Part shown: positions 1-64,000 of the stretch, in pieces
Position numbering within the stretch: position 1 is the stretch's first letter
Layout of the letters: the number at the start of each line of letters is the position of its first letter
NCBI GenBank assembly: GCA_016866775.1
Contig: VGLJ01000001.1
Coordinates: 62,001-126,000 of the forward strand
DNA length: 64,000 nucleotides
Direction of reading: 5' to 3'
DNA from: Candidatus Rokuibacteriota bacterium
GTDB lineage: Bacteria > Methylomirabilota > Methylomirabilia > Rokubacteriales > CSP1-6
Made by a program: the position numbers and the translations under genes
The notes under the pieces: generated by a model
Database searches by the model: none
Seen by the model: the letters and a program-made list of their open reading frames with translations, nothing else
What the model was told of the DNA's origin: nothing

Positions 1-778
1 GGCCGATGGGCGCGCGCGTGAGATCGGCCTGACGCCGGAAGTAGTACGTGATCGTCTCCTTCGGCTCCTTCATCGCCGCCTGCTCGGTGGGCGCCGCGTA
101 GACGGGAATCCGCAGGCGCGCGTCACCGTCTCCCGGATGTCCGGCCTCGCGCCACGCCGCGCGATAGACCTTCAGGTGTCCCTGGAGCTCGGGAATGCTC
201 ATGCCGCGCAGGCCGACGAAGATCGGCAAGCCCATCTTCGCGACGCGCGGAAAGGTTTCCGGCGTCGTCGCCGCCATGCGCAAGGGCGGATGCGGCGAGC
301 GGAACGGCTTCGGCGCGACACCGACGTCGGTGAAGCGATAGAACTTCCCCTCGTAGCTGAACGGCTTGCCCTTCCACGCCTCGAGGATGATCTCCAGCGC
401 CTCGAAGAAGCGGTCCTGGCTCTCCGCGTACGGCACGCCGAGCGCGTCGTAGGCGCGCGGCCCGCCGCTCCGCCCGATGCCGAAATCGAAGCGGCCCTGG
501 CTCAGGTGATCGAGCGTCGCGACTTCCCCGGCGATGCGAAGCGGATGATTCAGCGGAAGGAGCTGCACGGCGGTGCCGAAACGCATGCGCTTGGTGCGGC
601 CCGCGAGCCAGCCCGCCATGACCAGCGGCGCGCCCAGCACCGAGCGCGCGGGGTTGGCGATCATCTCGGCCATCCAGAAGACGTCCAGCCCCGCGGCTTC
701 GCCCAGGTCGGCGAGCGCGATCATCTCGTGGAAGGCTTCTTCCTGGCTGGCGCCGCGCCGCATCTGCTCCGCGAACAC
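1..778 (-). CDS. LLM class flavin/F420-dependent oxidoreductase (3' end outside window)
   Basis: Luciferase-like TIM-barrel monooxygenase, reading off the left edge, so about 259 codons are visible and the C-terminus is missing. The frame shows FAEQMRRG near the N-terminus, VFWMAEM, MRFGTAVQLLPLNHP and the family loop LSQGRFDFGIGRSGG, then GKFYRFTDV and PPLRMAATT, all typical of bacterial LLM enzymes that use FMN or F420. GTG at 778 is the first standard start, but the probable first beta strand (PFGVF) lies just before it in the same frame, so initiation may be at a CTG (802) or the 5' end may be damaged. It is divergent from the MmgE/PrpD gene. The substrate cannot be told. Confidence 0.85.
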   Translation of the reverse strand, partial: MFAEQMRRGASQEEAFHEMIALADLGEAAGLDVFWMAEMIANPARSVLGAPLVMAGWLAGRTKRMRFGTAVQLLPLNHPLRIAGEVATLDHLSQGRFDFGIGRSGGPRAYDALGVPYAESQDRFFEALEIILEAWKGKPFSYEGKFYRFTDVGVAPKPFRSPHPPLRMAATTPETFPRVAKMGLPIFVGLRGMSIPELQGHLKVYRAAWREAGHPGDGDARLRIPVYAAPTEQAAMKEPKETITYYFRRQADLTRAPIG

Positions 779-858
779 GCCGAATGGGGCCCTCCGCTCC
801 AGCGGAGCATCTTCGACCCGCCGCTGCCCGGGGTCAAGCGCGTGGTATCGTCCGGGCC

Positions 859-2247
859 GTGGCCTCGCTCAGCCGTCAGCTCGCGCGATGGCTCGTCGGT
901 CTGCGGTACGAGGACCTGCCGCCCGCCGTCATCGACCGCGCCAAGGGCCTGACACTCCACGGTCTCGCGTCCGTCCTGCTCGGCTCGCGGACGGCCGAAG
1001 GCCGGCAGGCGGTCGCCCTCATCAGCGAGGAAGAAGCCGGCGTGCGCCAGGGCGCCACCATCATGGTGGACGGCACACGCGTGACGAGGGGTGGCGCCGC
1101 GTTCGCCAACGCCGAGATGGCGATGGCCGGCGGCAAGTGGGACACGTTCCGCATGCTCACCCACCCCGGCACGAGCATCCTTCCCGGCGCGTTCGTCGCC
1201 GCGGAGACCGGCGCCGCGTCCGGGCGTGACTTCATCACCGGCCTCGCCGCGGGGTACGAGGTCATGGAGCGGATGGCCGCCGACTTCATCCCGACGGTGA
1301 TGGCGCGCGGGTTCCACGCCGGCGTGGTGTTCGGGATCTTCGGTCCCGCCATCGCCGCGGCGAAGATCCTGAAGCTCACCGAGGACCAGGTGAACAGCAC
1401 GATCGCGCTGTGCGCGAGCCTGGCGGCGAGCAACCTCGAAGGCGCGCGCAGCGGCGGCCGCGCGCTGCGCGAGGGCGCGGCGGTGCGCAACGCGATGCTC
1501 GCCGTCGCGCTCGCGAAGCACGGACACGTCGGCGGCGAGACCGTCCTCGAAGGCGACGCGGGCTTCTATCACGCGTACGCCGGCAACAATCGCGGCCAGC
1601 TCACCTACAGCTTCGTCGGCGACACGCGCACGAGCCTCGACACGATCACCGCGGGCCTCGGCACCGAGTGGCTCTTTCTGGAAACGCTGTACCGCATTTA
1701 TTCCACCGCCGGCTACAACATCGCGCACATCGACGTGACGGCGACGCTCTGCGAGGAGCACGACATCCGGCCCGAGCAGGTCGATCGCGTGGAGGCGGTG
1801 GTGAACTGGCTCGAGACGCAGTATCCGAGCCCCGCGTTCCCCAGCCGTCGCGAGGATCTGGACGTGCGGCCGGGCAGCACGGCGTACTTCTCGGCCTATG
1901 GCGTCGTGAAGCGCGGGCTCCCGCTGCTGTGGCGCGCGCCCGGCCCCGACGATCCGCCGGACGTCCTCGACCTCATGAAGCGCGTCACGCTGATCCCGTC
2001 GCACCGCATGACGCTCTTCGGTCCGCGGATCACGATCTTCACGAAGGACGGCAGGAGCTACACGAAGCAGAGCACCGGCCGCGAGTTCATCTGGGACTTC
2101 GAGGAGGAGGCGCGGCGCATCCGCGGCGTCGTCCCCGGGCTGCCGATGTCTCCCAAGCGATTCGACGAGATCGTCTCGACGTGCCGCGATCTCGACCGGG
2201 AGCATCGCGCCGACACGCTCATCGGCCTCACGATCGAGAAGTCCTAG
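859..2247 (+). CDS. MmgE/PrpD family protein
   Basis: A 462-residue member of the MmgE/PrpD fold, which includes 2-methylcitrate dehydratase, cis-aconitate decarboxylase and iminodisuccinate epimerase. Seen: the early segment VIDRAKGLTLHGLASVLLG, the glycine-rich helical core around LAAGYEVMERMAADF, and ICALCASLA-like text (STIALCASLAASNLEG), followed by the C-terminal alpha/beta lid. Length fits the family. I chose GTG 859 because upstream codons in the frame run into the divergent gene and look non-coding. It ends one base before the molybdoenzyme subunit, so the two are probably co-transcribed. The family is catalytically diverse and the actual substrate is unknown. Confidence 0.85.
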   Translation: MASLSRQLARWLVGLRYEDLPPAVIDRAKGLTLHGLASVLLGSRTAEGRQAVALISEEEAGVRQGATIMVDGTRVTRGGAAFANAEMAMAGGKWDTFRMLTHPGTSILPGAFVAAETGAASGRDFITGLAAGYEVMERMAADFIPTVMARGFHAGVVFGIFGPAIAAAKILKLTEDQVNSTIALCASLAASNLEGARSGGRALREGAAVRNAMLAVALAKHGHVGGETVLEGDAGFYHAYAGNNRGQLTYSFVGDTRTSLDTITAGLGTEWLFLETLYRIYSTAGYNIAHIDVTATLCEEHDIRPEQVDRVEAVVNWLETQYPSPAFPSRREDLDVRPGSTAYFSAYGVVKRGLPLLWRAPGPDDPPDVLDLMKRVTLIPSHRMTLFGPRITIFTKDGRSYTKQSTGREFIWDFEEEARRIRGVVPGLPMSPKRFDEIVSTCRDLDREHRADTLIGLTIEKS

Positions 2248-2248
2248 C

Positions 2249-4558
2249 GTGTCGGGGCCCGCCGCGAGCGAGGGCATCGGCCAGCCGGTCCTCCGCAAGG
2301 AGGACGCGCGCCTCGTCACCGGCGGCGGCCGTTACAGCGACGACGTCAACGCGGCCGGCCAGGTCCACGTGTGCTTCGTCCGCTCCCCGCACGCCCACGC
2401 GCGTATCGATCGCATCGACGTCAAGGCGGCGCTCGAGACGCCGGGCGTGATCACCGTGCTCACCGGCGCGGACGCTGCCGCCGACGGTGTCAGGCCCGTC
2501 GGCCACAGCCCGTTCAACGAGAATCGCTACGAAGACGTCGTGAAGAAGACGCACATCATCTTCGTCGCACCCCACCCGCCGATGCCGGACGACCGCGTCC
2601 GCTACGTCGGTGAGATCGTGGCGATGGTGATCGGCGAGACGCCCGAGGCGGCGCGCGACGGCGCCGAGCAGGTCACCGTCGAGTGGACGGCGCTGCCCGC
2701 CGTCACGAGGAGCATCGCGGCGACGGCGCCGGACGCGCCGCGCCTGTACGAGACCGCGGCGTCGAACGTCTGCGTCGACGCGAACGCGGGCGACGCGGCC
2801 GCGACCGACGCGGGCTTCGCGCGAGCGGCGCACGTCGTGCGGTTCGAGACGTGGGTGCACCGGATCACCGGCGTGCCGATGGAGCCGCGCGCGGTGCTCG
2901 CGACGTGGGATCCGGTGAGCGGCCGCTACAGCCTCCACGTCGGCGCGGGCGGCCTCGGACGGACGCAGGCGGGCGTCGCGGGCGCGCTCGGCGTCCGCCA
3001 GAGCGCGGTCCGTGCGACGGCGGGCGACGTCGGAGGAAACTTCGGCACGCGCAACAGCTGCTACGCCGAGTCGGTGCTGGTCGCGTGGGCGGCACGCCGG
3101 ATCGGCCGCCCCGTGAAGTGGCGCGCCGACCGCCGCGAGGCGTTCCTCTCCGACTACCACGGACGCGATCTGGCGGTGCGCGCGGAGCTGGCGCTCGACG
3201 CCGACGGCCGCTTCCTCGCGTTCCGCACGAGCAACACCAGCAACCTCGGCGCGCACGTCGTCCACTTCGGTCCGCTCAACAAGGGCATGGCGATCTCGAC
3301 CACGGTCTACGACATCCGCGCCGCGGCGCTGCGCGGGCGCTCCGTCCTGACGAACACGTCGCCGACGACCCCCTACCGCAGCTCCGGCCGTCCCGAGGTC
3401 ATGTTCGTCATGGAGCGGCTGATCGATCTCGCCGCGCGCCGTCACGGGTTCGACCGGCTCGAGATCCGCAAGAAGAACCTCGTGCCGGCGCATGCGATGC
3501 CCTATCGCAACGCGGTCGGCGTCGTCTACGACAGCGGCGACTATCGCGCCGCCTTCGATCGCGCGATCGAGCTGGCCGACTGGGCGGGATTCGAGCGGCG
3601 TCGCGCGGAGGCGCGCCGCCTCGGCCGCCGTCGCGGGATCGGGGTGGCGAACTACGTCGAGATCAACACCGGCTTCCCGCGCGAGCGCGCTCACGTCACC
3701 GTCCGGCCCGAAGGGCGCGTCGACCTCGTGCTCGGCACGCTCTCGTCCGGCCAGGGCCACGAGACGAGCTTCGCGCAGCTCCTCGTCGACTGGCTCGGCG
3801 TGGAGCTGCGACAGGTACGCCTGATCACCGGCGACACCGACGTGACGGTCGTCGGCGGCGGCGCGCACTCGGCGCGCGCGCTGCGCCTCTCCGCGATCGT
3901 CATGAAGAACGCGGCCGATCAGATCGTGGAGAAGGGCACGCGCATCGCCGCGTCGCTCATGGAAGCCGCCCCCGCGGACATCGAGTTCGTCGCGCCGCGC
4001 TTTCGGGTGAAGGGCACCGACCGCTCCGTGCATCTCTTCGAGGTCGCGACGGCCGGGCCGCTCGACGGGCTCAGCGACGAGACGATGCCTCAGCCGTCGT
4101 TTCCCTACGGCTGCGCCGTGTGCGAAGTGGACGTCGATCCGGAGACCGGCGTGGTCGACGTCGTCCGCTACACGACGGTGGACGACTGCGGGCGCGCCGT
4201 GAACCCGATGATCCTCCACGGCCAGACGCACGGCGGGATCGCGCAGGGCGTGGGCCAGGCGCTGTGGGAATCCTGCGCGTACGACACGGAGACCGGGCAG
4301 CTCCTCTCGGGCACGCTGATGGACTACGCGCTCCCGCGCGCCGACCTGTTGCCGTCGTTCACCACCGAGATCAGCGAGGTGCCCTCGACGTCACATCCGC
4401 TCGGCATGCGCGGCGGCGGCGAAGGCGGGACGACGCCCGCGCTCGGCGCCGTCGTCAACGCGATCTGCGACGCGCTCGCCGAGCTCGGCGTGGAGCACCT
4501 CGAGATGCCGGCGACGCCCGAGCGGGTATGGCGGGCGATCCAGGACGGAAAGGCGTAA
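2249..4558 (+). CDS. Xanthine dehydrogenase family molybdopterin-binding subunit (CoxL-like)
   Basis: A 769-residue large subunit of the molybdenum hydroxylase family. The N-terminus (IGQPVLRKEDARLVTGGG) is the usual start of CoxL-type proteins. TTPYRSSGRPEV lies near residue 374 where form I CO dehydrogenase has the Cys-containing loop; no Cys is present here, so this is not a classical CO dehydrogenase. GTLSSGQGHETSFAQ and the C-terminal RGGGEGGTTPAL (about residue 720), carrying the active-site Glu, bind and activate the molybdenum cofactor. It starts at GTG two bases after the previous stop. No 2Fe-2S or FAD partner subunit is adjacent, which is unusual. Confidence 0.9.
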   Translation: MSGPAASEGIGQPVLRKEDARLVTGGGRYSDDVNAAGQVHVCFVRSPHAHARIDRIDVKAALETPGVITVLTGADAAADGVRPVGHSPFNENRYEDVVKKTHIIFVAPHPPMPDDRVRYVGEIVAMVIGETPEAARDGAEQVTVEWTALPAVTRSIAATAPDAPRLYETAASNVCVDANAGDAAATDAGFARAAHVVRFETWVHRITGVPMEPRAVLATWDPVSGRYSLHVGAGGLGRTQAGVAGALGVRQSAVRATAGDVGGNFGTRNSCYAESVLVAWAARRIGRPVKWRADRREAFLSDYHGRDLAVRAELALDADGRFLAFRTSNTSNLGAHVVHFGPLNKGMAISTTVYDIRAAALRGRSVLTNTSPTTPYRSSGRPEVMFVMERLIDLAARRHGFDRLEIRKKNLVPAHAMPYRNAVGVVYDSGDYRAAFDRAIELADWAGFERRRAEARRLGRRRGIGVANYVEINTGFPRERAHVTVRPEGRVDLVLGTLSSGQGHETSFAQLLVDWLGVELRQVRLITGDTDVTVVGGGAHSARALRLSAIVMKNAADQIVEKGTRIAASLMEAAPADIEFVAPRFRVKGTDRSVHLFEVATAGPLDGLSDETMPQPSFPYGCAVCEVDVDPETGVVDVVRYTTVDDCGRAVNPMILHGQTHGGIAQGVGQALWESCAYDTETGQLLSGTLMDYALPRADLLPSFTTEISEVPSTSHPLGMRGGGEGGTTPALGAVVNAICDALAELGVEHLEMPATPERVWRAIQDGKA

Positions 4559-4582
4559 GATCCGCGACAAGGAGGACAACCC

Positions 4583-5707
4583 ATGGCGCGCACATACAAG
4601 GTCATCGACGCCGACGGCCACATCCTCGAGCCCGTGGACATCTGGGACCGGTACATGGATCCCGCCTGGCGTGACCGCGCGCCGCGCATGGTCCTCGACG
4701 ACAACGGCAAGGAGCGCCTGCTCATCGAAGGCAAGATCTTCGGCAATGCCAGGGGTCTCGGGCGGCTCGGCGGCGTGGGCGCGCGCGACGGCTCCGTCGA
4801 CACCGACAAGATGATGTACAAGGACGGCAAGCCCGGCGGCTTCGATCCGCACGCGCGCATCAAGGACCTCGACCTCGACGGCATCGACGCGACGTTCCTC
4901 TATCCGAGCATCGGCCTGTTCTCCGGCGCCGTGAAGGATCCCGGCCTGGCGGCGGCGATGTGCCGCGCGTACAACCGCTGGCTCGCCGAGTACTGCTCGC
5001 CGTATCCCGACCGGCTCTTCGGCATCGCGATGCTCCCGATGCAGTCCATCGAGGCTGCCATCGACGAGATGACGTTCGCGCGCAAGGAGCTCGGGTTCAA
5101 AGGCGGCTTCCTGCGGCCGAATCCCTACAACGACCGGATGGCGAACCATCCCGACTACGATCCGTTCTGGGTGGTGGCACAGGACCTCGACTTCTCGATC
5201 GGCTTCCACGAAGGCACGACCGGCGGCATGCCGACGGTCGGCGTCGATCGCTTCGAGGGCCGCGGCGCCAAGCACATCATTTCCCACACGATGGAGATGA
5301 TGCTGGTCGCGCTCGCCGTGATCTGGGGCGGCACGTGCGAGCGGTTCCCGAGGATCCGCATCGGCTTCCTGGAGTCGGGCGGCGGCTGGATCGCGCCGTG
5401 GCTCGACCGGATGGATCGCCACTTCACCGACCAGGGCTTCAACGACTCCGGCCTCAAGACCATGCCGAGCGAGCTGTTCAAGCGGAACTGCTGGATCTCG
5501 TTCGAGCCGGTCGAAGGCTCGCTCGACGTGCTCGCGGACTACATCGGCCCGGACAAGATCCTGTGGGCCACGGACTATCCGCACGCCGACGGCTTCTTCC
5601 CCGGCGCGCCGGCGCTGATCTCGAAGCGCACCGCGCTCACCGAGGCGACGAAGCACGGAGTCCTCGCCGGCGGCGCGATGCGCTTCTACGGCCTCACCTC
5701 GTCGTAG
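4583..5707 (+). CDS. Amidohydrolase family protein (ACMSD-like)
   Basis: A 374-residue amidohydrolase-2 (PF04909-type) TIM barrel, related to ACMSD and aromatic-acid decarboxylases. The N-terminal metal motif appears as VIDADGHILEP (DxH), and the C-terminal metal Asp as ILWATDYPHADG. FLYPSIGLF, RAYNRWLAEYC and IGFLESGGGWIAPWLDRM are strongly family-like. A good Shine-Dalgarno (AAGGAGG, about 4570) precedes ATG 4583. It lies 24 bases after the molybdoenzyme gene and directly before a methyltransferase, suggesting one transcript. Hydrolysis or decarboxylation of a carboxylated intermediate is the probable reaction; the substrate is unknown. Confidence 0.9.
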   Translation: MARTYKVIDADGHILEPVDIWDRYMDPAWRDRAPRMVLDDNGKERLLIEGKIFGNARGLGRLGGVGARDGSVDTDKMMYKDGKPGGFDPHARIKDLDLDGIDATFLYPSIGLFSGAVKDPGLAAAMCRAYNRWLAEYCSPYPDRLFGIAMLPMQSIEAAIDEMTFARKELGFKGGFLRPNPYNDRMANHPDYDPFWVVAQDLDFSIGFHEGTTGGMPTVGVDRFEGRGAKHIISHTMEMMLVALAVIWGGTCERFPRIRIGFLESGGGWIAPWLDRMDRHFTDQGFNDSGLKTMPSELFKRNCWISFEPVEGSLDVLADYIGPDKILWATDYPHADGFFPGAPALISKRTALTEATKHGVLAGGAMRFYGLTSS

Positions 5708-5708
5708 C

Positions 5709-6443
5709 TTGACGGACGCCGTCAAACAACAGGTCGCCGCCCACTGGAACCGGCGGGCGGCGACCTTCGACGAGGATTTCGGTCACAGCATCCGCACCCC
5801 GGCCGAGCGCGCCGCGTGGGACCGCATTCTCGATCTCGTCGTCCCGCCCGGCCCGCTCGACACGCTGGACGTCGGCTGCGGCACCGGCTTTCTCAGCTTC
5901 GAGGTCGCCGCGCGCGGCCACCGCGTGACCGGCATCGACTTCGCGCCCGCGATGATCGCGGAGGCGCGCCAGAAGGCCGACGCCCGGCGCGCGCCGGAGC
6001 CAGGCACGCGGACGATCCGATTCGAGGAAGGCGATGCCGAGAGCCTGCGCTTCGCGTCGCAGACTTTCGACCTGGTGATCAGCCGCCATCTCCTGTGGAC
6101 GCTCGCGCATCCGGAGGCGGCGATCGACGAGTGGATCCGTGTGCTCCGACCGGGCGGACGCCTGGTCGTCGTCGACGGACAGTTCGACGCGGCTGCGCCG
6201 CCGGCGCCCGCGGGCGGCGCGCGCGCGAGCGCCGAGCACGCGGCGATCGGCGACCACCTTCCCTTCCTCGGCGGCCGCTCACGCGAGCAGATCGAAGCGC
6301 TGCTGGCCGCGCGCGGCCTCGTGGGTGTGGACAGCGATCCCCTGTTCGACCTCGTCGCGGCGCAGGAGCAGCGGATGGTCGACGAGGGTCGCGAGCGGCG
6401 CACTCACCGGCGTTACGTCGTCTGGGGCGACCTCGCGCGCTGA
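5709..6443 (+). CDS. Class I SAM-dependent methyltransferase
   Basis: A 244-residue Rossmann methyltransferase. Motif I is LDVGCGTGFLSFEVA (about residue 52) followed by the acidic residue of TGIDFAPAMIAEAR; the post-I segment FEEGDAESLRFASQTFDLVISRHLLWTL and the VLRPGGRLVVVDG strand match UbiE/COQ5-type enzymes acting on small molecules. It begins at TTG one base after the amidohydrolase stop, so it is probably translationally coupled and belongs to the same operon. It ends before a decayed stretch. The methyl acceptor is unknown. Confidence 0.88.
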   Translation: MTDAVKQQVAAHWNRRAATFDEDFGHSIRTPAERAAWDRILDLVVPPGPLDTLDVGCGTGFLSFEVAARGHRVTGIDFAPAMIAEARQKADARRAPEPGTRTIRFEEGDAESLRFASQTFDLVISRHLLWTLAHPEAAIDEWIRVLRPGGRLVVVDGQFDAAAPPAPAGGARASAEHAAIGDHLPFLGGRSREQIEALLAARGLVGVDSDPLFDLVAAQEQRMVDEGRERRTHRRYVVWGDLAR

Positions 6444-6466
6444 CCCATTGGTTCACCAGGTGTTGA

Positions 6467-6694
6467 TGTCTACGTCGCTTTCGACGCGCCGCATCCGCTT
6501 CGCGGGCGGGCGCGAAGAGACCTGGCCGATCACGATCGTCCTGGTCACGCTGGAGAATCAGGAGCTGCCGACGATCTGCCTCATCGGTCCGCGCGGCGGT
6601 CCCGGGTTGCTCGGCGCGGTCACACTCGTAGAGTTTTCACTGTCCGTCGATCCGGTCGTCCATCGCCTGGTTCCGGTCACCGGCTATCTCATGG
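6467..6694 (+). pseudogene. Fragment of a retropepsin-like aspartyl protease (C-terminal half only)
   Basis: The frame after the methyltransferase reads STRRIRFAGGREETWPI, then ELPTICLIGPRG, then LLGAVTLVEFSLSVDPVVHR and LVPVTGYLMA. This matches the C-terminal half of small bacterial retropepsin-like proteins (clan AA), whose usual ending is LLGAVTLE..LGVDP...LVPV. The N-terminal half with the catalytic DTGA and the LP strand is absent: the frame opens only after the TGA at 6441-6443. No stop closes the fragment where the family normally ends, and it runs into the antisense beta-propeller gene. I read it as a remnant; annotation is from pattern recognition only. Confidence 0.5.
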
Positions 6695-7367
6695 CGGCGT
6701 TGCCCTCGCGCGCGCCGCTGCCCTTCGCCGCGCGTCGTTTGGGCCGGCGGACGGCTCTCGCCTTTCCGCTCGGTCCTCCGCCGCAGAAGAACAGATCGCC
6801 GCCATTGGACTCGAGTCCGGACACGCCCGCGCCAGGCGGCATCTCGAGCGATTCGAGGACCTCTCCCGTTCGAGGATCGACGCGCCGCAACTCGCTTTCG
6901 TCGCCTTCCCAGGTGGCGTGCCACAGATTTCCATCGATCCAGGTGACGCCAGTGACGAAGCGGTTGGACTCGATCGTGCGAAGAATCGCCCCCGTCTCGG
7001 GATCGATTTGATAGATCCTCCGGTCACGATATTGCCCCACCCAGAGCGTCCCTTCGGCCCACGTGAGCCCCGAGTCGCCGCCGCCACCGGGCGCCGGGAT
7101 CGTGGCGAGCACACGGCCGGTCTTCAAGTCGATCTTCTGGATGCGATTCTCGGCGAGCTGAAACAGGTGGTGGCCGTCGAAGGCCGTTCCGGCATGGGCG
7201 GCGACATCGATCGAGCGCAGCGTCTTCCCCGTCGCAGGATCGAAGGCGTTCAGCCTGTCTCCAGAGGCGAACCAGACGTTCTGACCGTCATACGTGACGC
7301 CATGCACGCTGTCGGCGCCCGGAAAGGGTCCATACTCGCGAACGATCTCGGCATTCGTTTTCGTCAT
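6684..7367 (-). CDS. Beta-propeller repeat protein (glutamine-cyclotransferase/YVTN-like)
   Basis: A 227-residue protein made of propeller blades of the form VTYDGQNVWFASGDRLNAFDPATGKTL, repeated about every 40 residues (LTWAEGTLWVGQYRDRRIYQIDPETG, then VTWIDGNLWHATWEG). Such repeats occur in glutamine cyclotransferase-like and PQQ-type propellers and usually bind ligands or proteins. There is no signal peptide, so it is probably cytoplasmic. The last 30 residues (from about SGKARAVRR) are Arg/Ala-rich and lie over the protease fragment, which suggests the native stop was lost. It follows the regulator gene by nine bases and is probably in its operon. Confidence 0.75.
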   Translation of the reverse strand: MTKTNAEIVREYGPFPGADSVHGVTYDGQNVWFASGDRLNAFDPATGKTLRSIDVAAHAGTAFDGHHLFQLAENRIQKIDLKTGRVLATIPAPGGGGDSGLTWAEGTLWVGQYRDRRIYQIDPETGAILRTIESNRFVTGVTWIDGNLWHATWEGDESELRRVDPRTGEVLESLEMPPGAGVSGLESNGGDLFFCGGGPSGKARAVRRPKRRAAKGSGAREGNAAMR

Positions 7368-7376
7368 GCTTCCGTT

Positions 7377-8534
7377 CTAGCCGATCGGCAGAGGCGCGGG
7401 GAGTAACAAGGTCGTCGTGAATCCCGGCACGGGCGGCGTGATCCACCGACGCGCTCGCCCGCGACCGAACGACTGCACCTTGCCTGCTGCCGCGAGCGAG
7501 TCGAGCGCCCGCTGCACGGTGCGCTGGCTCGTTCCAAGCGCGAGCGCGAGCGCCGAGCTCGACCACGATTCCCCGTCGGCGAGGAAGGCAACCACCCACG
7601 CATGCTCCTCGTCGACGGGCGGGGCCAGGACGACCACCTCGCGTGCGCGGCGCGGCGCCAGCGTGAACCCTCGCTTCGTCGCGCGCACGTCGGCCAGCGT
7701 CCGAAGCACCCGGCGAAGCCGCCCGACTTCGACGCGCAACCGCGCGCGATAGGAGGCATCCGCCTCCTTGGCTCCGAATGCCCGCGCGACGAGCGCGTCT
7801 CTCGGGATGTCTCCCGGCCACGCTTCGCCCAGCGCGCGCACGAGCGCGAACAAGACCGGACGCGTTGCGAGCGAGACCGTCGTGCCCGCCAGGCGCACGA
7901 CGTGACGGCACGCATCCACGACGAATGCGTTCGACGTCAACAACGCTTCGACCTCTTCGAGCCGGAGGACTCGCTCCTCCCCACGCGCAATGAGGCGCGC
8001 GGCGGGCGTGTCCAGCACGAGGCAGGCGCTGTCGACCTCGGCCGTCAGCGCAGGGATGCGCGCGTGGTGCGCGGCGCGCCTGGCCCGAGAGAGCGCAGCG
8101 CGGGCCGCCTTCGTCCTGAGGCGACGAATCGCGATTCCCGCCACCACCAGCTCATGCGCGGTCCTCGACGCGGGAGGCAGGGGCGCGGGATCGAGCTTGG
8201 CCAGCGTACGCTCGGCATCGTCGAGGCGGCCGATCAGGAGGAGGCGCCGCCCCTCCAAATACCGCGCGTAGGCGGCGTTGACCCGGTCGGCGTGCGCTTC
8301 GAGCGTCGCGCGCGCCGCGTCGAGGGCCTTGGCTGACCAGCCGAGGTCGCGTGAGACGAGCGCGATCTCGGCCTCGGCGACGAGGCACCTCGCGCGGGCC
8401 ACGGCCTCGTTCGGACCGAAGGCCCGCGCGGCGCGTCGCAGCAGCGCCTTCGCGCGAACGAGATCGCCGAGCTGCGCCATCGCGATGCCTCGCAGCGCCA
8501 GCGCACGCGCGGCGGCAGTGATCAGCGAGTCCAT
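7377..8534 (-). CDS. Helix-turn-helix transcriptional regulator with TPR-like N-terminus
   Basis: A 385-residue putative regulator. Residues 1-170 are Ala/Arg-rich paired helices (TPR-like, e.g. MAQLGDLVRAKALLRRAARAFG). Residues about 215-293 resemble an OmpR/SARP-type winged helix (ARLRVEVGRLRRVLRTLADVRATKRGFTLAP). Residues about 318-360 form a second helix-turn-helix (SSSALALALGTSQRTVQRALDSLAAAGKVQSFGRGRARRW). It probably senses a signal through the helical part and controls itself and the propeller gene that follows. It starts 75 bases from the divergent small CxxC gene, so operators could lie in that gap. The target and ligand are unknown. Confidence 0.75.
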   Translation of the reverse strand: MDSLITAAARALALRGIAMAQLGDLVRAKALLRRAARAFGPNEAVARARCLVAEAEIALVSRDLGWSAKALDAARATLEAHADRVNAAYARYLEGRRLLLIGRLDDAERTLAKLDPAPLPPASRTAHELVVAGIAIRRLRTKAARAALSRARRAAHHARIPALTAEVDSACLVLDTPAARLIARGEERVLRLEEVEALLTSNAFVVDACRHVVRLAGTTVSLATRPVLFALVRALGEAWPGDIPRDALVARAFGAKEADASYRARLRVEVGRLRRVLRTLADVRATKRGFTLAPRRAREVVVLAPPVDEEHAWVVAFLADGESWSSSALALALGTSQRTVQRALDSLAAAGKVQSFGRGRARRWITPPVPGFTTTLLLPAPLPIG

Positions 8535-8608
8535 CGGAATCCCGTCACACGTGTCACTCCCACCGTTCGAGGCCCGGCGCTACACCTACCTCGAGGGGGA
8601 AAGAGACC

Positions 8609-8749
8609 ATGTGTCCAGTGTGCACGACAACCGCAGTGTTGATCGCGGGTAGCGTCGCTTCGATGGGCACGCTCGCGGCAGGAGCAATGAAGAAGTGCGG
8701 CGTGAAGAAAGCGGCGGACCACCCGAAGGAAGGAGACAACGAGCGATGA
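8609..8749 (+). CDS. Small CxxC membrane-associated protein (46 aa)
   Basis: An open frame of 46 codons beginning MCPVCTTTAVLIAGSV, with a CxxC pair at residues 2 and 5, one hydrophobic segment (about 8-27), then a basic tail with a third Cys (MKKCGVKK). I know short proteins starting MCPVC with this plan to occur next to DUF899 thioredoxin-like genes, and the DUF899 remnant here starts inside its stop codon (ATGA). A purine-rich ribosome site (GAGGGGGAAAGAG) precedes ATG 8609. The function is unknown; metal or thiol chemistry at the membrane is a guess. Confidence 0.6.
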   Translation: MCPVCTTTAVLIAGSVASMGTLAAGAMKKCGVKKAADHPKEGDNER

Positions 8750-8851
8750 CGAACCACGGCACCGGGACACGGAACGAGTGGCTCGCGGCGCGGCTCGAGC
8801 TGCTCGAGGAGGAAAAGGAGCTCACGCGGCGACGAGTACGACCAGGGTTAG
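8746..8851 (+). pseudogene. DUF899 family (thioredoxin-like) gene remnant with internal deletion
   Basis: The frame from ATG 8746 reads NEWLAARLELLEEEKELTRR, the conserved N-terminus of DUF899 proteins, which normally run to 220-250 residues. Immediately afterwards another frame reads DEYDQG then TAG (8849-8851), which resembles the usual DUF899 ending (...RRHDEY). So about 190 residues between the two ends appear deleted, with loss of frame. The remaining N-terminal frame runs on to 8985 without similarity. The start overlaps the stop of the small CxxC gene, showing the two were once a coupled pair. Confidence 0.6.
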
Positions 8852-8945
8852 GCGCGATCGAGCGCGACCACGAGGCCGTCGCCACCCGCGGCGTGCCGCT
8901 GCGGCGACCCGTCGTCGTCAGGGAGAGGAACTGCGGCCCGTCACC

Positions 8946-9896
8946 TCAGAGGACGCGGCGGATGGCGGCCTCGATCCGCGCCTGATCGGGGAGCGCGGCC
9001 TTCTCGAGCGGCGGGCTGAACGGAACCGGCACCGGCGCGGCGCAGACCCGTTGGGCCGGCGCCTTCAGCGCGCGGAACGTCTCGGGATCCTCGGTGACGA
9101 CGGCGATGATCTCCGACGCCGCGGAGCACGTCGCCGGCGCTTCGTCCACGACCACCAGGCGGCCGGTCTTGCGCACCGACGCGCGGATCGCCGCGACGTC
9201 GAGCGGCACGAGCGTGCGCGGGTCGATCACCTCGACCGAGATCCCTTCCCGCGCCAGCGCCTCCGCCACCGCGAGCGCCTCGCGCACGTAATACGCGAGT
9301 CCCACTACGGTCACATCGCGGCCGGCGCGCTTCACCTCGGCCACGCCGAGGGGCACGGTCACGTCACCGTCGGGCACCGGCCCGGTGACCGCGGCGAGCC
9401 GGCTGCACTCGAAGAAGATCACCGGGTTGTTGTCGCGGATCGAGCTCTTCAAGAGGCCCTTGGCATCCGCGGGCGTCGCGGGGAGCACGATCTTCAGCCC
9501 GGCCAGGTGCATGAACATCGAGTACGGGCTCTGCGAGTGCTGCGCCGCGATCTGCGCGCCGCCGCCGGTGGTGCATCGATAGGTCACGGGAAAATCGGCC
9601 TGGCCGCCGAACATGTACCGGATCTTGCTCGCCTGGTTGACGATCTGATCCATCGCCACGAACGAGAAGGTCACCATGCCCCAGTGCACGACGGGACGAT
9701 AGCCGCTGCCCGCCGCCCCGAGCCCGATGCCCGTGAACGCGGCTTCGGAGATCGGCGTGAAGCGCACGCGCTTCCCGCCGAACGTGCGCTCGAGCGCCGT
9801 CGCCCGCCGCGTGGCGAACGTGATCACGCGCGCGTCGCGCTCCATCTCCTCGAGCATCGCCTCGTCCAGGGCCTGCGTGAAGCTGATCTCGCGCAT
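8946..9896 (-). CDS. Alpha-ketoacid (acetoin/pyruvate-type) dehydrogenase E1 subunit beta
   Basis: A 316-residue transketolase-like E1 beta. Seen: FTQALDEAMLEEMERD, RFTPISEAAFTGIGLGAA, the VMDQIVNQASK-type helix (MDQIVNQASKIRYMFGG) and the C-terminal transketolase domain with VEVIDPRTLVPLDVAAI and DEAPATCS. It forms the alpha2beta2 ThDP enzyme with the alpha subunit just upstream. I use ATG 9896; GTG 9905, three codons earlier, overlaps the alpha stop as GTGA and is an equally good start. No E2 or E3 gene follows within the window, and the next sequence is a decayed stretch. Confidence 0.9.
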   Translation of the reverse strand: MREISFTQALDEAMLEEMERDARVITFATRRATALERTFGGKRVRFTPISEAAFTGIGLGAAGSGYRPVVHWGMVTFSFVAMDQIVNQASKIRYMFGGQADFPVTYRCTTGGGAQIAAQHSQSPYSMFMHLAGLKIVLPATPADAKGLLKSSIRDNNPVIFFECSRLAAVTGPVPDGDVTVPLGVAEVKRAGRDVTVVGLAYYVREALAVAEALAREGISVEVIDPRTLVPLDVAAIRASVRKTGRLVVVDEAPATCSAASEIIAVVTEDPETFRALKAPAQRVCAAPVPVPFSPPLEKAALPDQARIEAAIRRVL

Positions 9897-9901
9897 CGGG
9901 C

Positions 9902-10858
9902 TCACGGGGCGAACATGTCGACGAGCAGATCCTTGGGATCGGGATAGGGACTCGCCTCCGCGAACGCCACCGCCGCGTCGAGATCGCGCTTCACCTCGTC
10001 GCGCATCGTCCGCAGCGCGCTCTCCGTGAGCACGCCCTGGCCGGCGAGATGGTCCTCGAGCCGCGCGATCGCGTCGCGGTCGCGCGCCGTCCACGACGCG
10101 AGCAGGTCGGCCGAACGTGTTTCCGGGGGCGGCGCGTCTCGCATCGCGTGGAACAGCCACCGGAACGTCCGGCAGTGGAGCAGCGTCGGCCCGTCGCCGC
10201 CGCGCGCCCGCTCCACGGCCGCGCGCGTGGCGTCGTGCACGGCGAGCACGTCGTTGCCGTCGACCGTCACGCCGGGCAAGCCGTACGCCGCGGCGTGCGT
10301 GGCGATGTCGCCCACCACCCGCACCGACTCCACGGCGTTCTCGGCGCCGTACTGGTTGTTCTCGCAGACGAAGATCAGCGGCAGCTTCCAGAGCGACGCG
10401 ATGTTGAGGCTCTCGTGGAACTCGCCCTCGCCCGTCGCGCCGTCGCCGAAGAAGCACGCGGTCACGGCGCCCGCGCCCTCGAGCTGCGCGGCGAGCGCGG
10501 CGCCGCACGCGATCGGCAGCCCGCCGGCGACGATGCCGTTCGCGCCGAGCATCCCGATGGCGAAGTCGGCGATGTGCATCGATCCGCCCTTGCCCTTGCA
10601 GTACCCGTCGACCCGGCCGAAGAGCTCCGCCATCATCCGGTTGATGTCGGCGCCCTTGGCGATGCAATGGCCGTGGCCGCGATGCGTGCTGGTGATGCGA
10701 TCGGTGCGCCGCAGCGCCGAGCACACGCCGACCGCCACGGCCTCCTCGCCGACGTACGGATGCACGACGCCGTGCACCCGCTTCTGCTTCCGGAGCTCGA
10801 TCGCGAGGAGATCGAACTCGCGGATCAGGATCATCGCGCGCAGCATCTCGACGGACAC
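9902..10858 (-). CDS. Thiamine-dependent dehydrogenase E1 subunit alpha
   Basis: A 318-residue ThDP-binding E1 alpha. The diphosphate/Mg motif is FGDGATGEGEFHESLNIASL ending in FVCENNQYG (GDG...NN); HRGHGHCIAKG and MHIADFAIGMLGANGIVAGG are the usual substrate-channel and phosphorylation-loop regions. Such proteins decarboxylate pyruvate, branched-chain 2-oxoacids or acetoin; the AdoA-like pattern slightly favours acetoin-type but sequence alone does not decide. It starts four bases after the aldehyde dehydrogenase stop and overlaps the beta gene, so the three form one operon and probably act on successive intermediates. Confidence 0.9.
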   Translation of the reverse strand: MSVEMLRAMILIREFDLLAIELRKQKRVHGVVHPYVGEEAVAVGVCSALRRTDRITSTHRGHGHCIAKGADINRMMAELFGRVDGYCKGKGGSMHIADFAIGMLGANGIVAGGLPIACGAALAAQLEGAGAVTACFFGDGATGEGEFHESLNIASLWKLPLIFVCENNQYGAENAVESVRVVGDIATHAAAYGLPGVTVDGNDVLAVHDATRAAVERARGGDGPTLLHCRTFRWLFHAMRDAPPPETRSADLLASWTARDRDAIARLEDHLAGQGVLTESALRTMRDEVKRDLDAAVAFAEASPYPDPKDLLVDMFAP

Positions 10859-10861
10859 GGC

Positions 10862-12385
10862 CTACTCCTTGATCACCTGTCCGTACGGCGCCTTCATCGC
10901 GAGGCCCGTGCCGTCGGTGAAGATCTGCTTCACCTCGAGGAAGTCGTTGAGGCCGTGATAGCCGAGCTCGCGGCCCATGCCGCTCTGCTTGTAGCCGCCC
11001 CAGATGCCTTCCACCGGCTGCGCGTAGTTGTCCCAGATCCACACGGTGCCGGCGCGGATCTTGCGCGCGACGCGCAGCGCGCGCGGATAGTCGGCGCTCC
11101 ACACGCCGGCGACCAGCCCGAAGTCCACCGCGTTCGCCAGCTCCACCGCTTCCGCCTCGTCGCGGAACGGCGTCACCGCCACCACCGGGCCGAAGATCTC
11201 CTCCTGGCCGAGCCGCGAGGCGTTGTCGACGCCGTCGAAGATCGTCGGCTCGACGTAGTAGCCGTGGTCGAAGCCTTCGCCGGAGAGCTTCTTGCCGCCG
11301 GTCAGCAGGCGGAAGCCCTGCGCCTGCCCGTACTCGATGAACTCCTGGACGACCTTCTCCTGGCTCGCCGAGATCAGCGGCCCCATGTCGGTCGACGGCT
11401 TCGACGGGTGCCCGACTTCGAGCTTGCGCGTCAGCGCCACCACACGCGCCATGAGCCGCGCGTGGATCCCTTCCTGCACGAGCAGCCGCGTGGTCGCGCC
11501 GCACGCCTGCCCCGCGTTGCGGAACATGCCGAAGATCGCCGCGCGCGACGCCGCGTCGACGTCCGCGTCGTCGAAGATCACGTACGGCGCCTTGCCGCCG
11601 AGCTCGAGGCTCACGCGCTTCACTTCCATGCCCGCCTGCGCGCCGATCCGCTTGCCGGTGCCCGTCTCGCCCGTGAACGAGATCTTGTCGACCTTCTTGC
11701 TCGCGATGATCTCCGCGCCGACGATGCTGCCGGGCCCGGGCACGAGGTTGAGCACGCCGTTCGGAATGCCGGTCTGCTGGATGAGCTTCACCAGCTCGTA
11801 GGTCGCGGCCGGCGTGTAGCTCGCGGGCTTGATCACGACCGTGCACCCGGCGGCGAGCGCGGGCGCCACCTTGCGCGCGGTCTGCGTCAGCGGGAAGTTC
11901 CACGGCGTGATCATGCCGACCACGCCGACGGGCTCCTTGACCAGGTTGATCATCGAGCCGGAAGGCAGCGTGAAGCTTTCACCGTAGAGCTTGCCCGCGA
12001 GCCCGGCGTAGAACTCGAAGATGTCGGCGGCGGCGCCGATGTGCGGCACGGCCTGCCGCATCGGCATCCCGACCTCGAGGCTCACCACGCGGGCCAGACG
12101 ATCGGCGTTGTCGCGCATCAGGCGCGCCGTGCGGGACAGCACCTGCTCGCGGAGCTTGTAGTTGTAGATCCAGTTCGAGACGTTGCCGTCGAACGCCTTG
12201 CGCGCGGCGTCGATGGCGGCGCGCGCGTCCTCCTGCGTCCCCTCTTCGGCGAGGGTCGCGATCTCGCGGACGTTGGCGGGGTTCTCGCGCGCGAACTGCC
12301 GGCCGCTCGCGGCCTTGCCTTCTTCGCCGTTGACGACCAGGGGGCAGTAGAGCGGCAAGCGGAGAGCGCCGTCGTCTGATGCCAT
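10862..12385 (-). CDS. Aldehyde dehydrogenase family protein
   Basis: A 507-residue NAD(P)-dependent aldehyde dehydrogenase. Seen: the ITPWNFPLTQTARKVAPAL segment, the nucleotide-binding FTGETGTGKRI, the general base Glu in LELGGKAP (about residue 260), the catalytic Cys in NAGQACGATTR (about 293) and EEIFGPVVAVTPF. Length and motif spacing are standard, so it should be active; the aldehyde is unknown. It leads a minus-strand operon with E1 alpha and beta. The start ATG 12385 lies 68 bases from the divergent VOC gene, so the promoter of both must lie in that gap. Confidence 0.93.
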   Translation of the reverse strand: MASDDGALRLPLYCPLVVNGEEGKAASGRQFARENPANVREIATLAEEGTQEDARAAIDAARKAFDGNVSNWIYNYKLREQVLSRTARLMRDNADRLARVVSLEVGMPMRQAVPHIGAAADIFEFYAGLAGKLYGESFTLPSGSMINLVKEPVGVVGMITPWNFPLTQTARKVAPALAAGCTVVIKPASYTPAATYELVKLIQQTGIPNGVLNLVPGPGSIVGAEIIASKKVDKISFTGETGTGKRIGAQAGMEVKRVSLELGGKAPYVIFDDADVDAASRAAIFGMFRNAGQACGATTRLLVQEGIHARLMARVVALTRKLEVGHPSKPSTDMGPLISASQEKVVQEFIEYGQAQGFRLLTGGKKLSGEGFDHGYYVEPTIFDGVDNASRLGQEEIFGPVVAVTPFRDEAEAVELANAVDFGLVAGVWSADYPRALRVARKIRAGTVWIWDNYAQPVEGIWGGYKQSGMGRELGYHGLNDFLEVKQIFTDGTGLAMKAPYGQVIKE

Positions 12386-12453
12386 GCGTCACACTCCTTC
12401 AGCCTCGGCGTCGGAGCCTGGAGTATAAAGCCTGACAGACGAGGAGGCTCACC

Positions 12454-12810
12454 ATGGCGATCGGCATCCACCACGTGCACATAAAGACGCGCGACCCGAA
12501 GCGAACGCTGCAGTTCTACGTGGACAACCTGGGGGCGACGCTGGTCGCCGACCGCGGCGAGCGCGGGTACACGGTGAACCTGCACGGCCTGCAGATGAAC
12601 ATCACGCCGATCATCGACACCCAGAAGCGGCAGCAGCAGTACGGCATCGAGCACATCGCCGTCGACACGGACGACTACACGGCAACGATGGCGAAGTTCC
12701 GCGCCAACGGGGCGCGCGTGCTCGAGGAGCTCCCGCCCACGAACGGGCGCCGCGTGGGGTTCGTAGAAGCTCCGGATGGCGCCCAGATCGAAATCATCGA
12801 GCGCGCGTAG
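12454..12810 (+). CDS. VOC family protein
   Basis: A 118-residue single-domain vicinal-oxygen-chelate protein: IHHVHIKTRDPKRTLQFYVDNLGAT starts the first betaalphabetabetabeta module, and EHIAVDTDDY plus GVFVEAPDG-like text (GFVEAPDGAQIEIIE) gives the second. The metal ligands expected at His7-like and the terminal Glu are present. Ribosome site GAGGAGG lies before ATG 12454. It is a lone gene, divergent from the aldehyde dehydrogenase and convergent with NIPSNAP across three hairpins. It could be a lyase, isomerase or dioxygenase. Confidence 0.85.
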   Translation: MAIGIHHVHIKTRDPKRTLQFYVDNLGATLVADRGERGYTVNLHGLQMNITPIIDTQKRQQQYGIEHIAVDTDDYTATMAKFRANGARVLEELPPTNGRRVGFVEAPDGAQIEIIERA

Positions 12811-12824
12811 GCCGGCAGTCCGAC

Positions 12825-12915
12825 CGCCGGCTTTGCCGGCGCAATCCTCCTGGGGGGAGGCAGCGACGAACCGGCGAAGCCGGTGAGGAGCGTCGGAAGG
12901 GGGGCGAAGCCCCCC
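12825..12915. terminator. Three successive GC-rich hairpins between convergent genes
   Basis: Three perfect stem-loops sit between the convergent stops at 12810 and 12922: 12825-12841 (CGCCGGC/TTT loop), 12870-12884 (ACCGGC/GAA loop) and 12899-12915 (seven-base GGGGGGC stem, GAA loop). There is no long T run, so termination may depend on stem strength on either strand. The shared three-base loops suggest one small repeat family rather than chance. Confidence 0.6.
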
Positions 12916-12921
12916 TCCGAG

Positions 12922-13221
12922 TTATTGCAGCGGCGAGAACGCGGCCGGGATCAGGAGCTTGTTCTCCTGCTTGATCGGCCGCACGCCGGACTGCGGCGGC
13001 CACTGCCCGCCCTTGCGCGACTCCTCGCGGATGCGCGTGCGCTCGGTGGAGTCCTTGTAGACCCACACGTGCACGAACTTGTTGAGCCCGCCGAGCTCGC
13101 TCGAGAAGCACGCGGCGAGCGGCGAGTGCTTCTCGCGCAGCGGCTTGCGCTTCGCGAAGCGCTCCTCGAATTCCGCCACCGTGCCCGGACGCAGCGTGTA
13201 GGTGCGAACCTCGTAGATCAT
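12922..13221 (-). CDS. NIPSNAP family protein
   Basis: A 99-residue ferredoxin-like (dimeric alpha/beta barrel) protein. The opening MIYEVRTYTLRPGTVAEFEERFAKR and the middle KFVHVWVYKDSTERTRIREE are the diagnostic NIPSNAP text. These small proteins commonly accompany catabolic enzymes; none of their reactions is certain. It is the last gene of the duplicated minus-strand operon, 24 bases after the second LigB-like gene, with a GAAGGAGGAG-type ribosome site. Confidence 0.85.
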   Translation of the reverse strand: MIYEVRTYTLRPGTVAEFEERFAKRKPLREKHSPLAACFSSELGGLNKFVHVWVYKDSTERTRIREESRKGGQWPPQSGVRPIKQENKLLIPAAFSPLQ

Positions 13222-13245
13222 GCGCTCCTCCTTCTCGCGCCCCCG

Positions 13246-14295
13246 CTAGGGCCGGAAGATGGCGAAGACCTTGTTCGAGTTCGAGATCCACGACTCCAGG
13301 AACGTGCATTCGTCGGGTCGGCGGCCGAGCTCCGCCATCGCGCCCGCGAGGCAGAACCAGTTCAAGAGCTCGTGATGCCCGCGATCCTCGGCCTCCTCGA
13401 TCGTGGTGGAGCGCCAGGGGCCCCAGTCGGCGTCGCGGAGCGCCTCGTAGTAGCGCTTGTCGAACTCCGTGTCCGGGAACATCCGCGCGTTCTTCTCGAC
13501 GAGGAACGAGTGGCTCCAGCTCGACGACGCGATGAGGGCGACGCGATAGGGGCTCGCGGTGATCGCGCGCGCGATCGCCGCCCCCACCTGGAAGCATCGC
13601 CAGGGCTGCGGTCCGGGCGGGTCGAGCTCGTCGAGCTTCGCCGCCTGTGACGGCGTCATCGGGGCGCCGTGCGCCGAGATCACCCAGCGCCCGTACGCGT
13701 TCACCGCGAACGGCACGACCGGGAACGGAAAGCCCTTCCGGTCGAAGTCGAGGTAGAGGAGCGAGTTCATGAACGCGTGGCCCATCGGATGGTGCCGCGG
13801 CTTGTACGCGTAGGCGACGTCGATCCCGTCGCGGATCAGCGCGGAGGCGACGTGCTTGGCGCCCTTTCGATGGCCGGTGACCGTGAACGTCTTGTCCGCC
13901 GGCTCGTCCCACCAGTTCTGGCCGCGCTGGTGTCTCGCCCAGGGCTGCACGTCGACGCTGTCGTACGCCAGCAGCGCGAACGGCGCGATGCCGTCTTCCC
14001 GGAAGTTCTCGTACTGGTCGTCGCCCCACAGCAGCACGAAGTCGGGCTCGAACGCGTCGAGCTCGGCGCGCGCCTTCCGGAAGTGGTGGATCATGTCGGC
14101 GCGATGCTTCTCGGAGTGCGCCAGACCTTCGTCGGTGCCCCACTGCTCGCGCATCGTCGGATGCCAGCCCTCCGGTGACCGGAGGCGCTCGGGCAGCAGC
14201 GGATCGGCTTGCAGCGTCTTGATGCGCCGGGTGATGTTGCCCTTGTAGGACAGGCCGGGGTAATGCGTGATGCCGAGCCCGAGGATCTCTCCCAT
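13246..14295 (-). CDS. LigB-family extradiol dioxygenase-like protein (copy 1)
   Basis: A 349-residue protein of the class III (LigB/DODA) fold. Aligned by eye with LigB: His12 matches His11 (ITHYPG); the catalytic His of GMSH matches SSWSH (His262); Glu242 matches HHELLNW (Glu309). The position of the second iron His, NDH in LigB, reads GDDQYENF here (Gln94). Family knowledge predicts Fe(II) ring cleavage, but this substitution makes chemistry uncertain. It lies 13 bases after a paralogue with the same plan and before NIPSNAP, in an operon with amidohydrolases and VOC proteins. Confidence 0.82.
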   Translation of the reverse strand: MGEILGLGITHYPGLSYKGNITRRIKTLQADPLLPERLRSPEGWHPTMREQWGTDEGLAHSEKHRADMIHHFRKARAELDAFEPDFVLLWGDDQYENFREDGIAPFALLAYDSVDVQPWARHQRGQNWWDEPADKTFTVTGHRKGAKHVASALIRDGIDVAYAYKPRHHPMGHAFMNSLLYLDFDRKGFPFPVVPFAVNAYGRWVISAHGAPMTPSQAAKLDELDPPGPQPWRCFQVGAAIARAITASPYRVALIASSSWSHSFLVEKNARMFPDTEFDKRYYEALRDADWGPWRSTTIEEAEDRGHHELLNWFCLAGAMAELGRRPDECTFLESWISNSNKVFAIFRP

Positions 14296-14308
14296 TCGCT
14301 CGTCTCCT

Positions 14309-15349
14309 CTACCGGAAGATTGCCTGGCACTTCGGCGCGTTGAAGATCCAGGTCTCCACCCAGTCCACCAGCTCCATCTTCAGGCCGAGCTCCGACATGG
14401 CGCCGGCGAGACACATCCAGTTCAGGACTTCGTGCTGTCCGGAAGCTTCCATCTGCGCGAGCGGGACGTCGCGCCAGCTCTCGTAGTCCCCGGCGCGGAG
14501 CTGGTCGAGCAGGATCCGGTCGGCGACCAGGTCGGGATAGATGAAGTGGTTCTTCTCGGTCAGGAACGCATGAGACCAGCTCGACGACGCCAGCAGGACC
14601 ACGCGCCACGGACTCTCGCGAAGGATGCGCGCCGTCGCTCGTCCGACCTCGAAGCAGCGTCGCGGTGACGGCGACGGCGGATCCATCTCGTCGGAGTGCC
14701 GGCTGCCGCCGCCCTGGTTGCGGATCAGCTCGCGGCCGTAGCAGTTCACGGTGACCGGAAGGATCGGATACTCGAAGCCCCGCCGGTCGAGATCCATGTA
14801 GAGCAACGTGTTGGCGAACGAGTGCGCGACGCCGTCGCCGTGGAGCGGCCGGTACGCGTACGCCATGTCGATGCCGGCTTCGAGGAGCTTGCCCGCGAGG
14901 AAACGTCCGGCGGCCGGCTGTCCGGGCCACACGAACGTCTTGTCTGCGGGTTCACCCCAGATGTTCGGGCGGCCACGCAGTCGCTTGAACGGCTGGAACG
15001 CGAGCGTCTCGTACGCCAGGACGCAGAACGGCGGCACGACGTCTTCCTGGAAGTTCTCGTACTGATCGTCGCCCCACATGAGGATGACGTCGGGACGGAA
15101 CGCCACGATCTCGTCGCGGAGGGTCCGGAACGCGCTGAACACGCGGTCCCGATGCGCGGCGAACGATGCGACGCCTTCGTCGCTGCCCCACTCCTCGCGC
15201 ATCGGCTGGGGCCAGTTGGCCGGATCCTTCATGTGCGCGGGGATGCGCGGGTCGGTGTGCAGCATGCGCGCGAGCGGCCAGGGCCTGAGCTCGCCGGGAA
15301 CCAGTCCGGGCGGGTAGTGCGTCGTGCCGATGCCGAGGATCTCGCCCAT
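14309..15349 (-). CDS. LigB-family extradiol dioxygenase-like protein (copy 2)
   Basis: A 346-residue paralogue of the following gene, sharing the opening MGEILGIGTTHYP, the WGDDQYENF loop (Gln96 where LigB has a ligand His), SSSWSH (His260) and QHEVLNWMCLAGAM (Glu307). The two copies are clearly related yet well diverged, so they may form a heterodimer or act on different substrates. It starts 12 bases after the amidohydrolase stop, so it is co-transcribed. No small LigA-like partner is present. Membership of PF02900-type proteins is confident, the activity is not. Confidence 0.82.
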   Translation of the reverse strand: MGEILGIGTTHYPPGLVPGELRPWPLARMLHTDPRIPAHMKDPANWPQPMREEWGSDEGVASFAAHRDRVFSAFRTLRDEIVAFRPDVILMWGDDQYENFQEDVVPPFCVLAYETLAFQPFKRLRGRPNIWGEPADKTFVWPGQPAAGRFLAGKLLEAGIDMAYAYRPLHGDGVAHSFANTLLYMDLDRRGFEYPILPVTVNCYGRELIRNQGGGSRHSDEMDPPSPSPRRCFEVGRATARILRESPWRVVLLASSSWSHAFLTEKNHFIYPDLVADRILLDQLRAGDYESWRDVPLAQMEASGQHEVLNWMCLAGAMSELGLKMELVDWVETWIFNAPKCQAIFR

Positions 15350-15361
15350 GTCCGTGCCCTC

Positions 15362-16507
15362 TCAGGTGCGCTTGTAGAGCCGAGCCGCGTTGTCCCAGAG
15401 GAGCTTGCGTCGCGTCTCCTGCCCGAGGCTCGACCATTTCAGGATGTTGTCGACGGAATCGGGGAACTGGCACTCCGAGTGCGGATAGTCGGAGCCCCAC
15501 ATGAGCACGTCGTCCCCGAAGACGCTCCGGACGTAGTTGAACATGTCCTCGCCTTCGTGCCGCTCGATGCTGCAGAAGAATCGTCCGCTGGTCATGTACT
15601 CGCTGGGCGCGTGCTTGAGGGGCGCGGTCCCGCCGACGTAGATCGCCTGCTCGTCCATGCGCTTGGCCCAGAACGGCAGCCAGCCGGAGCCGCATTCGAG
15701 AATGCCCATGCGCAGGGTGGGATAGCGATCCAGGAGCCCGGCGCCGATGAACGCCGCCATGAAGCGCATGCCGCCCCACGGATGCGAGGCGAGACGCCCG
15801 AGGAAGATGTTGTCCCAGAGATCCTGGTAGCCGGGGAAGTACGGCGGGTTCCACGTGAGGCTGTGGTGCACGATCGCGAGGTCGTGCTCTTGCGCGGCCT
15901 CCCAGATCGGATTGAGGCTCGGATGATCCACCGGAATGTCCTTGGCGAGCAACGGAATGACCGCGACCGCCCACCGCGACGTGCCCCACTGCTCGATCTC
16001 GCGGACCGCTTCCTCGGGAGCGCGCGAGGAGGCCACGATCATGGTCTTGAGCCGGTCCGGGAACTGTCCGCAGAAATCCGACGCGTGACGGTGCCACGCG
16101 CGGATCAGGTTGATCTCGAGCTCGAGGTTCGGGAGACCGACGACGCTGCCCCACCCGGTCGGCACCATGAGATGCGCGTCGACGCCTTCGTCGTCCATGT
16201 CCGCCACGCGGTTCGCGGCCTGATCGTCCTGCACGCCGACGCGCGGCTGCTTGCTGCCCATCCACTTCGTCCCGCGCCCCGTGAACGTCGCGTCCGGGCC
16301 GGCCGTGCCGAGGATGCGCCGGTAGAGCTTCGTGTCGACGCGGTATTGATGCGTGTCCGGCGTGCCGCCGATCTGCGCGCTCTTGATCCGGTACGGCGCC
16401 AGCTCGACGAGCTTCGGGCGGAAGCCGGGATCGACGTACCGATCGAGGACTTCCGCGGCGGGATTGCAGTGTGTGTCAGCGTCCCACGCGCGCAGCCCCG
16501 CCCTCAT
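15362..16507 (-). CDS. Amidohydrolase family protein (ACMSD-like, copy 1)
   Basis: A 381-residue amidohydrolase-2 protein. GLRAWDADTHCNPAAEVL holds the DxH metal motif; MGILECGSGWLPFWAKRMDEQ and VLMWGSDYPHSE (metal Asp) are standard for this family of metal-dependent decarboxylases and hydrolases. ATG 16507 overlaps the upstream VOC stop as ATGA; longer readings upstream are shadows of the VOC gene. It is a paralogue of the gene at 17043-18191, and each copy is preceded by its own VOC gene. It probably decarboxylates or hydrolyses a ring-cleavage product. Confidence 0.9.
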   Translation of the reverse strand: MRAGLRAWDADTHCNPAAEVLDRYVDPGFRPKLVELAPYRIKSAQIGGTPDTHQYRVDTKLYRRILGTAGPDATFTGRGTKWMGSKQPRVGVQDDQAANRVADMDDEGVDAHLMVPTGWGSVVGLPNLELEINLIRAWHRHASDFCGQFPDRLKTMIVASSRAPEEAVREIEQWGTSRWAVAVIPLLAKDIPVDHPSLNPIWEAAQEHDLAIVHHSLTWNPPYFPGYQDLWDNIFLGRLASHPWGGMRFMAAFIGAGLLDRYPTLRMGILECGSGWLPFWAKRMDEQAIYVGGTAPLKHAPSEYMTSGRFFCSIERHEGEDMFNYVRSVFGDDVLMWGSDYPHSECQFPDSVDNILKWSSLGQETRRKLLWDNAARLYKRT

Positions 16508-16998
16508 CGCCGGGCCCCGCGCGGCGGCCCGTTCTTCTCGAACGACTTCGCAAAGGCGAGCAGCTCGGCGTCGGGCTTGTCGAGGTCGATGGGCTCGCCG
16601 AGCGGCTGGCGGATCTTGTACGGCGTCGTGTAATAGATCTCGACGCGATTGCCCTCGGGGTCGTAGAAGTACACGCTGCACGCGATCCCGTGCGTGACCG
16701 TGCGCTCGATCTTCATGCCCGCGTCCTGCAGGCGGTGGTGGAACGCGCGCACGTCGTCGAGGCTCCGCACCTTGAACGAGACCTGCTGCACGTTGTGCGT
16801 CTTCTGGCCGGGCTCCTTCGCCCGCGCGAGCGCCAGCTCGTGGTGCTCGGCGTTCGGATCCGCGGAGAGGAAACAGATGCCGCGGTCGAGATCCTCGTCG
16901 CTGATCGTGAGCCCGAGGATGCGCGAGTAGAAGTCGCGCATCTTGCCGAGATCCTCGCAGTAGAGGCCGACATGGCCGAGTCCGGTGATCTGGGGCAT
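16504..16998 (-). CDS. VOC family protein (extradiol dioxygenase/glyoxalase-like)
   Basis: A 164-residue VOC protein: ITGLGHVGLYCEDLGKMRDFY starts module one, NVQQVSFKVRSLDDVRAF and VYFYDPEGNRVEIYY (terminal Glu ligand) module two. A 25-residue tail (IDLDKPDAELLAFAKSFEKN) resembles the C-terminal region of catechol 2,3-dioxygenase-like proteins. The ligand His and Glu are present. It is coupled by ATGA to the following amidohydrolase. The start at 16998 follows GAGCGAT, a weak ribosome site, behind the 15-base repeat. Confidence 0.87.
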   Translation of the reverse strand: MPQITGLGHVGLYCEDLGKMRDFYSRILGLTISDEDLDRGICFLSADPNAEHHELALARAKEPGQKTHNVQQVSFKVRSLDDVRAFHHRLQDAGMKIERTVTHGIACSVYFYDPEGNRVEIYYTTPYKIRQPLGEPIDLDKPDAELLAFAKSFEKNGPPRGARR

Positions 16999-17010
16999 CG
17001 ATCGCTCCTC

Positions 17011-17040
17011 GCTGGTCGCTCGGGCGCTGGTCGCTCGGGC
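17011..17040. repeat. Perfect 2 x 15-bp tandem repeat in the operon spacer
   Basis: The unit GCTGGTCGCTCGGGC occurs twice back to back in the 44-base spacer between the amidohydrolase stop (17043) and the VOC start (16998). It is the only long spacer in this part of the operon and probably grew by slippage. Confidence 0.9.
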
Positions 17041-17042
17041 GC

Positions 17043-18191
17043 TCACGTGTGCTTGTAGAACCGCGCCGCGTTGTCCCACAGGAGCTTCCGCTGCGTGTCG
17101 GGCTTCAGGCTCGACCACTTGAGGATGTTGTCGATCGAGTCGGGGAACTGGCACTCCGAGTGCGGGTAATCGGAGGCGTACATCAGCACGTCGTTGCCGA
17201 ACACGCTGGTCACGTAGTTGAAGAGGTCCTCGCCCTCGTGCCGCTCGATCGAGCAGAAGAAGCGCCCGCTCGTGATGTACTCGCTCGGCGCGTGCTTGAG
17301 CGGTGCGACGCCGCCGACGTACGTCGCCTGCTCGTCCATGCGCTTGGCCCAGAACGGCAGCCAGCCGAACCCGCACTCGAGCACGCCCATGCGCAGGGCC
17401 GGATAGCGATCGAGGATGCCGGCGCCGATGAACGCCGCCATGAACCGCATGCCGCCCCACGGGTGCGAGGCGAGACGGCCGAGGAAGATGTTGTCCCAGA
17501 GGTCTTCGTAGCCGGGGAAGTACGGCGGGTTCCACGTGTTGCTGTGGTGCACGACGGCGAGATCGTGGTCCTGCGCCGCCTTCCAGATGGGCTCGAGGCT
17601 CGGATGGTCGATCGGCAGGCCCTTCGGCAGCACGGGAATCACGGCGACCGCCCACTTCGAGGTGCCCCACTGCTTGATCTCGCGCACGGCCTCTTCGGGA
17701 TTCCGCGCGGACGCCACGATGCCCGTCTTGAGGCGTGACGGGAACTGGCCGCAGAAGTCCGCCGCGTGACGGTGGTAGGCGCGGATCATGTTCACTTCGA
17801 TGGCCGGATCCGGGAGCCCGACCACGCTGACCCAGAGCGTCGGGACCAGGAACTGCGCGTCCGTTCCTTCGTCGTCCATGTCGGCCACGCGGTTCGCGGC
17901 TTTGTCGTCCTGCACGCCCTCGCGCGGCTGCTTGCTGCCCATCCAGTGGGTGCCGCGGCCGGTGAACGTCGCGTCCGGCCCCTCCGTGCCGAGCAGACGG
18001 CGGTAGAACTTCGTCCCCACGCGGATCTGGTTGGTGTCCGGCGTACCGCCGATCATCTTGCCTGTCGGCGTCCGGTGCGGCGCGAGCTCGGCGAGCCGCG
18101 GACGGAACCCGGGATCGACGTAGCGCTCGAGCACTTCCGCGGCGGGATTGACGTGCGTATCGGCGTCCCACGCGCGCAGGCCGTTCTTCAT
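17043..18191 (-). CDS. Amidohydrolase family protein (ACMSD-like, copy 2)
   Basis: A 382-residue amidohydrolase-2 protein closely related to the 15362-16507 gene: GLRAWDADTHVNPAAEVLER (DxH), FTGRGTHWMGSKQPREG, LECGFGWLPFWAKRMDEQ and VLMYASDYPHSE (metal Asp) are matched nearly word for word in both. Its ATG overlaps the stop of the 121-residue VOC gene (ATGA). Two VOC-amidohydrolase pairs in series show a duplication of a two-gene unit. A difference is FYRRLLGTEGPDATF and preceding loop, which may change specificity. Confidence 0.9.
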   Translation of the reverse strand: MKNGLRAWDADTHVNPAAEVLERYVDPGFRPRLAELAPHRTPTGKMIGGTPDTNQIRVGTKFYRRLLGTEGPDATFTGRGTHWMGSKQPREGVQDDKAANRVADMDDEGTDAQFLVPTLWVSVVGLPDPAIEVNMIRAYHRHAADFCGQFPSRLKTGIVASARNPEEAVREIKQWGTSKWAVAVIPVLPKGLPIDHPSLEPIWKAAQDHDLAVVHHSNTWNPPYFPGYEDLWDNIFLGRLASHPWGGMRFMAAFIGAGILDRYPALRMGVLECGFGWLPFWAKRMDEQATYVGGVAPLKHAPSEYITSGRFFCSIERHEGEDLFNYVTSVFGNDVLMYASDYPHSECQFPDSIDNILKWSSLKPDTQRKLLWDNAARFYKHT

Positions 18192-18553
18192 GGCTGGCTC
18201 CTGTCGACCATGAGCTGCAAACGGTGGCCGTCCGGGTCCTGGAAATAGATGCAGTGGTCCTCGCCGGGACGGCCGCTCACGGCCACGCCGTGCTTCTCGA
18301 GCTCGCTCTTGAGCGCATCGTACGAGCCGGCCGCCACGTTCAGGGCCAGATGGTTGAGATCGTTGCCAGTCGTCAGCGGCGTGCCGTCACGCTTCGTGAA
18401 CAACGCCACGCCTTGCGCGCCCGCGTGAAGGAAGACCTGCCGCTCGTTCTCCCGGTAGACCTTCATCCCCAGCACGTCGGCGTAGAACCGCTTCGCTCGC
18501 TCCACGTCGTTCACGTGCAGCACGATGTGGTCGATGCCGCTGGCCTGGATCAT
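18188..18553 (-). CDS. VOC family protein (glyoxalase/fosfomycin-resistance-like)
   Basis: A 121-residue VOC protein beginning IDHIVLHVNDVERAKRFYADVLGMKV and ending CIYFQDPDGHRLQLMVD. HLALNVAAGSYDALKSELEKHGV is the second module's His-bearing strand. It is fused by overlap on both sides: its ATG overlaps the stop of the propeller fragment upstream and its stop overlaps the amidohydrolase start. It is shorter than the second VOC of the operon and not a close copy of it, so the two VOC proteins probably do different steps. Confidence 0.87.
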   Translation of the reverse strand: MIQASGIDHIVLHVNDVERAKRFYADVLGMKVYRENERQVFLHAGAQGVALFTKRDGTPLTTGNDLNHLALNVAAGSYDALKSELEKHGVAVSGRPGEDHCIYFQDPDGHRLQLMVDRSQP

Positions 18554-19083
18554 GACCGCGGCACCCAGAGCACCGACGACACTTCACCGAACTCGCGCCA
18601 GAGCTTGCGCCAGGACTCGCCGCCGTCGTCGCTGCGATAGAGGTAGCCGTAGCGGCTCGCCGCGAACACCATCTCGGGGGCCGAGGCGGGAAGGCTCACG
18701 GTCCACACGGCCGAGTTGGGCTGGACGGGCAATCCCAGGCTCTGCCACGTGGCCCCCGCATCCTGGGACCGCATCACCGTGCCGACGCGGCCCGGCGTCG
18801 TGTCTCCGATCGTGACGAAGACGGTTCGGCTGTCGTCCGGCTTGACGGCGATCCCCCGCGGATAGCGCCACGGAAAGACTTCCCGCGCGCGTGCCGCCTC
18901 CCAGGTCTTGCCGTCGTCGGTGCTGCGCCACACATCGTCGTTGACGACGACGAACACCGACTTCGGCGGCCCGGCGACGACGAGGACGTTGTGCGCGTCC
19001 TGGTTCGGGATCTGGCCGTTGATCTTGCTCCACGTCTCGCCACAGGCATCGCGATCGACCCCAGCCCACCTCCGCGAACGGGA
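18550..19083 (-). pseudogene. 5'-truncated BNR/Asp-box beta-propeller protein
   Basis: The frame carries sialidase-type Asp-box repeats: CGETWSKI, then VWRSTDDGKTWEAA, MRSQDAGATWQSLGL and LYRSDDGGESWRKLW, ending SSVLWVPRS. The first standard start (GTG 18957) lies inside the first visible blade; recognisable sequence extends upstream to about 19070, where an in-frame TAG at 19084-19086 ends it with no start codon. The family is usually 300 or more residues. It overlaps the VOC start (ATGA), so it was the leading gene of the operon. A shortened product from GTG 18957 (135 residues) may still be made. Confidence 0.55.
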
Positions 19084-19200
19084 CTATACGCCCGGCCGGG
19101 CGCCTCCGCGACCGCGCCGCGGGGGCGTATCCTCGTATGGAATGTCGATGAAGAGCGAGCTGATCTCGGAGCCGCCGGCGCTCGCAGGGCCCCACACGTC

Positions 19201-19878
19201 CTGACCGGATTCCGGCGCGCTCTCGTTCCGATCGTCGCGCCCACCCTCATCTTCTCTGCCGCGCTTTCGATGCCCGTGAGCGCCCAGGCGCCGGACGTCG
19301 GAGGGTTCGTCAGCGAGCTCGTCGCTGCCGTCACCAGCACGAGCGTGGCGCGGCGCCAGGCGCTCCTGCACTCCACGTCCGCGCGCTGCATGGCCGGCGA
19401 CGCGGCGCCGCTCTACGAGCAGATGGTCACGCGCCAGGCGCGGGAGCCGGTGCTCGCGAATCCGCGCTGGTCGATCAAGCCGATCGCCGCGGACACGCCG
19501 CTGATGTTCGCCGACAAGGTCGACTATCCGGTGCGCCCCACGCACATGCTCCAGATCGATTTCGAGCGTGGCGCCAACCGGATCACGACCATGCTCCTCC
19601 AGCTCGTGCAGGAGGGCGGACAGTGGCGCGAGGTCATGCCCTGCCCCAAACCCGAGACGCTCGTCGAGGCGCGGGCGGCGGCACAGGAACGTTCGAAGCG
19701 GGAAGCGCGCGTCCCGGAGCTCATCGCGAAGATCGCGCCTGACGTGCGCGAGCGGATCCGGAAGCTCTACCGCGATGGTCGGCGGATCGAGGCGTATCGG
19801 GAGTACGAGCGCGCGTCCGGGGAAGACCTCACGGCGGCGCGCGCCGTGGTCGAGAAGCTCGCCGGCGGGCCGCGCTAG
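19201..19878 (+). CDS. Exported hypothetical protein (start uncertain)
   Basis: About 225 residues of coding quality with a signal peptide (ALVPIVAPTLIFSAALSMPVSAQ, cleavage after AQ probable; quoted in part) and a mixed alpha/beta body with CMAGDAAPLYEQM, DKVDYPVRPTHMLQIDF and a charged C-terminal helix (IRKLYRDGRRIEAYREYERASG). I do not recognise the family. The only standard in-frame start upstream is GTG 18991, which would add 70 unlikely residues over the propeller fragment; CTG 19201 fits the signal peptide best. Its stop shares the CTAG with the convergent TPR gene. Confidence 0.5.
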   Translation: MTGFRRALVPIVAPTLIFSAALSMPVSAQAPDVGGFVSELVAAVTSTSVARRQALLHSTSARCMAGDAAPLYEQMVTRQAREPVLANPRWSIKPIAADTPLMFADKVDYPVRPTHMLQIDFERGANRITTMLLQLVQEGGQWREVMPCPKPETLVEARAAAQERSKREARVPELIAKIAPDVRERIRKLYRDGRRIEAYREYERASGEDLTAARAVVEKLAGGPR

Positions 19879-20138
19879 CGGCCGGCCACCGCGCGGCGCG
19901 CGGCGACGATCTCCGACTGCGCCGCGTCCGCACCGGGAAACTCGCGGTTGGCCCGCTCGTACCAGCCGCGGGCGTTACGGAGATCGCCTTCCAGGATGTG
20001 GACGATCCCGTGCAGCCACGACGCGAGCTCCGACTTCTCCTTCTGGACGATCTCGTGCGCCTGCTTCCAGTCGCCGGCCGCGAGGAGATCGAGCGCGCGC
20101 TCGAGCGGGCCCTGATCCGATGCGCTCATGGCACTCAT
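19875..20138 (-). CDS. Small TPR-like helical protein (87 aa)
   Basis: A short cytoplasmic protein of paired helices: ASDQGPLERALDLLAAGDW, KQAHEIVQKEKSELASWLH, GIVHILEGDLRNARGWYERAN, all in a two-helix TPR-like rhythm. It starts one base after the stop of the small membrane ORF and ends the TAXI-TRAP operon. Ribosome site signal is weak. A scaffold or chaperone role for the transporter is possible but not shown. Stop overlaps the convergent gene by four bases (CTAG). Confidence 0.65.
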   Translation of the reverse strand: MSAMSASDQGPLERALDLLAAGDWKQAHEIVQKEKSELASWLHGIVHILEGDLRNARGWYERANREFPGADAAQSEIVAARRAVAGR

Positions 20139-20139
20139 C

Positions 20140-20391
20140 TTAGCCCTCCTCGCGGCCCGCGGTCGCCACGAACACGGCCACGATCCCCAGCGCGAGCCCG
20201 AGGACGATCACGAGGAACTTCACGAAGTCGTGCAGGTGCAGCCGCGTCTGGCCGAGCCAGACGAGCGCCGCGCCGGCCGCGACGAGGCTAGTCCAGCGAA
20301 GGAGCTGTCGCAGGCGCGATCCCCGGTGAACGACGCAGCCACTGCAGCGCGTAGACGAACGCGAGGAGCATCGCGGCCACGACGTCGGCAA
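20140..20391 (-). CDS. Small membrane protein (start uncertain)
   Basis: The last 55 codons encode two hydrophobic segments, WTSLVAAGAALVWLG and FVKFLVIVLGLALGIVAVFVA, separated by QTRLHLHD. This is a plausible two-helix inner-membrane protein. TTG 20391 is the only standard start in the frame, but the first 35 residues from it are Ser/Arg/Cys-rich and lie over the 3' end of the TRAP gene, so actual initiation is probably close to 20306 (CTG). It stops one base before the TPR-like gene. The family is not recognised. Confidence 0.5.
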   Translation of the reverse strand: MPTSWPRCSSRSSTRCSGCVVHRGSRLRQLLRWTSLVAAGAALVWLGQTRLHLHDFVKFLVIVLGLALGIVAVFVATAGREEG

Positions 20392-22240
20392 GGAAGCTCG
20401 GCACGATGAACAGGCCCGCCGCCAGGATCAGTAACGAGCGATCGATCGGTGTGGCGCGCGTGCGCAGCCACCCCTGGAGCCCGGCGGCGAGACAGTAGAC
20501 GCCGAGGGCCGCGCGCACGAAGCCGAGCGCGATCCGGGGCCACGTGCCCATCAGCAGGAGCTCCGGCGAGTAGACGAACATGAACGGCACGATGAAGAGC
20601 ACCACGCCGAGCCGCATCGCCTGCCACGCGGTCGCCATCGGCGGAGAGCCCGCGATGGCGGCGGCGGCGAACGGCGACAGGCACGTCGGCGGCGTGAGAT
20701 CGGACGTGACGCCCATGTAGAAGATGAACATGTGCGCCGCCATCTTCGGCACGCCCATCTGCACGAGGCCCGGCGCCACGATGATCGCGAGGGTCAGATA
20801 GACAGCGGTCGTCGGCAGCGACAGCCCGAGGAGGAACGCGGCGATCGTCGTGTAGATCAGCGCGAGCCAGAGCTGCCCGCCCGCAAGCGTCACCAGCATG
20901 TACGAGAACTTCATGCCGATGCCGGAGAGGAAGAGGCAGCCGATGATCAGGCCCGCGGCGGCGACCGCCATCGCGACGGTCACGCCGGTGCGCGCGCCGC
21001 TCTCGAACGCCTTGAGCAGCCGTACCGGCCCCAGCGCCGAGCGCCTCCGGACAAAGCTCACGAGGAACGTCGCGCCGACCGCCATCAGCGCGGACATCTC
21101 CTCGCTGAAGCCCCAGTAGAGGAAGCCGATCAGCGCGGCGATCGGAAGCAGCAGATACCCGTCGCGGCGCAGCGTCTCGCCGAGGTTCGGCATCTCGTCG
21201 CGCGGGATCTTGCGCAGCCCGAGGCGCTTCGCCTCGAAGTGGACGGTGATGAACACGCAGAAGAAGTAGAGGATCGCGGGAATCGCCGCCGCCGCCGCGA
21301 CCTGGCGGAACGGCACGCCGACGAAGTCCGACATGATGAACGCGGCCGCGGCCATGATCGGCGGCATGATCTGCCCGCCGATCGACGCCACCGCCTCGAC
21401 CGCGGCGGCGAACGTCGCGCCGTACCCGATCCGCTTCATCATCGGGATCGTGAAGACGCCGTCCATCATCACGTTGGCCACGCCGCTGCCGGAGATCGTG
21501 CCCAGCAGCGCGCTGGAGAACACGGAGACCTTGGCGGGCCCGCCGGTCATGCGCCCGGCCAGCGCGGTGGCGAGCTTGACGAAGAAGTCGCCGATGCCCG
21601 TCATCGCGAGGAACGCGGCGAAGAGGATGAAGAGGATCAGGACGCCGCTCATGATCCCGACGGGAATGCCGTAGAGCCCTTCCTCCTTGCCGAAGAAGCT
21701 CTCGACCATCGACGTCCACGTCGCCGGTGGCCCGTAGAGTAGCCACACGAACTTGTCCGCCTGCCACGTCTGGATCAGGAAGAAGATCGCGGTGAGCGTC
21801 AGGCCCCAGCCGACCGTGCGGCGCGAGGCCTCCAGCACGGCGACGATCAGCAACGAGCCCACCCACACGTCCATCGTGCTGACGCTGTAGCCCGGGTCGA
21901 CGAAGCGGTCGAGGTTCGCGAGCGTGTAGACCTGCGAGCCGAGCGCGACGCCGATGCAGACGAGATCGACGAGGAAGATCGGCCGCAGCGGCTCGCCGAA
22001 GTGCGCGCGGCCGAGCGGGAAGAACACGAACGCGAGCACGAGCATGAAGGCCAGGTGCGTCGAGCGATGCGCGTGCGTCTCGGCCTGGCCGTAGTAGGTC
22101 GAGAACAGGTGGAAGACGCTCAGCGAGAGCGAGAGGACGACGATGGCGATCGCGAGCGCGGTTTGCGGGCCGCGGCGGCGCTCGAGCAGCCAGTCGACCG
22201 CCGACGGCCCGCTCGCGATCTCGGGATCGCTGATCGCCAC
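20288..22240 (-). CDS. TRAP transporter fused permease subunit (TAXI type)
   Basis: A 650-residue, strongly hydrophobic fused DctQM-type permease. The N-terminal third (LALAIVVLSLSLSVFHLFSTYYG) holds the small-subunit helices, and the body carries TRAP large-subunit text such as GTISGSGVANVMMDGVFTIPMMKRIGYG, GGQIMPPIMAAAAFIMSDFVG and TSDLTPPTCLSPFAAAAIAG. It moves an organic anion with Na+ in the inner membrane and uses the SBP encoded three bases upstream. Its stop lies within the small membrane ORF. Substrate is not readable from sequence. Confidence 0.93.
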   Translation of the reverse strand: MAISDPEIASGPSAVDWLLERRRGPQTALAIAIVVLSLSLSVFHLFSTYYGQAETHAHRSTHLAFMLVLAFVFFPLGRAHFGEPLRPIFLVDLVCIGVALGSQVYTLANLDRFVDPGYSVSTMDVWVGSLLIVAVLEASRRTVGWGLTLTAIFFLIQTWQADKFVWLLYGPPATWTSMVESFFGKEEGLYGIPVGIMSGVLILFILFAAFLAMTGIGDFFVKLATALAGRMTGGPAKVSVFSSALLGTISGSGVANVMMDGVFTIPMMKRIGYGATFAAAVEAVASIGGQIMPPIMAAAAFIMSDFVGVPFRQVAAAAAIPAILYFFCVFITVHFEAKRLGLRKIPRDEMPNLGETLRRDGYLLLPIAALIGFLYWGFSEEMSALMAVGATFLVSFVRRRSALGPVRLLKAFESGARTGVTVAMAVAAAGLIIGCLFLSGIGMKFSYMLVTLAGGQLWLALIYTTIAAFLLGLSLPTTAVYLTLAIIVAPGLVQMGVPKMAAHMFIFYMGVTSDLTPPTCLSPFAAAAIAGSPPMATAWQAMRLGVVLFIVPFMFVYSPELLLMGTWPRIALGFVRAALGVYCLAAGLQGWLRTRATPIDRSLLILAAGLFIVPSFLADVVAAMLLAFVYALQWLRRSPGIAPATAPSLD

Positions 22241-22243
22241 GCG

Positions 22244-23242
22244 CTACCTCGCGACCCCGACCTCCTTGTAGTACCGGAGCGCGCCGGGATGGAACGGGAT
22301 GGTCGCGTTCTCCATCGCCAGCTTCACGTTGGCCTGGTCCAGTCCGGGCGCGATCTCGTGGATCTCCTTGATCCGCTCCCACCACAGCTTCGTGATCCGA
22401 TAGACCAGCTCGTCGGAGAGGCCCGCGTCGACGATGAGCTGCTGGAGGAATCCCGGCGACGCGAGGTCCTGGTCGACGACGCCGTAGAGGCCCTTCGGCA
22501 CCTTGCTCTTGACGAGCCCAGGCATCGTGGCCAGCGTCTTCTCGACGACGTCGTTGGGGAACCCGATCACGCGGATGCCTGCCGCCTGCTGGACGGCCAT
22601 CAGGTCGGGGAAATTGACCTGGGCCGGGATGAAGATCGCGTCGACGTTCTTGTCCTGCAGCGCCTTCGAGCGGTCGGTGATCGACGTGTAGCTGATCGTG
22701 CCGCCGTCGGCCTTGAACTTGTCGACCGACGTGCCGTTCGTCGCAAGCAGCGCCTCGACGAGCTCCGTCGTGCCCCACCCGCGATCGCCGGGGACGATGC
22801 GCTTGCCCTTCAGGTCGTTGATGCTCTTGATCGGGCTGTCCTTCAGCACGACCATCGCGACGACCACGTGCCGCCCGAGGTTGCTGGCGATGAGGCGGAC
22901 GTTCTTGAGCGGCGCCGGATAGTTCTTGGTCTCGCCCTTGTAGCCTTGCTCGGGATACGGCGTCAGCGCGAACCCGATCTGCGTCTCGCCCTTCCCGATG
23001 CGCGTCACGTTCACCACGCCGCCGCCGATGACGGTGCTCGCGGCGACCTCGGGGAACACGGTGGGAATGATCGTCGAGAACTTCGCGCCGGCGCGGAACC
23101 AGTCGCCGCCGGCGCTCGAGACGCCGATCTTGATGAATTTGACCTCGGGCTTCCACTGGCTGCCCGCCTGCTGGGCGACCGCAGGAAGCGTGCTGACGGC
23201 GACGAGGACGAGGATCAGGGCCAGGACCAGCATTCTGCGCAT
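22244..23242 (-). CDS. TAXI family TRAP transporter solute-binding subunit
   Basis: A 332-residue periplasmic binding protein with a signal peptide (MRRMLVLALILVLVAVSTLP...). FIKIGVSSAGGDWFRAGAKF, PEVAASTVIGGGVVNVTRIGKGETQIGF and LIASNLGRHVV give the TAXI pattern (glutamate/C4-dicarboxylate family relatives). I use ATG 23242 because upstream text in the frame is shadow. It leads the transporter operon. The 148 bases to the divergent ABC gene hold both promoters. No terminator-like hairpin is seen there. Confidence 0.92.
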   Translation of the reverse strand: MRRMLVLALILVLVAVSTLPAVAQQAGSQWKPEVKFIKIGVSSAGGDWFRAGAKFSTIIPTVFPEVAASTVIGGGVVNVTRIGKGETQIGFALTPYPEQGYKGETKNYPAPLKNVRLIASNLGRHVVVAMVVLKDSPIKSINDLKGKRIVPGDRGWGTTELVEALLATNGTSVDKFKADGGTISYTSITDRSKALQDKNVDAIFIPAQVNFPDLMAVQQAAGIRVIGFPNDVVEKTLATMPGLVKSKVPKGLYGVVDQDLASPGFLQQLIVDAGLSDELVYRITKLWWERIKEIHEIAPGLDQANVKLAMENATIPFHPGALRYYKEVGVAR

Positions 23243-23356
23243 GACGCGGACCTCCCCCCGAAATTGGGACTGCTCGATGTGACGGGAGACTCTCGGACGT
23301 TGCGGCGCGCGTGTCAAGCGGGTCCTCCTGTTAGAATCCCCGCACGTTCGAGGGTC

Positions 23357-23377
23357 TTTTAATTAATTTAAATTTAA
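23357..23377 (+). promoter_or_regulatory. AT-only leader patch in front of the ABC operon
   Basis: Twenty-one consecutive A/T bases, containing TTAATTAA and ATTTAAAT, sit directly before the Shine-Dalgarno AAGGAGGGG of the SBP gene in an otherwise GC-rich genome. It may be an unpaired translation enhancer or part of a promoter. No clear -35/-10 pair was found around it. Confidence 0.5.
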
Positions 23378-23390
23378 GGAGGGGAACTCG

Positions 23391-25025
23391 ATGCGTATCC
23401 GCCGCCCGGTCGTGCTTCTCGGTCTCCTCGCCATGCTAGGGCTCGCCGCGGGTGTCGCGCCCGCGACCGCGCAGGACAGGGACACGCTGGTCATCGCGCT
23501 CGACACGCTCGGGGCGATGGTGATGGATCCCATCGCCGACACGCGCGCGCCCCACGCGCACTATCACGCGCCGGTCTGGGACTCGCTCGTCGGCTTCGAC
23601 TTCGACAAGGGCGGCATCGGGCCCGGGGTCGCCGAGCGGTGGGAAGGGGCGCCCGACGGCAAGAGCTGGACGTTCCACCTTCGCAAGGGGCTCAAGTTCC
23701 ACAACGGCGATCCCGTCACCGCGCACGACGTGAAGTTCAGCCTCGAGCGGAAGATGTCGCCCGAGTCGATCGCTTCGGGCGCGGCCGCACTCCGCCGGGC
23801 GATCGACAAGATCGACGTGGTCGACGACCACACCGTGCGGGTTCACACCAAGGGGGTCATCCCGCACTTCGTCGCGAGCCTCTCCCGCGCCGTCTTCATG
23901 GAAGGCACGGTGATGCCGAAGAAGTACATCGAGTCCGTCGGTGTGAAGGGCTTCCGCGAGAAGCCGATCGGCAGCGGGCCGTGGAAGTTCGTCCGGCTCG
24001 TGCCCGGCGACCGCATCGAATACGAGGCCGTCACCACGCCGCACTGGCGCGGCACGCCGCAGTTCAAGCGCATGGTCCTGCTGCTCGTGCCGGAGCAGAG
24101 CACCCGCATCGCCATGGTGCGCACGGGCGAGGCCTCGATCGCGAGCATCGGCCCCGACGCGATCAAGGAAGCGCAGGCCGGCGGCATGAGGATCGTGAGC
24201 GTGCCCGGGACCATGCAGGCCGTCTACCAGTTCTGGGGGACGTACAAGCCCGAGGCGAAGGGCTCGCCCGTCACCGACGTCCGCGTGCGCGAGGCGCTCT
24301 CGCTCGCCATCGACCGGCAGCAGATCATCGATCACGTCATGGGCAAGCAGGCGCGGTGGCCGATCGCGTTCGCGACCTTCCGCTACTCGAGCGACGTCAC
24401 CATCCCGCGCTGGGAGGACTGGGCGAAGACGTCTCTCCGCTACGATCCCGCCCGGGCGAAGAAGCTGCTCGCCGACGCGGGCTATCCGAACGGCTTCAAG
24501 CTGACGTTCTGGAACACCGCGCTCCCCGGGACTCCGTTCATGGTCCAGATCGGCGAAGCGGTGGCGGGCTTCTGGGAGAAGATCGGCGTCAAGGTGGAGA
24601 TGAAGACCGTGGAGTGGGGCGTGTTCGACCCGCAGACCCGGGGCGAGCAGAAGGGTCTCGCCGCGACGGCGTCGATGTATCGCACGGCCGGCCGGCCGGA
24701 GCCGGCCCCGCGCTACACCACCTTCACCTCCAAGGGCGTCCAGCACATCTTCGGCGACACCAAGGACTGCCCGGCGCTGTGCCAGGAGGTCGACAAGGTG
24801 TACGAGTCGGTCGTCTCCGAAAAGGACGACGCCAGGCGTCTCGCCGCGACGAACAAGATGCTCGAGGTCGTCGCGAACTCGTGGATGGCGGTGCCGATCG
24901 TCGAGGGCGTCGGTCTCTGGGCGGTGAACCCGAAGCGCGTGGGCCAGTTCAAGCCGATCCCGGGCCGTCACGAGTTCGGTGACGTCGCCGAGCGCATGCC
25001 TCGCGCGGACCAGAAGCCGTGGTAG
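23391..25025 (+). CDS. ABC transporter substrate-binding protein (SBP_bac_5)
   Basis: A 544-residue family 5 (peptide/nickel) binding protein. Signal peptide MRIRRPVVLLGLLAMLGLAA then DRDTLVIALDTLG; the characteristic LRKGLKFHNGDPVTAHDVKFSLERK segment and VREALSLAIDRQQIIDHVM, YDPARAKKLLADAGYPNGF are all present. It starts at ATG 23391 after a strong Shine-Dalgarno. The four genes behind it supply a full import system, and the protein should deliver a peptide or similar amphipathic solute to it. Confidence 0.93.
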   Translation: MRIRRPVVLLGLLAMLGLAAGVAPATAQDRDTLVIALDTLGAMVMDPIADTRAPHAHYHAPVWDSLVGFDFDKGGIGPGVAERWEGAPDGKSWTFHLRKGLKFHNGDPVTAHDVKFSLERKMSPESIASGAAALRRAIDKIDVVDDHTVRVHTKGVIPHFVASLSRAVFMEGTVMPKKYIESVGVKGFREKPIGSGPWKFVRLVPGDRIEYEAVTTPHWRGTPQFKRMVLLLVPEQSTRIAMVRTGEASIASIGPDAIKEAQAGGMRIVSVPGTMQAVYQFWGTYKPEAKGSPVTDVRVREALSLAIDRQQIIDHVMGKQARWPIAFATFRYSSDVTIPRWEDWAKTSLRYDPARAKKLLADAGYPNGFKLTFWNTALPGTPFMVQIGEAVAGFWEKIGVKVEMKTVEWGVFDPQTRGEQKGLAATASMYRTAGRPEPAPRYTTFTSKGVQHIFGDTKDCPALCQEVDKVYESVVSEKDDARRLAATNKMLEVVANSWMAVPIVEGVGLWAVNPKRVGQFKPIPGRHEFGDVAERMPRADQKPW

Positions 25026-25032
25026 CCGGCTA

Positions 25033-25950
25033 GTGCAGAGATTCATCCTCCGCCGGTTCTTCCAGAGCCTGGTGGTGCTGCTGGTCGTCGCCGTCGTCGT
25101 GTTTGCGCTGGCGCGGGTGACGGGCAACGCCGCCGACCTTCTGCTGCCCGAGGATGCCGGGCGTGAAGACCGCGAGCACCTGCTCAAGGCGCTCGGCCTC
25201 GATCGCCCGATGCACGAGCAGCTCGCCCGCTTCCTCAAGGGCGCGCTGAGCGGGGATCTCGGGATGTCGATCCGTTATCGCAAGCCCGCCGTCGAAGTCT
25301 TCTTCGAACGGCTGCCGAACACGCTCACGCTGGTGCCGATCGCGCTGCTCAGCGCCATCGTCATCTCCATCCCGCTCGGGCTGCTGGCCGCCGTCTATCG
25401 CGGGACGATCATCGACCGCGTCTCGGGCGCGATCGCCGTGCTCGGCATCGCCACGCCGTCGTTCTGGCTCGGCATCGTGCTCATCTACATCTTCTCGATC
25501 CAGCTCGGGTGGCTGCCGTCCGCGCGCATGGGCGGGCCCGCGCACTACATCCTGCCCACCATCACCCTCGCCGCGTTCCTGGTCGCCGGCATGATGCGGC
25601 TCGTCCGCTCGAGCGTGCTGGAGGTGCTCAACAGCGAGTTCGTGAAGCTCGCGCGGATCAAGGGGCTCTCGCAGACGGTGGTGATCTGGAAGCACTGCCT
25701 GCGGAACGCGCTGATTCCGGTCGTGACGCTCTTCGGCGTGTTCTTCGCGCTGCTCGTGACGGGCGCGATCGTCACGGAGACCGTCTTCGCGTGGCCGGGG
25801 GTCGGCCGCTTGACGTACGAGGCGGTGATCTTCCGCGACTACCCGCTGCTGCAGGCCGTGATCCTGCTCAAGGCGATGATCGTCCTCGGCGTGAACCTCG
25901 CCGTGGACATCCTCTACGCGTATCTCGACCCGCGGGTGAGGTATTCGTGA
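25033..25950 (+). CDS. ABC transporter permease (DppB/OppB-type)
   Basis: A 305-residue integral membrane permease: N-terminal RFILRRFFQSLVVLLVVAVVVF and EDREHLLKALGLDRPMHEQ are typical of DppB proteins, and the EAA coupling loop is SEFVKLARIKGLSQTVVIWK. Five to six hydrophobic segments follow. GTG 25033 is chosen because it directly precedes the first membrane helix and lies seven bases after the SBP stop. The second permease starts inside its stop codon (TGATG). Confidence 0.93.
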   Translation: MQRFILRRFFQSLVVLLVVAVVVFALARVTGNAADLLLPEDAGREDREHLLKALGLDRPMHEQLARFLKGALSGDLGMSIRYRKPAVEVFFERLPNTLTLVPIALLSAIVISIPLGLLAAVYRGTIIDRVSGAIAVLGIATPSFWLGIVLIYIFSIQLGWLPSARMGGPAHYILPTITLAAFLVAGMMRLVRSSVLEVLNSEFVKLARIKGLSQTVVIWKHCLRNALIPVVTLFGVFFALLVTGAIVTETVFAWPGVGRLTYEAVIFRDYPLLQAVILLKAMIVLGVNLAVDILYAYLDPRVRYS

Positions 25951-26837
25951 TGGCGATCACCACCGCGCCCGCCGACGTCGCCGTCGTCGACGACGCCGCC
26001 CCGCAGCGGGAGTTCAGACGCCTGCCGTGGGTGTCGTTCGCCGTCATCGCCGTGCTCGCCCTCGTCGCCGTGCTCGCACCGCTGATCGCGACGCACTCGC
26101 CGACGGAACAGTCGCTCCCCGACAAGCTGCGGCCGCCCGCGTGGCAGGAGGGCGGCAGCACGAAGCACCTGCTCGGCACCGACCTGCTGGGACGTGACGT
26201 GTTCAGCCGCCTGGTCTACGGGGCGCGCGTGAGCCTGACCGTGGCGATGTTCGCGCTGCTGTCGGGCGGGCTGATCGGGCTCGCGATCGGCATCCTCGCG
26301 GGCTATGCCGGCGGGCGCACCGACTCCGCGCTCATGCGCATCGTCGACGCCACCCTCACCTTCCCGACGATCCTCATCGCGCTCGTGCTCGCGGTGAGTC
26401 TCGGCGCGGGCCTGGGGACGATCGTGCTCGCGATCACCGTGATCATCTGGGCGCGGTTCGCGCGTGTGGTGCGGGGCGAGGTGCTGACGGTGAAGACGCG
26501 CGACTTCGTCGCGCTCGCGCGCGTGCACGGCTGCTCGCACGTCCGGATCATGGCGATCCACATCGTGCCGAACGTGCTGAACACGTTCATGGTCCTGATG
26601 ACGCTCCACATCGGCTTCGTCATCATCGTGGAGGCGTCGCTGTCGTTCCTCGGCGCCGGCATCCCGCCGCCGACGCCGTCGTGGGGCCAGATGGTCGCCG
26701 ACGGGCGCAGTCACATCGCGAGCGCGTGGTGGCTCTCCGCGCTGCCCGGCGCCGCCATCATGCTCGTCGTGCTCTCGTTCAACCTGTTCGGCGACTGGCT
26801 CCGCGACTGGCTCGATCCGCGCCTGCGGCAGGTGTGA
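25950..26837 (+). CDS. ABC transporter permease (DppC/OppC-type)
   Basis: A 295-residue permease. After a short cytoplasmic N-terminus the first helix is VSFAVIAVLALVAVLAPLIA, followed by LGTDLLGRDVFSRLVYGARVSL, the signature of DppC proteins, and the EAA loop RDFVALARVHGCSHVRIM. It pairs with the 25033 gene. ATG 25950 overlaps the previous stop; a GTG at 25947 is an alternative. Its own stop overlaps the ATPase start as TGATG. Confidence 0.93.
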   Translation: MAITTAPADVAVVDDAAPQREFRRLPWVSFAVIAVLALVAVLAPLIATHSPTEQSLPDKLRPPAWQEGGSTKHLLGTDLLGRDVFSRLVYGARVSLTVAMFALLSGGLIGLAIGILAGYAGGRTDSALMRIVDATLTFPTILIALVLAVSLGAGLGTIVLAITVIIWARFARVVRGEVLTVKTRDFVALARVHGCSHVRIMAIHIVPNVLNTFMVLMTLHIGFVIIVEASLSFLGAGIPPPTPSWGQMVADGRSHIASAWWLSALPGAAIMLVVLSFNLFGDWLRDWLDPRLRQV

Positions 26838-27799
26838 TGCTGCTCGACGTCAAGGATCTCCACGCGCACCTGCGCACGCGCTGGGGCACGGTGAAGGCCG
26901 TCGACGGCGTGAGCTTCTCGATCGAGGCCGGCGAGACGCTCGGCCTCGTCGGTGAGTCGGGCTCGGGCAAGACGATGACCGCGCTCTCGCTGCTGCGGCT
27001 CCTGCCCGAGCCCGCGGGCCGCATCGTCAACGGCCAGGTGCTGCTCGACGGCGAGGACCTGGTCGCGAAGAGCGAGCGGGAGATGCGGCGCATCCGCGGG
27101 CGACGGATCTCGATGATCCTCCAGGACCCGCAGACCTCGCTCAACCCGGTCTTCAACGTCGGCAACCAGATCGTCGAGGCGCTGCGCGTGCATCTCGGCC
27201 GCCGCGCGAACGGGCTGTGGAAGCGCGCGGAAGAGGCGCTCCGCCGGGTAAAGGTCGCGGCGCCGCAGGAGCGGCTGCGCTCCTTTCCGCATCAGATGAG
27301 CGGCGGGATGAAGCAGCGCGTGGTCGGCGCGATCGCGCTCGCCTCGGAGCCGAAGCTGCTGATCGCGGACGAGCCCACCACGGCGCTCGACGTGACGATC
27401 CAGCTCCAGTACCTGATGCTGCTGAAGGACGTTCAGGCGCGGATGGGGCTCGGCATGCTGTTCATCACCCACGACTTCGGGATCGTCGCGCGCATGTGCG
27501 ACCGCGTCGCCGTGATGTACGCGGGGCGGATCGTGGAGAGCGGGCCCGTGCGCGAGATCTTCAAGGCGCCGCGCCATCCGTACACCGCGGCGCTGATGGC
27601 GTCGGTCCCGCGCATGGAAGCGCGCGTGCACCGCCTGCCGTCCATCGACGGCCAGCCGCCCGCGCTCCATCGCCTGCCCGGCGGCTGCCGCTTCGCGCCG
27701 CGCTGCAGCTACGTCGACGAGCGCTGTCGCCTCGAGTACCCGCCGGCGGTCGCCATCGGTCGATCACACGCGGCGGCCTGCTGGAAAGTCGCACCGTGA
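26837..27799 (+). CDS. ABC transporter ATP-binding protein (OppD-type)
   Basis: A 320-residue ATPase with Walker A GESGSGKT, signature MSGGMKQRV, Walker [13 protein letters not shown] and switch His in LFITHDFG. The C-terminal oligopeptide extension follows, with [13 protein letters not shown] and [15 protein letters not shown], whose cysteines may bind a [4Fe-4S]-type cluster as in the family. It pairs with the next gene to form the ATPase dimer. It starts inside the permease stop and overlaps the next start as GTGA. Confidence 0.93.
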
Positions 27800-28779
27800 C
27801 CACGAACGGCGCCCGCCCGCTGATCCAGGTCGATGGGCTTGCGAAACACTTCCCGGTCACGCGCGGTCTCCTGCTCGCGCGCACCACGGGCCACGTGAAG
27901 GCCGTCGACGGCATCGACTTCACCATCGGGCGGAAGGAAACGCTGGGACTCGTCGGCGAATCGGGCTGCGGCAAGACGACAACCGTCCGGTTGCTGCTGC
28001 GCCTCGAGCATCCGACGGCGGGACGCGTGCTCCTCGGCGGTCAGGACGTGCACGCGCTCGAAGGCGACGCGCTTCGCGACTACCGCGCGAAGGTGCAGGC
28101 CGTGTTTCAGGACCCGTGGTCCTCGCTCAACCCGCGCCTGCGCGTGCGTGACACGATCGGCGAGGCGCTGGTCGTCACGCGCGGCGCGAGCGCGGCGAAG
28201 AAGCGCGAGCGCGTGCTCGAAGTGCTGGAGCAGGTCGGCCTGCCGGCCGACGCGGCGCACCGCTACCCGCACGAGTTTTCCGGCGGCCAGCGGCAGCGGA
28301 TCGCGCTCGCCGCCGCGCTGGCGTCGGAACCCGAGCTGATCGTCCTCGACGAGCCGGTCTCCGCGCTCGACGTGTCGATCCGCGCGCAGATCATGAACCT
28401 GCTGAAGGATCTGCAGGAGCGGCAGAAGGTCGCCTACCTGCTCGTCGCGCACAACCTGGCGACCGTGCGCTACATCGCGCACCGCACCGCGGTGATGTAC
28501 CTCGGCCGTCTCGTCGAGTACGCCGAGACCGAAGCGCTCTTCAAGGATCCGAAGCATCCGTACACGAAGGCCCTCTTCGCCGCCGCGCTCCCCGCGGATC
28601 CCGACGCGCCGGGCGGCGAGTTCGTGCTGCAGGGCGAGGTGCCGTCGCCGATCAACCCGCCGTCGGGCTGCCACTTCCACCCGCGCTGCCCGTTCGCGAA
28701 GCCGGAGTGCTCGACGGTCGACCCGCAGCCGAAGGCCGTCGCGTCGAACCAGATCGTCGCCTGCCACCTGTACGAGTAG
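27796..28779 (+). CDS. ABC transporter ATP-binding protein (OppF-type)
   Basis: A 327-residue ATPase, partner of the OppD-type protein: Walker A GESGCGKT, signature FSGGQRQRI, Walker B LIVLDEPVSALD, and the oligopeptide C-terminus SGCHFHPRCPFAKPEC. KHFPVTRGLLLARTTGHVKAVDG is a typical OppF opening. GTG 27796 sits inside the preceding stop. Together with the upstream genes it forms a complete five-component importer. The last base of its TAG begins the GTG of the desaturase. Confidence 0.93.
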   Translation: MTTNGARPLIQVDGLAKHFPVTRGLLLARTTGHVKAVDGIDFTIGRKETLGLVGESGCGKTTTVRLLLRLEHPTAGRVLLGGQDVHALEGDALRDYRAKVQAVFQDPWSSLNPRLRVRDTIGEALVVTRGASAAKKRERVLEVLEQVGLPADAAHRYPHEFSGGQRQRIALAAALASEPELIVLDEPVSALDVSIRAQIMNLLKDLQERQKVAYLLVAHNLATVRYIAHRTAVMYLGRLVEYAETEALFKDPKHPYTKALFAAALPADPDAPGGEFVLQGEVPSPINPPSGCHFHPRCPFAKPECSTVDPQPKAVASNQIVACHLYE

Positions 28780-29702
28780 TGCGCGACGACGCGCTCGTCC
28801 GGTTCACTGCGCACGAGCTTCCGCGCGAAGAGCTTCACGCGTTGATGGCACGGTCGGATGGGCCGGCGCTGCTGCGCGCCGCGTGGCACCTCGGGATCCT
28901 CGTTGTCAGCGGCACGCTCGTGTGGACGCTACGGTCCACGCCGTGGGCGCTACTGCTGATCGTCGTCCACGGCTACATGCTCGCGTTCATCTTCTGCGCG
29001 CTGCACGAGACCGCGCACCGCACGGCCTTCCGGACGCGCTGGCTGAACCCGGTGCTCGGCACGGTTGCCGGGCTGCTCGTCGTCTGGCCGTACCGCAATT
29101 ATCGTGTGTACCACTGGGACCATCACCGGTTCACGCAAGACGTCCACCGCGACCCTGAACTCTTCTTCCCGAAGCCTCGAAGCCTGCCGGCGTATCTCTT
29201 CGTGCTCACGGGCATTCCGAACGCGATCAGGCGCATCGGCGACCTCCTGCGGCTCGCGGCCGGACGGGCAGATCAACCGTGGATGGCCCCGTCAGAACAA
29301 CGGCCGCTGATCCTCGAAGCGCGCGCGTATCTGGCGGTCTATGTCGCGGTCAGTGCGATCTCGGTCGCGACCGGATCGGCGATGGCGCTCGTCGTGTGGA
29401 TCATTCCGTGGGGCGTGGGCCAGGCGTTCCTGCGGCCGTATCTCCTCGCCGAGCATACGGGATGCGCGTTCACCCGCGACTGCCTCGAGAACACGCGCAC
29501 GACGCTCACGCTCTTCCTCGTGCGCCTGTTCGCGTGGAACATGCCGTATCACGCGGATCACCACGCGTATCCGGCGGTCCCGTTCCACGCGCTACCGCGC
29601 CTGCACGCACGCATCCGCGGAAGGATCGACAACCTCGAGCCGGGGTACGTCACGGCCTCGGTGAAGGTCGCGCGTTACCTGTTCGGGCGGAACGCCGCCT
29701 AG
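28779..29702 (+). CDS. Fatty acid desaturase family protein
   Basis: A 307-residue membrane-bound di-iron desaturase. The three histidine boxes are HETAHRTAF (about residue 76), HWDHHRF (about 113) and HADHHAYP (about 258), each next to hydrophobic helices such as VVHGYMLAFIFCALHE. Such enzymes oxidise acyl chains, sterols or carotenoids with O2. It starts at GTG 28779 sharing one base with the ATPase stop, an odd partner for an importer. It might remodel the imported lipid-like solute. Its TAG shares a CTAG with the convergent exporter gene. Confidence 0.88.
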   Translation: MRDDALVRFTAHELPREELHALMARSDGPALLRAAWHLGILVVSGTLVWTLRSTPWALLLIVVHGYMLAFIFCALHETAHRTAFRTRWLNPVLGTVAGLLVVWPYRNYRVYHWDHHRFTQDVHRDPELFFPKPRSLPAYLFVLTGIPNAIRRIGDLLRLAAGRADQPWMAPSEQRPLILEARAYLAVYVAVSAISVATGSAMALVVWIIPWGVGQAFLRPYLLAEHTGCAFTRDCLENTRTTLTLFLVRLFAWNMPYHADHHAYPAVPFHALPRLHARIRGRIDNLEPGYVTASVKVARYLFGRNAA

Positions 29703-31294
29703 TCCTCCGCCGCGGGCAGCGGCTCCACGCGGCCCGGGCTCTCGCGCGCGCGCTCGTTCTGCTCGGTGCGCACGCGGCGCATGAGCGGCAGCAGCGGCAG
29801 GACGGCGAGGAAGACGATCGCGATCAGCCAGAAGTCGTCGACGTACGCCATGAGCTGTGCCTGCTCGGTCGTCGTGCGATAGAGCATCGCCATCGCGCGG
29901 CGGCTCGCGGTGAACGAATCCGCGCCCTGCGCGGTGAAGTGCTCCGTCCACTCCTTGAGCCGGCGCGCGGTGTCGGGGTCCCAGACGTTGACGTGGGTCA
30001 CGAGCGTCGACTGGTGCTCCTGGCTGCGGCGCACGAGGAACATCGTCGCCAGCGCGATGCCGATGCTGCCGCCCACGTTGCGCACGACGTTGTAGGCGGC
30101 AGTCGCGTTGCCCAGGCGTTCGAGACGGATCGTGGCGAGGGTCAGCACCTGCAGCGGCGGGAAGATGAAGCCCGCGCCGAAGCCCTGGAGGAAGCGCGGC
30201 CACGCGAGGCTCCAGTAGTCCATCTCGAGCGTGAGCCACGTCATCTGGATGGCGGAGACCGCGTTGAGCCCGCAGCCGAAGAGGAGGAGGAGCCGCTGGT
30301 CGACGCGCGAGACGAGACGTCCGGAGATCATCAGCGCGATCATCGTGCCGAGACCACCGGGGGCCAGGACGAGCCCGGAGTTCCACGCGTCGTAGCCGAG
30401 GATCTTCTGCGTGTAGAGCGCCAGCAGCAGCATGCTCGAATTGAAGGCGAGCCCGATGAGCGCGATGCACAGAGTGCCCACGGCGAAGTTCCGGTCGTTG
30501 AAGACGCGTAAATCGAGAATCGGCTCGTCGGCCCGGAGCTCCCGGATGACGAAGCCCGCCAGCGCAAGAAGGGCGGCGGCGAGCAGCCCCACGATCAGAT
30601 CCGACTGGAACCAGTCCTCCTTCTCGCCGAGATCGACCGCGAGCTGCAGGCAGCCGAAGCCGACCACCATGAGGACGATGCCGGAGAGATCGATGCCGGT
30701 CGGCTTCTTCACGAACGGCGAATCGAAGAGGAACGCGCTGGTCATGACGAAGCCGAGGAAGCCGATCGGGATGTTGATGTAGAAGATCCAGCGCCACGAC
30801 CAGTTGTCCGCGAGCCAGCCGCCGACGGTGGGGCCGAGGATCGGCGCCATCATGATCCCGACGCCCCACACCGCCATCGCGGTCCCGCGCTGCCGCAGCG
30901 GAAAGATCTCCCACATGATCGCCTGCGCCATCGGGATGATCGGTCCGCCGCCGAGCCCCTGGAGGACGCGCATCGCCACGAGGAACTCGAGATTCGGCGC
31001 GATCCCGGAGAGGAACGAGCTCGTCGCGAAGAGCACGGTGCAGATCAGGAAGAACCGGCGGCGGCCGAAGCGCGCGGAGAGCCAGCCCGTCGCCGGGATC
31101 GTGACCGCGTTGGCCGCGAGGAACGACGTGACGACCCACGACATCTCCTCGATGCCCGCGGAGAGCGAGCCCTGCATGTGCGGGAGCGCGACGTTGGTCA
31201 CGCTGGTGTCGAGCACCTGCATGACCGTCACCATCATCACGGAGAGCGTGATCGCCCACCGACGCGCCGGCGAGATGTTCTGAGGATCGGTCAC
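29699..31294 (-). CDS. DHA2 family efflux MFS transporter (EmrB/QacA-like)
   Basis: A 531-residue 14-helix major facilitator protein. MQVLDTSVTNVALPHMQGSL and SFLAANAVTIPATGWLSARFGRRRFF are the DHA2 motif A/D1 region; GLGGGPIIPMAQAIMWE and GPTVGGWLADNWSWRWIFYI continue the pattern. It exports drugs or other organic compounds with H+. GTG 31294 overlaps the upstream hydrolase stop (GTGA), so both are translated together. No HlyD-type adaptor is next to it. The C-terminus (NERARESPGRVEP) is short and charged. Confidence 0.92.
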   Translation of the reverse strand: MTDPQNISPARRWAITLSVMMVTVMQVLDTSVTNVALPHMQGSLSAGIEEMSWVVTSFLAANAVTIPATGWLSARFGRRRFFLICTVLFATSSFLSGIAPNLEFLVAMRVLQGLGGGPIIPMAQAIMWEIFPLRQRGTAMAVWGVGIMMAPILGPTVGGWLADNWSWRWIFYINIPIGFLGFVMTSAFLFDSPFVKKPTGIDLSGIVLMVVGFGCLQLAVDLGEKEDWFQSDLIVGLLAAALLALAGFVIRELRADEPILDLRVFNDRNFAVGTLCIALIGLAFNSSMLLLALYTQKILGYDAWNSGLVLAPGGLGTMIALMISGRLVSRVDQRLLLLFGCGLNAVSAIQMTWLTLEMDYWSLAWPRFLQGFGAGFIFPPLQVLTLATIRLERLGNATAAYNVVRNVGGSIGIALATMFLVRRSQEHQSTLVTHVNVWDPDTARRLKEWTEHFTAQGADSFTASRRAMAMLYRTTTEQAQLMAYVDDFWLIAIVFLAVLPLLPLMRRVRTEQNERARESPGRVEPLPAAED

Positions 31295-32379
31295 GACGTG
31301 ATCAGCGCGTCGACCACGCGGAAGAGGTTCCAGGCGTCCGCGGGGCCGTCGACGAAGCCCGCCCACGCGGCGCGCGGCCCGGTGTGATGGAACGTGCGAA
31401 GGATCGCAACCCGCGCACGGTCTCCTGCCGCCGCGGCCAGCCGCAGGCTTTCCGTGAACGGAATCGATGCGTCGCCGGCGCCGTGCGCGATGACGAGGCG
31501 TCCGGTGAGCCGCGGCACCGCGGCGGTCACGGAGAGCGCATCGAGCGCGTCGCGCGCGGGGGCGGGCAGCGCGGAGAGCAAACGGCCGACCTCGGTGTCG
31601 TCGCGCGCGCGCGCGAGCCGCACCATCGCCGCCGCCGGCGGTGACAGCCGCGCTTCGAGCGCCGTCGTATCGTCGGCAGGGTTCGCGAGCCGTCGCGCCA
31701 CCACCACCCGCAGGCCGGCGCGGTCGCCGGGCTCGAGGAAGCCGGCGAGCACGGCGAGCAGCTTCCAGCGGTTGTACGGCTCGGGCGTCTGCTCGTAGCG
31801 CCGACCGTCGTGCTCGTGCACGCCGCTCACGATGTAGCGGATCACGTGGCGCAGATCCGCGTAGCCACCGAAGCTGCCGACCACGGCCACGTCGCGCGCG
31901 TCCGCGGCGGCGAGCAGCGCCGGGCCCGCGCCGAAGCTGAAGCCGGCGACCCCGACGGGCACGCCGAGCCCGCGCGCGTGCTCGAGCGCCGCGCCCACTT
32001 CGATCGTCTCGCGTCCGCTCAGCGTGAACGCGGCCATGCCGGGAAAGTGCGGCACCAGCACCGCGATGTTCCGGCCCGCGAGGAGTCCGGCGAGGCGGGT
32101 GAGCTCCGGGTGATGACGGCCGGCGGCGGAGAGCCCGTGGACGAGCACGAGCGTGCGGCGCGGGTGGGCGGGACGATAGAGGTCGGCGCCGAGGTGGCCG
32201 TCGGGCAGCGGGATGCGGACCTCGACACGTGCGGGCTCCGGATAGAACGGCGCGAGCGGGCGCTGCATCGACGGCGACGCGAGCGCGAGCGAAAGCGTGA
32301 GCGCCGGCCACGCTGCGGCGACCACCAGGAGGGCGCCGACGAGGACGGCGCCGGTGGCGACGATGGCCCGGCGCTTCAT
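31291..32379 (-). CDS. Alpha/beta hydrolase family protein (membrane-anchored or exported)
   Basis: A 362-residue serine hydrolase with an N-terminal hydrophobic segment (VATGAVLVGALLVVAAAWPA). The oxyanion region is VLVHGLSAAG, the nucleophile elbow GFSFGAG, the acid AHGAGDASIP and the base His in FHHTGP. Such dienelactone-hydrolase-like proteins cleave esters or activated acids. It is the first gene of the exporter operon (overlap GTGA) and divergent from the MetE-like gene, so their promoters share about 38 bases. Confidence 0.85.
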   Translation of the reverse strand: MKRRAIVATGAVLVGALLVVAAAWPALTLSLALASPSMQRPLAPFYPEPARVEVRIPLPDGHLGADLYRPAHPRRTLVLVHGLSAAGRHHPELTRLAGLLAGRNIAVLVPHFPGMAAFTLSGRETIEVGAALEHARGLGVPVGVAGFSFGAGPALLAAADARDVAVVGSFGGYADLRHVIRYIVSGVHEHDGRRYEQTPEPYNRWKLLAVLAGFLEPGDRAGLRVVVARRLANPADDTTALEARLSPPAAAMVRLARARDDTEVGRLLSALPAPARDALDALSVTAAVPRLTGRLVIAHGAGDASIPFTESLRLAAAAGDRARVAILRTFHHTGPRAAWAGFVDGPADAWNLFRVVDALITS

Positions 32380-32416
32380 TCTCTGTGTCGCGCGTCATGG
32401 TAGCATCCGCGCATCC

Positions 32417-33559
32417 ATGAAACGGAGCACCGAGCGCATCCTCACGACGCATACCGGGAGCCTCCCGCGCCCGGACGATCTCATCCGGACGATGTTCGCG
32501 AAGGAGGAAGGCGTCCCGGTCGACCCGGCGGCACTCGCGGCGCGCATTCGCGCCGCCGTCGCCGACGTGGCGGCCACGCAGGCGCGCGCGGGCCTCGACG
32601 TCATCAACGACGGCGAGATGAGCAAGCCCAGCTACGCGACCTACGTGAAGGACCGCCTCCACGGATTCGGCGGCGCCAGCCATCCGCTTCGGTACCAGGA
32701 CCTCGTCGACTTCCCCGGCATGGCGCGCCGCGTGTTCGGCGATCCGGGGCGCGCGCGGCGCAAGACCCCGGCGTGCGACGGGCCGATCGGCGTGCGCGAC
32801 CCGCGCGCGGCACAGGCCGATGCCGACAACCTCAAGACGGCGCTCGCGCCCCTCTCCGTCACCGAAGGATTCATGAGCGCCGCGTCGCCCGGTGTCGTCT
32901 CGCTCTTCTTCCACAACGACCACTATCCGAGCCACGAGGCCTATCTCTTCGCGATCGCCGAGGCGATGCGCCACGAGTACGAGACCGTCGCGAAGGCCGG
33001 CTTCGTGCTGCAGATCGATTGCCCGGACCTGGCGATGGGCCGGCACATCCAGTTCGCGAAGCTGAGCCTCGCGGAGTTCCTCACGATGGCGCGGCTGCAC
33101 ATCGACGCGCTCAACCTGGCACTCGCGAACGTTCCGCCCGAGCAGGCGCGGGTCCACCTCTGCTGGGGCAACTACGAGGGGCCGCACCACTACGACGTGC
33201 CGATCGCCGACATCCTCGACGTCGTGTTCACCGCGCGCCCGGCGGGCATCTCGTTCGAGGCGTCGAACCCGCGGCACGCGCACGAGTGGCGCGTGTTCGA
33301 GCGCGCGAAGCTGCCGGCGGGCAAGGTCATCATCCCGGGCGTGATCGACTCGACGACCAACTTCATCGAGCACCCGGAGCTGGTCGCGGAGCGGATCATG
33401 AAGTACGCGACGCTCGTGGGCCGCGAGAACGTCATCGCGGGGACCGACTGCGGCTTCGGCACGTGGGTCGGTCAGTCGGCCGTGGATCCGGAGATCGTCT
33501 GGGCGAAGCTCGCCGCGATGGCCGAGGGCGCGCGCCTCGCCTCGCGCGCGCTGTGGTGA
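32417..33559 (+). CDS. Cobalamin-independent methionine synthase II family protein (core-MetE-like, copy 1)
   Basis: A 380-residue protein of the MetE C-terminal (UROD/MetE) barrel. It starts MKRSTERILTTHTGSLPRP and has zinc-type ligands at HLCWGNY (His, Cys), SFEASNPRHAHEW (Glu) and GTDCGFGT (Cys), matching the Zn site of MetE. Standalone C-terminal MetE proteins transfer methyl groups without the folate-binding N-terminal half, and some are methylcobalamin-dependent methionine synthases. ATG 32417 opens the conserved text. A second copy lies at 42860-44005. Confidence 0.87.
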   Translation: MKRSTERILTTHTGSLPRPDDLIRTMFAKEEGVPVDPAALAARIRAAVADVAATQARAGLDVINDGEMSKPSYATYVKDRLHGFGGASHPLRYQDLVDFPGMARRVFGDPGRARRKTPACDGPIGVRDPRAAQADADNLKTALAPLSVTEGFMSAASPGVVSLFFHNDHYPSHEAYLFAIAEAMRHEYETVAKAGFVLQIDCPDLAMGRHIQFAKLSLAEFLTMARLHIDALNLALANVPPEQARVHLCWGNYEGPHHYDVPIADILDVVFTARPAGISFEASNPRHAHEWRVFERAKLPAGKVIIPGVIDSTTNFIEHPELVAERIMKYATLVGRENVIAGTDCGFGTWVGQSAVDPEIVWAKLAAMAEGARLASRALW

Positions 33560-33583
33560 TCCGATGACGCCCCGACCTCGCCC

Positions 33584-34633
33584 TTATCGCAGCGCCGCGG
33601 CTCGCAGGCGCGGGAACACCGTGTCGCGGAACGCTTTGACCTCCGCGTCCGGTGGCGCGAACGTGAGGTACGGCATCAGGTAGAGGTTGCGCACGCCGAG
33701 CTTCGTCATCTCCGCGATGCGATCGGCGCAGTACTCCGGCGTGCCGATGAGACCGATCGCGTCGCACAGCTCGGCGACGGTCTCATCCGGGACGAACGAC
33801 GTCGCCGCGATGGCCGCCTCCCAGTCCTCCGCGTGCGAGAGGTCCGGATAGATCTTCCAGACCGCGTCGGGGACCGTGAGCTGCGGCAGCTTCACGCCGG
33901 CGGGGCCGAGCCACTGGCCGCCCCAGCGCAGCACCCCCCAGTGGACGGCGGTCGGACGCGCCAGCCGGCGCGCATCGGCGAGCGTCGGCGCCGTGCCCGT
34001 CCGCACCGCCCAGATGATCTCGAGATCTTCGACGCGGCGACCGCCACGCCTGGCGCCGGTCGCGAGATGCTCCAGCGCGGTCTCGACGATGCCGCGGTTG
34101 AAGCCGACCAGCAGCAGCACGCCGTCCGCGACCTCCCCCGCCAGCTCGATCGCCTTGAACCCCGACGCGGCCATCAAGACCGGAATCGGCGAGCGCGAGC
34201 CGTACGCCAGGCGGCCCGGCGTGCCGGAGAAGTCGACGCGCTCGCCGGCGAGCAACGACTTCACCGTCGTGATACACGCGCGCATGTCCGCGAGCGTCGC
34301 CGGCTTGCGGCCGATGGTGCTCGCCGACGTGTAGCCGGTGCCGATGATGAACTTCACGCGGCCCGGCGCCAGCTCCTCGACCGTGCGGATCCCGCCCGCG
34401 AGCACGCTCGCGTGGCGCGTGAACGGGTTCGTGACCGCGGGGAAGAGGGTGAGGTGCCCGGTCTGCGCCGCGGCCTGCCCGAGGACGACGAAGGTGTCGC
34501 GCGAGATCATCTGACTGTCGAGGATGCCGGCGCCGTCGAAGCCGGCGGCTTCGATGCTGCGGATCAGCGTCATCAGCTGCGGCATCGGCGACGTTCCGGG
34601 GACGCGCATCGAGACACGAACGGGTTGGCTCAT
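33584..34633 (-). CDS. LLM class flavin/F420-dependent oxidoreductase
   Basis: A 349-residue luciferase-like enzyme: RSIEAAGFDGAGILDSQM near the start, GRVKFIIGTGYTS, PVLMAASGFKAIELAGEVADGVLL and IGTPEYCADRIAEMTKLGV near the end are standard. Binding of F420 or FMN cannot be distinguished. ATG 34633 (MSQPVRVSMRV) is preferred over 34651. It converges with the MetE-like gene with 24 bases between stops. Its role is unknown. Confidence 0.88.
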   Translation of the reverse strand: MSQPVRVSMRVPGTSPMPQLMTLIRSIEAAGFDGAGILDSQMISRDTFVVLGQAAAQTGHLTLFPAVTNPFTRHASVLAGGIRTVEELAPGRVKFIIGTGYTSASTIGRKPATLADMRACITTVKSLLAGERVDFSGTPGRLAYGSRSPIPVLMAASGFKAIELAGEVADGVLLLVGFNRGIVETALEHLATGARRGGRRVEDLEIIWAVRTGTAPTLADARRLARPTAVHWGVLRWGGQWLGPAGVKLPQLTVPDAVWKIYPDLSHAEDWEAAIAATSFVPDETVAELCDAIGLIGTPEYCADRIAEMTKLGVRNLYLMPYLTFAPPDAEVKAFRDTVFPRLRAAALR

Positions 34634-34802
34634 GGCGGTGGATGGTAGCACCCACGGATGACGCGCGGCGTACCGAACCTGACGAGATTTGTCCGAGCAC
34701 TCACGCGAAAGTGATTGTCGTCTCAGCCCATCCGCTCTGGCATTTCTGTTGCACGCTCCTACGCGGCCGAGTGGAGAAGCTCGCCGAAATCAGGAGGTGG
34801 TC

Positions 34803-35234
34803 ATGGGTAAGACGCTCATCGCGGGGATCGTGATCGCAGCCACCGCGCTGGCCGCGCTGCCGGCCGCGGCGGAGGTGAACGTCAACGTCAGCATCGGCCC
34901 GCCGCCGGTGATCTTCTCGGCGCCGCCGCGCGTCGTCGTCGTGCCGAAGACGCCCGTCTACTACGCGCCCGACACGAGCTACAACGTGTTCTTCTACGAC
35001 GGGCGCTATTACAGCTTCCACAACGGCGCCTGGTTCCTCGCCGCCTCGCACGGTGGACCGTGGGCCTTCGTTCCGGTGGAGCGCGTGCCGAGGCCCGTCG
35101 TGCTGGTGCCGGTGAAGTACTACACGATCCCTCCCGGTCACATGAAGAAGATCACGCACGGCCACGACGACGACGACCGCTGGCGCGGCCGCGACCACTG
35201 CCCGCCCGGTCAGGCGAAGAAGGGGCGCTGCTGA
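34803..35234 (+). CDS. Exported protein with YYxFH motif and His/Asp-rich tail
   Basis: A 143-residue secreted protein with signal peptide MGKTLIAGIVIAATALAALP and AAA/E cleavage. The body is a compact beta domain (YYAPDTSYNVFFYDGRYYSFHNGAWFLAASHGGPWAFVP in part), resembling other periplasmic YXXG-type proteins in environmental proteobacteria-like genomes. The C-terminus is polar and metal-ligand rich: HMKKITHGHDDDDRW and HCPPGQAKKGRC. SD AGGAGGTG precedes ATG 34803. It is a single gene, and a stress or metal function is only a guess. Confidence 0.75.
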   Translation: MGKTLIAGIVIAATALAALPAAAEVNVNVSIGPPPVIFSAPPRVVVVPKTPVYYAPDTSYNVFFYDGRYYSFHNGAWFLAASHGGPWAFVPVERVPRPVVLVPVKYYTIPPGHMKKITHGHDDDDRWRGRDHCPPGQAKKGRC

Positions 35235-35285
35235 CACCGCCGAAGCGGAGCCTGCCGCCGAAGTCAGCGCCCCGGGTGCCGCTGT

Positions 35286-35320
35286 GGTCCGTGGTGGCGC
35301 GCCTGCCGCCACCACGGACC
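35286..35320. terminator. Long perfect inverted repeat (14-bp stem)
   Basis: GGTCCGTGGTGGCG pairs perfectly with CGCCACCACGGACC across a seven-base loop. It lies 52 bases after the exported-protein stop at 35234 and could end that transcript, although no T run follows. The rest of the 271-base gap to the LVIVD gene holds no gene that I can support. Confidence 0.55.
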
Positions 35321-35505
35321 GTGGCCACCCGCGAGAAGAGGTCTCTTCCCGCGAGCGTCTGGAAGACCCAGCGCGTGAAGGCGCCCCGGCCGGTCGCGAA
35401 GGTCGCGAGCCTCCGATCGGTCTTCAGTCGTCGCACGCCCCTCTCTAGACCTCGCGCCGAGAGTCTGTCACCATCGGCCGCGCCGAAAGACAGGGAGGTC
35501 TTTTC

Positions 35506-36714
35506 ATGCCGACGCTCGCGAAGAACATGAAGCTCCTCGCCCACCACGAAATGGACGGCTTCGGGAACTGCGGCGAAGGCATGGCGCTGCAGCGCACGCG
35601 CGACAAGCGCCGCGTGCTCTGGATCGCGCACGAGTCGCAGCCGAAGAACGTCACCGCCCTCGACGTCACGAACCCGAAGAAGCCGAGCGTGATCACGCAG
35701 ACGAACCTGCCGCACCAGCAGATGCGCTCGAACTCGCTCGACATGGTGGGCGATCTTCTCGTCGTCGCGTACCAGACCCGCGAGCCCGGCATGAAGCCGG
35801 CGGGCTTCGAGATCCTCGACTGCGCCGATCCCGCGAAGCCGAAGTCGGTCACGTTCTTCGACTGCTCGGGCCCGAAGTCGCGCGGCGTGCATCATTTGTG
35901 GTGGGTGGACGGCGAGTACGTGCACATCGCGTCCGGCGCCGAGGATTACCTCCCCCGCAACCAGAAGGACGACCAGTGCTACCGGATCGTCGACGTGCGC
36001 GACATCTCGAGGCCGCGCGAGGTCGGACGCTGGTGGCTGCCGGGCACGCGCGAGGGCGACGCCGAGCCGGCGCTGCCGCGCAACCCGAACTTCGACACCG
36101 GGTATCGCGCGCACAACACCAACGTCTATCCGCAGCGTCCGGACCGCGCGTACGTCGGCTACATCGACGGCGGCGCGTGCGTGCTCGACATCTCGGACAA
36201 GGCGCACCCGAAGCTGCTGGGCCGCTGGGACTACCAGCCGCCGTTCCCCGGCTTCTGCCACACCGTGCTGCCGCTGTTCTCGAAGAACCTGCTCGTGGTC
36301 AGCGACGAGGCGACGAAGATCAAGGGCGAGGACTGGCCCAAGCTCGTGTGGATCGTGGACGCGCGCCGCGAGGACAAGCTGGTGCCGATCGGCACGTGCC
36401 CGCTGCCGCCGGTGAAGGAGTGGGCGAAGAAGGGCAACGGCCGCTTCGGCGCGCACAACCTGCACGAGAACCGGCCCGGCGGCTTCATCTCCGAGGACAT
36501 CATCTTCGGGACGTTCTTCAACGGCGGCCTGCGCGCGTTCGATCTGAAGGATCCGTTCCAGCCGAAGGAAGCGGCGTATTTCGTGCCCGAGGCCCCACGG
36601 AAGTCGCCGGCCAAGTCGATCCAGATCAACGACGTCTACATCGACGAGAAGCGAATCGTGTACGCCGTGGACCGCATCGTCGGCGGCGTGTACATCCTCG
36701 AGATGAAGCTGTAA
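35506..36714 (+). CDS. LVIVD repeat-containing protein
   Basis: A 402-residue beta-propeller with LVIVD-type repeats: LFLVVAYQTR (DLLVVAYQTR), YCRIVDVRDISRPREVGRWW, YVGYIDGGACVLDISDKAHPKLLGRW, LVVSDEATKIK and AFDLKDPFQPKEAAYF. No signal peptide is seen (MPTLAKNMKLLAHHEM). LVIVD proteins occur in extracellular or periplasmic and cytoplasmic forms of unknown role. SD-like GGGAGGTC lies before ATG 35506. It precedes a lipoprotein hydrolase by ten bases, so both are likely co-transcribed. Confidence 0.85.
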   Translation: MPTLAKNMKLLAHHEMDGFGNCGEGMALQRTRDKRRVLWIAHESQPKNVTALDVTNPKKPSVITQTNLPHQQMRSNSLDMVGDLLVVAYQTREPGMKPAGFEILDCADPAKPKSVTFFDCSGPKSRGVHHLWWVDGEYVHIASGAEDYLPRNQKDDQCYRIVDVRDISRPREVGRWWLPGTREGDAEPALPRNPNFDTGYRAHNTNVYPQRPDRAYVGYIDGGACVLDISDKAHPKLLGRWDYQPPFPGFCHTVLPLFSKNLLVVSDEATKIKGEDWPKLVWIVDARREDKLVPIGTCPLPPVKEWAKKGNGRFGAHNLHENRPGGFISEDIIFGTFFNGGLRAFDLKDPFQPKEAAYFVPEAPRKSPAKSIQINDVYIDEKRIVYAVDRIVGGVYILEMKL

Positions 36715-36724
36715 GACGCACGGC

Positions 36725-37684
36725 ATGATCGCTCGCGTGGCGGTCGGGGCGCTGCTGCTCGCGCTCGCGGCCTGCGCCTCGCCGCCGCGCGAGCCGATGC
36801 GCACGCTCTCCGCGGCGCAGTCCGGAGAGATCTGGTTCGCCACCGCGGGGAGCCTGGTCCGGACGGACACGCGTCTCGTGCCCGGCGATCCCGTGGTCAT
36901 CTCGGGCGAGCTCCAGTTTCCGGCGGGCGGCGGCGGCTCGCTGCCCGTCGTCGTCCTCGCCCACGGCTGCGGCGGCAGCAACATCATCGACACCACGTGG
37001 GCGTCGGTGCTGCGCGAATGGGGCTACGCGACGTTCGTCCTCGACAGCTTCGCCGGGCGCGGCCTGCGCGAAGTCTGCACGAACGCGGTGGCGCTCAACG
37101 GAACGCAGCGCGTCCCCGACGCCTACGGCGCGCTGCGCGTGCTCGCCACCCATCCCCGCGTCGACGCGCAGCGCGCCGTGCTCATGGGCTTCTCGCACGG
37201 CGGCATCCTCACGGTGGCGGCCGCGACCGTGTGGGCGAAGGACACCTTCGCGCCGGCCGGGCAGCCGGCGTTCCGCGCGTTCCTGCCGTTCTACCCGTAC
37301 TGCAATTCCGCCTATCCCGAGCGCGACCGCGTGTCCGCGCCGGTCCGGATCCACACCGGCGAAGCGGACGACTGGACACCCGCGCGCCCCTGCGCCGAGC
37401 TCGCCGCGTCGCTGCGCGCGTCGGGCCACGACGTGACCATCACCCTCTATCCCGGGGCCCACCACGGCTTCGACAACCCGCGCCTGCTGTTCCCGGTGTA
37501 TCTCCCCAACGTCGACAACGCCGCGCGGTGCACGTTCCGCGTCGCGAGCATCCTGGGGCCGATCCCGCCGGTCGAGGAGATCAGGGCGTGCCTCGTCAAG
37601 GGCGCGACCATCGGTAAAAGCGCCACCGCGCTCGAGCAGGCGCGCCGCAATGTCCGCGAAGAGCTGGCCGCGCTCTTGAGGTAA
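36725..37684 (+). CDS. Dienelactone hydrolase family lipoprotein
   Basis: A 319-residue alpha/beta hydrolase with a lipobox (VGALLLALAAC) that makes it a probable outer- or inner-membrane-anchored lipoprotein. The oxyanion region LAHGCGGSN, nucleophile GFSHGGI, acid HTGEADDWTP and base PGAHHGFDNP are all in place, like dienelactone hydrolases. It could cut lactones or esters of aromatic breakdown products outside the cytoplasm. It follows the LVIVD gene and is six bases before a methyltransferase. Confidence 0.88.
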   Translation: MIARVAVGALLLALAACASPPREPMRTLSAAQSGEIWFATAGSLVRTDTRLVPGDPVVISGELQFPAGGGGSLPVVVLAHGCGGSNIIDTTWASVLREWGYATFVLDSFAGRGLREVCTNAVALNGTQRVPDAYGALRVLATHPRVDAQRAVLMGFSHGGILTVAAATVWAKDTFAPAGQPAFRAFLPFYPYCNSAYPERDRVSAPVRIHTGEADDWTPARPCAELAASLRASGHDVTITLYPGAHHGFDNPRLLFPVYLPNVDNAARCTFRVASILGPIPPVEEIRACLVKGATIGKSATALEQARRNVREELAALLR

Positions 37685-37690
37685 GGCGAC

Positions 37691-38284
37691 GTGCCCGAGG
37701 CCGCGACTCCCCTCGCCGCGCTCCTCGCCGAGCTGGAGACGTTCGGTCAGCAGAACGACGCGGTCGTCACGGATCGCCCGCGCCGGATGCTCAACGTCAC
37801 GCGCGACACCGGCGAGTTCCTCGCGGTGCTCGTGAAGGCGATGCGCGCGAGGCGCGTGCTGGAGATCGGGACGTCGAACGGCTACTCGACGCTGTGGCTG
37901 GCGAGCGCGGCCCGCGCGATCGGCGGCACGGTCACCACCGTCGAGCGGGCCGAGCTGAAGGTCGGCATGGCGCGCGCGAACTTCGCGCGGTCGGGCCTCG
38001 CCGACGTCATCACGCTGGTGCACGACGACGCGGGCGGCGTGCTGAAGCGCACGGGCGACGCCGGCATCGACCTGCTCTTCCTCGACTCCGAGCGCCCGGA
38101 GTACCCCGGTTGGTGGCCGGACCTGAGGCGTGTGCTGCGCTCGGGCGGCTTGCTCGTCGTGGACAACGCGACGTCACATCCCGAGCAGATGGCGCCGTTC
38201 GTCGCCCTGGTCACCACCGACCCCACGTTCACGACCAGCCTGGTCCCAGTCGGCAACGGCGAGTTCCTCGCGGTGAAGGCGTGA
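37691..38284 (+). CDS. O-methyltransferase (class I SAM-dependent)
   Basis: A 197-residue catechol-O-methyltransferase-like protein: RRVLEIGTSNGYSTLWLA is motif I, TVTTVERAELKVGMARANF binds SAM ribose, and LLFLDSERPEYPGWW with DNATSHPEQ gives the metal-binding Asp/Asn region seen in Mg2+-dependent O-methyltransferases. GTG 37691 is used as no ATG is nearby. The stop overlaps the cupin start (GTGA). The acceptor is unknown, possibly a catechol-like phenol. Confidence 0.85.
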   Translation: MPEAATPLAALLAELETFGQQNDAVVTDRPRRMLNVTRDTGEFLAVLVKAMRARRVLEIGTSNGYSTLWLASAARAIGGTVTTVERAELKVGMARANFARSGLADVITLVHDDAGGVLKRTGDAGIDLLFLDSERPEYPGWWPDLRRVLRSGGLLVVDNATSHPEQMAPFVALVTTDPTFTTSLVPVGNGEFLAVKA

Positions 38285-38676
38285 CGGCGTTCGCAACGAA
38301 GCGTCTGCCCGCGAAGCGCGACGTCGTCGCGCCCGACGGCTCGGACGTCCGCGTGCTCCTGGCGACGGAGGGCGGCAGCATGGCGCACTTCACGCTCGCC
38401 CCGGGCGCCGTGTCGAAGGCCGTCGCGCACCGCACGGTCGAGGAGATCTGGTACGTGCTCGCCGGCCACGGCGAGATGTGGCGCCGCACGAGCGAGCAGG
38501 AGAGAGTCGTTGCCCTGGAGCCGGGCGTGTGCCTGACGATCCCGTGCGGCGCGCATTTCCAGTTCCGCGCGACGGGCACGGAGCCGCTCGCTATCATCGG
38601 CGTGACGATGCCGCCCTGGCCCGGCGACGGCGAAGCGTCCGCCGTCGACGGCCCGTGGACGCCGAGGGCGGGCTAG
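38281..38676 (+). CDS. Cupin domain-containing protein
   Basis: A 131-residue single cupin: MAHFTLAPGAVSKAVAHRTVEEIWYVLAGHGEMW carries motif 1 (His, Glu) and LEPGVCLTIPCGAHFQFRATG motif 2 (His). Single-cupin proteins act as metal-dependent isomerases, dioxygenases or ligand binders. It starts at GTG 38281 inside the methyltransferase stop and ends in a CTAG shared with the convergent enoyl-CoA hydratase. Confidence 0.82.
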   Translation: MTAFATKRLPAKRDVVAPDGSDVRVLLATEGGSMAHFTLAPGAVSKAVAHRTVEEIWYVLAGHGEMWRRTSEQERVVALEPGVCLTIPCGAHFQFRATGTEPLAIIGVTMPPWPGDGEASAVDGPWTPRAG

Positions 38677-39473
38677 CGGCCCTTGAACTTCGGCTTGCGC
38701 TTCTCCATGAAGGCGCGCGCCGACTCCTGGAAGTCCTCCGTGAGGTGCAGCGCGCGGCCCTGCGTGTAGAGCTTCGTCTGCCGCTGCATCTCGGCGACGA
38801 ACCAGCGCATCGCGCGCACGTTCGCGCGCACCGCGAGCGGCGGGTTCTCGAGGATCTGGTTGGCCAGCTCTTCCGCGGCCGCCATGAGCTCGGCCTGCGG
38901 GACAACCCGGTTCACCATGCCGTGCTGCAGGCCTTCTTCGGCGGTGAACATGCGCCCCGTGAGCGCGATCTCGTTGGCGAAGCGGTCGCCCGTCCAGAAC
39001 CACGTGGCCGCCCAGTGCTGCGCGCCGCCGAGGCCGCGCTGGACCTCGCGAATCTGGAGCTTCGTTCCCTCCGCGGCGACCACCAGGTCACACGTCATCG
39101 TGAGCATGTAGCCGAGCCCGAGCGCATAGCCGTGCACCGCGGCGATCACCGGCTTCCAGTTGACGGTGTCGACGAGCCCCAGCTCGCGCGAGCGACGGCC
39201 GGCGGGACCGCCGAGGCGCTTCAGCTCTTCGCGCGTGCGGAGCTGCCGCTGCTTGACGTCGGCGCCCGAGCAGAACGCGCGCCCGGCGCCCGAGATGATC
39301 GCGACCTGCAGCTCCTCGTCGGCGTCGAACTCGAACAGCGCGTCGTTGACGTCCTCGACGAGCTGGTCGTTGGCGGCGTTGAGCTTCTCCGGACGGTTCA
39401 GGACGATGGAACAGATCGGGCCCTTCTTCTCGTAGAGGACGGTCTCGAACTTCGGTGACGGGGCACTCGCCAT
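38673..39473 (-). CDS. Enoyl-CoA hydratase/isomerase family protein
   Basis: A 266-residue crotonase. VAIISGAGRAFCSGADVKQRQL forms the first oxyanion loop and AVHGYALGLGYMLTMTCDLVVAAEG the second; KFQIREVQRGL-like text (TKLQIREVQRGLGG) and HGMVNRVVP continue the fold. CoA-ester hydration, isomerisation or ring opening is expected. It is a lone minus-strand gene with a purine ribosome site (GGAAGGAG) before ATG 39473. Confidence 0.92.
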   Translation of the reverse strand: MASAPSPKFETVLYEKKGPICSIVLNRPEKLNAANDQLVEDVNDALFEFDADEELQVAIISGAGRAFCSGADVKQRQLRTREELKRLGGPAGRRSRELGLVDTVNWKPVIAAVHGYALGLGYMLTMTCDLVVAAEGTKLQIREVQRGLGGAQHWAATWFWTGDRFANEIALTGRMFTAEEGLQHGMVNRVVPQAELMAAAEELANQILENPPLAVRANVRAMRWFVAEMQRQTKLYTQGRALHLTEDFQESARAFMEKRKPKFKGR

Positions 39474-39532
39474 GCGTGGCTCCTTCCGCGGGCCATTGTA
39501 GACCGCGGCGGTGAATGATAGAGAAGCCGGGC

Positions 39533-41272
39533 ATGAGCCACGTGCGGGACGGGATGCGGATCGACTGGGACGTGCCGATCACCGTCGACGACGGCCTGGT
39601 GGTGCGCGCCGACGTGTTTCGCCCCCTCGCCGACGGGCAGTATCCGACGATCCTCTCCTACGGCCCGTACGGGAAGTGGCTCCACTTCGAGGACCTCTAC
39701 ACCGACCAGTGGCGCCGCATGGTCGACCAGCATCCCGACGTCGCCGCCGGATCGACGAACAAGTACCAGAACTGGGAAGTCGTGGATCCCGAGAAGTGGG
39801 TGCCCGACGGGTACGCGTGCGTGCGGGTCGACTCGCGTGGCGCCGGGCGCTCGCCCGGCCACCTCGATCTCTGGTCCGCGCGCGAGGCGAAGGACCAGTA
39901 CGACTGCATCGAGTGGGCCGCGCGCCAGCCGTGGTCGAACGGCAAGGTCGGGCTGAACGGCATCTCCTACTACGCGATGAATCAGTGGCAGACGGCGGCG
40001 CTCCAGCCGCCGCACCTCACCGCGATCTGCGTCTGGGAAGGCGCCGCCGACTACTACCGCGACCTCTCGCACCATGGCGGCATCCTGTGCGCGTTCGCGC
40101 GCGCGTGGTTCCCCTCGCAGGTGATCCGCGTGCAGCACGGGCTCGGCGCGCGCGGCTACCGCTCGCGGATGACGGGCGACTGGGTCTCCGGCCCGCCGAC
40201 GCTGACCGAGGAAGAGCTGGGTGCGAGACGCAACGACTTCTGGCAGGACTGCCGCAATCACCCGCTCGCGAGCCACGAGTACTGGCGCTCGCGCATGCCG
40301 GACTGGTCGAAGGTCACGGTCCCGGTGTTCTCGGCCGCGAACTGGGGCGGCCAGGGTCTGCACCCGCGCGGGAACTTCGAAGGCTTCGTGCGCGCGGCCT
40401 CGCGGCAGAAGTGGCTCGAGGTCCACGGCATCGAGCACTGGACGCACTTCTACACGGACTACGGCGTCGCGCTCCAGAAGAAGTTCTTCGGCCACTTCCT
40501 GAAGGGCGAGAACACGGGCTGGCGCCAGCAGCCGAAGGTCGTCCTGCAGGTGCGCCACCCGGGCGAGAGGTTCGTCGAGCGTGCGGAGAGTGAATGGCCA
40601 CTGGCACGCACGCGGTGGACGAAGCTCTACCTGAGCCCGGCCGAGGCGGCGCTCGTCCGGAAGCCCCTCGCGAAGAACGCCGCCGCGACGTACGCGGGGT
40701 TTGGCGACGGGGTCACGTTCCTCACGCCGCCGATGGACCACGCGACCGAAGTGACGGGTCCGATCGCCGCGAAGCTTTTCGTGTCGTCGGAGACGACGGA
40801 CGCCGACCTGTTCCTCGTCGTCCGCGTCTTCACCCCGGACATGAAGGAAGTGACGTTCCAGGGTGCGCTCGATCCCCACACGCCGGTCGCGCAGGGCTGG
40901 CTGCGCGCGTCGCACCGCAAGCTCGACCCCGCGCTCTCGAAGCCCTACCGTCCGTATCACACACACGACGAGATCCAGCCGCTGAAGCCAGGCACCATCT
41001 ACGAGCTGGACGTCGAGATCTGGCCGGCGTGCATCGTGGTGCCGCCCGGCCATCGCATCGGCCTCACCGTGCGCGGACGCGACTACGAATTCCCCGGCGG
41101 CCCCTCCACCGGGCTCGGGACGCTCGGCGCGGTCTTCACCGGCGTCGGACCGTTCAAGCACGACGACCCGCGCGATCGGCCCGCGGACGTCTTCGGCAAG
41201 CGGGTCACGCTACACTGTGGGCCGTCCCGGCCGTCGCGCCTGCTGCTGCCGGTCATTCCCGCGAAGCGATAG
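39533..41272 (+). CDS. CocE/NonD family hydrolase (X-Pro dipeptidyl-peptidase-like)
   Basis: A 579-residue serine hydrolase. VRDGMRIDWDVPITVDDGLVVRADVF opens the alpha/beta domain, the nucleophile lies in GLNGISYYAMNQW (GxSYxG-like), the acid region in VFSAANWGGQG and the base in HGIEHWTHFYTDYG. The C-terminal half is the jelly-roll CocE domain (LFVSSETTDADLFLVVRVF). ATG 39533 follows AGCCGGGC; ATG 39515 six codons earlier is possible. It cleaves an ester or amide of unknown identity. The next gene is a cupin ten bases later. Confidence 0.88.
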   Translation: MSHVRDGMRIDWDVPITVDDGLVVRADVFRPLADGQYPTILSYGPYGKWLHFEDLYTDQWRRMVDQHPDVAAGSTNKYQNWEVVDPEKWVPDGYACVRVDSRGAGRSPGHLDLWSAREAKDQYDCIEWAARQPWSNGKVGLNGISYYAMNQWQTAALQPPHLTAICVWEGAADYYRDLSHHGGILCAFARAWFPSQVIRVQHGLGARGYRSRMTGDWVSGPPTLTEEELGARRNDFWQDCRNHPLASHEYWRSRMPDWSKVTVPVFSAANWGGQGLHPRGNFEGFVRAASRQKWLEVHGIEHWTHFYTDYGVALQKKFFGHFLKGENTGWRQQPKVVLQVRHPGERFVERAESEWPLARTRWTKLYLSPAEAALVRKPLAKNAAATYAGFGDGVTFLTPPMDHATEVTGPIAAKLFVSSETTDADLFLVVRVFTPDMKEVTFQGALDPHTPVAQGWLRASHRKLDPALSKPYRPYHTHDEIQPLKPGTIYELDVEIWPACIVVPPGHRIGLTVRGRDYEFPGGPSTGLGTLGAVFTGVGPFKHDDPRDRPADVFGKRVTLHCGPSRPSRLLLPVIPAKR

Positions 41273-41282
41273 GAGAGCCGCG

Positions 41283-41630
41283 ATGGAGATCATCGACCTG
41301 CACGGCCAGAAGGAGTTCTCCTCGACGCACCACATCCACAAGACGCTCCACGCGACGCCGCACAGCGAGATCAGCGTCGTCGGCTGGGCGCCGGGCCAGA
41401 AGTCGCCGATCCACTGTCACCCGCAGGCCGACGAGATCTACCACGTGCTCGAGGGCGAAGGGCTCTTCGACGACGGCCGCCGCGAGGCGACGCTGAAGCC
41501 GGGCGACACGGTGATCTTCCCCGCGGGCGAGGTGCGCACGGTCGTCGCGACGACGCGAATGGTGCTCTATCGCGTGCAGGCAGGGCCCGACCGCAAGGCG
41601 AAGTCGCTGGAGGCCTGGCCGGCGAAGTGA
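41283..41630 (+). CDS. Cupin domain-containing protein
   Basis: A 115-residue cupin with IHCHPQADEIYHVLEGEGLF (two His and Glu of motif 1) and LKPGDTVIFPAGEVRTVVAT (motif 2). ATG 41283 has an AGGAGAG ribosome site. Its stop at 41628-41630 abuts the stop of the convergent metallo-hydrolase with no gap. It likely works beside the CocE hydrolase. Confidence 0.85.
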   Translation: MEIIDLHGQKEFSSTHHIHKTLHATPHSEISVVGWAPGQKSPIHCHPQADEIYHVLEGEGLFDDGRREATLKPGDTVIFPAGEVRTVVATTRMVLYRVQAGPDRKAKSLEAWPAK

Positions 41631-42473
41631 CTACGCGCGCCGGTGAACGCCGGCGCCCGTGACGTAATCGAAGAGGTTCGCGACGTTCATCTTCATCACC
41701 GCCGGCGCCATGCCGTCCTGCTCGACGTCCATCGGATAGCGGTCGGTCATCGCGGTCAGCGTCACGACGGCTTCGTCCTTCGCCAGGCCCTTGTCCACGC
41801 CGCGCCGCACGTAATCGACCCACTCCTCGATGAACGCGCCCTGCTCGCGGAGGTAGCGTTTGTCGCACACCGGCCCGTGACCGGGCACCAGCGTCTCGCC
41901 AGGCAACGCGCCGAGCGCGTCGAGCGCCTTCAGCCACGCCGCCGGATCGGCCTCCTGCAGCCACGTGTGGCACTTGCAGAACACGTTGTCGCTGGTGAAA
42001 ACCACGCCGTCGTTCTCGACGACGATCGCCGCCTGCGACGTCGTGTGGCCCGGCATGTGGATCATGCGGAACGTGTGGTCGCCGACGTGCAGTGTGAGCT
42101 CGCGCGAGAACGTGATCACCGGCGCGTTCGGCCGATAGCTCTCCAGGTGCTTCGCCTCGTCGGGGCCGAAGGTGCCCACGCGCTTCACCATCGCGGCGAT
42201 ATCGGTGCCGAGGATTCGCTCGCGCACGCCCTCGTGCGCGACGACCGGCACGTCGAAGTACGCGTTCGACGTCCAGTGATCGCCGTGCGGCTCCGTGTTG
42301 AGGATGTAGCGCAGGGGGACACCGCGCCGCTCGATCTCGGCCTTGAGTCGCAGCGTGTCGCTGGGCTTGTGAGGACCGTCGATCAGCACGAGGCCGTCGG
42401 ACGTCGTGACGAGTCCGTGATTCGAGCCGCGCTTGCCGACTTCGACCTCGACCGTGGCGGTGATCTGCTTCAT
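41631..42473 (-). CDS. MBL fold metallo-hydrolase
   Basis: A 280-residue metallo-beta-lactamase-fold protein. The metal loop reads NTEPHGDHWTSNAYF, in which the first His of HxHxDH is Glu; the other ligands follow in MPGHTTSQAAIV, FTSDNVF and PGHGPVCDK. Such proteins are hydrolases or thioesterases acting on soluble esters. ATG 42473 is 54 bases from the divergent cupin gene. It may be a modified one-metal variant. Confidence 0.85.
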   Translation of the reverse strand: MKQITATVEVEVGKRGSNHGLVTTSDGLVLIDGPHKPSDTLRLKAEIERRGVPLRYILNTEPHGDHWTSNAYFDVPVVAHEGVRERILGTDIAAMVKRVGTFGPDEAKHLESYRPNAPVITFSRELTLHVGDHTFRMIHMPGHTTSQAAIVVENDGVVFTSDNVFCKCHTWLQEADPAAWLKALDALGALPGETLVPGHGPVCDKRYLREQGAFIEEWVDYVRRGVDKGLAKDEAVVTLTAMTDRYPMDVEQDGMAPAVMKMNVANLFDYVTGAGVHRRA

Positions 42474-42527
42474 CGCGTCACCTCGTGGCCGCGGATGCTA
42501 CCATCCGGGCCACCTTCGGAGGCGGTG

Positions 42528-42863
42528 ATGCCACAGCCGACTGAATCGGTCGTCAACAGCGCGAGCGCCGCGTGGACCGCCGCCCGGATCCCCGGGATCT
42601 CGGTGAAGGTCCTTCGCAGAGATGAGAATGGCCGGTCGTCGTCGCTCGTCCGGTTCGATCCGGGCGCCCGGTTCCCCGCGCACGATCACCCCGCGGGCGA
42701 GGAAGTGTTCGTCCTCGAGGGCGAAGTCCAGATCGGCCGCCACCACCTGAAGGCCGGCGACCTCTACGCCCCGCCCGGAGTCAAGCACGCGGCCTCCTCG
42801 GCAGGGGGCTGCGTGTTCCTCGTCAGCCTGCCGAAACCGGTCGTCATCCTCGAAACGCGGTGA
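42528..42863 (+). CDS. Cupin domain-containing protein
   Basis: A 111-residue single cupin: LVRFDPGARFPAHDHPAGEEVFVLEGEVQ (motif 1 HxHx3-4Ex6G) and LKAGDLYAPPGVKHAASSAGG (motif 2). It resembles the ChrR-like anti-ECF sigma cupins in motif spacing, but no sigma-factor gene is near. The start ATG 42528 follows GGAGGCGG. It is coupled to the MetE-like gene (GTGA). Confidence 0.83.
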   Translation: MPQPTESVVNSASAAWTAARIPGISVKVLRRDENGRSSSLVRFDPGARFPAHDHPAGEEVFVLEGEVQIGRHHLKAGDLYAPPGVKHAASSAGGCVFLVSLPKPVVILETR

Positions 42864-44005
42864 AGCGCAGCTCCGAGCGTATCCTCACGACCCACGCCGG
42901 CAGCCTGCCGCGGCCGACTGACCTGCTCGAGCTGACCAAGGTCTACGACCGGGGGGCGCGGGCGGCGCGCGTCCGGGACGCGGTGGCGCGCATCGTCGAG
43001 CAGCAGGTCTCCGTCGGGCTGGACGTCATCACCGACGGCGAGATGAGCAAGCCGAGCTTCGTCACGTACGCGCAGGATCGGCTGACCGGCTTCGAGGTCG
43101 GCGGCGACCCGTCCGGCTTTCCGTGGGCCGGCTCGCGCGAGGTGCTCGCGTTCCCCGAGTTCTACGAGGCGAGCCTGCGCGCGGGCGCGACCGACGCGCG
43201 GCGCGCGCCCCGCCTCGCCTGCACCGGCCCTGTCAAGTACAGCGGCCACGCCGCCGTGCGCGCGGACATCGACAATCTGAGGGCGGCGCTCGGCGAGCAC
43301 AAGTTCACGGAGGTCTTCCTCCCCGCGATCTCGCCGTCGAACATCGAGGGCCGCTGGCCCAACAAGTTCTACAAGACCAGCGAGGAGTATCTCTTCGCGA
43401 TCGCGGAGGCGATGCAGGAGGAATACAAGGCGATCGTCGACGCGGGATTTCTCGTGCAGATCGACGACCCGCGGCTCGTGACGCACTACATCATGCAGCC
43501 GGGCTCGTCCGTCGAGGACTGCCGCCGGTGGGCCGAGGTGCGCGTCGACGCGCTCAACCACGCGCTGCGCGACATCCCGCGCGATCGCGTGCGCTTTCAC
43601 ACGTGCTACAGCATCAACATGGGCCCGCGCGTGCACGACATGCAGCTGCGCGACATCGTCGACATCGTCCTCAGGGTGCGCGCGGGCGCCTATTCGTTCG
43701 AGGCGGCGAACCCGCGCCACGAGCACGAGTGGCGCGTGTGGCAGGACGTGAAGCTGCCCGAGCAGTCGCTCGTGATTCCCGGCGTGATCACCCAGTCGAC
43801 GGTGCTCGTCGAGCACCCGGAGCTGGTCGCCGAGCGGATCGTGCGCTTCGCCTCGGTGGTCGGCCGCGAGAACGTCATCGCCGGCGCCGACTGCGGGTTC
43901 GCGTCGTTCGCCGGCTCCACGGAGATCCATCCCACGATCGCGTGGGCGAAGCTCGAAGCGCTGGTCGAGGGCGCGCGGCTCGCGACTAGGCAGCTCTGGA
44001 GCTGA
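42860..44005 (+). CDS. Cobalamin-independent methionine synthase II family protein (core-MetE-like, copy 2)
   Basis: A 381-residue protein starting at GTG: KRSSERILTTHAGSLPRPTDLL. It shares with the 32417 gene the MetE-type zinc ligands HTCYS (His, Cys), SFEAANPRHEHEW (Glu) and GADCGFASF (Cys). The insert around DFPWAGSREVLAFPEFYEAS differs. It begins inside the cupin stop codon and so is translationally coupled. A duplicated folate-independent methyltransferase, with different neighbours, suggests two methyl donors or acceptors. Confidence 0.87.
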   Translation: MKRSSERILTTHAGSLPRPTDLLELTKVYDRGARAARVRDAVARIVEQQVSVGLDVITDGEMSKPSFVTYAQDRLTGFEVGGDPSGFPWAGSREVLAFPEFYEASLRAGATDARRAPRLACTGPVKYSGHAAVRADIDNLRAALGEHKFTEVFLPAISPSNIEGRWPNKFYKTSEEYLFAIAEAMQEEYKAIVDAGFLVQIDDPRLVTHYIMQPGSSVEDCRRWAEVRVDALNHALRDIPRDRVRFHTCYSINMGPRVHDMQLRDIVDIVLRVRAGAYSFEAANPRHEHEWRVWQDVKLPEQSLVIPGVITQSTVLVEHPELVAERIVRFASVVGRENVIAGADCGFASFAGSTEIHPTIAWAKLEALVEGARLATRQLWS

Positions 44006-44432
44006 GCCCCTCCACGGGCAGCCCGAGCCGACGGCGCAGGTCGGCGCCGGAGAGGTCGAGCAGCTCCGGGTACGGCGGGCGATCGGCGAAGAGGCTTCGG
44101 CAGCGGCGGCCCCGCCGAAAGGCACCCCACGCCCGGCGTGGGGCGATCACGAGCCCACCTACGAACGCCGGCACGCAGATGACCCAGGCCACCCACAGAC
44201 CACCGAGACCCGCCCCAACTTCCCACGCGCTCACGAGCGTCTCGTCCACGACGCCGGAGCCGAGTCCGGTCGCCACGCGGTGCAGGTCGTGGAGTCCGAC
44301 GGTGGCACGCCGCTGCGGCGGGTTGGGGAGCGTCACGCGAAAGCGGCCCGATCCGAGCTGGAACGACGAGCGTGCGTACTCGTCGACGCTGAAGCCGTTC
44401 TCGCGCAGGTAACGATCGCGGGCGTCGATCAC
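43986..44432 (-). CDS. Hypothetical protein with one C-terminal membrane helix
   Basis: A 148-residue protein opening with DARDRYLRENGFSVDEYARSSF, then LPNPPQRRATVGLHDLHRVATG, a segment LVSAWEVGAGLGGLWVAWVICVPAFVGGLVIAPRRAW with one or two hydrophobic helices (quoted in part) and a C-terminal LSGADLRRRLGLPVEGLS. I know similar conserved bacterial proteins but no function. GTG 44432 is the only standard start after an in-frame TAG. The last 20 bases overlap the convergent MetE-like gene. Confidence 0.65.
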   Translation of the reverse strand: MIDARDRYLRENGFSVDEYARSSFQLGSGRFRVTLPNPPQRRATVGLHDLHRVATGLGSGVVDETLVSAWEVGAGLGGLWVAWVICVPAFVGGLVIAPRRAWGAFRRGRRCRSLFADRPPYPELLDLSGADLRRRLGLPVEGLSSRAA

Positions 44433-44517
44433 GCGTTCGCTCGGGCGGCGACGGTCACGGCGTGCGCCTCCGCGTGAATTCTAGCAGCGCTCGTGCTAGC
44501 GTGAGCGCCCGCGGACG

Positions 44518-45180
44518 ATGGGCAAGACGCGCTTCGATTTCTCGGGACAGGTCGTCGCGATCACGGGCGCCGGGAAAGGCATCGGCAAAGGCGCGGCGAT
44601 CGCGTTCGCGGAGGCGGGCGCGCGCGTCTTCGCGATCGATCACACGCCGGTCACCGGCGAGACGACGGTCAAGGCGATCCGCGACGCCGGCGGGCAGGCG
44701 GCGTTCATCGCCTGCGACGTCAGCGACGCGGGGAGCGTGAGCGCGGCGTTCCAGCGCATCGAACGGGACGCCGGCCGGCTCGACGTGCTCGTCAAGAGCG
44801 CCGGCGGGTTCTCGAAACAGATGGCGACCGACGAGACGCCCGAGGACGAGTGGGATCGCGTGATCGACGTCAACCTCAAGGGCGTCTTCCTGTGCGCGCA
44901 GGCCGCGATCCCGCTCTTCAAGCGCCAGCGCAGCGGGCGCATCGTCAACCTCGGCTCGATGGCCGGGCTCACGACGATGGCGCCGGAGACGACGGCCAGC
45001 GAGCGCGTGGTCGCGCTGCGCTCGCCGGAACAGCGTGACGCGATCGGCAAGGCGACGCTCGTCGGCCGCATCGCCGAAGTGTCCGACATGGTCGGCTGGG
45101 TGCTGTTTCTCGCGGCGCCCGAAGCGTCGTATCTCACCGGGCAGACACTCGCCGTGAACGGCGGAAGGTTGATGGTGTGA
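44518..45180 (+). CDS. SDR family oxidoreductase lacking the YxxxK segment
   Basis: A 220-residue short-chain dehydrogenase-like protein. The Rossmann motif TGAGKGIGKG, the DVS acidic turn, the Asn of DVNLKG and the Ser of NLGSMAG (Ser147) are present. After METTA (residue 160), where the Tyr should stand, the sequence jumps to SERVVALRSPEQRD, the segment usually some 30-40 residues further on. So the catalytic Tyr-x3-Lys and following helix are missing without loss of frame. NNAG has become KSAG. It is expected to be inactive unless repurposed. It leads a four-gene operon (TGATG with the ligase). Confidence 0.85.
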   Translation: MGKTRFDFSGQVVAITGAGKGIGKGAAIAFAEAGARVFAIDHTPVTGETTVKAIRDAGGQAAFIACDVSDAGSVSAAFQRIERDAGRLDVLVKSAGGFSKQMATDETPEDEWDRVIDVNLKGVFLCAQAAIPLFKRQRSGRIVNLGSMAGLTTMAPETTASERVVALRSPEQRDAIGKATLVGRIAEVSDMVGWVLFLAAPEASYLTGQTLAVNGGRLMV

Positions 45181-46697
45181 TGAGCGTCCAGGCATTCACG
45201 GTCTACGACATGATCGCGCGCGGCGCGGCCGCCACCGGCAGCGCGCCGGCTCTCATCCAGGGAGATCGGACCGTCAGCTTCCGCGAGCTGCGCGAGCGCG
45301 TGGATACGCTCGCGGCGGGCCTCTCGGGTCTCGGCATCGCGAAGGGCGACCGCATCTGCATCCTCGCCCAGAACGACGTCGCGTACGTCGAGCTGTACGG
45401 CGCGTGCGCGCGGCAGGGCATCATCGCGTATCCGATCAACTGGCGCCTGACGGCCGAAGAGGTGGCGCGCGTGCTCGAGCGCGCGACGCCGAAGATGATG
45501 GTGGTCGACGGCTCGACACTCGGCGTGGCCGGGAGCTGGCCCGGCGAGAAGAAGACGATCGCGCACTGGTACCAGTTCGGCGCGAGCGCCGCGTCCGGCT
45601 TCAAGGCGTTCGACTCGCTGTACGGGGGCGCGCCGCCGGCCGCGGCCGACGTCGGCGGCGACGATGCGTTCGCGGTGATCTCCACCGCGGCCGTCGACGT
45701 GATCCCGCGCGGCGCGGTGCTCACGCACGCGAACGTGCTCGTCGCGAGCCTCACGGCCATCGCGTGCCTCGGCTACACCGCGACGGATCGCTATCTCGCC
45801 GCGCTCCCGCTGTTCCACATCACGGCGCTGGGCGGATGGCTGGCGCACATGCTCGCGGGCGGTGCCAGCGTGGTGGTCTCGCGCTTCGACGCCGAGGAAG
45901 CGGTGCGGCTGATCGACCGCCACAAGATCACGCATGTCTCCGACTTTCCGCCGGTGCTCGCGAGCATCCTCGACGCGGCCGAGAAGCTCGGCAGCCGGCT
46001 CGAGAGCCTGCGCTACGTCTCCGGGCTCGACGCGCCGCCGACGATCCAGCGCCTGCACGACCGCACGCAAGCGAAGTTCTGGACGGGGTTCGGCCAGTCG
46101 GAGACGACCGGCTTCGTCACGATCCAGCGCGTCGTCGACAAGCCCGGCGCGGCCGGCAAGCCGATCCCGTCGTGTCTCGTGAAGGTCGTCGACGACTACG
46201 ACCGCGACGTCCCGGCGGGCACGCCGGGCGAGATCGTCGTCCGCGGGCCCCTGGTCTTCCAGGGCTACTACGATCAGGCCGACGTCACCGCGTACACGCT
46301 GCGCAACGGCTGGCATCACACCGGCGACGTGGGCCGCTTCGACGACGACGGCTCCCTCTATTACGTGAAGCGGAAACCCGAGAAGGAGCTGATCAAGCCC
46401 GGCGGCGAGAACGTGTACCCCGCCGAGGTCGAGAGCGTCATTGTCCAGATGGACGGCGTCAGCGGCGCGTGCGTCTACGGGATCCCGGACGCGCGGTGGG
46501 GTGAAGCGATCAAGGCCGTGGTCGAGGTGAAGGGCGCCAGCGCGTACACCCCGCAGCAGGTGATCGACTTCGTGGCCTCGAAGATCGCGCGCTTCAAGCG
46601 GCCGAGCGTCGTCGAGTTCACCGATGCGCTCCCCCGCACCGCGGAGGGCGCCGTCGATCGCGACGCCGTCAAGGCGAAGGGGGAGAAGCCCGCATGA
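45180..46697 (+). CDS. AMP-dependent synthetase/ligase-like protein with altered motifs
   Basis: A 505-residue acyl-CoA synthetase-like protein. GFGQSETTGF (A5) and GWHHTGDVGRFDDDGSLYYV with KPGGENVYPAEVE (A7/A8) are intact. The P-loop, normally TSGTTGxPKG, reads ISTAAVDVIPRGAVLTH (about residue 165-182), and the C-terminal catalytic Lys motif reads LPRTAEGAVDR, Ala in place of Lys. Length and fold are otherwise normal. It could be a non-adenylating relative or a CoA-binding/acyltransfer variant. It overlaps the neighbours on both sides. Confidence 0.87.
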   Translation: MSVQAFTVYDMIARGAAATGSAPALIQGDRTVSFRELRERVDTLAAGLSGLGIAKGDRICILAQNDVAYVELYGACARQGIIAYPINWRLTAEEVARVLERATPKMMVVDGSTLGVAGSWPGEKKTIAHWYQFGASAASGFKAFDSLYGGAPPAAADVGGDDAFAVISTAAVDVIPRGAVLTHANVLVASLTAIACLGYTATDRYLAALPLFHITALGGWLAHMLAGGASVVVSRFDAEEAVRLIDRHKITHVSDFPPVLASILDAAEKLGSRLESLRYVSGLDAPPTIQRLHDRTQAKFWTGFGQSETTGFVTIQRVVDKPGAAGKPIPSCLVKVVDDYDRDVPAGTPGEIVVRGPLVFQGYYDQADVTAYTLRNGWHHTGDVGRFDDDGSLYYVKRKPEKELIKPGGENVYPAEVESVIVQMDGVSGACVYGIPDARWGEAIKAVVEVKGASAYTPQQVIDFVASKIARFKRPSVVEFTDALPRTAEGAVDRDAVKAKGEKPA

Positions 46698-47758
46698 TCC
46701 CGAAGACCATGCGCGCGATGGTGCTGCCGCACTTCGGCGCGCCGATGGAGCTGCGCGAGGCGCTGGTGCCGAAGATCGGCCCCGGCGACGTCCTGCTGCG
46801 CGTGCGCGCGGCGGGCGTCGGGCTGACCGTCGTCATCATGATCGCCAACCCCGGGCGCGTGACCAGCTTTCCGCGCATCCCCGGCCATGAAGTCGCGGGC
46901 GAGGTCGTCGAGATCGGCGCCGAGGTCGCCAACGTCAAGGTCGGGGATCGCGTCGTCAACCACTTCTACCTCACGTGCGGCGCGTGCCGCTTCTGTCGCA
47001 GCGGACGCGAGACGCTGTGCACCGCGTTCAAGGGGTACGTCGGGCAGGCCTCGGACGGCGGCTACGCGGAGTACATGAGGCTGCCCGCGCGCAACGTCAC
47101 CGTGATTCCGCCCGGCGTGAGCGACGTCGACGCCGCGGTCGCCACGGACGCGATCGCGACGCCGTACCACGCGTGTCGTGAAGAAGCGCGCGTCGGGCCG
47201 GGCGACAGCGTGCTGATCGTCGGCGCCGGTGGCGGCGTCGGCATCCACGGCGTCCAGATGGCCAAGCTCTGCGGCGGCTGGGTGGTCGCCGCCGACGTGA
47301 CCGACGAGAAGCTCGCGGCCGCGCGGCACGCGGGCGCCGACGCGGTCGTCGACGCGCGGCAGGGCGATCTCGCGGCGCTGGTGAAGCGGGCGACCGACGG
47401 CCGCGGCGTCGACGCGGCGATCGACTTCTTCGGCTCGCGCGAGACGCTGCAGGGCGCGCTCGGCTCGCTCGCGCGCGCCGGCCGGCTCGTCATCATCGGC
47501 AGCCGGCCCGCCGCGGTGTTCGGCGCCGATCCGAGCTTCGTCGTCGATCCGCAGCGCATGCTCTACGACATGCTGGAGATCCACGGCTCCCGCTACGTCA
47601 CGCTCACCGAGATCTCGCAGACGCTCGAGCTGATCCGCCAGGGCCGCATCAGCCCGGTGGTGAGCAAGCACTTCCCGCTCGAGAGCGCGGAGGAGGCGCA
47701 CGAGCTCCTGCGCACCAACGCCATCCCCGGGCGCGCGGCGCTCGTGCTGGAGGGATGA
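46694..47758 (+). CDS. Zinc-binding alcohol dehydrogenase-like protein
   Basis: A 354-residue MDR-family protein. It keeps IPGHEVAGEVV (His, Glu), the structural zinc cysteines of CGACRFCRSGRETLC, the third ligand region VATDAIATPYHA and the nucleotide motif VGAGGGVGIHG. The first catalytic zinc Cys (GxC) is replaced: AAGVGLTVV (Gly43). Catalysis may use another ligand or the family may be shifted in chemistry. Coupled to the ligase by ATGA and one base from the cyclase gene. Confidence 0.88.
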   Translation: MIPKTMRAMVLPHFGAPMELREALVPKIGPGDVLLRVRAAGVGLTVVIMIANPGRVTSFPRIPGHEVAGEVVEIGAEVANVKVGDRVVNHFYLTCGACRFCRSGRETLCTAFKGYVGQASDGGYAEYMRLPARNVTVIPPGVSDVDAAVATDAIATPYHACREEARVGPGDSVLIVGAGGGVGIHGVQMAKLCGGWVVAADVTDEKLAAARHAGADAVVDARQGDLAALVKRATDGRGVDAAIDFFGSRETLQGALGSLARAGRLVIIGSRPAAVFGADPSFVVDPQRMLYDMLEIHGSRYVTLTEISQTLELIRQGRISPVVSKHFPLESAEEAHELLRTNAIPGRAALVLEG

Positions 47759-47759
47759 G

Positions 47760-48716
47760 ATGCCGAAGCTGACGCGCGAGGACGTGCTGAAGAAGGCCGA
47801 GGAGCTCAAGAACTGGGGCAAGTGGGGCCCGGACGACGAGCTCGGCGTGCTGAACTACATCAGACCGGAAGATATCGTGAACGCGGCGCGCCTCGTGAAG
47901 AAGGGCAAGGTGTTCCGCCTCGGGCTCGAGCTCGACGAGAACGGGCCGCAGCGCGGGCTCTTCGGCGGGCGCTGGAATCTCATCCATCAGATGCTCGCGA
48001 CCGGCACCGATGCGGTCGCGGGAAAGCACGACGTGACGCCCGCGCTCCGCTACGCGGACGACGCGATCAACGTGCCGACGCAGGCCGGGACACAGCTCGA
48101 CGCGCTGTCGCACGTGTTCCTCGTCGACAAGATGTGGAACGGCTACCCGGCCACGCTCGTCGACACGCGCGGCGCGCACAAGAACGGCATCGAGAAGTTC
48201 GCCGACAAGATCGTCGGCCGCGGCGTGCTGCTCGACGTCGCGCGCATGAAAGGCGTGCCGTCTCTCGAGGACGGCTACGGCATCACCAACGCCGACCTCG
48301 ACGCGACGGCGGCGAAGCAGAAGGTCGAGGTCCGCCGCGGCGACTTCGTGCTCGTGAACACCGGCCAGATGGCGGACCGGCTCGCGAGGAAGGACTGGGG
48401 CCAGTACGCCGCGGGCCCCGCGCCCGGCCTCGCGTTCGAGACCGTCGACTGGATCCACGCGAAGCAGATCGCGGGCATCGGCAGCGACACGTGGGGCATC
48501 GAAGTCCGGCCGAACGAGACGGGCCCCGACGTCTTCCAGCCGTGGCACTGGGTGACGATCCCCGCGATCGGCATCGTCCACCACGAGATCCTCTACCTGA
48601 AGGACCTCGTCGCGGACTGCGCCGGCGACGGCGTGTACGAGTTCTTCTACTGCGCGCCGCCGCTGGTCATCACGCGCGGCACGGGCTCGCCGACGAACCC
48701 GCAGGCGATCAAGTAG
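47760..48716 (+). CDS. Cyclase family protein (kynurenine formamidase-like)
   Basis: A 318-residue cyclase-fold protein. The metal loop reads AGTQLDALSHVFLVDKMWNGY: the kynurenine-formamidase HGTHxD has Gln for the first His, as in a known subgroup. WGIEVRPNETGPDVFQPWHWVTIPAIGI is the second conserved region, with Asp/His ligands. Family members hydrolyse amides or cyclic substrates such as isatin. It ends the four-gene operon and abuts the convergent VOC gene. Confidence 0.85.
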   Translation: MPKLTREDVLKKAEELKNWGKWGPDDELGVLNYIRPEDIVNAARLVKKGKVFRLGLELDENGPQRGLFGGRWNLIHQMLATGTDAVAGKHDVTPALRYADDAINVPTQAGTQLDALSHVFLVDKMWNGYPATLVDTRGAHKNGIEKFADKIVGRGVLLDVARMKGVPSLEDGYGITNADLDATAAKQKVEVRRGDFVLVNTGQMADRLARKDWGQYAAGPAPGLAFETVDWIHAKQIAGIGSDTWGIEVRPNETGPDVFQPWHWVTIPAIGIVHHEILYLKDLVADCAGDGVYEFFYCAPPLVITRGTGSPTNPQAIK

Positions 48717-48717
48717 G

Positions 48718-49167
48718 TCAGCGGAGGTACTTCGCGGGCCAGCCCTCGACCGTCGAGGCGACGAGCTCGATCATGTTGCCGTCGGGGTCCTCGAAGTAGA
48801 GATAGCGGTCGCGATCCTCCTTGTGAGTCTGCGGCCCCTTGAGGATCGCGACGCCCTTCTCCTTCAGAAACGTCGCCGCCTGATCGACTTCCTCCGCCGT
48901 GCGTAACCGCAGCGCGAGATGGTTCATCCCCGCGCGCTTCCGCCGATCGTCGGGCGCCGCGTTCGGCACCTGGTAGAGCGCGAGATCGTGAAACCCCTGC
49001 CCGAGCCCGCCCACGCCGTCACGATACTGACCGAAGTTGAGCCACGCGACGGCCCCCTCGTACTGAAAGGCGACCGTGAAGCCGAGCAGCTCCGTGTAGA
49101 ACCAAATCGCGCGCGCGAGATCGGTGACGTTCAGATTGACGTGCGCGACGTCGACGGGCCGGATCAT
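48718..49167 (-). CDS. VOC family protein
   Basis: A 149-residue VOC protein: VDVAHVNLNVTDLARAIWFYTELLGFTVAF starts module one; AGMNHLALRLRTAEEVDQAATF and YFEDPDGNMIELVAS (Glu) form module two. The last 15 residues (TVEGWPAKYLR) are an appended tail. It starts directly before the DUF962 stop and is the last gene of a short minus-strand operon. Confidence 0.87.
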   Translation of the reverse strand: MIRPVDVAHVNLNVTDLARAIWFYTELLGFTVAFQYEGAVAWLNFGQYRDGVGGLGQGFHDLALYQVPNAAPDDRRKRAGMNHLALRLRTAEEVDQAATFLKEKGVAILKGPQTHKEDRDRYLYFEDPDGNMIELVASTVEGWPAKYLR

Positions 49168-49479
49168 TCAGAGCGTGATCCTGCGCGCGAGGATGTCCCG
49201 CCACATCACCCAGTCCCCCATGAACGAGTAGAGCGGATAGGTGAACGTCGCCGGACGGTTCTTCTCGAAGAAGAAGTGGCCGATCCACGCGCACAGGTAG
49301 CCCGCGACGAGGCCCGCGAGCACCCACCAGGGATTCCGCGTGACGAGCGCGGTGACCAGACACGCGAGGCCGATCGACGTGCCGGCGAAGTGCAGCCGCC
49401 GGCACGTCCGGTTCGCGTGCTCCGACAGGTAGAAGGGATAGAAGTCCCGGAACGTCGCGTACCGCTTCGCGGTGGTCAC
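49168..49479 (-). CDS. DUF962 (Mpo1-like) small membrane protein
   Basis: A 103-residue protein with YATFRDFYPFYLSEHANRTCRRLHFAGTSIG (His-rich opening, quoted in part) and ICAWIGHFFFEKNRPATF, the two signatures of DUF962/Mpo1-like proteins with two or three hydrophobic segments. The yeast homologue Mpo1 is a dioxygenase of 2-hydroxy fatty acids; bacterial members are less known. GTG 49479 overlaps the SBP stop as GTGA. Confidence 0.85.
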   Translation of the reverse strand: MTTAKRYATFRDFYPFYLSEHANRTCRRLHFAGTSIGLACLVTALVTRNPWWVLAGLVAGYLCAWIGHFFFEKNRPATFTYPLYSFMGDWVMWRDILARRITL

Positions 49480-51011
49480 GGCTTCAGCTTCATGTCCTCG
49501 TACGACGGGTGCGGGTTCAGCGGCATCGTGTCGAGCGCGTGCTCGGCGAGCCGCGGGCCGACGCCGCGCAGCGTGCGGTAGTCCATGACCGGGGCGAACA
49601 TCACCCGGTCGATCGTGAGCTGCTGAATCTTGTGCAGCAGAGCCTCGCGCTTCGCCCGATCCCGCTCCTTCGCCTGCTGGTGGAACAGATCGTCGATCTC
49701 TGGATAGCCCCCGTAGGCGAAGCCGCCCTTGGAGTACATGAACTCGGCGACGCGGCTGGCCGCGTTGCCGGAGTTGCCGGCAGCGACCATGAACAGGCCG
49801 CGCAGCTTCTTCTCGCGCCACGCGGAGTAGAACGTCGCGCGCTCCATCGTCCGGATCTTCACGCGGATGCCGACGGCGTTCATGTCGTTCATGCTCAGCT
49901 CCGCCGTCGTGAAGAACGGCGGGATCGGCACGAAGTCGCCGGCGTCGATGCCGTTCGGGTACCCCGCTTCCGCGAGCAGCTTCTTGGCCCTCTCCGGGTC
50001 GTACGCCGTCACCGGGGCCTGCAGCGCGAAATCCATCACGCGCGGGACGATCACGCCCGCGGGCGGGCAGTAACTGAGGCACGACACCTCGTTGATCGCC
50101 TTGCGGTTCAGCGCGTGGTTGACGGCCTGCCGCATCCGCTTGTCGTGCCACGGCGACTTCGGGTCCCACTGGTCGGCGAACTCGATCCAGAAGATCGAGG
50201 CGTGCTTCGAGGGCACCAGCTGCAGGCGCGGATCGCGCTTGATGTTGAGCGCGTCCTCGCCGTCGAGGGCGTACGCGATGTCCGCCTCGCCGCCCTTCAC
50301 CATCGCCACGCGCGTCGTCCCTTCCGGCACGCTCTTCAGGACGAACCGCTTGATGGTGGGGACCTTCCAGTAGGCCGTGTTGGCCTCGAGCACCAGCTCG
50401 ACCCCCGGCTTGAAGCTGACGAACTTCAGGGGCCCGACACCGATGGGATGCTTCTTGAAGCCGTCGTCTCCCACCTGCGTCATGTACTTCTTCGGCACGA
50501 CGATGCCCGCCGCGGTCGCGGTGGTGCCGTAGAACGTCAGGAAGTCCGGCCACGGCTCCTTGAGATGAATGCGCACGGTCAGCGGGTCGACGATCTCGAT
50601 CTGCTTCAGGCGGTCGTTGATCGGCTTCGAGCCGGCGCCCTTGTACCGCTCGAGGCTGAACTTCACGTCCTCGGCCGTCAGCGGATCGCCGTTGTGAAAC
50701 TTGAGCCCGCGGCGCAGCTTGAACTCGTAGGTCAGGCCGTCGGCGCTCTCCGACCACGTCTCGGCGAGACTCGGCCCGGTCTTGCCGCCCGGAAGCGGCC
50801 GCACGACGGAGTCGTGCAGCGCGTAGAGAATCCCGAACGGCGTGATCTGCGGCGGCGCGGTCGACGGATCGAACCACGTGGGCGCGATCGTGACGTGCCA
50901 GGCGATGGTCACTTCGCCCGACGGCGCCGTCTGCGCGCTCGCGTTCGGCGCGAGAAGGACACTGACGAGCCCGAGAGCGACGAGCGACGCGACGAGGTGA
51001 CGTGGGCGCAT
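49476..51011 (-). CDS. ABC transporter substrate-binding protein (SBP_bac_5), no permease adjacent
   Basis: A 511-residue family 5 binding protein. The signal peptide LVASLVALGLVSVLLAPNASAQ leads to VTIAWHVTIAPTWFDPS, and LRRGLKFHNGDPLTAEDVKFSLERY and VNHALNRKAINEVS are diagnostic. The start ATG 51011 is used. No permease or ATPase genes are near; it could use a distant peptide importer, for example the one at 25 kb. It is coupled to DUF962 and VOC. Confidence 0.9.
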   Translation of the reverse strand: MRPRHLVASLVALGLVSVLLAPNASAQTAPSGEVTIAWHVTIAPTWFDPSTAPPQITPFGILYALHDSVVRPLPGGKTGPSLAETWSESADGLTYEFKLRRGLKFHNGDPLTAEDVKFSLERYKGAGSKPINDRLKQIEIVDPLTVRIHLKEPWPDFLTFYGTTATAAGIVVPKKYMTQVGDDGFKKHPIGVGPLKFVSFKPGVELVLEANTAYWKVPTIKRFVLKSVPEGTTRVAMVKGGEADIAYALDGEDALNIKRDPRLQLVPSKHASIFWIEFADQWDPKSPWHDKRMRQAVNHALNRKAINEVSCLSYCPPAGVIVPRVMDFALQAPVTAYDPERAKKLLAEAGYPNGIDAGDFVPIPPFFTTAELSMNDMNAVGIRVKIRTMERATFYSAWREKKLRGLFMVAAGNSGNAASRVAEFMYSKGGFAYGGYPEIDDLFHQQAKERDRAKREALLHKIQQLTIDRVMFAPVMDYRTLRGVGPRLAEHALDTMPLNPHPSYEDMKLKP

Positions 51012-51097
51012 CAAGGCCTCCCCATGTTCAACGTCCGTTCGGTGCGCCCGAGGATATCCCGAAGCGCTCCGGGGTCAAGTCCGCTTACACTGCCGGC

Positions 51098-51568
51098 GTG
51101 AATTTCACGGCCAGCGGGGATCGCATCGTCGTCGGCGCGCTGCTCGTCGTTCTCGGCACGGCCGCGCTCCTCGAGGCGCGCCGGCTGCACGGCCTCCGTG
51201 AGGCGATGGTCGCCGGCGCCGTCGTCGGCGACGATACGTTTCCCCTGATCCTCGGCGCCGCGATGGTCCTGCTCGGCCTCCTCTGTCTCATCGTGCGGCT
51301 GCCTTCGGCCCGCGTCAGCGTGCCGGCGGGTGCCGCGCGCGCGCAGATGCTCGGGAGCGGCGCGGTCCTCGCCGCGTACTGGGTGATCCTGCCGACGGTC
51401 GGCTACACGCTCAGCACCGCCCTCGCCGCGATCGCGTTGTACCGCAGCATGGGCCGCTACCGCTGGCCCGTCGCCGTCGCCGCCGGCGCGGTGACGACGG
51501 TCGTCCTCCACCTCCTCTTCCGCATCTGGCTCCGGCAGCCGTTGCCCGCCGGGTGGCTCGGGATCTAG
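51098..51568 (+). CDS. tctB: Tripartite tricarboxylate transporter TctB family protein
   Basis: A 156-residue four-helix membrane protein: RIVVGALLVVLGTAALLEARRL, GDDTFPLILGAAMVLLGLLCLIV, the YWVILPTVGYTLSTALAAIALYR helix and VVLHLLFRIWLRQPLPAGWL end are typical of TctB. GTG 51098 follows no strong ribosome site. It is six bases before tctA and 86 bases from the divergent SBP. It is the small subunit of the TctABC secondary transporter. Confidence 0.88.
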   Translation: MNFTASGDRIVVGALLVVLGTAALLEARRLHGLREAMVAGAVVGDDTFPLILGAAMVLLGLLCLIVRLPSARVSVPAGAARAQMLGSGAVLAAYWVILPTVGYTLSTALAAIALYRSMGRYRWPVAVAAGAVTTVVLHLLFRIWLRQPLPAGWLGI

Positions 51569-51574
51569 GAGCGC

Positions 51575-53086
51575 GTGGACGCGCTCGTCGCGCTCGGCGG
51601 CGGCTTCGCCGCGGCGCTGTCGCCGATGAACCTCGCGATGGCCGTGGTGGGCGCGCTCCTCGGCACGCTCGTCGGCGTGCTTCCCGGGCTCGGACCGACG
51701 GCGGCGATCGCGCTCCTGTTCCCGCTCACGACCGTCCTCGCGCCGGTGCCCGCGATCATCATGCTCTCCGGCATTTACTACGGCGCGATGTACGGCGGCT
51801 CGACGACCGCCATCCTCCTGAACATTCCGGGAGAGGTCGCGTCGGTTCCCACGTGTCTCGACGGCTATCCGCTCGCGCAGCAGGGACGCGGCGGCGTCGC
51901 GCTCGGCGTCGCGGCGATCGGGTCGTTCGTCGCCGGTACGCTCGGCGTCATCGCGCTGACGTTCTTCGCGCCGCCGCTCGCGGACCGCGCGCTGTGGTTC
52001 GGGCCACCCGAGTACTTCGGCCTGATGGTCCTGGCGTTCACGGTGATCGCGTCGCTCTCCGGCGGCTCCCTGGTGCGCGGCTTCGCGATGGCGATGCTCG
52101 GGTACTTCGTGTCGCTGATCGGCCTTGGCCCGTCGACGGCGGAGCCGCGCTTCACGTTCGGCTGGGAGCCGCTCATGGGCGGCGTCGAGTTCATCGCGCT
52201 CGTCGTCGGGCTCTTCGCGATCGCCGAGGTGTTCCTCGGTCTCGAGGAGGCGCGCGTCGCGATCGCCACGAAGCTCCGGAACGTGTTCCCGCGCGCGGCC
52301 GACCTCCGCCAGGCGCTGCCGGCGATCCTGCGCGGCACGGGCATCGGCTTCGTCCTCGGCCTGCTCCCGGGCTGCGCGCCCGGCGTGACCGTCTTCCTCG
52401 CGTACGACGCGGAGAAGAAGCTGGCGCGCGAGCCCGAGCGCTTCGGGCGCGGCGCGATCGAAGGCGTGGCCGCGCCGGAGTCGGCGAACAACGCGACCTC
52501 GTCCGCGGGATTCATCCCCCTGCTGGCGCTCGGCATCCCGGCGTCGCCGCCGCTCGCGGTGCTGCTCGGCGGCCTGATGGTGTACGGCCTCCAGCCCGGG
52601 CCCCTGCTGTTCGAGCGGAACGCCGACTTCGCCTGGACCGTGATCGCGAGCTTCTACGTCGGCAACGTGATCCTCCTGCTGCTCAACCTCCCGCTCATCG
52701 GGATGTGGGTCTGGCTGACGCGCATCCCCTACGGCATCCTCGGGCCGGTGATCCTGCTGCTCGCGTTCCTCGGCGCGTACTCGGCACGCAACAGCATGCT
52801 CGACGTCGGCGTGAGCCTCGTGTGCGGCATCGCCGGCTACCTGCTGCGCAAGTACCAGTGGCCGCTCGCGCCGCTGCTCCTCGCCTACATGCTCGGCCCG
52901 TTGCTCGAGAAGTATTTGCTGCAGTCGCTCTCGATGAGCGGCGGCAGCCCGCTGATCTTCTTCCAGCGCGGCGTCGCGCTGGCGCTGCTCCTGGGCGCGG
53001 CGCTGCTCCTCGTCCTGTCGCTCGTGATCGTGCACTATGCGAGCCAGCGGGTGCGGGAGACGACCGCGGAAGAGATGGCCCTGTGA
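51575..53086 (+). CDS. tctA: Tripartite tricarboxylate transporter permease TctA
   Basis: A 503-residue 12-helix permease with GVLPGLGPTAAIALLFPLT, GGSTTAILLNIPGEVASVPTC, DGYPLAQQGRGGVALG and GLLPGCAPGVTVFLAYDAEKK, the conserved TctA text, and NNATSSAGFIPLLALGIPAS. It transports tri- or dicarboxylates using the SBP TctC. It starts at GTG 51575, six bases after tctB, and precedes tctC by 11 bases. Confidence 0.94.
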   Translation: MDALVALGGGFAAALSPMNLAMAVVGALLGTLVGVLPGLGPTAAIALLFPLTTVLAPVPAIIMLSGIYYGAMYGGSTTAILLNIPGEVASVPTCLDGYPLAQQGRGGVALGVAAIGSFVAGTLGVIALTFFAPPLADRALWFGPPEYFGLMVLAFTVIASLSGGSLVRGFAMAMLGYFVSLIGLGPSTAEPRFTFGWEPLMGGVEFIALVVGLFAIAEVFLGLEEARVAIATKLRNVFPRAADLRQALPAILRGTGIGFVLGLLPGCAPGVTVFLAYDAEKKLAREPERFGRGAIEGVAAPESANNATSSAGFIPLLALGIPASPPLAVLLGGLMVYGLQPGPLLFERNADFAWTVIASFYVGNVILLLLNLPLIGMWVWLTRIPYGILGPVILLLAFLGAYSARNSMLDVGVSLVCGIAGYLLRKYQWPLAPLLLAYMLGPLLEKYLLQSLSMSGGSPLIFFQRGVALALLLGAALLLVLSLVIVHYASQRVRETTAEEMAL

Positions 53087-53097
53087 GGAGGCCCGAC

Positions 53098-54087
53098 ATG
53101 ATCACGCGACTGTCTCTCGTGATGCGCATGACCGTGTGCGTGCTGCTCGCCGGCGCGGGCGCCGCCAGCGCGCAGGCCGACTATCCGAACAAGCCGGTCG
53201 AGATCGTGGTGCCCTTCACCGCCGGCGGCGGCACCGATCTCATCGCGCGCCTCGTCGCGGACTATCTCGGCAAGAAGTGGAGCCAGCCGCTGCTCGTCGT
53301 GAACAAGCCGGGCGGCGGCGGCGTGATCGGCGCGCGCGCGGCGTTGAAGGAGTCGCGGCCCGACGGCTACACGGCGCTCATGGATATCCACACGACGTCG
53401 TCGATGCTCATGGGCGCGTGGAAGACGCCGCCGCTCAAGCTCGAGGACCGGAAGTTCGCCGGGCGGATCGTCCGCGACCCGATGGTGTTCGCCGTGAAGG
53501 CCGACGCGCCGTGGAAGACGTTCAAGGAGCTCTCCGACGTCGTGAAGGCCAAGCCGGAAGAGCTCGTGTGGTCGACCGTCGGCCCCGCCGGGCCGTCGCG
53601 CTATACCGCCTACGACTGGTTCACGCAGATCGGGGTCGACGCCGTGAAGACGAAGATGGTGATCACGGAGGGCGCCGCCGACTCGATGACGAAGCTCGCC
53701 GGCGGTCACGTGATGCTGGCGATCCACTCCGTCGCCGAGGCGCACGCGATGACGAAGGCCGGGAAGATCCGGGTCCTCGCCGTGCTGTCGCCGAGTCGCG
53801 TCAAGTTCCTGCCCGACGTGCCGACCGCGGAGGAACAGGGCGTCATCAAGGGCGTCCGCGTGCAGTGGTGGGCCGGCGTGTCGTTCCCCGCGCAGACGCC
53901 GGATCCGATCGTGAAGAAGTGGGAGAGCGCGATCGCGGAGATGGTGAAGGACCCGCAATTCCTCGCCGCCGCGGAGCGCATCAACATGAACATCGATTTT
54001 CTGAACGCGGCCGAGACACGTGCGTTCGTCGAGAAGGAAGTGGCCGGCTACACCGACATGGCCACGAAGATCGGCATCCGCCGCTGA
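53098..54087 (+). CDS. tctC: Tripartite tricarboxylate transporter substrate-binding protein TctC
   Basis: A 329-residue TctC/Bug-type binding protein. Signal peptide MRMTVCVLLAGAGAASAQ, then YPNKPVEIVVPFTAGGGTDLIAR, the canonical Bug opening; VVNKPGGGGVIGARAALKESRPDGYT and LPDVPTAEEQGV are equally typical. SD AGGAGGCC precedes ATG 53098. It probably delivers a carboxylate to TctAB. It converges with soxA; 31 bases separate the stops. Confidence 0.93.
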   Translation: MITRLSLVMRMTVCVLLAGAGAASAQADYPNKPVEIVVPFTAGGGTDLIARLVADYLGKKWSQPLLVVNKPGGGGVIGARAALKESRPDGYTALMDIHTTSSMLMGAWKTPPLKLEDRKFAGRIVRDPMVFAVKADAPWKTFKELSDVVKAKPEELVWSTVGPAGPSRYTAYDWFTQIGVDAVKTKMVITEGAADSMTKLAGGHVMLAIHSVAEAHAMTKAGKIRVLAVLSPSRVKFLPDVPTAEEQGVIKGVRVQWWAGVSFPAQTPDPIVKKWESAIAEMVKDPQFLAAAERINMNIDFLNAAETRAFVEKEVAGYTDMATKIGIRR

Positions 54088-54118
54088 GCGCGACGGCACC
54101 TGCGAGCCGTCGCCGAGG

Positions 54119-54904
54119 TCAGGGACGGACGGCGGGCGCCTCGAAGGTCATGCCGCGCGCGCGCCACATCAGGAACAGCTCGAGGTCGACGAGCTCGGGC
54201 GCCCCGTACTCGTACGCCTCGGCGCGAAGCCCCACGAAGCAGTTGCGCAGGCGTCGCTGCAACGAGCCGACCGCCTGCCATTCGAGGCGATAGATCGGAT
54301 AGCCCGTCGGGTGCGCCTGGGGGATCGTGTTGCCGGCAAGGCTGCGCCCCCACTGGTCGTCGTGACACTGGCTGCACGACAGATTCAGCTGGCCCTGCCG
54401 CCGGTGGAAGGTCGCGCGCCCCGCGTCGAGGAACGGCTGCGTGCGCGCGTCGACCGCGATCTCGATCGGCCGCCCGCGCGACTGCCGCGCGACGTACGCG
54501 CTCAGCGCGAGCAGCTCGCGGCTCTCGTACGCGAGCGGCGGCGTGCCCTGCCGGTCGACGCGGCAGGCGTTGATGCGCTGCTCGAGGTTGACGGGGCGGC
54601 CGCGCGCGGCGTCGAACGACGGGTGACGCGCGGCCACCCCCTTCATGCTCGTGCGCGCGTCGCCGTGACAGTCGGCGCAGGCCTTGCCGGCGCCACCCGC
54701 CTTCCGCGTCCACAGCGTGCCGCCCTCGAGCACCGACAGCATGCCGGGATTGGCGGTGTCGTCGTCCTGCATCGCCCGGGTCTCGCGGCTCATGAAGTCG
54801 TAGCCCGAGCGCCGGTCCGACGGCGGGATCTCGGCGGCGAAGGCGGACACCGCGAGCGCGATCGCTCCGAGCGCGACGCAGAGTCGCCGCACGGAGCGGC
54901 TCAA
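54119..54904 (-). CDS. soxA: Sulfur oxidation c-type cytochrome SoxA
   Basis: A 261-residue periplasmic diheme SoxA. Signal-like start LCVALGAIALAVSAFAAEIPPSDRRSGYDFMS, heme motifs KACADCH and LSCSQCH, the segment NACRVDRQGTPPLAYESRELLALSAY and, near the end, LRNCFVGLRAEAYEYGAPELVDLELFLMWR, the conserved Cys of which is the Cys-type axial ligand region. With SoxX it forms the cytochrome that couples thiosulfate or other sulfur to SoxY. ATG 54904 overlaps soxZ (ATGA). Confidence 0.93.
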   Translation of the reverse strand: MSRSVRRLCVALGAIALAVSAFAAEIPPSDRRSGYDFMSRETRAMQDDDTANPGMLSVLEGGTLWTRKAGGAGKACADCHGDARTSMKGVAARHPSFDAARGRPVNLEQRINACRVDRQGTPPLAYESRELLALSAYVARQSRGRPIEIAVDARTQPFLDAGRATFHRRQGQLNLSCSQCHDDQWGRSLAGNTIPQAHPTGYPIYRLEWQAVGSLQRRLRNCFVGLRAEAYEYGAPELVDLELFLMWRARGMTFEAPAVRP

Positions 54905-55221
54905 TCCACGGTGATGGCGGCCGACTCCGTCATCGAGAATCCGTTGTCCCCGGTCCAGCGAAACGTGAGGGTGCCGCTCTCGGTCGCGACCGTCGAGAAG
55001 ACGATGAACGGGTTGGCGGAGATCGCCGGGTGGAGGTCCGCGCGGAAGACTTCCGTGCCGTTGTACGTGCAGACGAACCGCCGCACGATGTCGCGCGGCA
55101 TCTCGCGGCCGAGCTGGTCGCGGCGGTAGCCGGTCTCCATCGGGTGCGAGACCAGCGTCTTGATCTCGATGACCTCGCCGCGCTTCGCCTGCCGGGGGAC
55201 GTTGATCAGCACGTTCGCCAC
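54901..55221 (-). CDS. soxZ: Thiosulfate oxidation carrier complex protein SoxZ
   Basis: A 106-residue immunoglobulin-like SoxZ: ANVLINVPRQAKRGEVIEIKTLVSHPMETGYR and VCTYNGTEVFRADLHPAISANPFIVFSTVATESGTLTFRWTGDNG (in part) are close to canonical. It has no signal peptide and is exported with SoxY. Located between soxY and soxA, with one base after the SoxY stop and a four-base overlap with soxA. Confidence 0.95.
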   Translation of the reverse strand: MANVLINVPRQAKRGEVIEIKTLVSHPMETGYRRDQLGREMPRDIVRRFVCTYNGTEVFRADLHPAISANPFIVFSTVATESGTLTFRWTGDNGFSMTESAAITVD

Positions 55222-55222
55222 G

Positions 55223-55699
55223 CTACGGCCCTCCCTCGAGGCACGCCGCGAGCGTGACGACGACCGACGCCCGATCCGACCAGAACGAGCCGTCGCTCAG
55301 CTCGGCGACCGCGATCACGGTCTGCGAGTCGGCGAGGCGGATGCGCGTCGCCACCGTGGCGCGCCCCGCGCGCGGACCGAGGTGGCAGCTGACCACGTCG
55401 GGCTGCGGGTTCTTCTCCGTGAAGACGTGAATGGCCTTCACGTGATCCTTCTCCGTCATCGGGCTCTCGACGCGCACGGCGAGCGGCACGGCGTTGCCGT
55501 TCTCGGAGAGCGGTGGCAGCTCCAGCTTCACCCTGCCGGCGGTGAGCGTCGCGGCGCCGGCCACCTTGCGGATCGCGTCCTGCATGGATGACGGCGTCGC
55601 CCGCGCGGGCTCGACCGCGATCACCGACGCGAGCCCGAACCCGGCCGCCGCGCCGGCGGCAGTCCCCAGGAAGCGGCGGCGGGAGCAGCGATCGTCCAT
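55223..55699 (-). CDS. soxY: Thiosulfate oxidation carrier protein SoxY
   Basis: A 158-residue SoxY. Tat signal CSRRRFLGTAAGAAAGFGLA; IHVFTEKNPQPDVVSCHLGP and VATRIRLADSQTVIAVAELSDGSFW are standard. The carrier arm, GGCGG in well-known SoxY, ends here as TLAACLEGGP, so a Cys lies six residues from the end but in different surroundings. ATG 55699 overlaps the soxX stop (ATGA). It carries the sulfur substrate while bound to SoxZ. Confidence 0.92.
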   Translation of the reverse strand: MDDRCSRRRFLGTAAGAAAGFGLASVIAVEPARATPSSMQDAIRKVAGAATLTAGRVKLELPPLSENGNAVPLAVRVESPMTEKDHVKAIHVFTEKNPQPDVVSCHLGPRAGRATVATRIRLADSQTVIAVAELSDGSFWSDRASVVVTLAACLEGGP

Positions 55700-56112
55700 C
55701 AGTCTTTCAGCGTCATCAAGAAGGCCACGACGTCCTCGATCTGTTCGGCCGTCAGGACCGGCTTGCCGCGCCACGCCGGCGCCACGCGCACCAGCCCTTC
55801 GGTTCGATGATACGCCGGCATGATCGTCGCCGGGTTGATCCGCGACGAGTCGACGATGCGCAGGCGCAGCTGGCCCTCCGACCAGCGCGTCCCCGCTCCT
55901 TTCAGGTCCGGCGCGAGGGTGCCCTGGAACCGCTCCTCGGGAAACGGGCCGCTGTGGCAGAGCAGGCACAGACCGACGTGCCGGTTCGTGACGATCGTGC
56001 GCCCGCGCGCGGGATCGCCCTTGGCGCCCGTGAGCGATTGCGGGATCGAGTCCGCCGCCTGTGCCACGCCGACCGTCAGCCAGGCCGCGACGACCGCGGC
56101 CGCCAATCTCAC
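55699..56112 (-). CDS. soxX: Sulfur oxidation c-type cytochrome SoxX
   Basis: A 137-residue monoheme cytochrome. LAAAVVAAWLTVGVAQAA is the signal peptide; GLCLLCHSGP is the heme site and INPATIMPAYHRTEG the distal Met. The C-terminus RGKPVLTAEQIEDVVAFLMTLKD is shared by SoxX proteins. GTG 56112 overlaps the flavoprotein stop (GTGA). It forms SoxAX with SoxA and transfers electrons onward. Confidence 0.93.
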   Translation of the reverse strand: MRLAAAVVAAWLTVGVAQAADSIPQSLTGAKGDPARGRTIVTNRHVGLCLLCHSGPFPEERFQGTLAPDLKGAGTRWSEGQLRLRIVDSSRINPATIMPAYHRTEGLVRVAPAWRGKPVLTAEQIEDVVAFLMTLKD

Positions 56113-57407
56113 CCGAACACCTCGGTGGTGATGGTCCGGAACCACGCGTCGGCGAGGACCGCCTCCGCCGCGCGGACCGCGCGCGGCGCCTCCGACGGGC
56201 TCACGCCGCCCGCGCCCGGCACGTCCGCGAGCTGGCCCGCCGGCGTCGGCTGATAGACGCCCGCGACGGAGATCCCGTAGTCGGGCGCGACGAGGCTGTA
56301 GCACGTGTTGATGAGCTTCGGTGTCGACGGCGTCGCGCCGGTGAGGAGGCGCGCGACGGCAGCGGCGCACGTCTTGGCCTGGGAGTTCGCGGCGAACGCG
56401 GACTTCGGCATCGCGCCGGCGATCGCGGCGTCGCCGATCACGTGGATGCGCGGCTGCAGCTTCGACTCGAACGTCACGGGGTCGATCGGGCACCAGCCGC
56501 TGCGGTCGGCGACGCCGGCGACGTCCGCGATGCGACCGGCCTTCTGCGGCGGAATGACATTGGCGACCTTCGGCTGATGCCGCCCGAAATCGGTGACGAG
56601 CGTGCGCGTCGCCGGCTCCACCGACGTGACGTTGCCGCCCTTGGAGAGCGGCACCCACTCGAGCAAGCCCGGGTAGAGCTCGGCCCACGCCTGCTGGAAG
56701 AGCCGCTGCTTCGAGAACGCGTCCTTGGCGTCGAGGACGATCAGCTTCGAGCGCGGCTTCTTCGTCTTGAGGTAGTGCGCGATGAGGCTCGCGCGCTCGT
56801 ACGGCCCCGGAGGGCAGCGGAACGGATTCGCGGGTGCTGCGATCACGACCAGCCCCCCGTCGTCCATCGCTTCGAGCTGTCGCCGCAGCAGGAGCGTCTG
56901 CTCACCGGCACGCCACGCGTGCGGCATCTCTGACGCGGCCGGCTCGTCGTAGCCCGGCAACGCGCCCCACCGGATGTCGATGCCCGGCGCGAGCACGAGC
57001 CGGTCGTACGGCAGGCGCGCGCCGTCCGCGAGGGCGACCGTGCGCGCCTGCGCGTCGACCGCGGTCGCCGTGGTTCGCGCGAGGACGATGCCGTCGGCGG
57101 CGATGCGGTCGTAGGTGAACTGCTGCGCGGAGAGCTCGCGGAGTCCGGCGATCACGACGTTGCTGAACGGACACGCGGTGAACGTCGGGTTCGGCTCGAC
57201 GAGCGTGACGGCGAAGCGGGGATGGGACTGACGGAGCGCCCGCGCGCAGCTCGCGCCCGCGAAGCCTCCGCCGACGACGACCACGCGGGGCGCGGCCCCC
57301 TGCGCCACGCTCGGAACGGGCGCCAACGCCGGTGATGCCGCCGCGACGGCGCCCAGCTTCAGGAACTGGCGGCGACTCAGCGTCATCGGTGCGCCGCCCC
57401 GGATCAT
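56109..57407 (-). CDS. fccB: Flavocytochrome c sulfide dehydrogenase flavoprotein subunit (FccB/SoxF-like)
   Basis: A 432-residue FAD protein with Tat signal LSRRQFLKLGAVAAAS, Rossmann motif VVVVGGGFAGASCARAL, active-site Cys regions TACPFSNVVIAGL and NTCYSLVAPDYGISVAGVY, and VIGDAAIAGAMPKSAFAANSQA binding FAD. It should oxidise sulfide to sulfur with a c-type cytochrome partner, most likely the 96-residue cytochrome directly upstream (ATGA overlap). ATG 57407 is taken as start; ATG 57386 also fits. Confidence 0.9.
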   Translation of the reverse strand: MIRGGAPMTLSRRQFLKLGAVAAASPALAPVPSVAQGAAPRVVVVGGGFAGASCARALRQSHPRFAVTLVEPNPTFTACPFSNVVIAGLRELSAQQFTYDRIAADGIVLARTTATAVDAQARTVALADGARLPYDRLVLAPGIDIRWGALPGYDEPAASEMPHAWRAGEQTLLLRRQLEAMDDGGLVVIAAPANPFRCPPGPYERASLIAHYLKTKKPRSKLIVLDAKDAFSKQRLFQQAWAELYPGLLEWVPLSKGGNVTSVEPATRTLVTDFGRHQPKVANVIPPQKAGRIADVAGVADRSGWCPIDPVTFESKLQPRIHVIGDAAIAGAMPKSAFAANSQAKTCAAAVARLLTGATPSTPKLINTCYSLVAPDYGISVAGVYQPTPAGQLADVPGAGGVSPSEAPRAVRAAEAVLADAWFRTITTEVFG

Positions 57408-57694
57408 CGCTGCGCTGCGTACCAGGCGGCGATCGCCTGGATCTCTTCGTCGGTGAAGCCCTTGGCGATGCGATCCATGACGGTGCCGGTGCGCGTCCCC
57501 GCGCGGAACTCCCGCATCGCCCGGACGATCGCCGCCCGGTCGAGCCCCGCGAGACGCACGACGGGCGACTGCGCGCGCGTGGACGCCGGATGACAGCCCG
57601 TACACGCAGCCGCCCCGGCCGGCGGCTGCGCCCATGCCACTGCCGCCGCCGCGATCGAGGCGAGCCCGATCGCGGCGGCCAACACACGCCCCAT
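57404..57694 (-). CDS. Monoheme c-type cytochrome (FccA/SoxE-like)
   Basis: A 96-residue cytochrome c: signal peptide VLAAAIGLASIAAAAVAWAQ, one heme motif AACTGCHPAST and the C-terminal helix GFTDEEIQAIAAWYAAQR. The Met ligand is probably in RTGTVMDRIAKG. It starts three bases after the molybdoenzyme stop and overlaps the flavoprotein start. It can serve as electron acceptor for either partner, or both. Confidence 0.88.
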   Translation of the reverse strand: MGRVLAAAIGLASIAAAAVAWAQPPAGAAACTGCHPASTRAQSPVVRLAGLDRAAIVRAMREFRAGTRTGTVMDRIAKGFTDEEIQAIAAWYAAQR

Positions 57695-57697
57695 GAC

Positions 57698-59872
57698 CTA
57701 GACCAGCGTGATGCCGTGATTCTTGAGCGGGAACGTCCGGACGCGCTTGCCCGTCGCCGCCGCGTACGCGTTCAGCACGGCCGGGGCCGCGACGCAGATC
57801 GTCGGCTCGCCCACACCGCCCCAGAAGCCACCGGACGGCATGACGATCGCCTCGACCTTCGGCATCTGCGCGATGCGCATCGAGTCGTACGCCGGGAAGT
57901 TGGTCTGCTCGATGCGCCCGTTCTTGACGGTGCACTCCTCCATGAACAGCGCCGAGAGGCCGTACACGAACGATCCGGCCATCTGGCGCTCGACCTGCGC
58001 CGGGTTGACCGTGTACCCGGTGTCGATCGCGGCGACGATGCGCTGCACCTTGATCTTGTCGCCGCCCGTGACGGACACCTCCGCGCACGCCGCCACGTAG
58101 CTGCCGAACGACATCATCTGGGCGAGGCCGCGGTGGACGCCCTGCGGCGCCGGCTTGCCCCAGCCCACGCGATCCGCGACCGCGTTCAGCACCGCGAGGT
58201 GCTTGGGATGGTTCGCCATGAGCTTGCGCCGGAACGCGAGCGGATCCTGGCCCGCGGCGAGCGCGAGCTCGTCCATGAAGCATTCCAGGAAGATCGCGTT
58301 CTGGTTGATGTTGACGCCGCGCCAGAACCCGGGCGGCACGTGCGTGTTGCGCATCGCATGGTCGATCATCAGGTTCGGCACCGTGTACCCGAAGCCGAAG
58401 TCTCCGCTCGGATGCAGGCCCTGGAACGTGAGGAAGTCCCGGCCGTTCTGGAGGTTCTGCGGGAACACGGCCGCGATGATCGACTGACCGGACAGACGGA
58501 ACTGCAACGCGGTGAGGTTGCCGCTCGCGTCGAGGCCGCCCGTCAGCTTCGCCTGCATGACCGGGTGATACTTGCCGTGCATCATGTCCTCTTCGCGCGA
58601 CCACAAGAGCTTCACCGGCGTGCCGGGAATCTGCTTCGCGATGAGGACGGCCTGCGTGACGTAGTCGTGGAACGCCCCACGCCGGCCGAAGCCGCCACCC
58701 AGGTTGATCTTGTAGACCTCGCACTTGTCGGCGGGCAGCCCGGACGCCGCGGTCGTCGCGGCGAACGCGGCCTCGCCGTTCTGCGTCGGCACCCAGACCT
58801 CGCACTTGTCCGGCGTGTACTTCGCCGTCGCGTTCATCGGCTCCATCGGCGCGTGGTTCTGGAACGGATACGCGTAGGTCGCTTCGATCTTCTTCGCGGC
58901 CGAGGCGAGCCCGGCCTTCACGTCGCCGTTCGAGTTGCCGACGAACGCCTGATCGGCGGTGAGGCCGGCCTCGAGCATCTTGGCGATGTCGGCGCTGGAG
59001 ACCTTCGCGTTCGGTCCCTCGTCCCACACGATCGGCAGCGCGTCGAGTGCTACCTTCGCCTGCCACCACGTGTCGGCCACGACGGTGACCGCGGACTCAC
59101 CGACCTTGAGCACGTGCTTCACGCCCGGCATGCCCGAGACCTTCGCGGCCTCGAAGCTCTGCACCTTCCCGCCGAACACCGGGCAGTCCTTGATCGCGGC
59201 CGTCAGCATGCCCGGCAGCTTCAGGTCGGCGCCGTAGACCTGCGCGCCCGTCACCTTCGGCAGCGTGTCGAGCCGCTTCACGGACTTGCCGATGAGCTTC
59301 CACTCCTTCGGATCCTTGAGCGCGACGTTCGCGGGTGGCGTGATCTTCGCGGCCGCTTCCGCCACCTTGCCGTACGTCGTGGTGCGGCCGGACGGCTTGT
59401 GCGTGATCACGCTGTTCGCGACCGTGCACTCGGAGGCCGGCACCTTCCACTGGTCGGCAGCGGCTTGCACGAGCATCACGCGCGCGGTGGCGCCGCCCTT
59501 GCGGACGTACTCGTGCGACGTGCGAATGCCGCGGCTGCCGCCCGTGGAGAAGTCGCCCCAGACGCGCTTGCGCTTCACGCTCTGGCCGGGCGTCGGGTAC
59601 TCGGTCGTCACCTTCGACCAGTCGCACTCGAGCTCCTCGGCGACCATCTGGGCGAGACCGGTGATCGTGCCCTGCCCCATCTCGGAGCGGGCGACGCGGA
59701 TGACGACCGTGTCGTCCGGGCGGATCACCACCCAGGCATTGACTTCCGGCGAGCCGTCCTCCGCGCGGACGACATCGGGTCCGAACGGAATCTTCAGGCC
59801 GAGCGCGAGGCCGGCACCGACGGTGGCGCTGCCGATGACGAAGGAGCGGCGGTCCATCTTGAGCATGGTCAT
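57698..59872 (-). CDS. Molybdopterin-binding aldehyde/isoquinoline oxidoreductase large subunit (IorB-like)
   Basis: A 724-residue xanthine dehydrogenase-family protein of the two-subunit (IorAB) type, with a Tat signal KMDRRSFVIGSATVGAGLAL, so it works in the periplasm. VRVARSEMGQGTITGLAQM, FGRRGAFHDYVTQAVLIAK, NHAPMEPMNATAKYT and GGFWGGVGEPTICVAAPA (catalytic Glu) are conserved. With the upstream 2Fe-2S subunit it would hydroxylate an aldehyde or N-heterocycle and donate electrons to cytochrome c. Start ATG 59872. Confidence 0.92.
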   Translation of the reverse strand: MTMLKMDRRSFVIGSATVGAGLALGLKIPFGPDVVRAEDGSPEVNAWVVIRPDDTVVIRVARSEMGQGTITGLAQMVAEELECDWSKVTTEYPTPGQSVKRKRVWGDFSTGGSRGIRTSHEYVRKGGATARVMLVQAAADQWKVPASECTVANSVITHKPSGRTTTYGKVAEAAAKITPPANVALKDPKEWKLIGKSVKRLDTLPKVTGAQVYGADLKLPGMLTAAIKDCPVFGGKVQSFEAAKVSGMPGVKHVLKVGESAVTVVADTWWQAKVALDALPIVWDEGPNAKVSSADIAKMLEAGLTADQAFVGNSNGDVKAGLASAAKKIEATYAYPFQNHAPMEPMNATAKYTPDKCEVWVPTQNGEAAFAATTAASGLPADKCEVYKINLGGGFGRRGAFHDYVTQAVLIAKQIPGTPVKLLWSREEDMMHGKYHPVMQAKLTGGLDASGNLTALQFRLSGQSIIAAVFPQNLQNGRDFLTFQGLHPSGDFGFGYTVPNLMIDHAMRNTHVPPGFWRGVNINQNAIFLECFMDELALAAGQDPLAFRRKLMANHPKHLAVLNAVADRVGWGKPAPQGVHRGLAQMMSFGSYVAACAEVSVTGGDKIKVQRIVAAIDTGYTVNPAQVERQMAGSFVYGLSALFMEECTVKNGRIEQTNFPAYDSMRIAQMPKVEAIVMPSGGFWGGVGEPTICVAAPAVLNAYAAATGKRVRTFPLKNHGITLV

Positions 59873-59884
59873 GGCCTCTCCCCC

Positions 59885-60331
59885 TTACGCCTTCGCCGCG
59901 GCGTGGATGGCTTCACGCACCTGCTGGAAGGTGCCGCACCGGCAGATGTTCGTGATCGTCGCGTCGATGTCGGCGTCGGTGGGCTTCGGCTTGTCCTTGA
60001 GGAGCGCGGCGACGGCCATGATCATGCCGGACTGGCAGTAGCCGCACTGCGGCACCTCGTTGTCGACCCATGCCTTCTGCACTTTGTGCAGGGCACCGCC
60101 GGCGGCGAGGCCTTCGATGGTGGTCACCTGCCTACCCACCGCAGCGCTGGAGGGGATCACGCACGAGCGGACGGGCTTGCCGTCGAGATGCACCGTGCAC
60201 GCCCCGCACACCTTGACGCCACAGCCATACTTGGTCCCTGTGAGCCCCACGTGCTCCCGGATCGCCCACAGGAGCGGTGTGGCGGGATCGACATTCACCT
60301 CGTGCGACTTACCGTTGACTGTCAATCGCAT
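59885..60331 (-). CDS. (2Fe-2S)-binding subunit (IorA-like)
   Basis: A 148-residue small subunit with two [2Fe-2S] clusters: the plant-type [21 protein letters not shown] and the C-terminal [16 protein letters not shown] plus [39 protein letters not shown] begins it. It pairs with the IorB-like subunit 12 bases downstream. ATG 60331 is preceded by GAGGAAAAG. The gene leads the eight-gene operon; no FAD subunit is present, consistent with a cytochrome acceptor. Confidence 0.93.
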
Positions 60332-60399
60332 GGCTTTTCCTCCCCGGGAAGAAGACGGTGGGACTATCCCGCGAACGCACGAGTCAAGGCAAGTGTTCC

Positions 60400-60864
60400 T
60401 CAGCGGGGCGCCGGCTGGACCAGCTCCAGCGTGATGTCGTCGGGGTCCCACAGGTAGACCGCCTTGGCGCCCTTGTTGCGGCCGTGCGTGATCTCGACGG
60501 GCGGCGACTTGAAGCGCACCCCGCGCGCGGAGAGGTCGCGATACATCGCGTCGAGGTCCGCCACCATGAACGCGACGTGCGCGTTGCCCGGATTGCACGT
60601 GCGCGGATCGCCGCGGGAGCCGCGCGGCTGACGGTACTCGAGCAGCTCGATGTGGTGGCCGGAGACGCCGCCGTCCATGGCCGGGACTTTCAGGAGCGCG
60701 ATCCGGAGCTCGGCATCGGGGAAGCCGACGACCGTTCTCAAGTATTCCTGGCTCGACTCCCATTGCGTGATGAGCTCCAGGCCGAGCAGATCGCGATAGA
60801 AGGCGATCGATCGCTCGAGGTCGCTCACCGTCAGGCCCGTGTGGAAGACGGCACGCACGCTCAT
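60400..60864 (-). CDS. VOC family protein
   Basis: A 154-residue VOC protein. [26 protein letters not shown] opens module one; [12 protein letters not shown] (His, Glu), [18 protein letters not shown] and [17 protein letters not shown] follow. It lies upstream of the iorA gene, separated by 68 bases that could hold the operon promoter, and is divergent from the ThDP gene with 35 bases between. Confidence 0.87.
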
Positions 60865-60899
60865 CGCGACACCTCCCGCGGCGGTACTATACCGGCACC

Positions 60900-62624
60900 A
60901 TGACCACCAGAGCCCTCTCCGCCGACACCGTCGCCGAGGCTTATCTCGCGCTCTTGAAGGATCGCGGGATCGACGTCTTCTTCGGAAACGCCGGGACCGA
61001 CTTCGCGTCGCTCGTCGACGCCTTCGCGAAGTTCGAGGCGCAGGGCGGCGGGGGGCCGCGGCCACTCGTCATCCCGCACGAGATGGTGGCCGTCTCGATG
61101 GCGCACGGCTATTACCTCGGCTCCGGCCGTCCCGCCGCCGTGATGGTGCACGTCAACGTGGGGACGAGCAACGCGGCGACGGGCATCATCACCGCCTCGC
61201 GCGCGAACGTCCCGCTCCTCATGACGGCGGGACGCACGCCCATCACCGAGGAAGGGCTCGTCGGCGCGCGCGACCTGCACATCCACTGGGCGCAGGAGAG
61301 CTTCGATCAAGCCGCCATGCTCCGCGAGTACGTGAAGTGGGACTACGAGCTGCGGAACCCCATGCAGCTCGAGTCCGTCGTGGATCGCGCCATGGAGGTC
61401 ATGCAGGCGGAGCCCACCGGGCCCGTCTACCTCTCGCTGCCGCGCGAGGTCCTGGCGGCGCCCGTCCGCGACGTGACGATCACCTCACCGTCGCGTCGAA
61501 AGGTGGCGAGCGCCCGCTTCCCCGATCCCGCGCGCATCGACGAGGCCGCGCGTCTGCTCGCCGCCGCCGAGTTCCCGCTCGTGCTCACCGCGGCGTCCGG
61601 CCGCGATCCGCAGGCGGTCGCCGGGCTCGTGGCGCTCGCCGAGGCGTGCGGCGCCGGCGTGGTCGAGGCGGATCCGACGTACATGAACTTCCCGCTCCGG
61701 CACGACCTGCACCTCGGCTTCAATCAATCGGGCCAGACCAATCCGTCGCTCGGCGACGCCGACGTCGTCCTCGTGATCGACGCGGACGTGCCGTGGTATC
61801 CGGCGCTCGCGAAGCCGAAGGACGGTACCCAGATCATCCATCTCGGCGTCGACCCGTTCTTCTCGCGCTATCCGATGCGCAGCTATCCGTGCGACGTGCC
61901 GATCGCGGCCGCGCCCGCGATCGCGCTGCCCATGCTGGCGGAGGCCGTGCGACGACACGCCGACCGCGCGAAGGTCGACGCGCGCACGCGCCACGTGGCC
62001 GGCGAGCACCGGCGACGGCTGGCCGCGTGGGACGCGCAGGCGATGGAGCAGGCGTCGAAGTCGACGATCGGCTTCGCCTGGGTGGCGAAGTGCCTGGAGC
62101 AGGTCATCGACGACGACACCGTGGTCGTCAACGAGTATCCGCTCGACCGCCGGTACACGGCGTTCACGCGGCCGGGCAGCTACTTCGCGTCGCCGCATTC
62201 GAGCGGCCTCGGCTTCGGATTCGGCGCGGCGCTCGGCGTCAAGCTCGGCGAGCCCGGGCGCACGGTCATCGCGACGCTCGGCGACGGCGCGTACTTCTTC
62301 GGCGAGCCGACGTCGTGCCACTTCGTGCAGCGCGCCCACGACGTCCCCGTGCTGACGATCATCTTCAACAACCAGCGCTGGGAAGCCGTGCGGAGCTCGG
62401 CCGCGAAGCTGCATCCCGACGGGTGGGCCGTGAAGACCGGACGGTTCCCGCTCTCCGACCTCACGCCCTCGCCGCGGTTCGAAGACATCGTGAAGGCGTT
62501 CGACGGGTACGGCGAGCGTGTCGAGAATCCCGGCGACGTCGTCCCCGCGCTCAAGCGCGGCCTCGCGGCCGTCCGTGAAGGGCGCCAGGCGCTGCTGCAC
62601 GTCCTCGCGAAGAGGGCGCCCTAG
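60900..62624 (+). CDS. Thiamine pyrophosphate-dependent enzyme (acetolactate synthase/benzoylformate decarboxylase-like)
   Basis: A 574-residue ThDP enzyme with the three-domain POX fold. The activating Glu stands in VIPHEMVAVSMAHGY, and the ThDP/Mg site is LGDGAYFFGEPTSCHFV ending TIIFNNQRW. Between them is the central domain VADPTYMNFPLRHDL (ADPTYMNF). No FAD-specific cue distinguishes synthase from decarboxylase; decarboxylation of an aromatic or branched 2-oxoacid is likely. It abuts nbaC-like 3-HAO. Confidence 0.9.
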   Translation: MTTRALSADTVAEAYLALLKDRGIDVFFGNAGTDFASLVDAFAKFEAQGGGGPRPLVIPHEMVAVSMAHGYYLGSGRPAAVMVHVNVGTSNAATGIITASRANVPLLMTAGRTPITEEGLVGARDLHIHWAQESFDQAAMLREYVKWDYELRNPMQLESVVDRAMEVMQAEPTGPVYLSLPREVLAAPVRDVTITSPSRRKVASARFPDPARIDEAARLLAAAEFPLVLTAASGRDPQAVAGLVALAEACGAGVVEADPTYMNFPLRHDLHLGFNQSGQTNPSLGDADVVLVIDADVPWYPALAKPKDGTQIIHLGVDPFFSRYPMRSYPCDVPIAAAPAIALPMLAEAVRRHADRAKVDARTRHVAGEHRRRLAAWDAQAMEQASKSTIGFAWVAKCLEQVIDDDTVVVNEYPLDRRYTAFTRPGSYFASPHSSGLGFGFGAALGVKLGEPGRTVIATLGDGAYFFGEPTSCHFVQRAHDVPVLTIIFNNQRWEAVRSSAAKLHPDGWAVKTGRFPLSDLTPSPRFEDIVKAFDGYGERVENPGDVVPALKRGLAAVREGRQALLHVLAKRAP

Positions 62625-63158
62625 ATGCAGCCGCTGACCACGTTCGGCCTCTGGCAGTGGATCGAGGAGCACCGCGCGGCGTTCGAGCCGCCGGTCGGCA
62701 ACAAGGTGATCTGGGAGGACTCGCAGTTCACCGCGATGGTGATCCGCGGGCCGAACGCGCGGCGCGATTTCCACATCGATCCGTCCGACGAGATCTTCTT
62801 CATGCTGAAGGGCGCGATGACGCTGGAGACGCTCGAGGACGGCACGCGGCGCTCGCGCGCGATCCGCGAAGGCGAGATGTGCCTGGTGCCCGCGCTTACC
62901 CCGCACTCCCCGCACCGTCCGGCGGACACGTGGGGCCTCGTGATCGAGGTGAAGCGCACGCCGTCGCAGACCGAGTCGCTGCTCTGGCTCTGCGACCAGT
63001 GCGACGCGCGCCTGCACGAAGTCACGATGCACGTGGCGGACATCGAGAAGGAGCTGAAGACGGCGATCGAGGCGTTCGACGCGAGCGTGGCCCTGCGCAC
63101 CTGCAAGGCGTGCGGTCACGTCCAGCCCGAGCGCGCGCCGCTTCCCGTGGCGCCCTGA
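62625..63158 (+). CDS. nbaC: 3-hydroxyanthranilate 3,4-dioxygenase
   Basis: A 177-residue cupin dioxygenase: LTTFGLWQWIEEHRAAFEPPVGNK, VIRGPNARRDFHIDPSDEIFFML (His, Glu ligands), HSPHRPADTWGLVIEV (His), and the bacterial rubredoxin-like iron site CDQCDARLHE and CKACGHVQP. It opens 3-hydroxyanthranilate to 2-amino-3-carboxymuconate semialdehyde. The ATG directly follows the ThDP gene's stop, so the pair is one operon. ACMSD-like amidohydrolases elsewhere in the window could act next. Confidence 0.93.
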   Translation: MQPLTTFGLWQWIEEHRAAFEPPVGNKVIWEDSQFTAMVIRGPNARRDFHIDPSDEIFFMLKGAMTLETLEDGTRRSRAIREGEMCLVPALTPHSPHRPADTWGLVIEVKRTPSQTESLLWLCDQCDARLHEVTMHVADIEKELKTAIEAFDASVALRTCKACGHVQPERAPLPVAP

Positions 63159-63255
63159 GCGTGTAACTTCGGGCGCGCCCGGCGCACCTTCTACACGCGC
63201 CACGACGTGATCGGTCCTTCGCGGAGCGCGCCGGAAGCAGCGGAATCACGCGCGT

Positions 63256-64000
63256 TCAGCAAGAAAACGGGGGTCCTGGCACGCGCGTTGCCCCCTTTGG
63301 CCCCTCGCAAAGGAGGGCCTCATCATGACGAGACGAGTCGTGCGTGTCACCACCGCACTTGTCCTGTCGACTGGGCTCATCGCCTCCGCGATGATCGCGG
63401 ACGCCGCGTCGAAGACGCGCGGCGTCGCCGACAAGGTCGTGGCGAAGGTCGAAGACAACGCGAAGCTCGCGCCGAAATACGAGACGTCCTACGGCGAAGC
63501 GCGGCCGGAGTGCCGCGAGAAGAAAATGCAGACGGAGGCGTGCTGGTCGAAGAACCGGCGCGCTGACATCCTGGTCCGGCACGCCAGCGCCCAGGTCCCG
63601 TAAGCGGTCTACGTCGCGCTCGGGCCGCCCGGGCGGCCCGAGCGCCGGCGCGGCGGATCGCACCGCGGACGTCATCACGCGGTTGAACGTGAAGGGAACC
63701 GTCTCGCCCCGTTGTCGCACGAGCAGCTCCCCGGCGAACTCGCGCCAGCCGAGGCGACCGTAGGAGTCGAGCAAGCGCGGCTCGCACACGAGCAGCGCGA
63801 AGTCGATCGCGGACGCGCGGAAGAACTCGCGGGCGCGCTCCATGCCGTGCGCCGCCAGTCCACGCCGCCGCGCCGACGGATGCGTCTTCACGCCGCCGAT
63901 GCCGCCGATGCGCGCCGGCTTCCCGTCCCTCGCGCCTTCGCGAAGACAGATGCCGACGTACGAGACCACCGCGCCGTCGTCGTCGCGCACGCGCACCCCG
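63256..64000 (-). CDS. GNAT family N-acetyltransferase (5' end outside window, native 3' end unclear)
   Basis: The visible N-terminal part VRDDDGAVVSYVGICLREG, GGVKTHPSARRRGLAAHGMERAREFF (acetyl-CoA loop RRRGLA, quoted in part) and DFALLVCEPRLLDSYGRLGW are a GNAT fold. The start lies beyond the right edge. After about FTFNRVMTSAVRSAAP the similarity ends, but the frame stays open to 63256, over the exported-protein gene. The true stop has probably been lost by a frameshift, or the tail is real and antisense. Confidence 0.65.
   Translation of the reverse strand, partial: GVRVRDDDGAVVSYVGICLREGARDGKPARIGGIGGVKTHPSARRRGLAAHGMERAREFFRASAIDFALLVCEPRLLDSYGRLGWREFAGELLVRQRGETVPFTFNRVMTSAVRSAAPALGPPGRPERDVDRLRDLGAGVPDQDVSAPVLRPARLRLHFLLAALRPRFAVGRLVFRRELRVVFDLRHDLVGDAARLRRGVRDHRGGDEPSRQDKCGGDTHDSSRHDEALLCEGPKGATRVPGPPFSC
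63291..63317 (+). promoter_or_regulatory. Hairpin that pairs with the ribosome binding site
   Basis: CCCCCTTTG (63291-63299) pairs with CAAAGGAGGG (63308-63317), with one bulged A and an eight-base loop. The right arm is the Shine-Dalgarno of the exported-protein gene, so translation could be throttled when the stem forms. Confidence 0.4.
63325..63603 (+). CDS. Small exported protein (92 aa)
   Basis: A signal peptide (RVTTALVLSTGLIASAMIADA) leads to a 65-residue mature chain of mixed charge with two Cys (RPECREKK, EACWSKN) that may pair. A strong Shine-Dalgarno AAAGGAGGG precedes ATG 63325. The family is not recognised. A long open frame on the other strand overlaps it entirely, but the signal peptide and SD favour this strand. 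A 30-base palindrome follows. Confidence 0.65.
   Translation: MTRRVVRVTTALVLSTGLIASAMIADAASKTRGVADKVVAKVEDNAKLAPKYETSYGEARPECREKKMQTEACWSKNRRADILVRHASAQVP
63616..63645. terminator. 30-bp perfect palindrome, probable terminator
   Basis: A perfect palindrome of 30 bases centred near 63630 (arms GCGCTCGGGCCGCCC and its complement) begins 12 bases after the exported-protein stop. No T run follows, as for the other hairpins here. Confidence 0.5.

Follow-up and report, generated by a model that had tools for sequence, protein, structure and literature searches.

Results

Four neighbouring genes with altered active sites

Do four adjacent enzymes that all depart from the textbook active-site motifs of their families share unusual chemistry, or are they decaying? 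An operon in the window (the whole stretch of 64,000 nucleotides analysed, from a Candidatus Rokuibacteriota genome) raises this question. Its four co-directional ORFs overlap or abut one another and belong, in gene order, to the Pfam families adh_short; AMP-binding with AMP-binding_C; ADH_N with ADH_zinc_N; and Cyclase. The ORF coordinates and Pfam assignments thus agree with the arrangement given in a preliminary description of the locus. Scanning the operon for promoters and terminators, we detected nothing. As every frame of this GC-rich DNA holds long open frames, openness is weak evidence, and we placed the weight on orthologue comparisons. The features discussed below are as follows.

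44518 to 45180, + strand: SDR-family gene of 220 codons with an internal in-frame deletion (Pfam adh_short; alignment to three full-length orthologues; AlphaFold2)
44971 to 44976, + strand: SDR deletion junction, lying between codons 152 and 153, at which 35 codons (105 bp) of the orthologues are absent (orthologue alignment)
45177 to 46697, + strand: ANL-superfamily ligase of the TAA-motif clade, a predicted non-adenylating acyl-AMP:CoA acyltransferase, starting at GTG 45177 or ATG 45180
45681 to 45728, + strand: altered A3 loop of the ligase, STAAVDVIPRGAVLTH instead of TSGTTGxPKG
46629 to 46673, + strand: altered A10 segment of the ligase, LPRTAEGAVDRDAVK, without the catalytic lysine
46694 to 47758, + strand: MDR (zinc alcohol dehydrogenase superfamily) gene whose codon 43 specifies Gly instead of the catalytic-zinc Cys
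46976 to 47020, + strand: intact structural-zinc lobe of the MDR, four Cys (C95, C98, C101, C109)
47760 to 48716, + strand: cyclase-like PF04199 gene with the Gln motif, resembling the metal-dependent esterase MGS0169
48081 to 48113, + strand: modified metal motif of the cyclase, Q108-xxx-Q112-x-D114-xxx-H118

An in-frame deletion removes the SDR active site

We aligned the window SDR to three orthologues from other genera of the same family (G052, G005 and G027), no more than three being found among 95 genomes of the phylum. Exactly 35 residues are absent from the window protein, YxxxK included, and the reading frame is unchanged. YxxxK, the mark of a classical active SDR, is intact in all three orthologues. 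The preliminary description had correctly reported its loss; its statement that every enzyme is full-length does not hold for this gene. In the known SDR fold, the deleted residues correspond to helix aF and strand b6. In AlphaFold2 models, which are no proof of misfolding, the block past the junction has a pLDDT of 25-39, and the same helix in the G005 orthologue has 75-90. Next to the junction, the glycine of a PG pair that is invariant in the other rows is Glu in the window. The Asn of the N-x-AG motif has become Lys. The remainder of the gene is 63-69% identical to the orthologues, which share 69-82% with one another. Its pN/pS against them is 0.41-0.52, compared with 0.26-0.49 between the orthologues. 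Searching viral contigs for the junction returned nothing, as expected. Despite the deletion, the SDR stop codon overlaps the ligase start; translational coupling of the two genes can persist because the deletion is in frame and this overlap is kept.

We conclude that the SDR has lost catalysis, provided that the assembly is right at the junction. The deletion is known from one draft assembly (159 contigs, one strain), and outside the gap the gene is nearly as close to its orthologues as they are to each other, as a gene intact in the organism would be. An assembly error would have had to leave a gap precisely in frame, and the adjacent Gly to Glu change and the Asn to Lys change are those expected after loss of function. 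We regard such an error as improbable.

The dehydrogenase and the cyclase belong to conserved non-canonical subfamilies

The dehydrogenase has the MDR fold with its structural-zinc lobe (PF08240 and PF00107; four Cys). As described earlier, it lacks the first catalytic Cys: Gly43 occupies the place of the catalytic-zinc Cys in GVCxT, and it does so in all close orthologues too. Homologues at 59-79% identity all read GVGLT[VI]V. Paralogues near 45% identity mostly lack the Cys as well, with L059 and L061 keeping GVCGTD. Thr45, His65 and Glu66 (GHE) are retained, as is Asp152 at the third-ligand position. Disruption of the catalytic zinc site need not abolish reductase activity in MDRs, as plant DPAS and RedOx1 show (PMC12224309). 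The enzyme probably acts as an MDR reductase with a changed active-site metal or none, and unusual chemistry is possible for it.

Near the operon lies a CocE/NonD-type (Peptidase_S15) hydrolase gene (39515-41272 of the window); in two relatives (L128, L131), homologues of it sit directly upstream of the dehydrogenase orthologue. In G049 (L129:5411-7448), a Gln-motif cyclase with about 53% identity to the window cyclase comes immediately after a dehydrogenase orthologue, the only such pair in the regions read.

The cyclase departs from the classical PF04199 amidohydrolase motif, HxGTHxDxPxH, at both His of HxGTH. The first is Gln, as the preliminary description stated, but the change is not confined to a single site, the second being Gln also. 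The window protein instead carries QxxxQxDxxxH together with the equivalents of Arg87, His286 and Glu299 (R71, Q108, Q112, D114, H118, H263 and E276 in the window), and the active-site residues of PDB 5IBZ map to identical residues in it. PDB 5IBZ is MGS0169, a Mn-stimulated esterase affected by alanine mutation of Gln127, Gln131 or Asp133, and the same modified motif was noted in trans-dienelactone hydrolase (PMC5341072). The unusual chemistry of this family is thus already documented. By analogy, the window cyclase probably hydrolyses esters or lactones with Mn or Zn as its metal and would be of the same kind as these two enzymes. It shares with L075 (G048) two departures from their relatives close to the active site: TQWD is replaced by TQ[LV]D and VHGEIF by VH[HF]EIL, which possibly reflects a substrate change.

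The ligase belongs to a multi-phylum clade with altered A3 and A10 motifs

The ligase has the ANL fold, with PF00501 and PF13193 above cut-off and matches to PDB 3IVR and 5UPQ. Motif comparison confirmed that it has neither the TSGTTG loop nor the A10 GK lysine. Strong matches occur in 30 of 57 family genomes, and all family ligases covering the motifs read TAAV...PRG and lack the A10 lysine; paralogues in the window genome (G000) show the usual motifs. Scanning public genomes, we found 80 loci, 50 with altered motifs and 29 canonical relatives that served as controls. The 50 come from Tectimicrobiota, Acidobacteriota, Thermodesulfobacteriota, Myxococcota, Nitrospinota, Nitrospirota and Pseudomonadota. 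In 56/56 clade rows other residues stand in place of the loop's GTT and there is no A10 Lys; 35/35 canonical rows carry both. The A5 Glu is kept in all rows, clade and canonical, and a 13-row alignment shows no variation at the A7 Asp or the A8 Arg. A further mark of the clade is an invariant KELIK segment that comes with a 2-residue insert.

In a 94-row tree, made by a quick method with a midpoint root, the altered ligases including PDB 3IVR form one group (SH-aLRT 99). Its sister is PtmA2 with a Sphaerisporangium protein (SH-aLRT 99), PtmA2 joining at some distance. The window ligase has the expected residue in all 173 invariant columns, and its terminal branch is as long as those of its siblings. 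The Sphaerisporangium corydalis protein (L216) is PtmA2-like, with YTAAFDGRPN in the A3 loop and a shortened A10 glycine-lysine region, and groups with PtmA2.

The ligase gene has left a transporter operon

In relatives, the ligase gene belongs to an operon of liv-type transporter genes that also encodes a small globin, an acyl-CoA dehydrogenase and a long-chain-type acyl-CoA synthetase (ACSL) whose TSGTTG loop is intact. The operon includes an SDR gene too; this SDR is intact and is not of the subfamily to which the window SDR belongs. The ligase stands between the globin and the acyl-CoA dehydrogenase, and the operon also holds a PfkB-like kinase and a transaldolase-like protein, these two named by eye. 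The window genome keeps this ancestral operon on contig C23, where globin and acyl-CoA dehydrogenase genes are about 8 bp apart with no ligase between them. The slot is empty; therefore, the ligase gene has moved out of the liv-type operon in this lineage. The G013 ligase, sister of the window ligase in the tree, is likewise outside the operon. It comes after a gene of the mandelate racemase / muconate lactonizing family (L123:7956-10607), a hint of lactone or aromatic-acid chemistry. Contig C23 carries two ACSL and liv-transporter sets in tandem (L153/L154, G000:C23:6329-25399), the second being the ancestral operon minus the ligase.

Outside the family, a canonical ACSL lies within 9 kb of 17 of 50 altered-ligase loci versus 0 of 29 controls (p = 1.4e-4), and near 9 of 18 versus 0 of 16 among loci with full flanks (p = 1.1e-3); both p values are optimistic, the loci being related to each other. 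By pattern, 16 of the 17 nearby ACSLs have the A10 lysine and 13 the TSGTT loop. Within the family, ACSL occurs in 30/30 ligase-bearing genomes and in 22/27 ligase-less ones, so phyletic coupling of the two is weak because ACSL is nearly universal. The window operon itself encodes no adenylating partner; a candidate ACSL is on another contig of the window genome (C23:14051-15916).

In regions fetched from family genomes, we found no homologous four-gene operon. The genes occupy different neighbourhoods in the relatives, and the altered motifs accordingly do not co-occur as a set in homologous operons, a check proposed in the preliminary description.

Discussion

The apparent active-site loss across this operon is not one phenomenon: three conserved variants stand beside one deletion. 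By sequence comparison, the ligase, the dehydrogenase and the cyclase come from old, conserved families for which such an active site, odd by the textbook, is normal. Their variants are fixed in the subfamilies and are therefore not decay. Both answers offered earlier fail as stated: a coherent set with unusual chemistry does not fit a damaged SDR and motifs without co-occurrence, and three decaying members alongside an active cyclase do not fit the fixed variants. Homologues with intact motifs, the proposed sign of simple decay, turned up for the SDR only.

Could the whole operon nevertheless be decaying, its proteins remnants? The broken SDR would suit this, as would the window cyclase, which has private substitutions in 10 of 216 invariant columns compared with 0-5 in its relatives. 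However, the ligase, dehydrogenase and cyclase give pN/pS values of 0.29-0.53 in comparisons that include the window gene, dN/dS being rough at this divergence, and a remnant would hardly match the ligase's clean invariant columns and ordinary end branch. We rejected operon-wide decay on the conservation of the altered motifs across subfamilies and consider it highly unlikely. The case shows that orthologues should be consulted before the absence of a textbook motif is taken as decay.

How the ligase works is the more consequential question. In ANL enzymes, the A10 lysine acts in the adenylation conformation, the P-loop binds the ATP phosphates, and A7 and A8 hold the ribose (PMC8388817). Altered A3 and A10 with retained adenylate-binding residues is the pattern expected of an enzyme that would use acyl-AMP, not make it, because the adenylation elements are lost and A5, A7 and A8 stay. 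Unusual chemistry is thus likely for this enzyme. Most likely it keeps only the thioesterification half-reaction, like its relative PtmA2. A separate canonical ligase would make the acyl-adenylate; the window-type ligase would bind the acyl-AMP and then transfer the acyl group to CoA. We infer this split mechanism, and the loss of adenylation could differ between PtmA2 and the ligase clade. Alternatively, the protein may be a complete acyl-CoA ligase that adenylates by other residues, such as the lysines of KPEKELIKPGG, and needs no partner. The clade-specific invariant KELIK segment with its insert would fit this, as would the many loci that lack a nearby ACSL and genes, such as that of G013, outside the operon. 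Against it, both losses strike adenylation elements, the P-loop and the A10 Lys, and leave the adenylate-holding residues in place. PtmA2, too, lacks the same elements and is reportedly a non-adenylating acyl-CoA ligase. We rate a complete ligase as rather unlikely.

Taken together, it is reasonably probable that the operon combines three functional enzymes of long-established non-canonical subfamilies, with activities and substrates assigned by comparison, and an SDR inactivated by an in-frame deletion; its ligase would most likely perform thioesterification only, its gene having come from a liv-type operon. More tentatively, we suggest a broader reading: the clade, which is large and spans several bacterial phyla, may consist of non-adenylating acyl-CoA ligases, often encoded close to a canonical ligase and a liv-type transporter. 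Carboxylic-acid activation would then be split between two enzymes, apparently in catabolism, and the division described for one antibiotic pathway may be widespread. If the clade cannot adenylate, the formation of acyl-CoA by two enzymes extends well past platensimycin biosynthesis; the label of fatty-acid CoA ligase that these proteins usually receive is wrong; and many environmental bacteria would have acyl-AMP in common as an intermediate. In itself the window is rather unremarkable; the interest lies in the ligase clade, which deserves biochemistry.

Comparison with known systems

Like classical SDR oxidoreductases, the window SDR keeps the Rossmann N-terminal half, TGxxxGIG and the catalytic Ser and Asn; unlike them, it has lost the Tyr and Lys of the tetrad along with helix aF and strand b6. 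The dehydrogenase resembles plant DPAS and RedOx1 (PMC12224309) in its MDR fold and the replacement of one catalytic zinc ligand, a change with which reductase activity persists in those enzymes. However, they are of a distant lineage, and the window MDR loses the Cys only, keeping His, Glu and Asp. The cyclase shares QxxxQxDxxxH and the active-site Arg, His, Glu and Phe with MGS0169 (5IBZ) and with the trans-dienelactone hydrolase of Pseudomonas reinekei, but reads TQLD where they read TQWD.

The ligase falls in the same clade as PDB 3IVR, which shares its altered motifs; this structural-genomics entry is labelled a putative long-chain fatty-acid CoA ligase, and our literature search found no published function for it. 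The closest functional parallel of the window ligase is PtmA2 (PDB 5UPQ) of platensimycin/platencin biosynthesis. PtmA1 and PtmA2 appear to carry out the half-reactions separately (PMC6594144). PtmA2 and the window clade have in common the ANL fold, TAA in place of the A3 SGT, the absence of the A10 lysine and an Asp after the A10 site, and they are sister groups in our tree. They differ in that PtmA2 is about 30% identical to the window clade and is a biosynthetic enzyme of actinomycetes, whereas the window clade carries PRG and KELIKPGGEN signatures, is widespread and is found in transporter operons.
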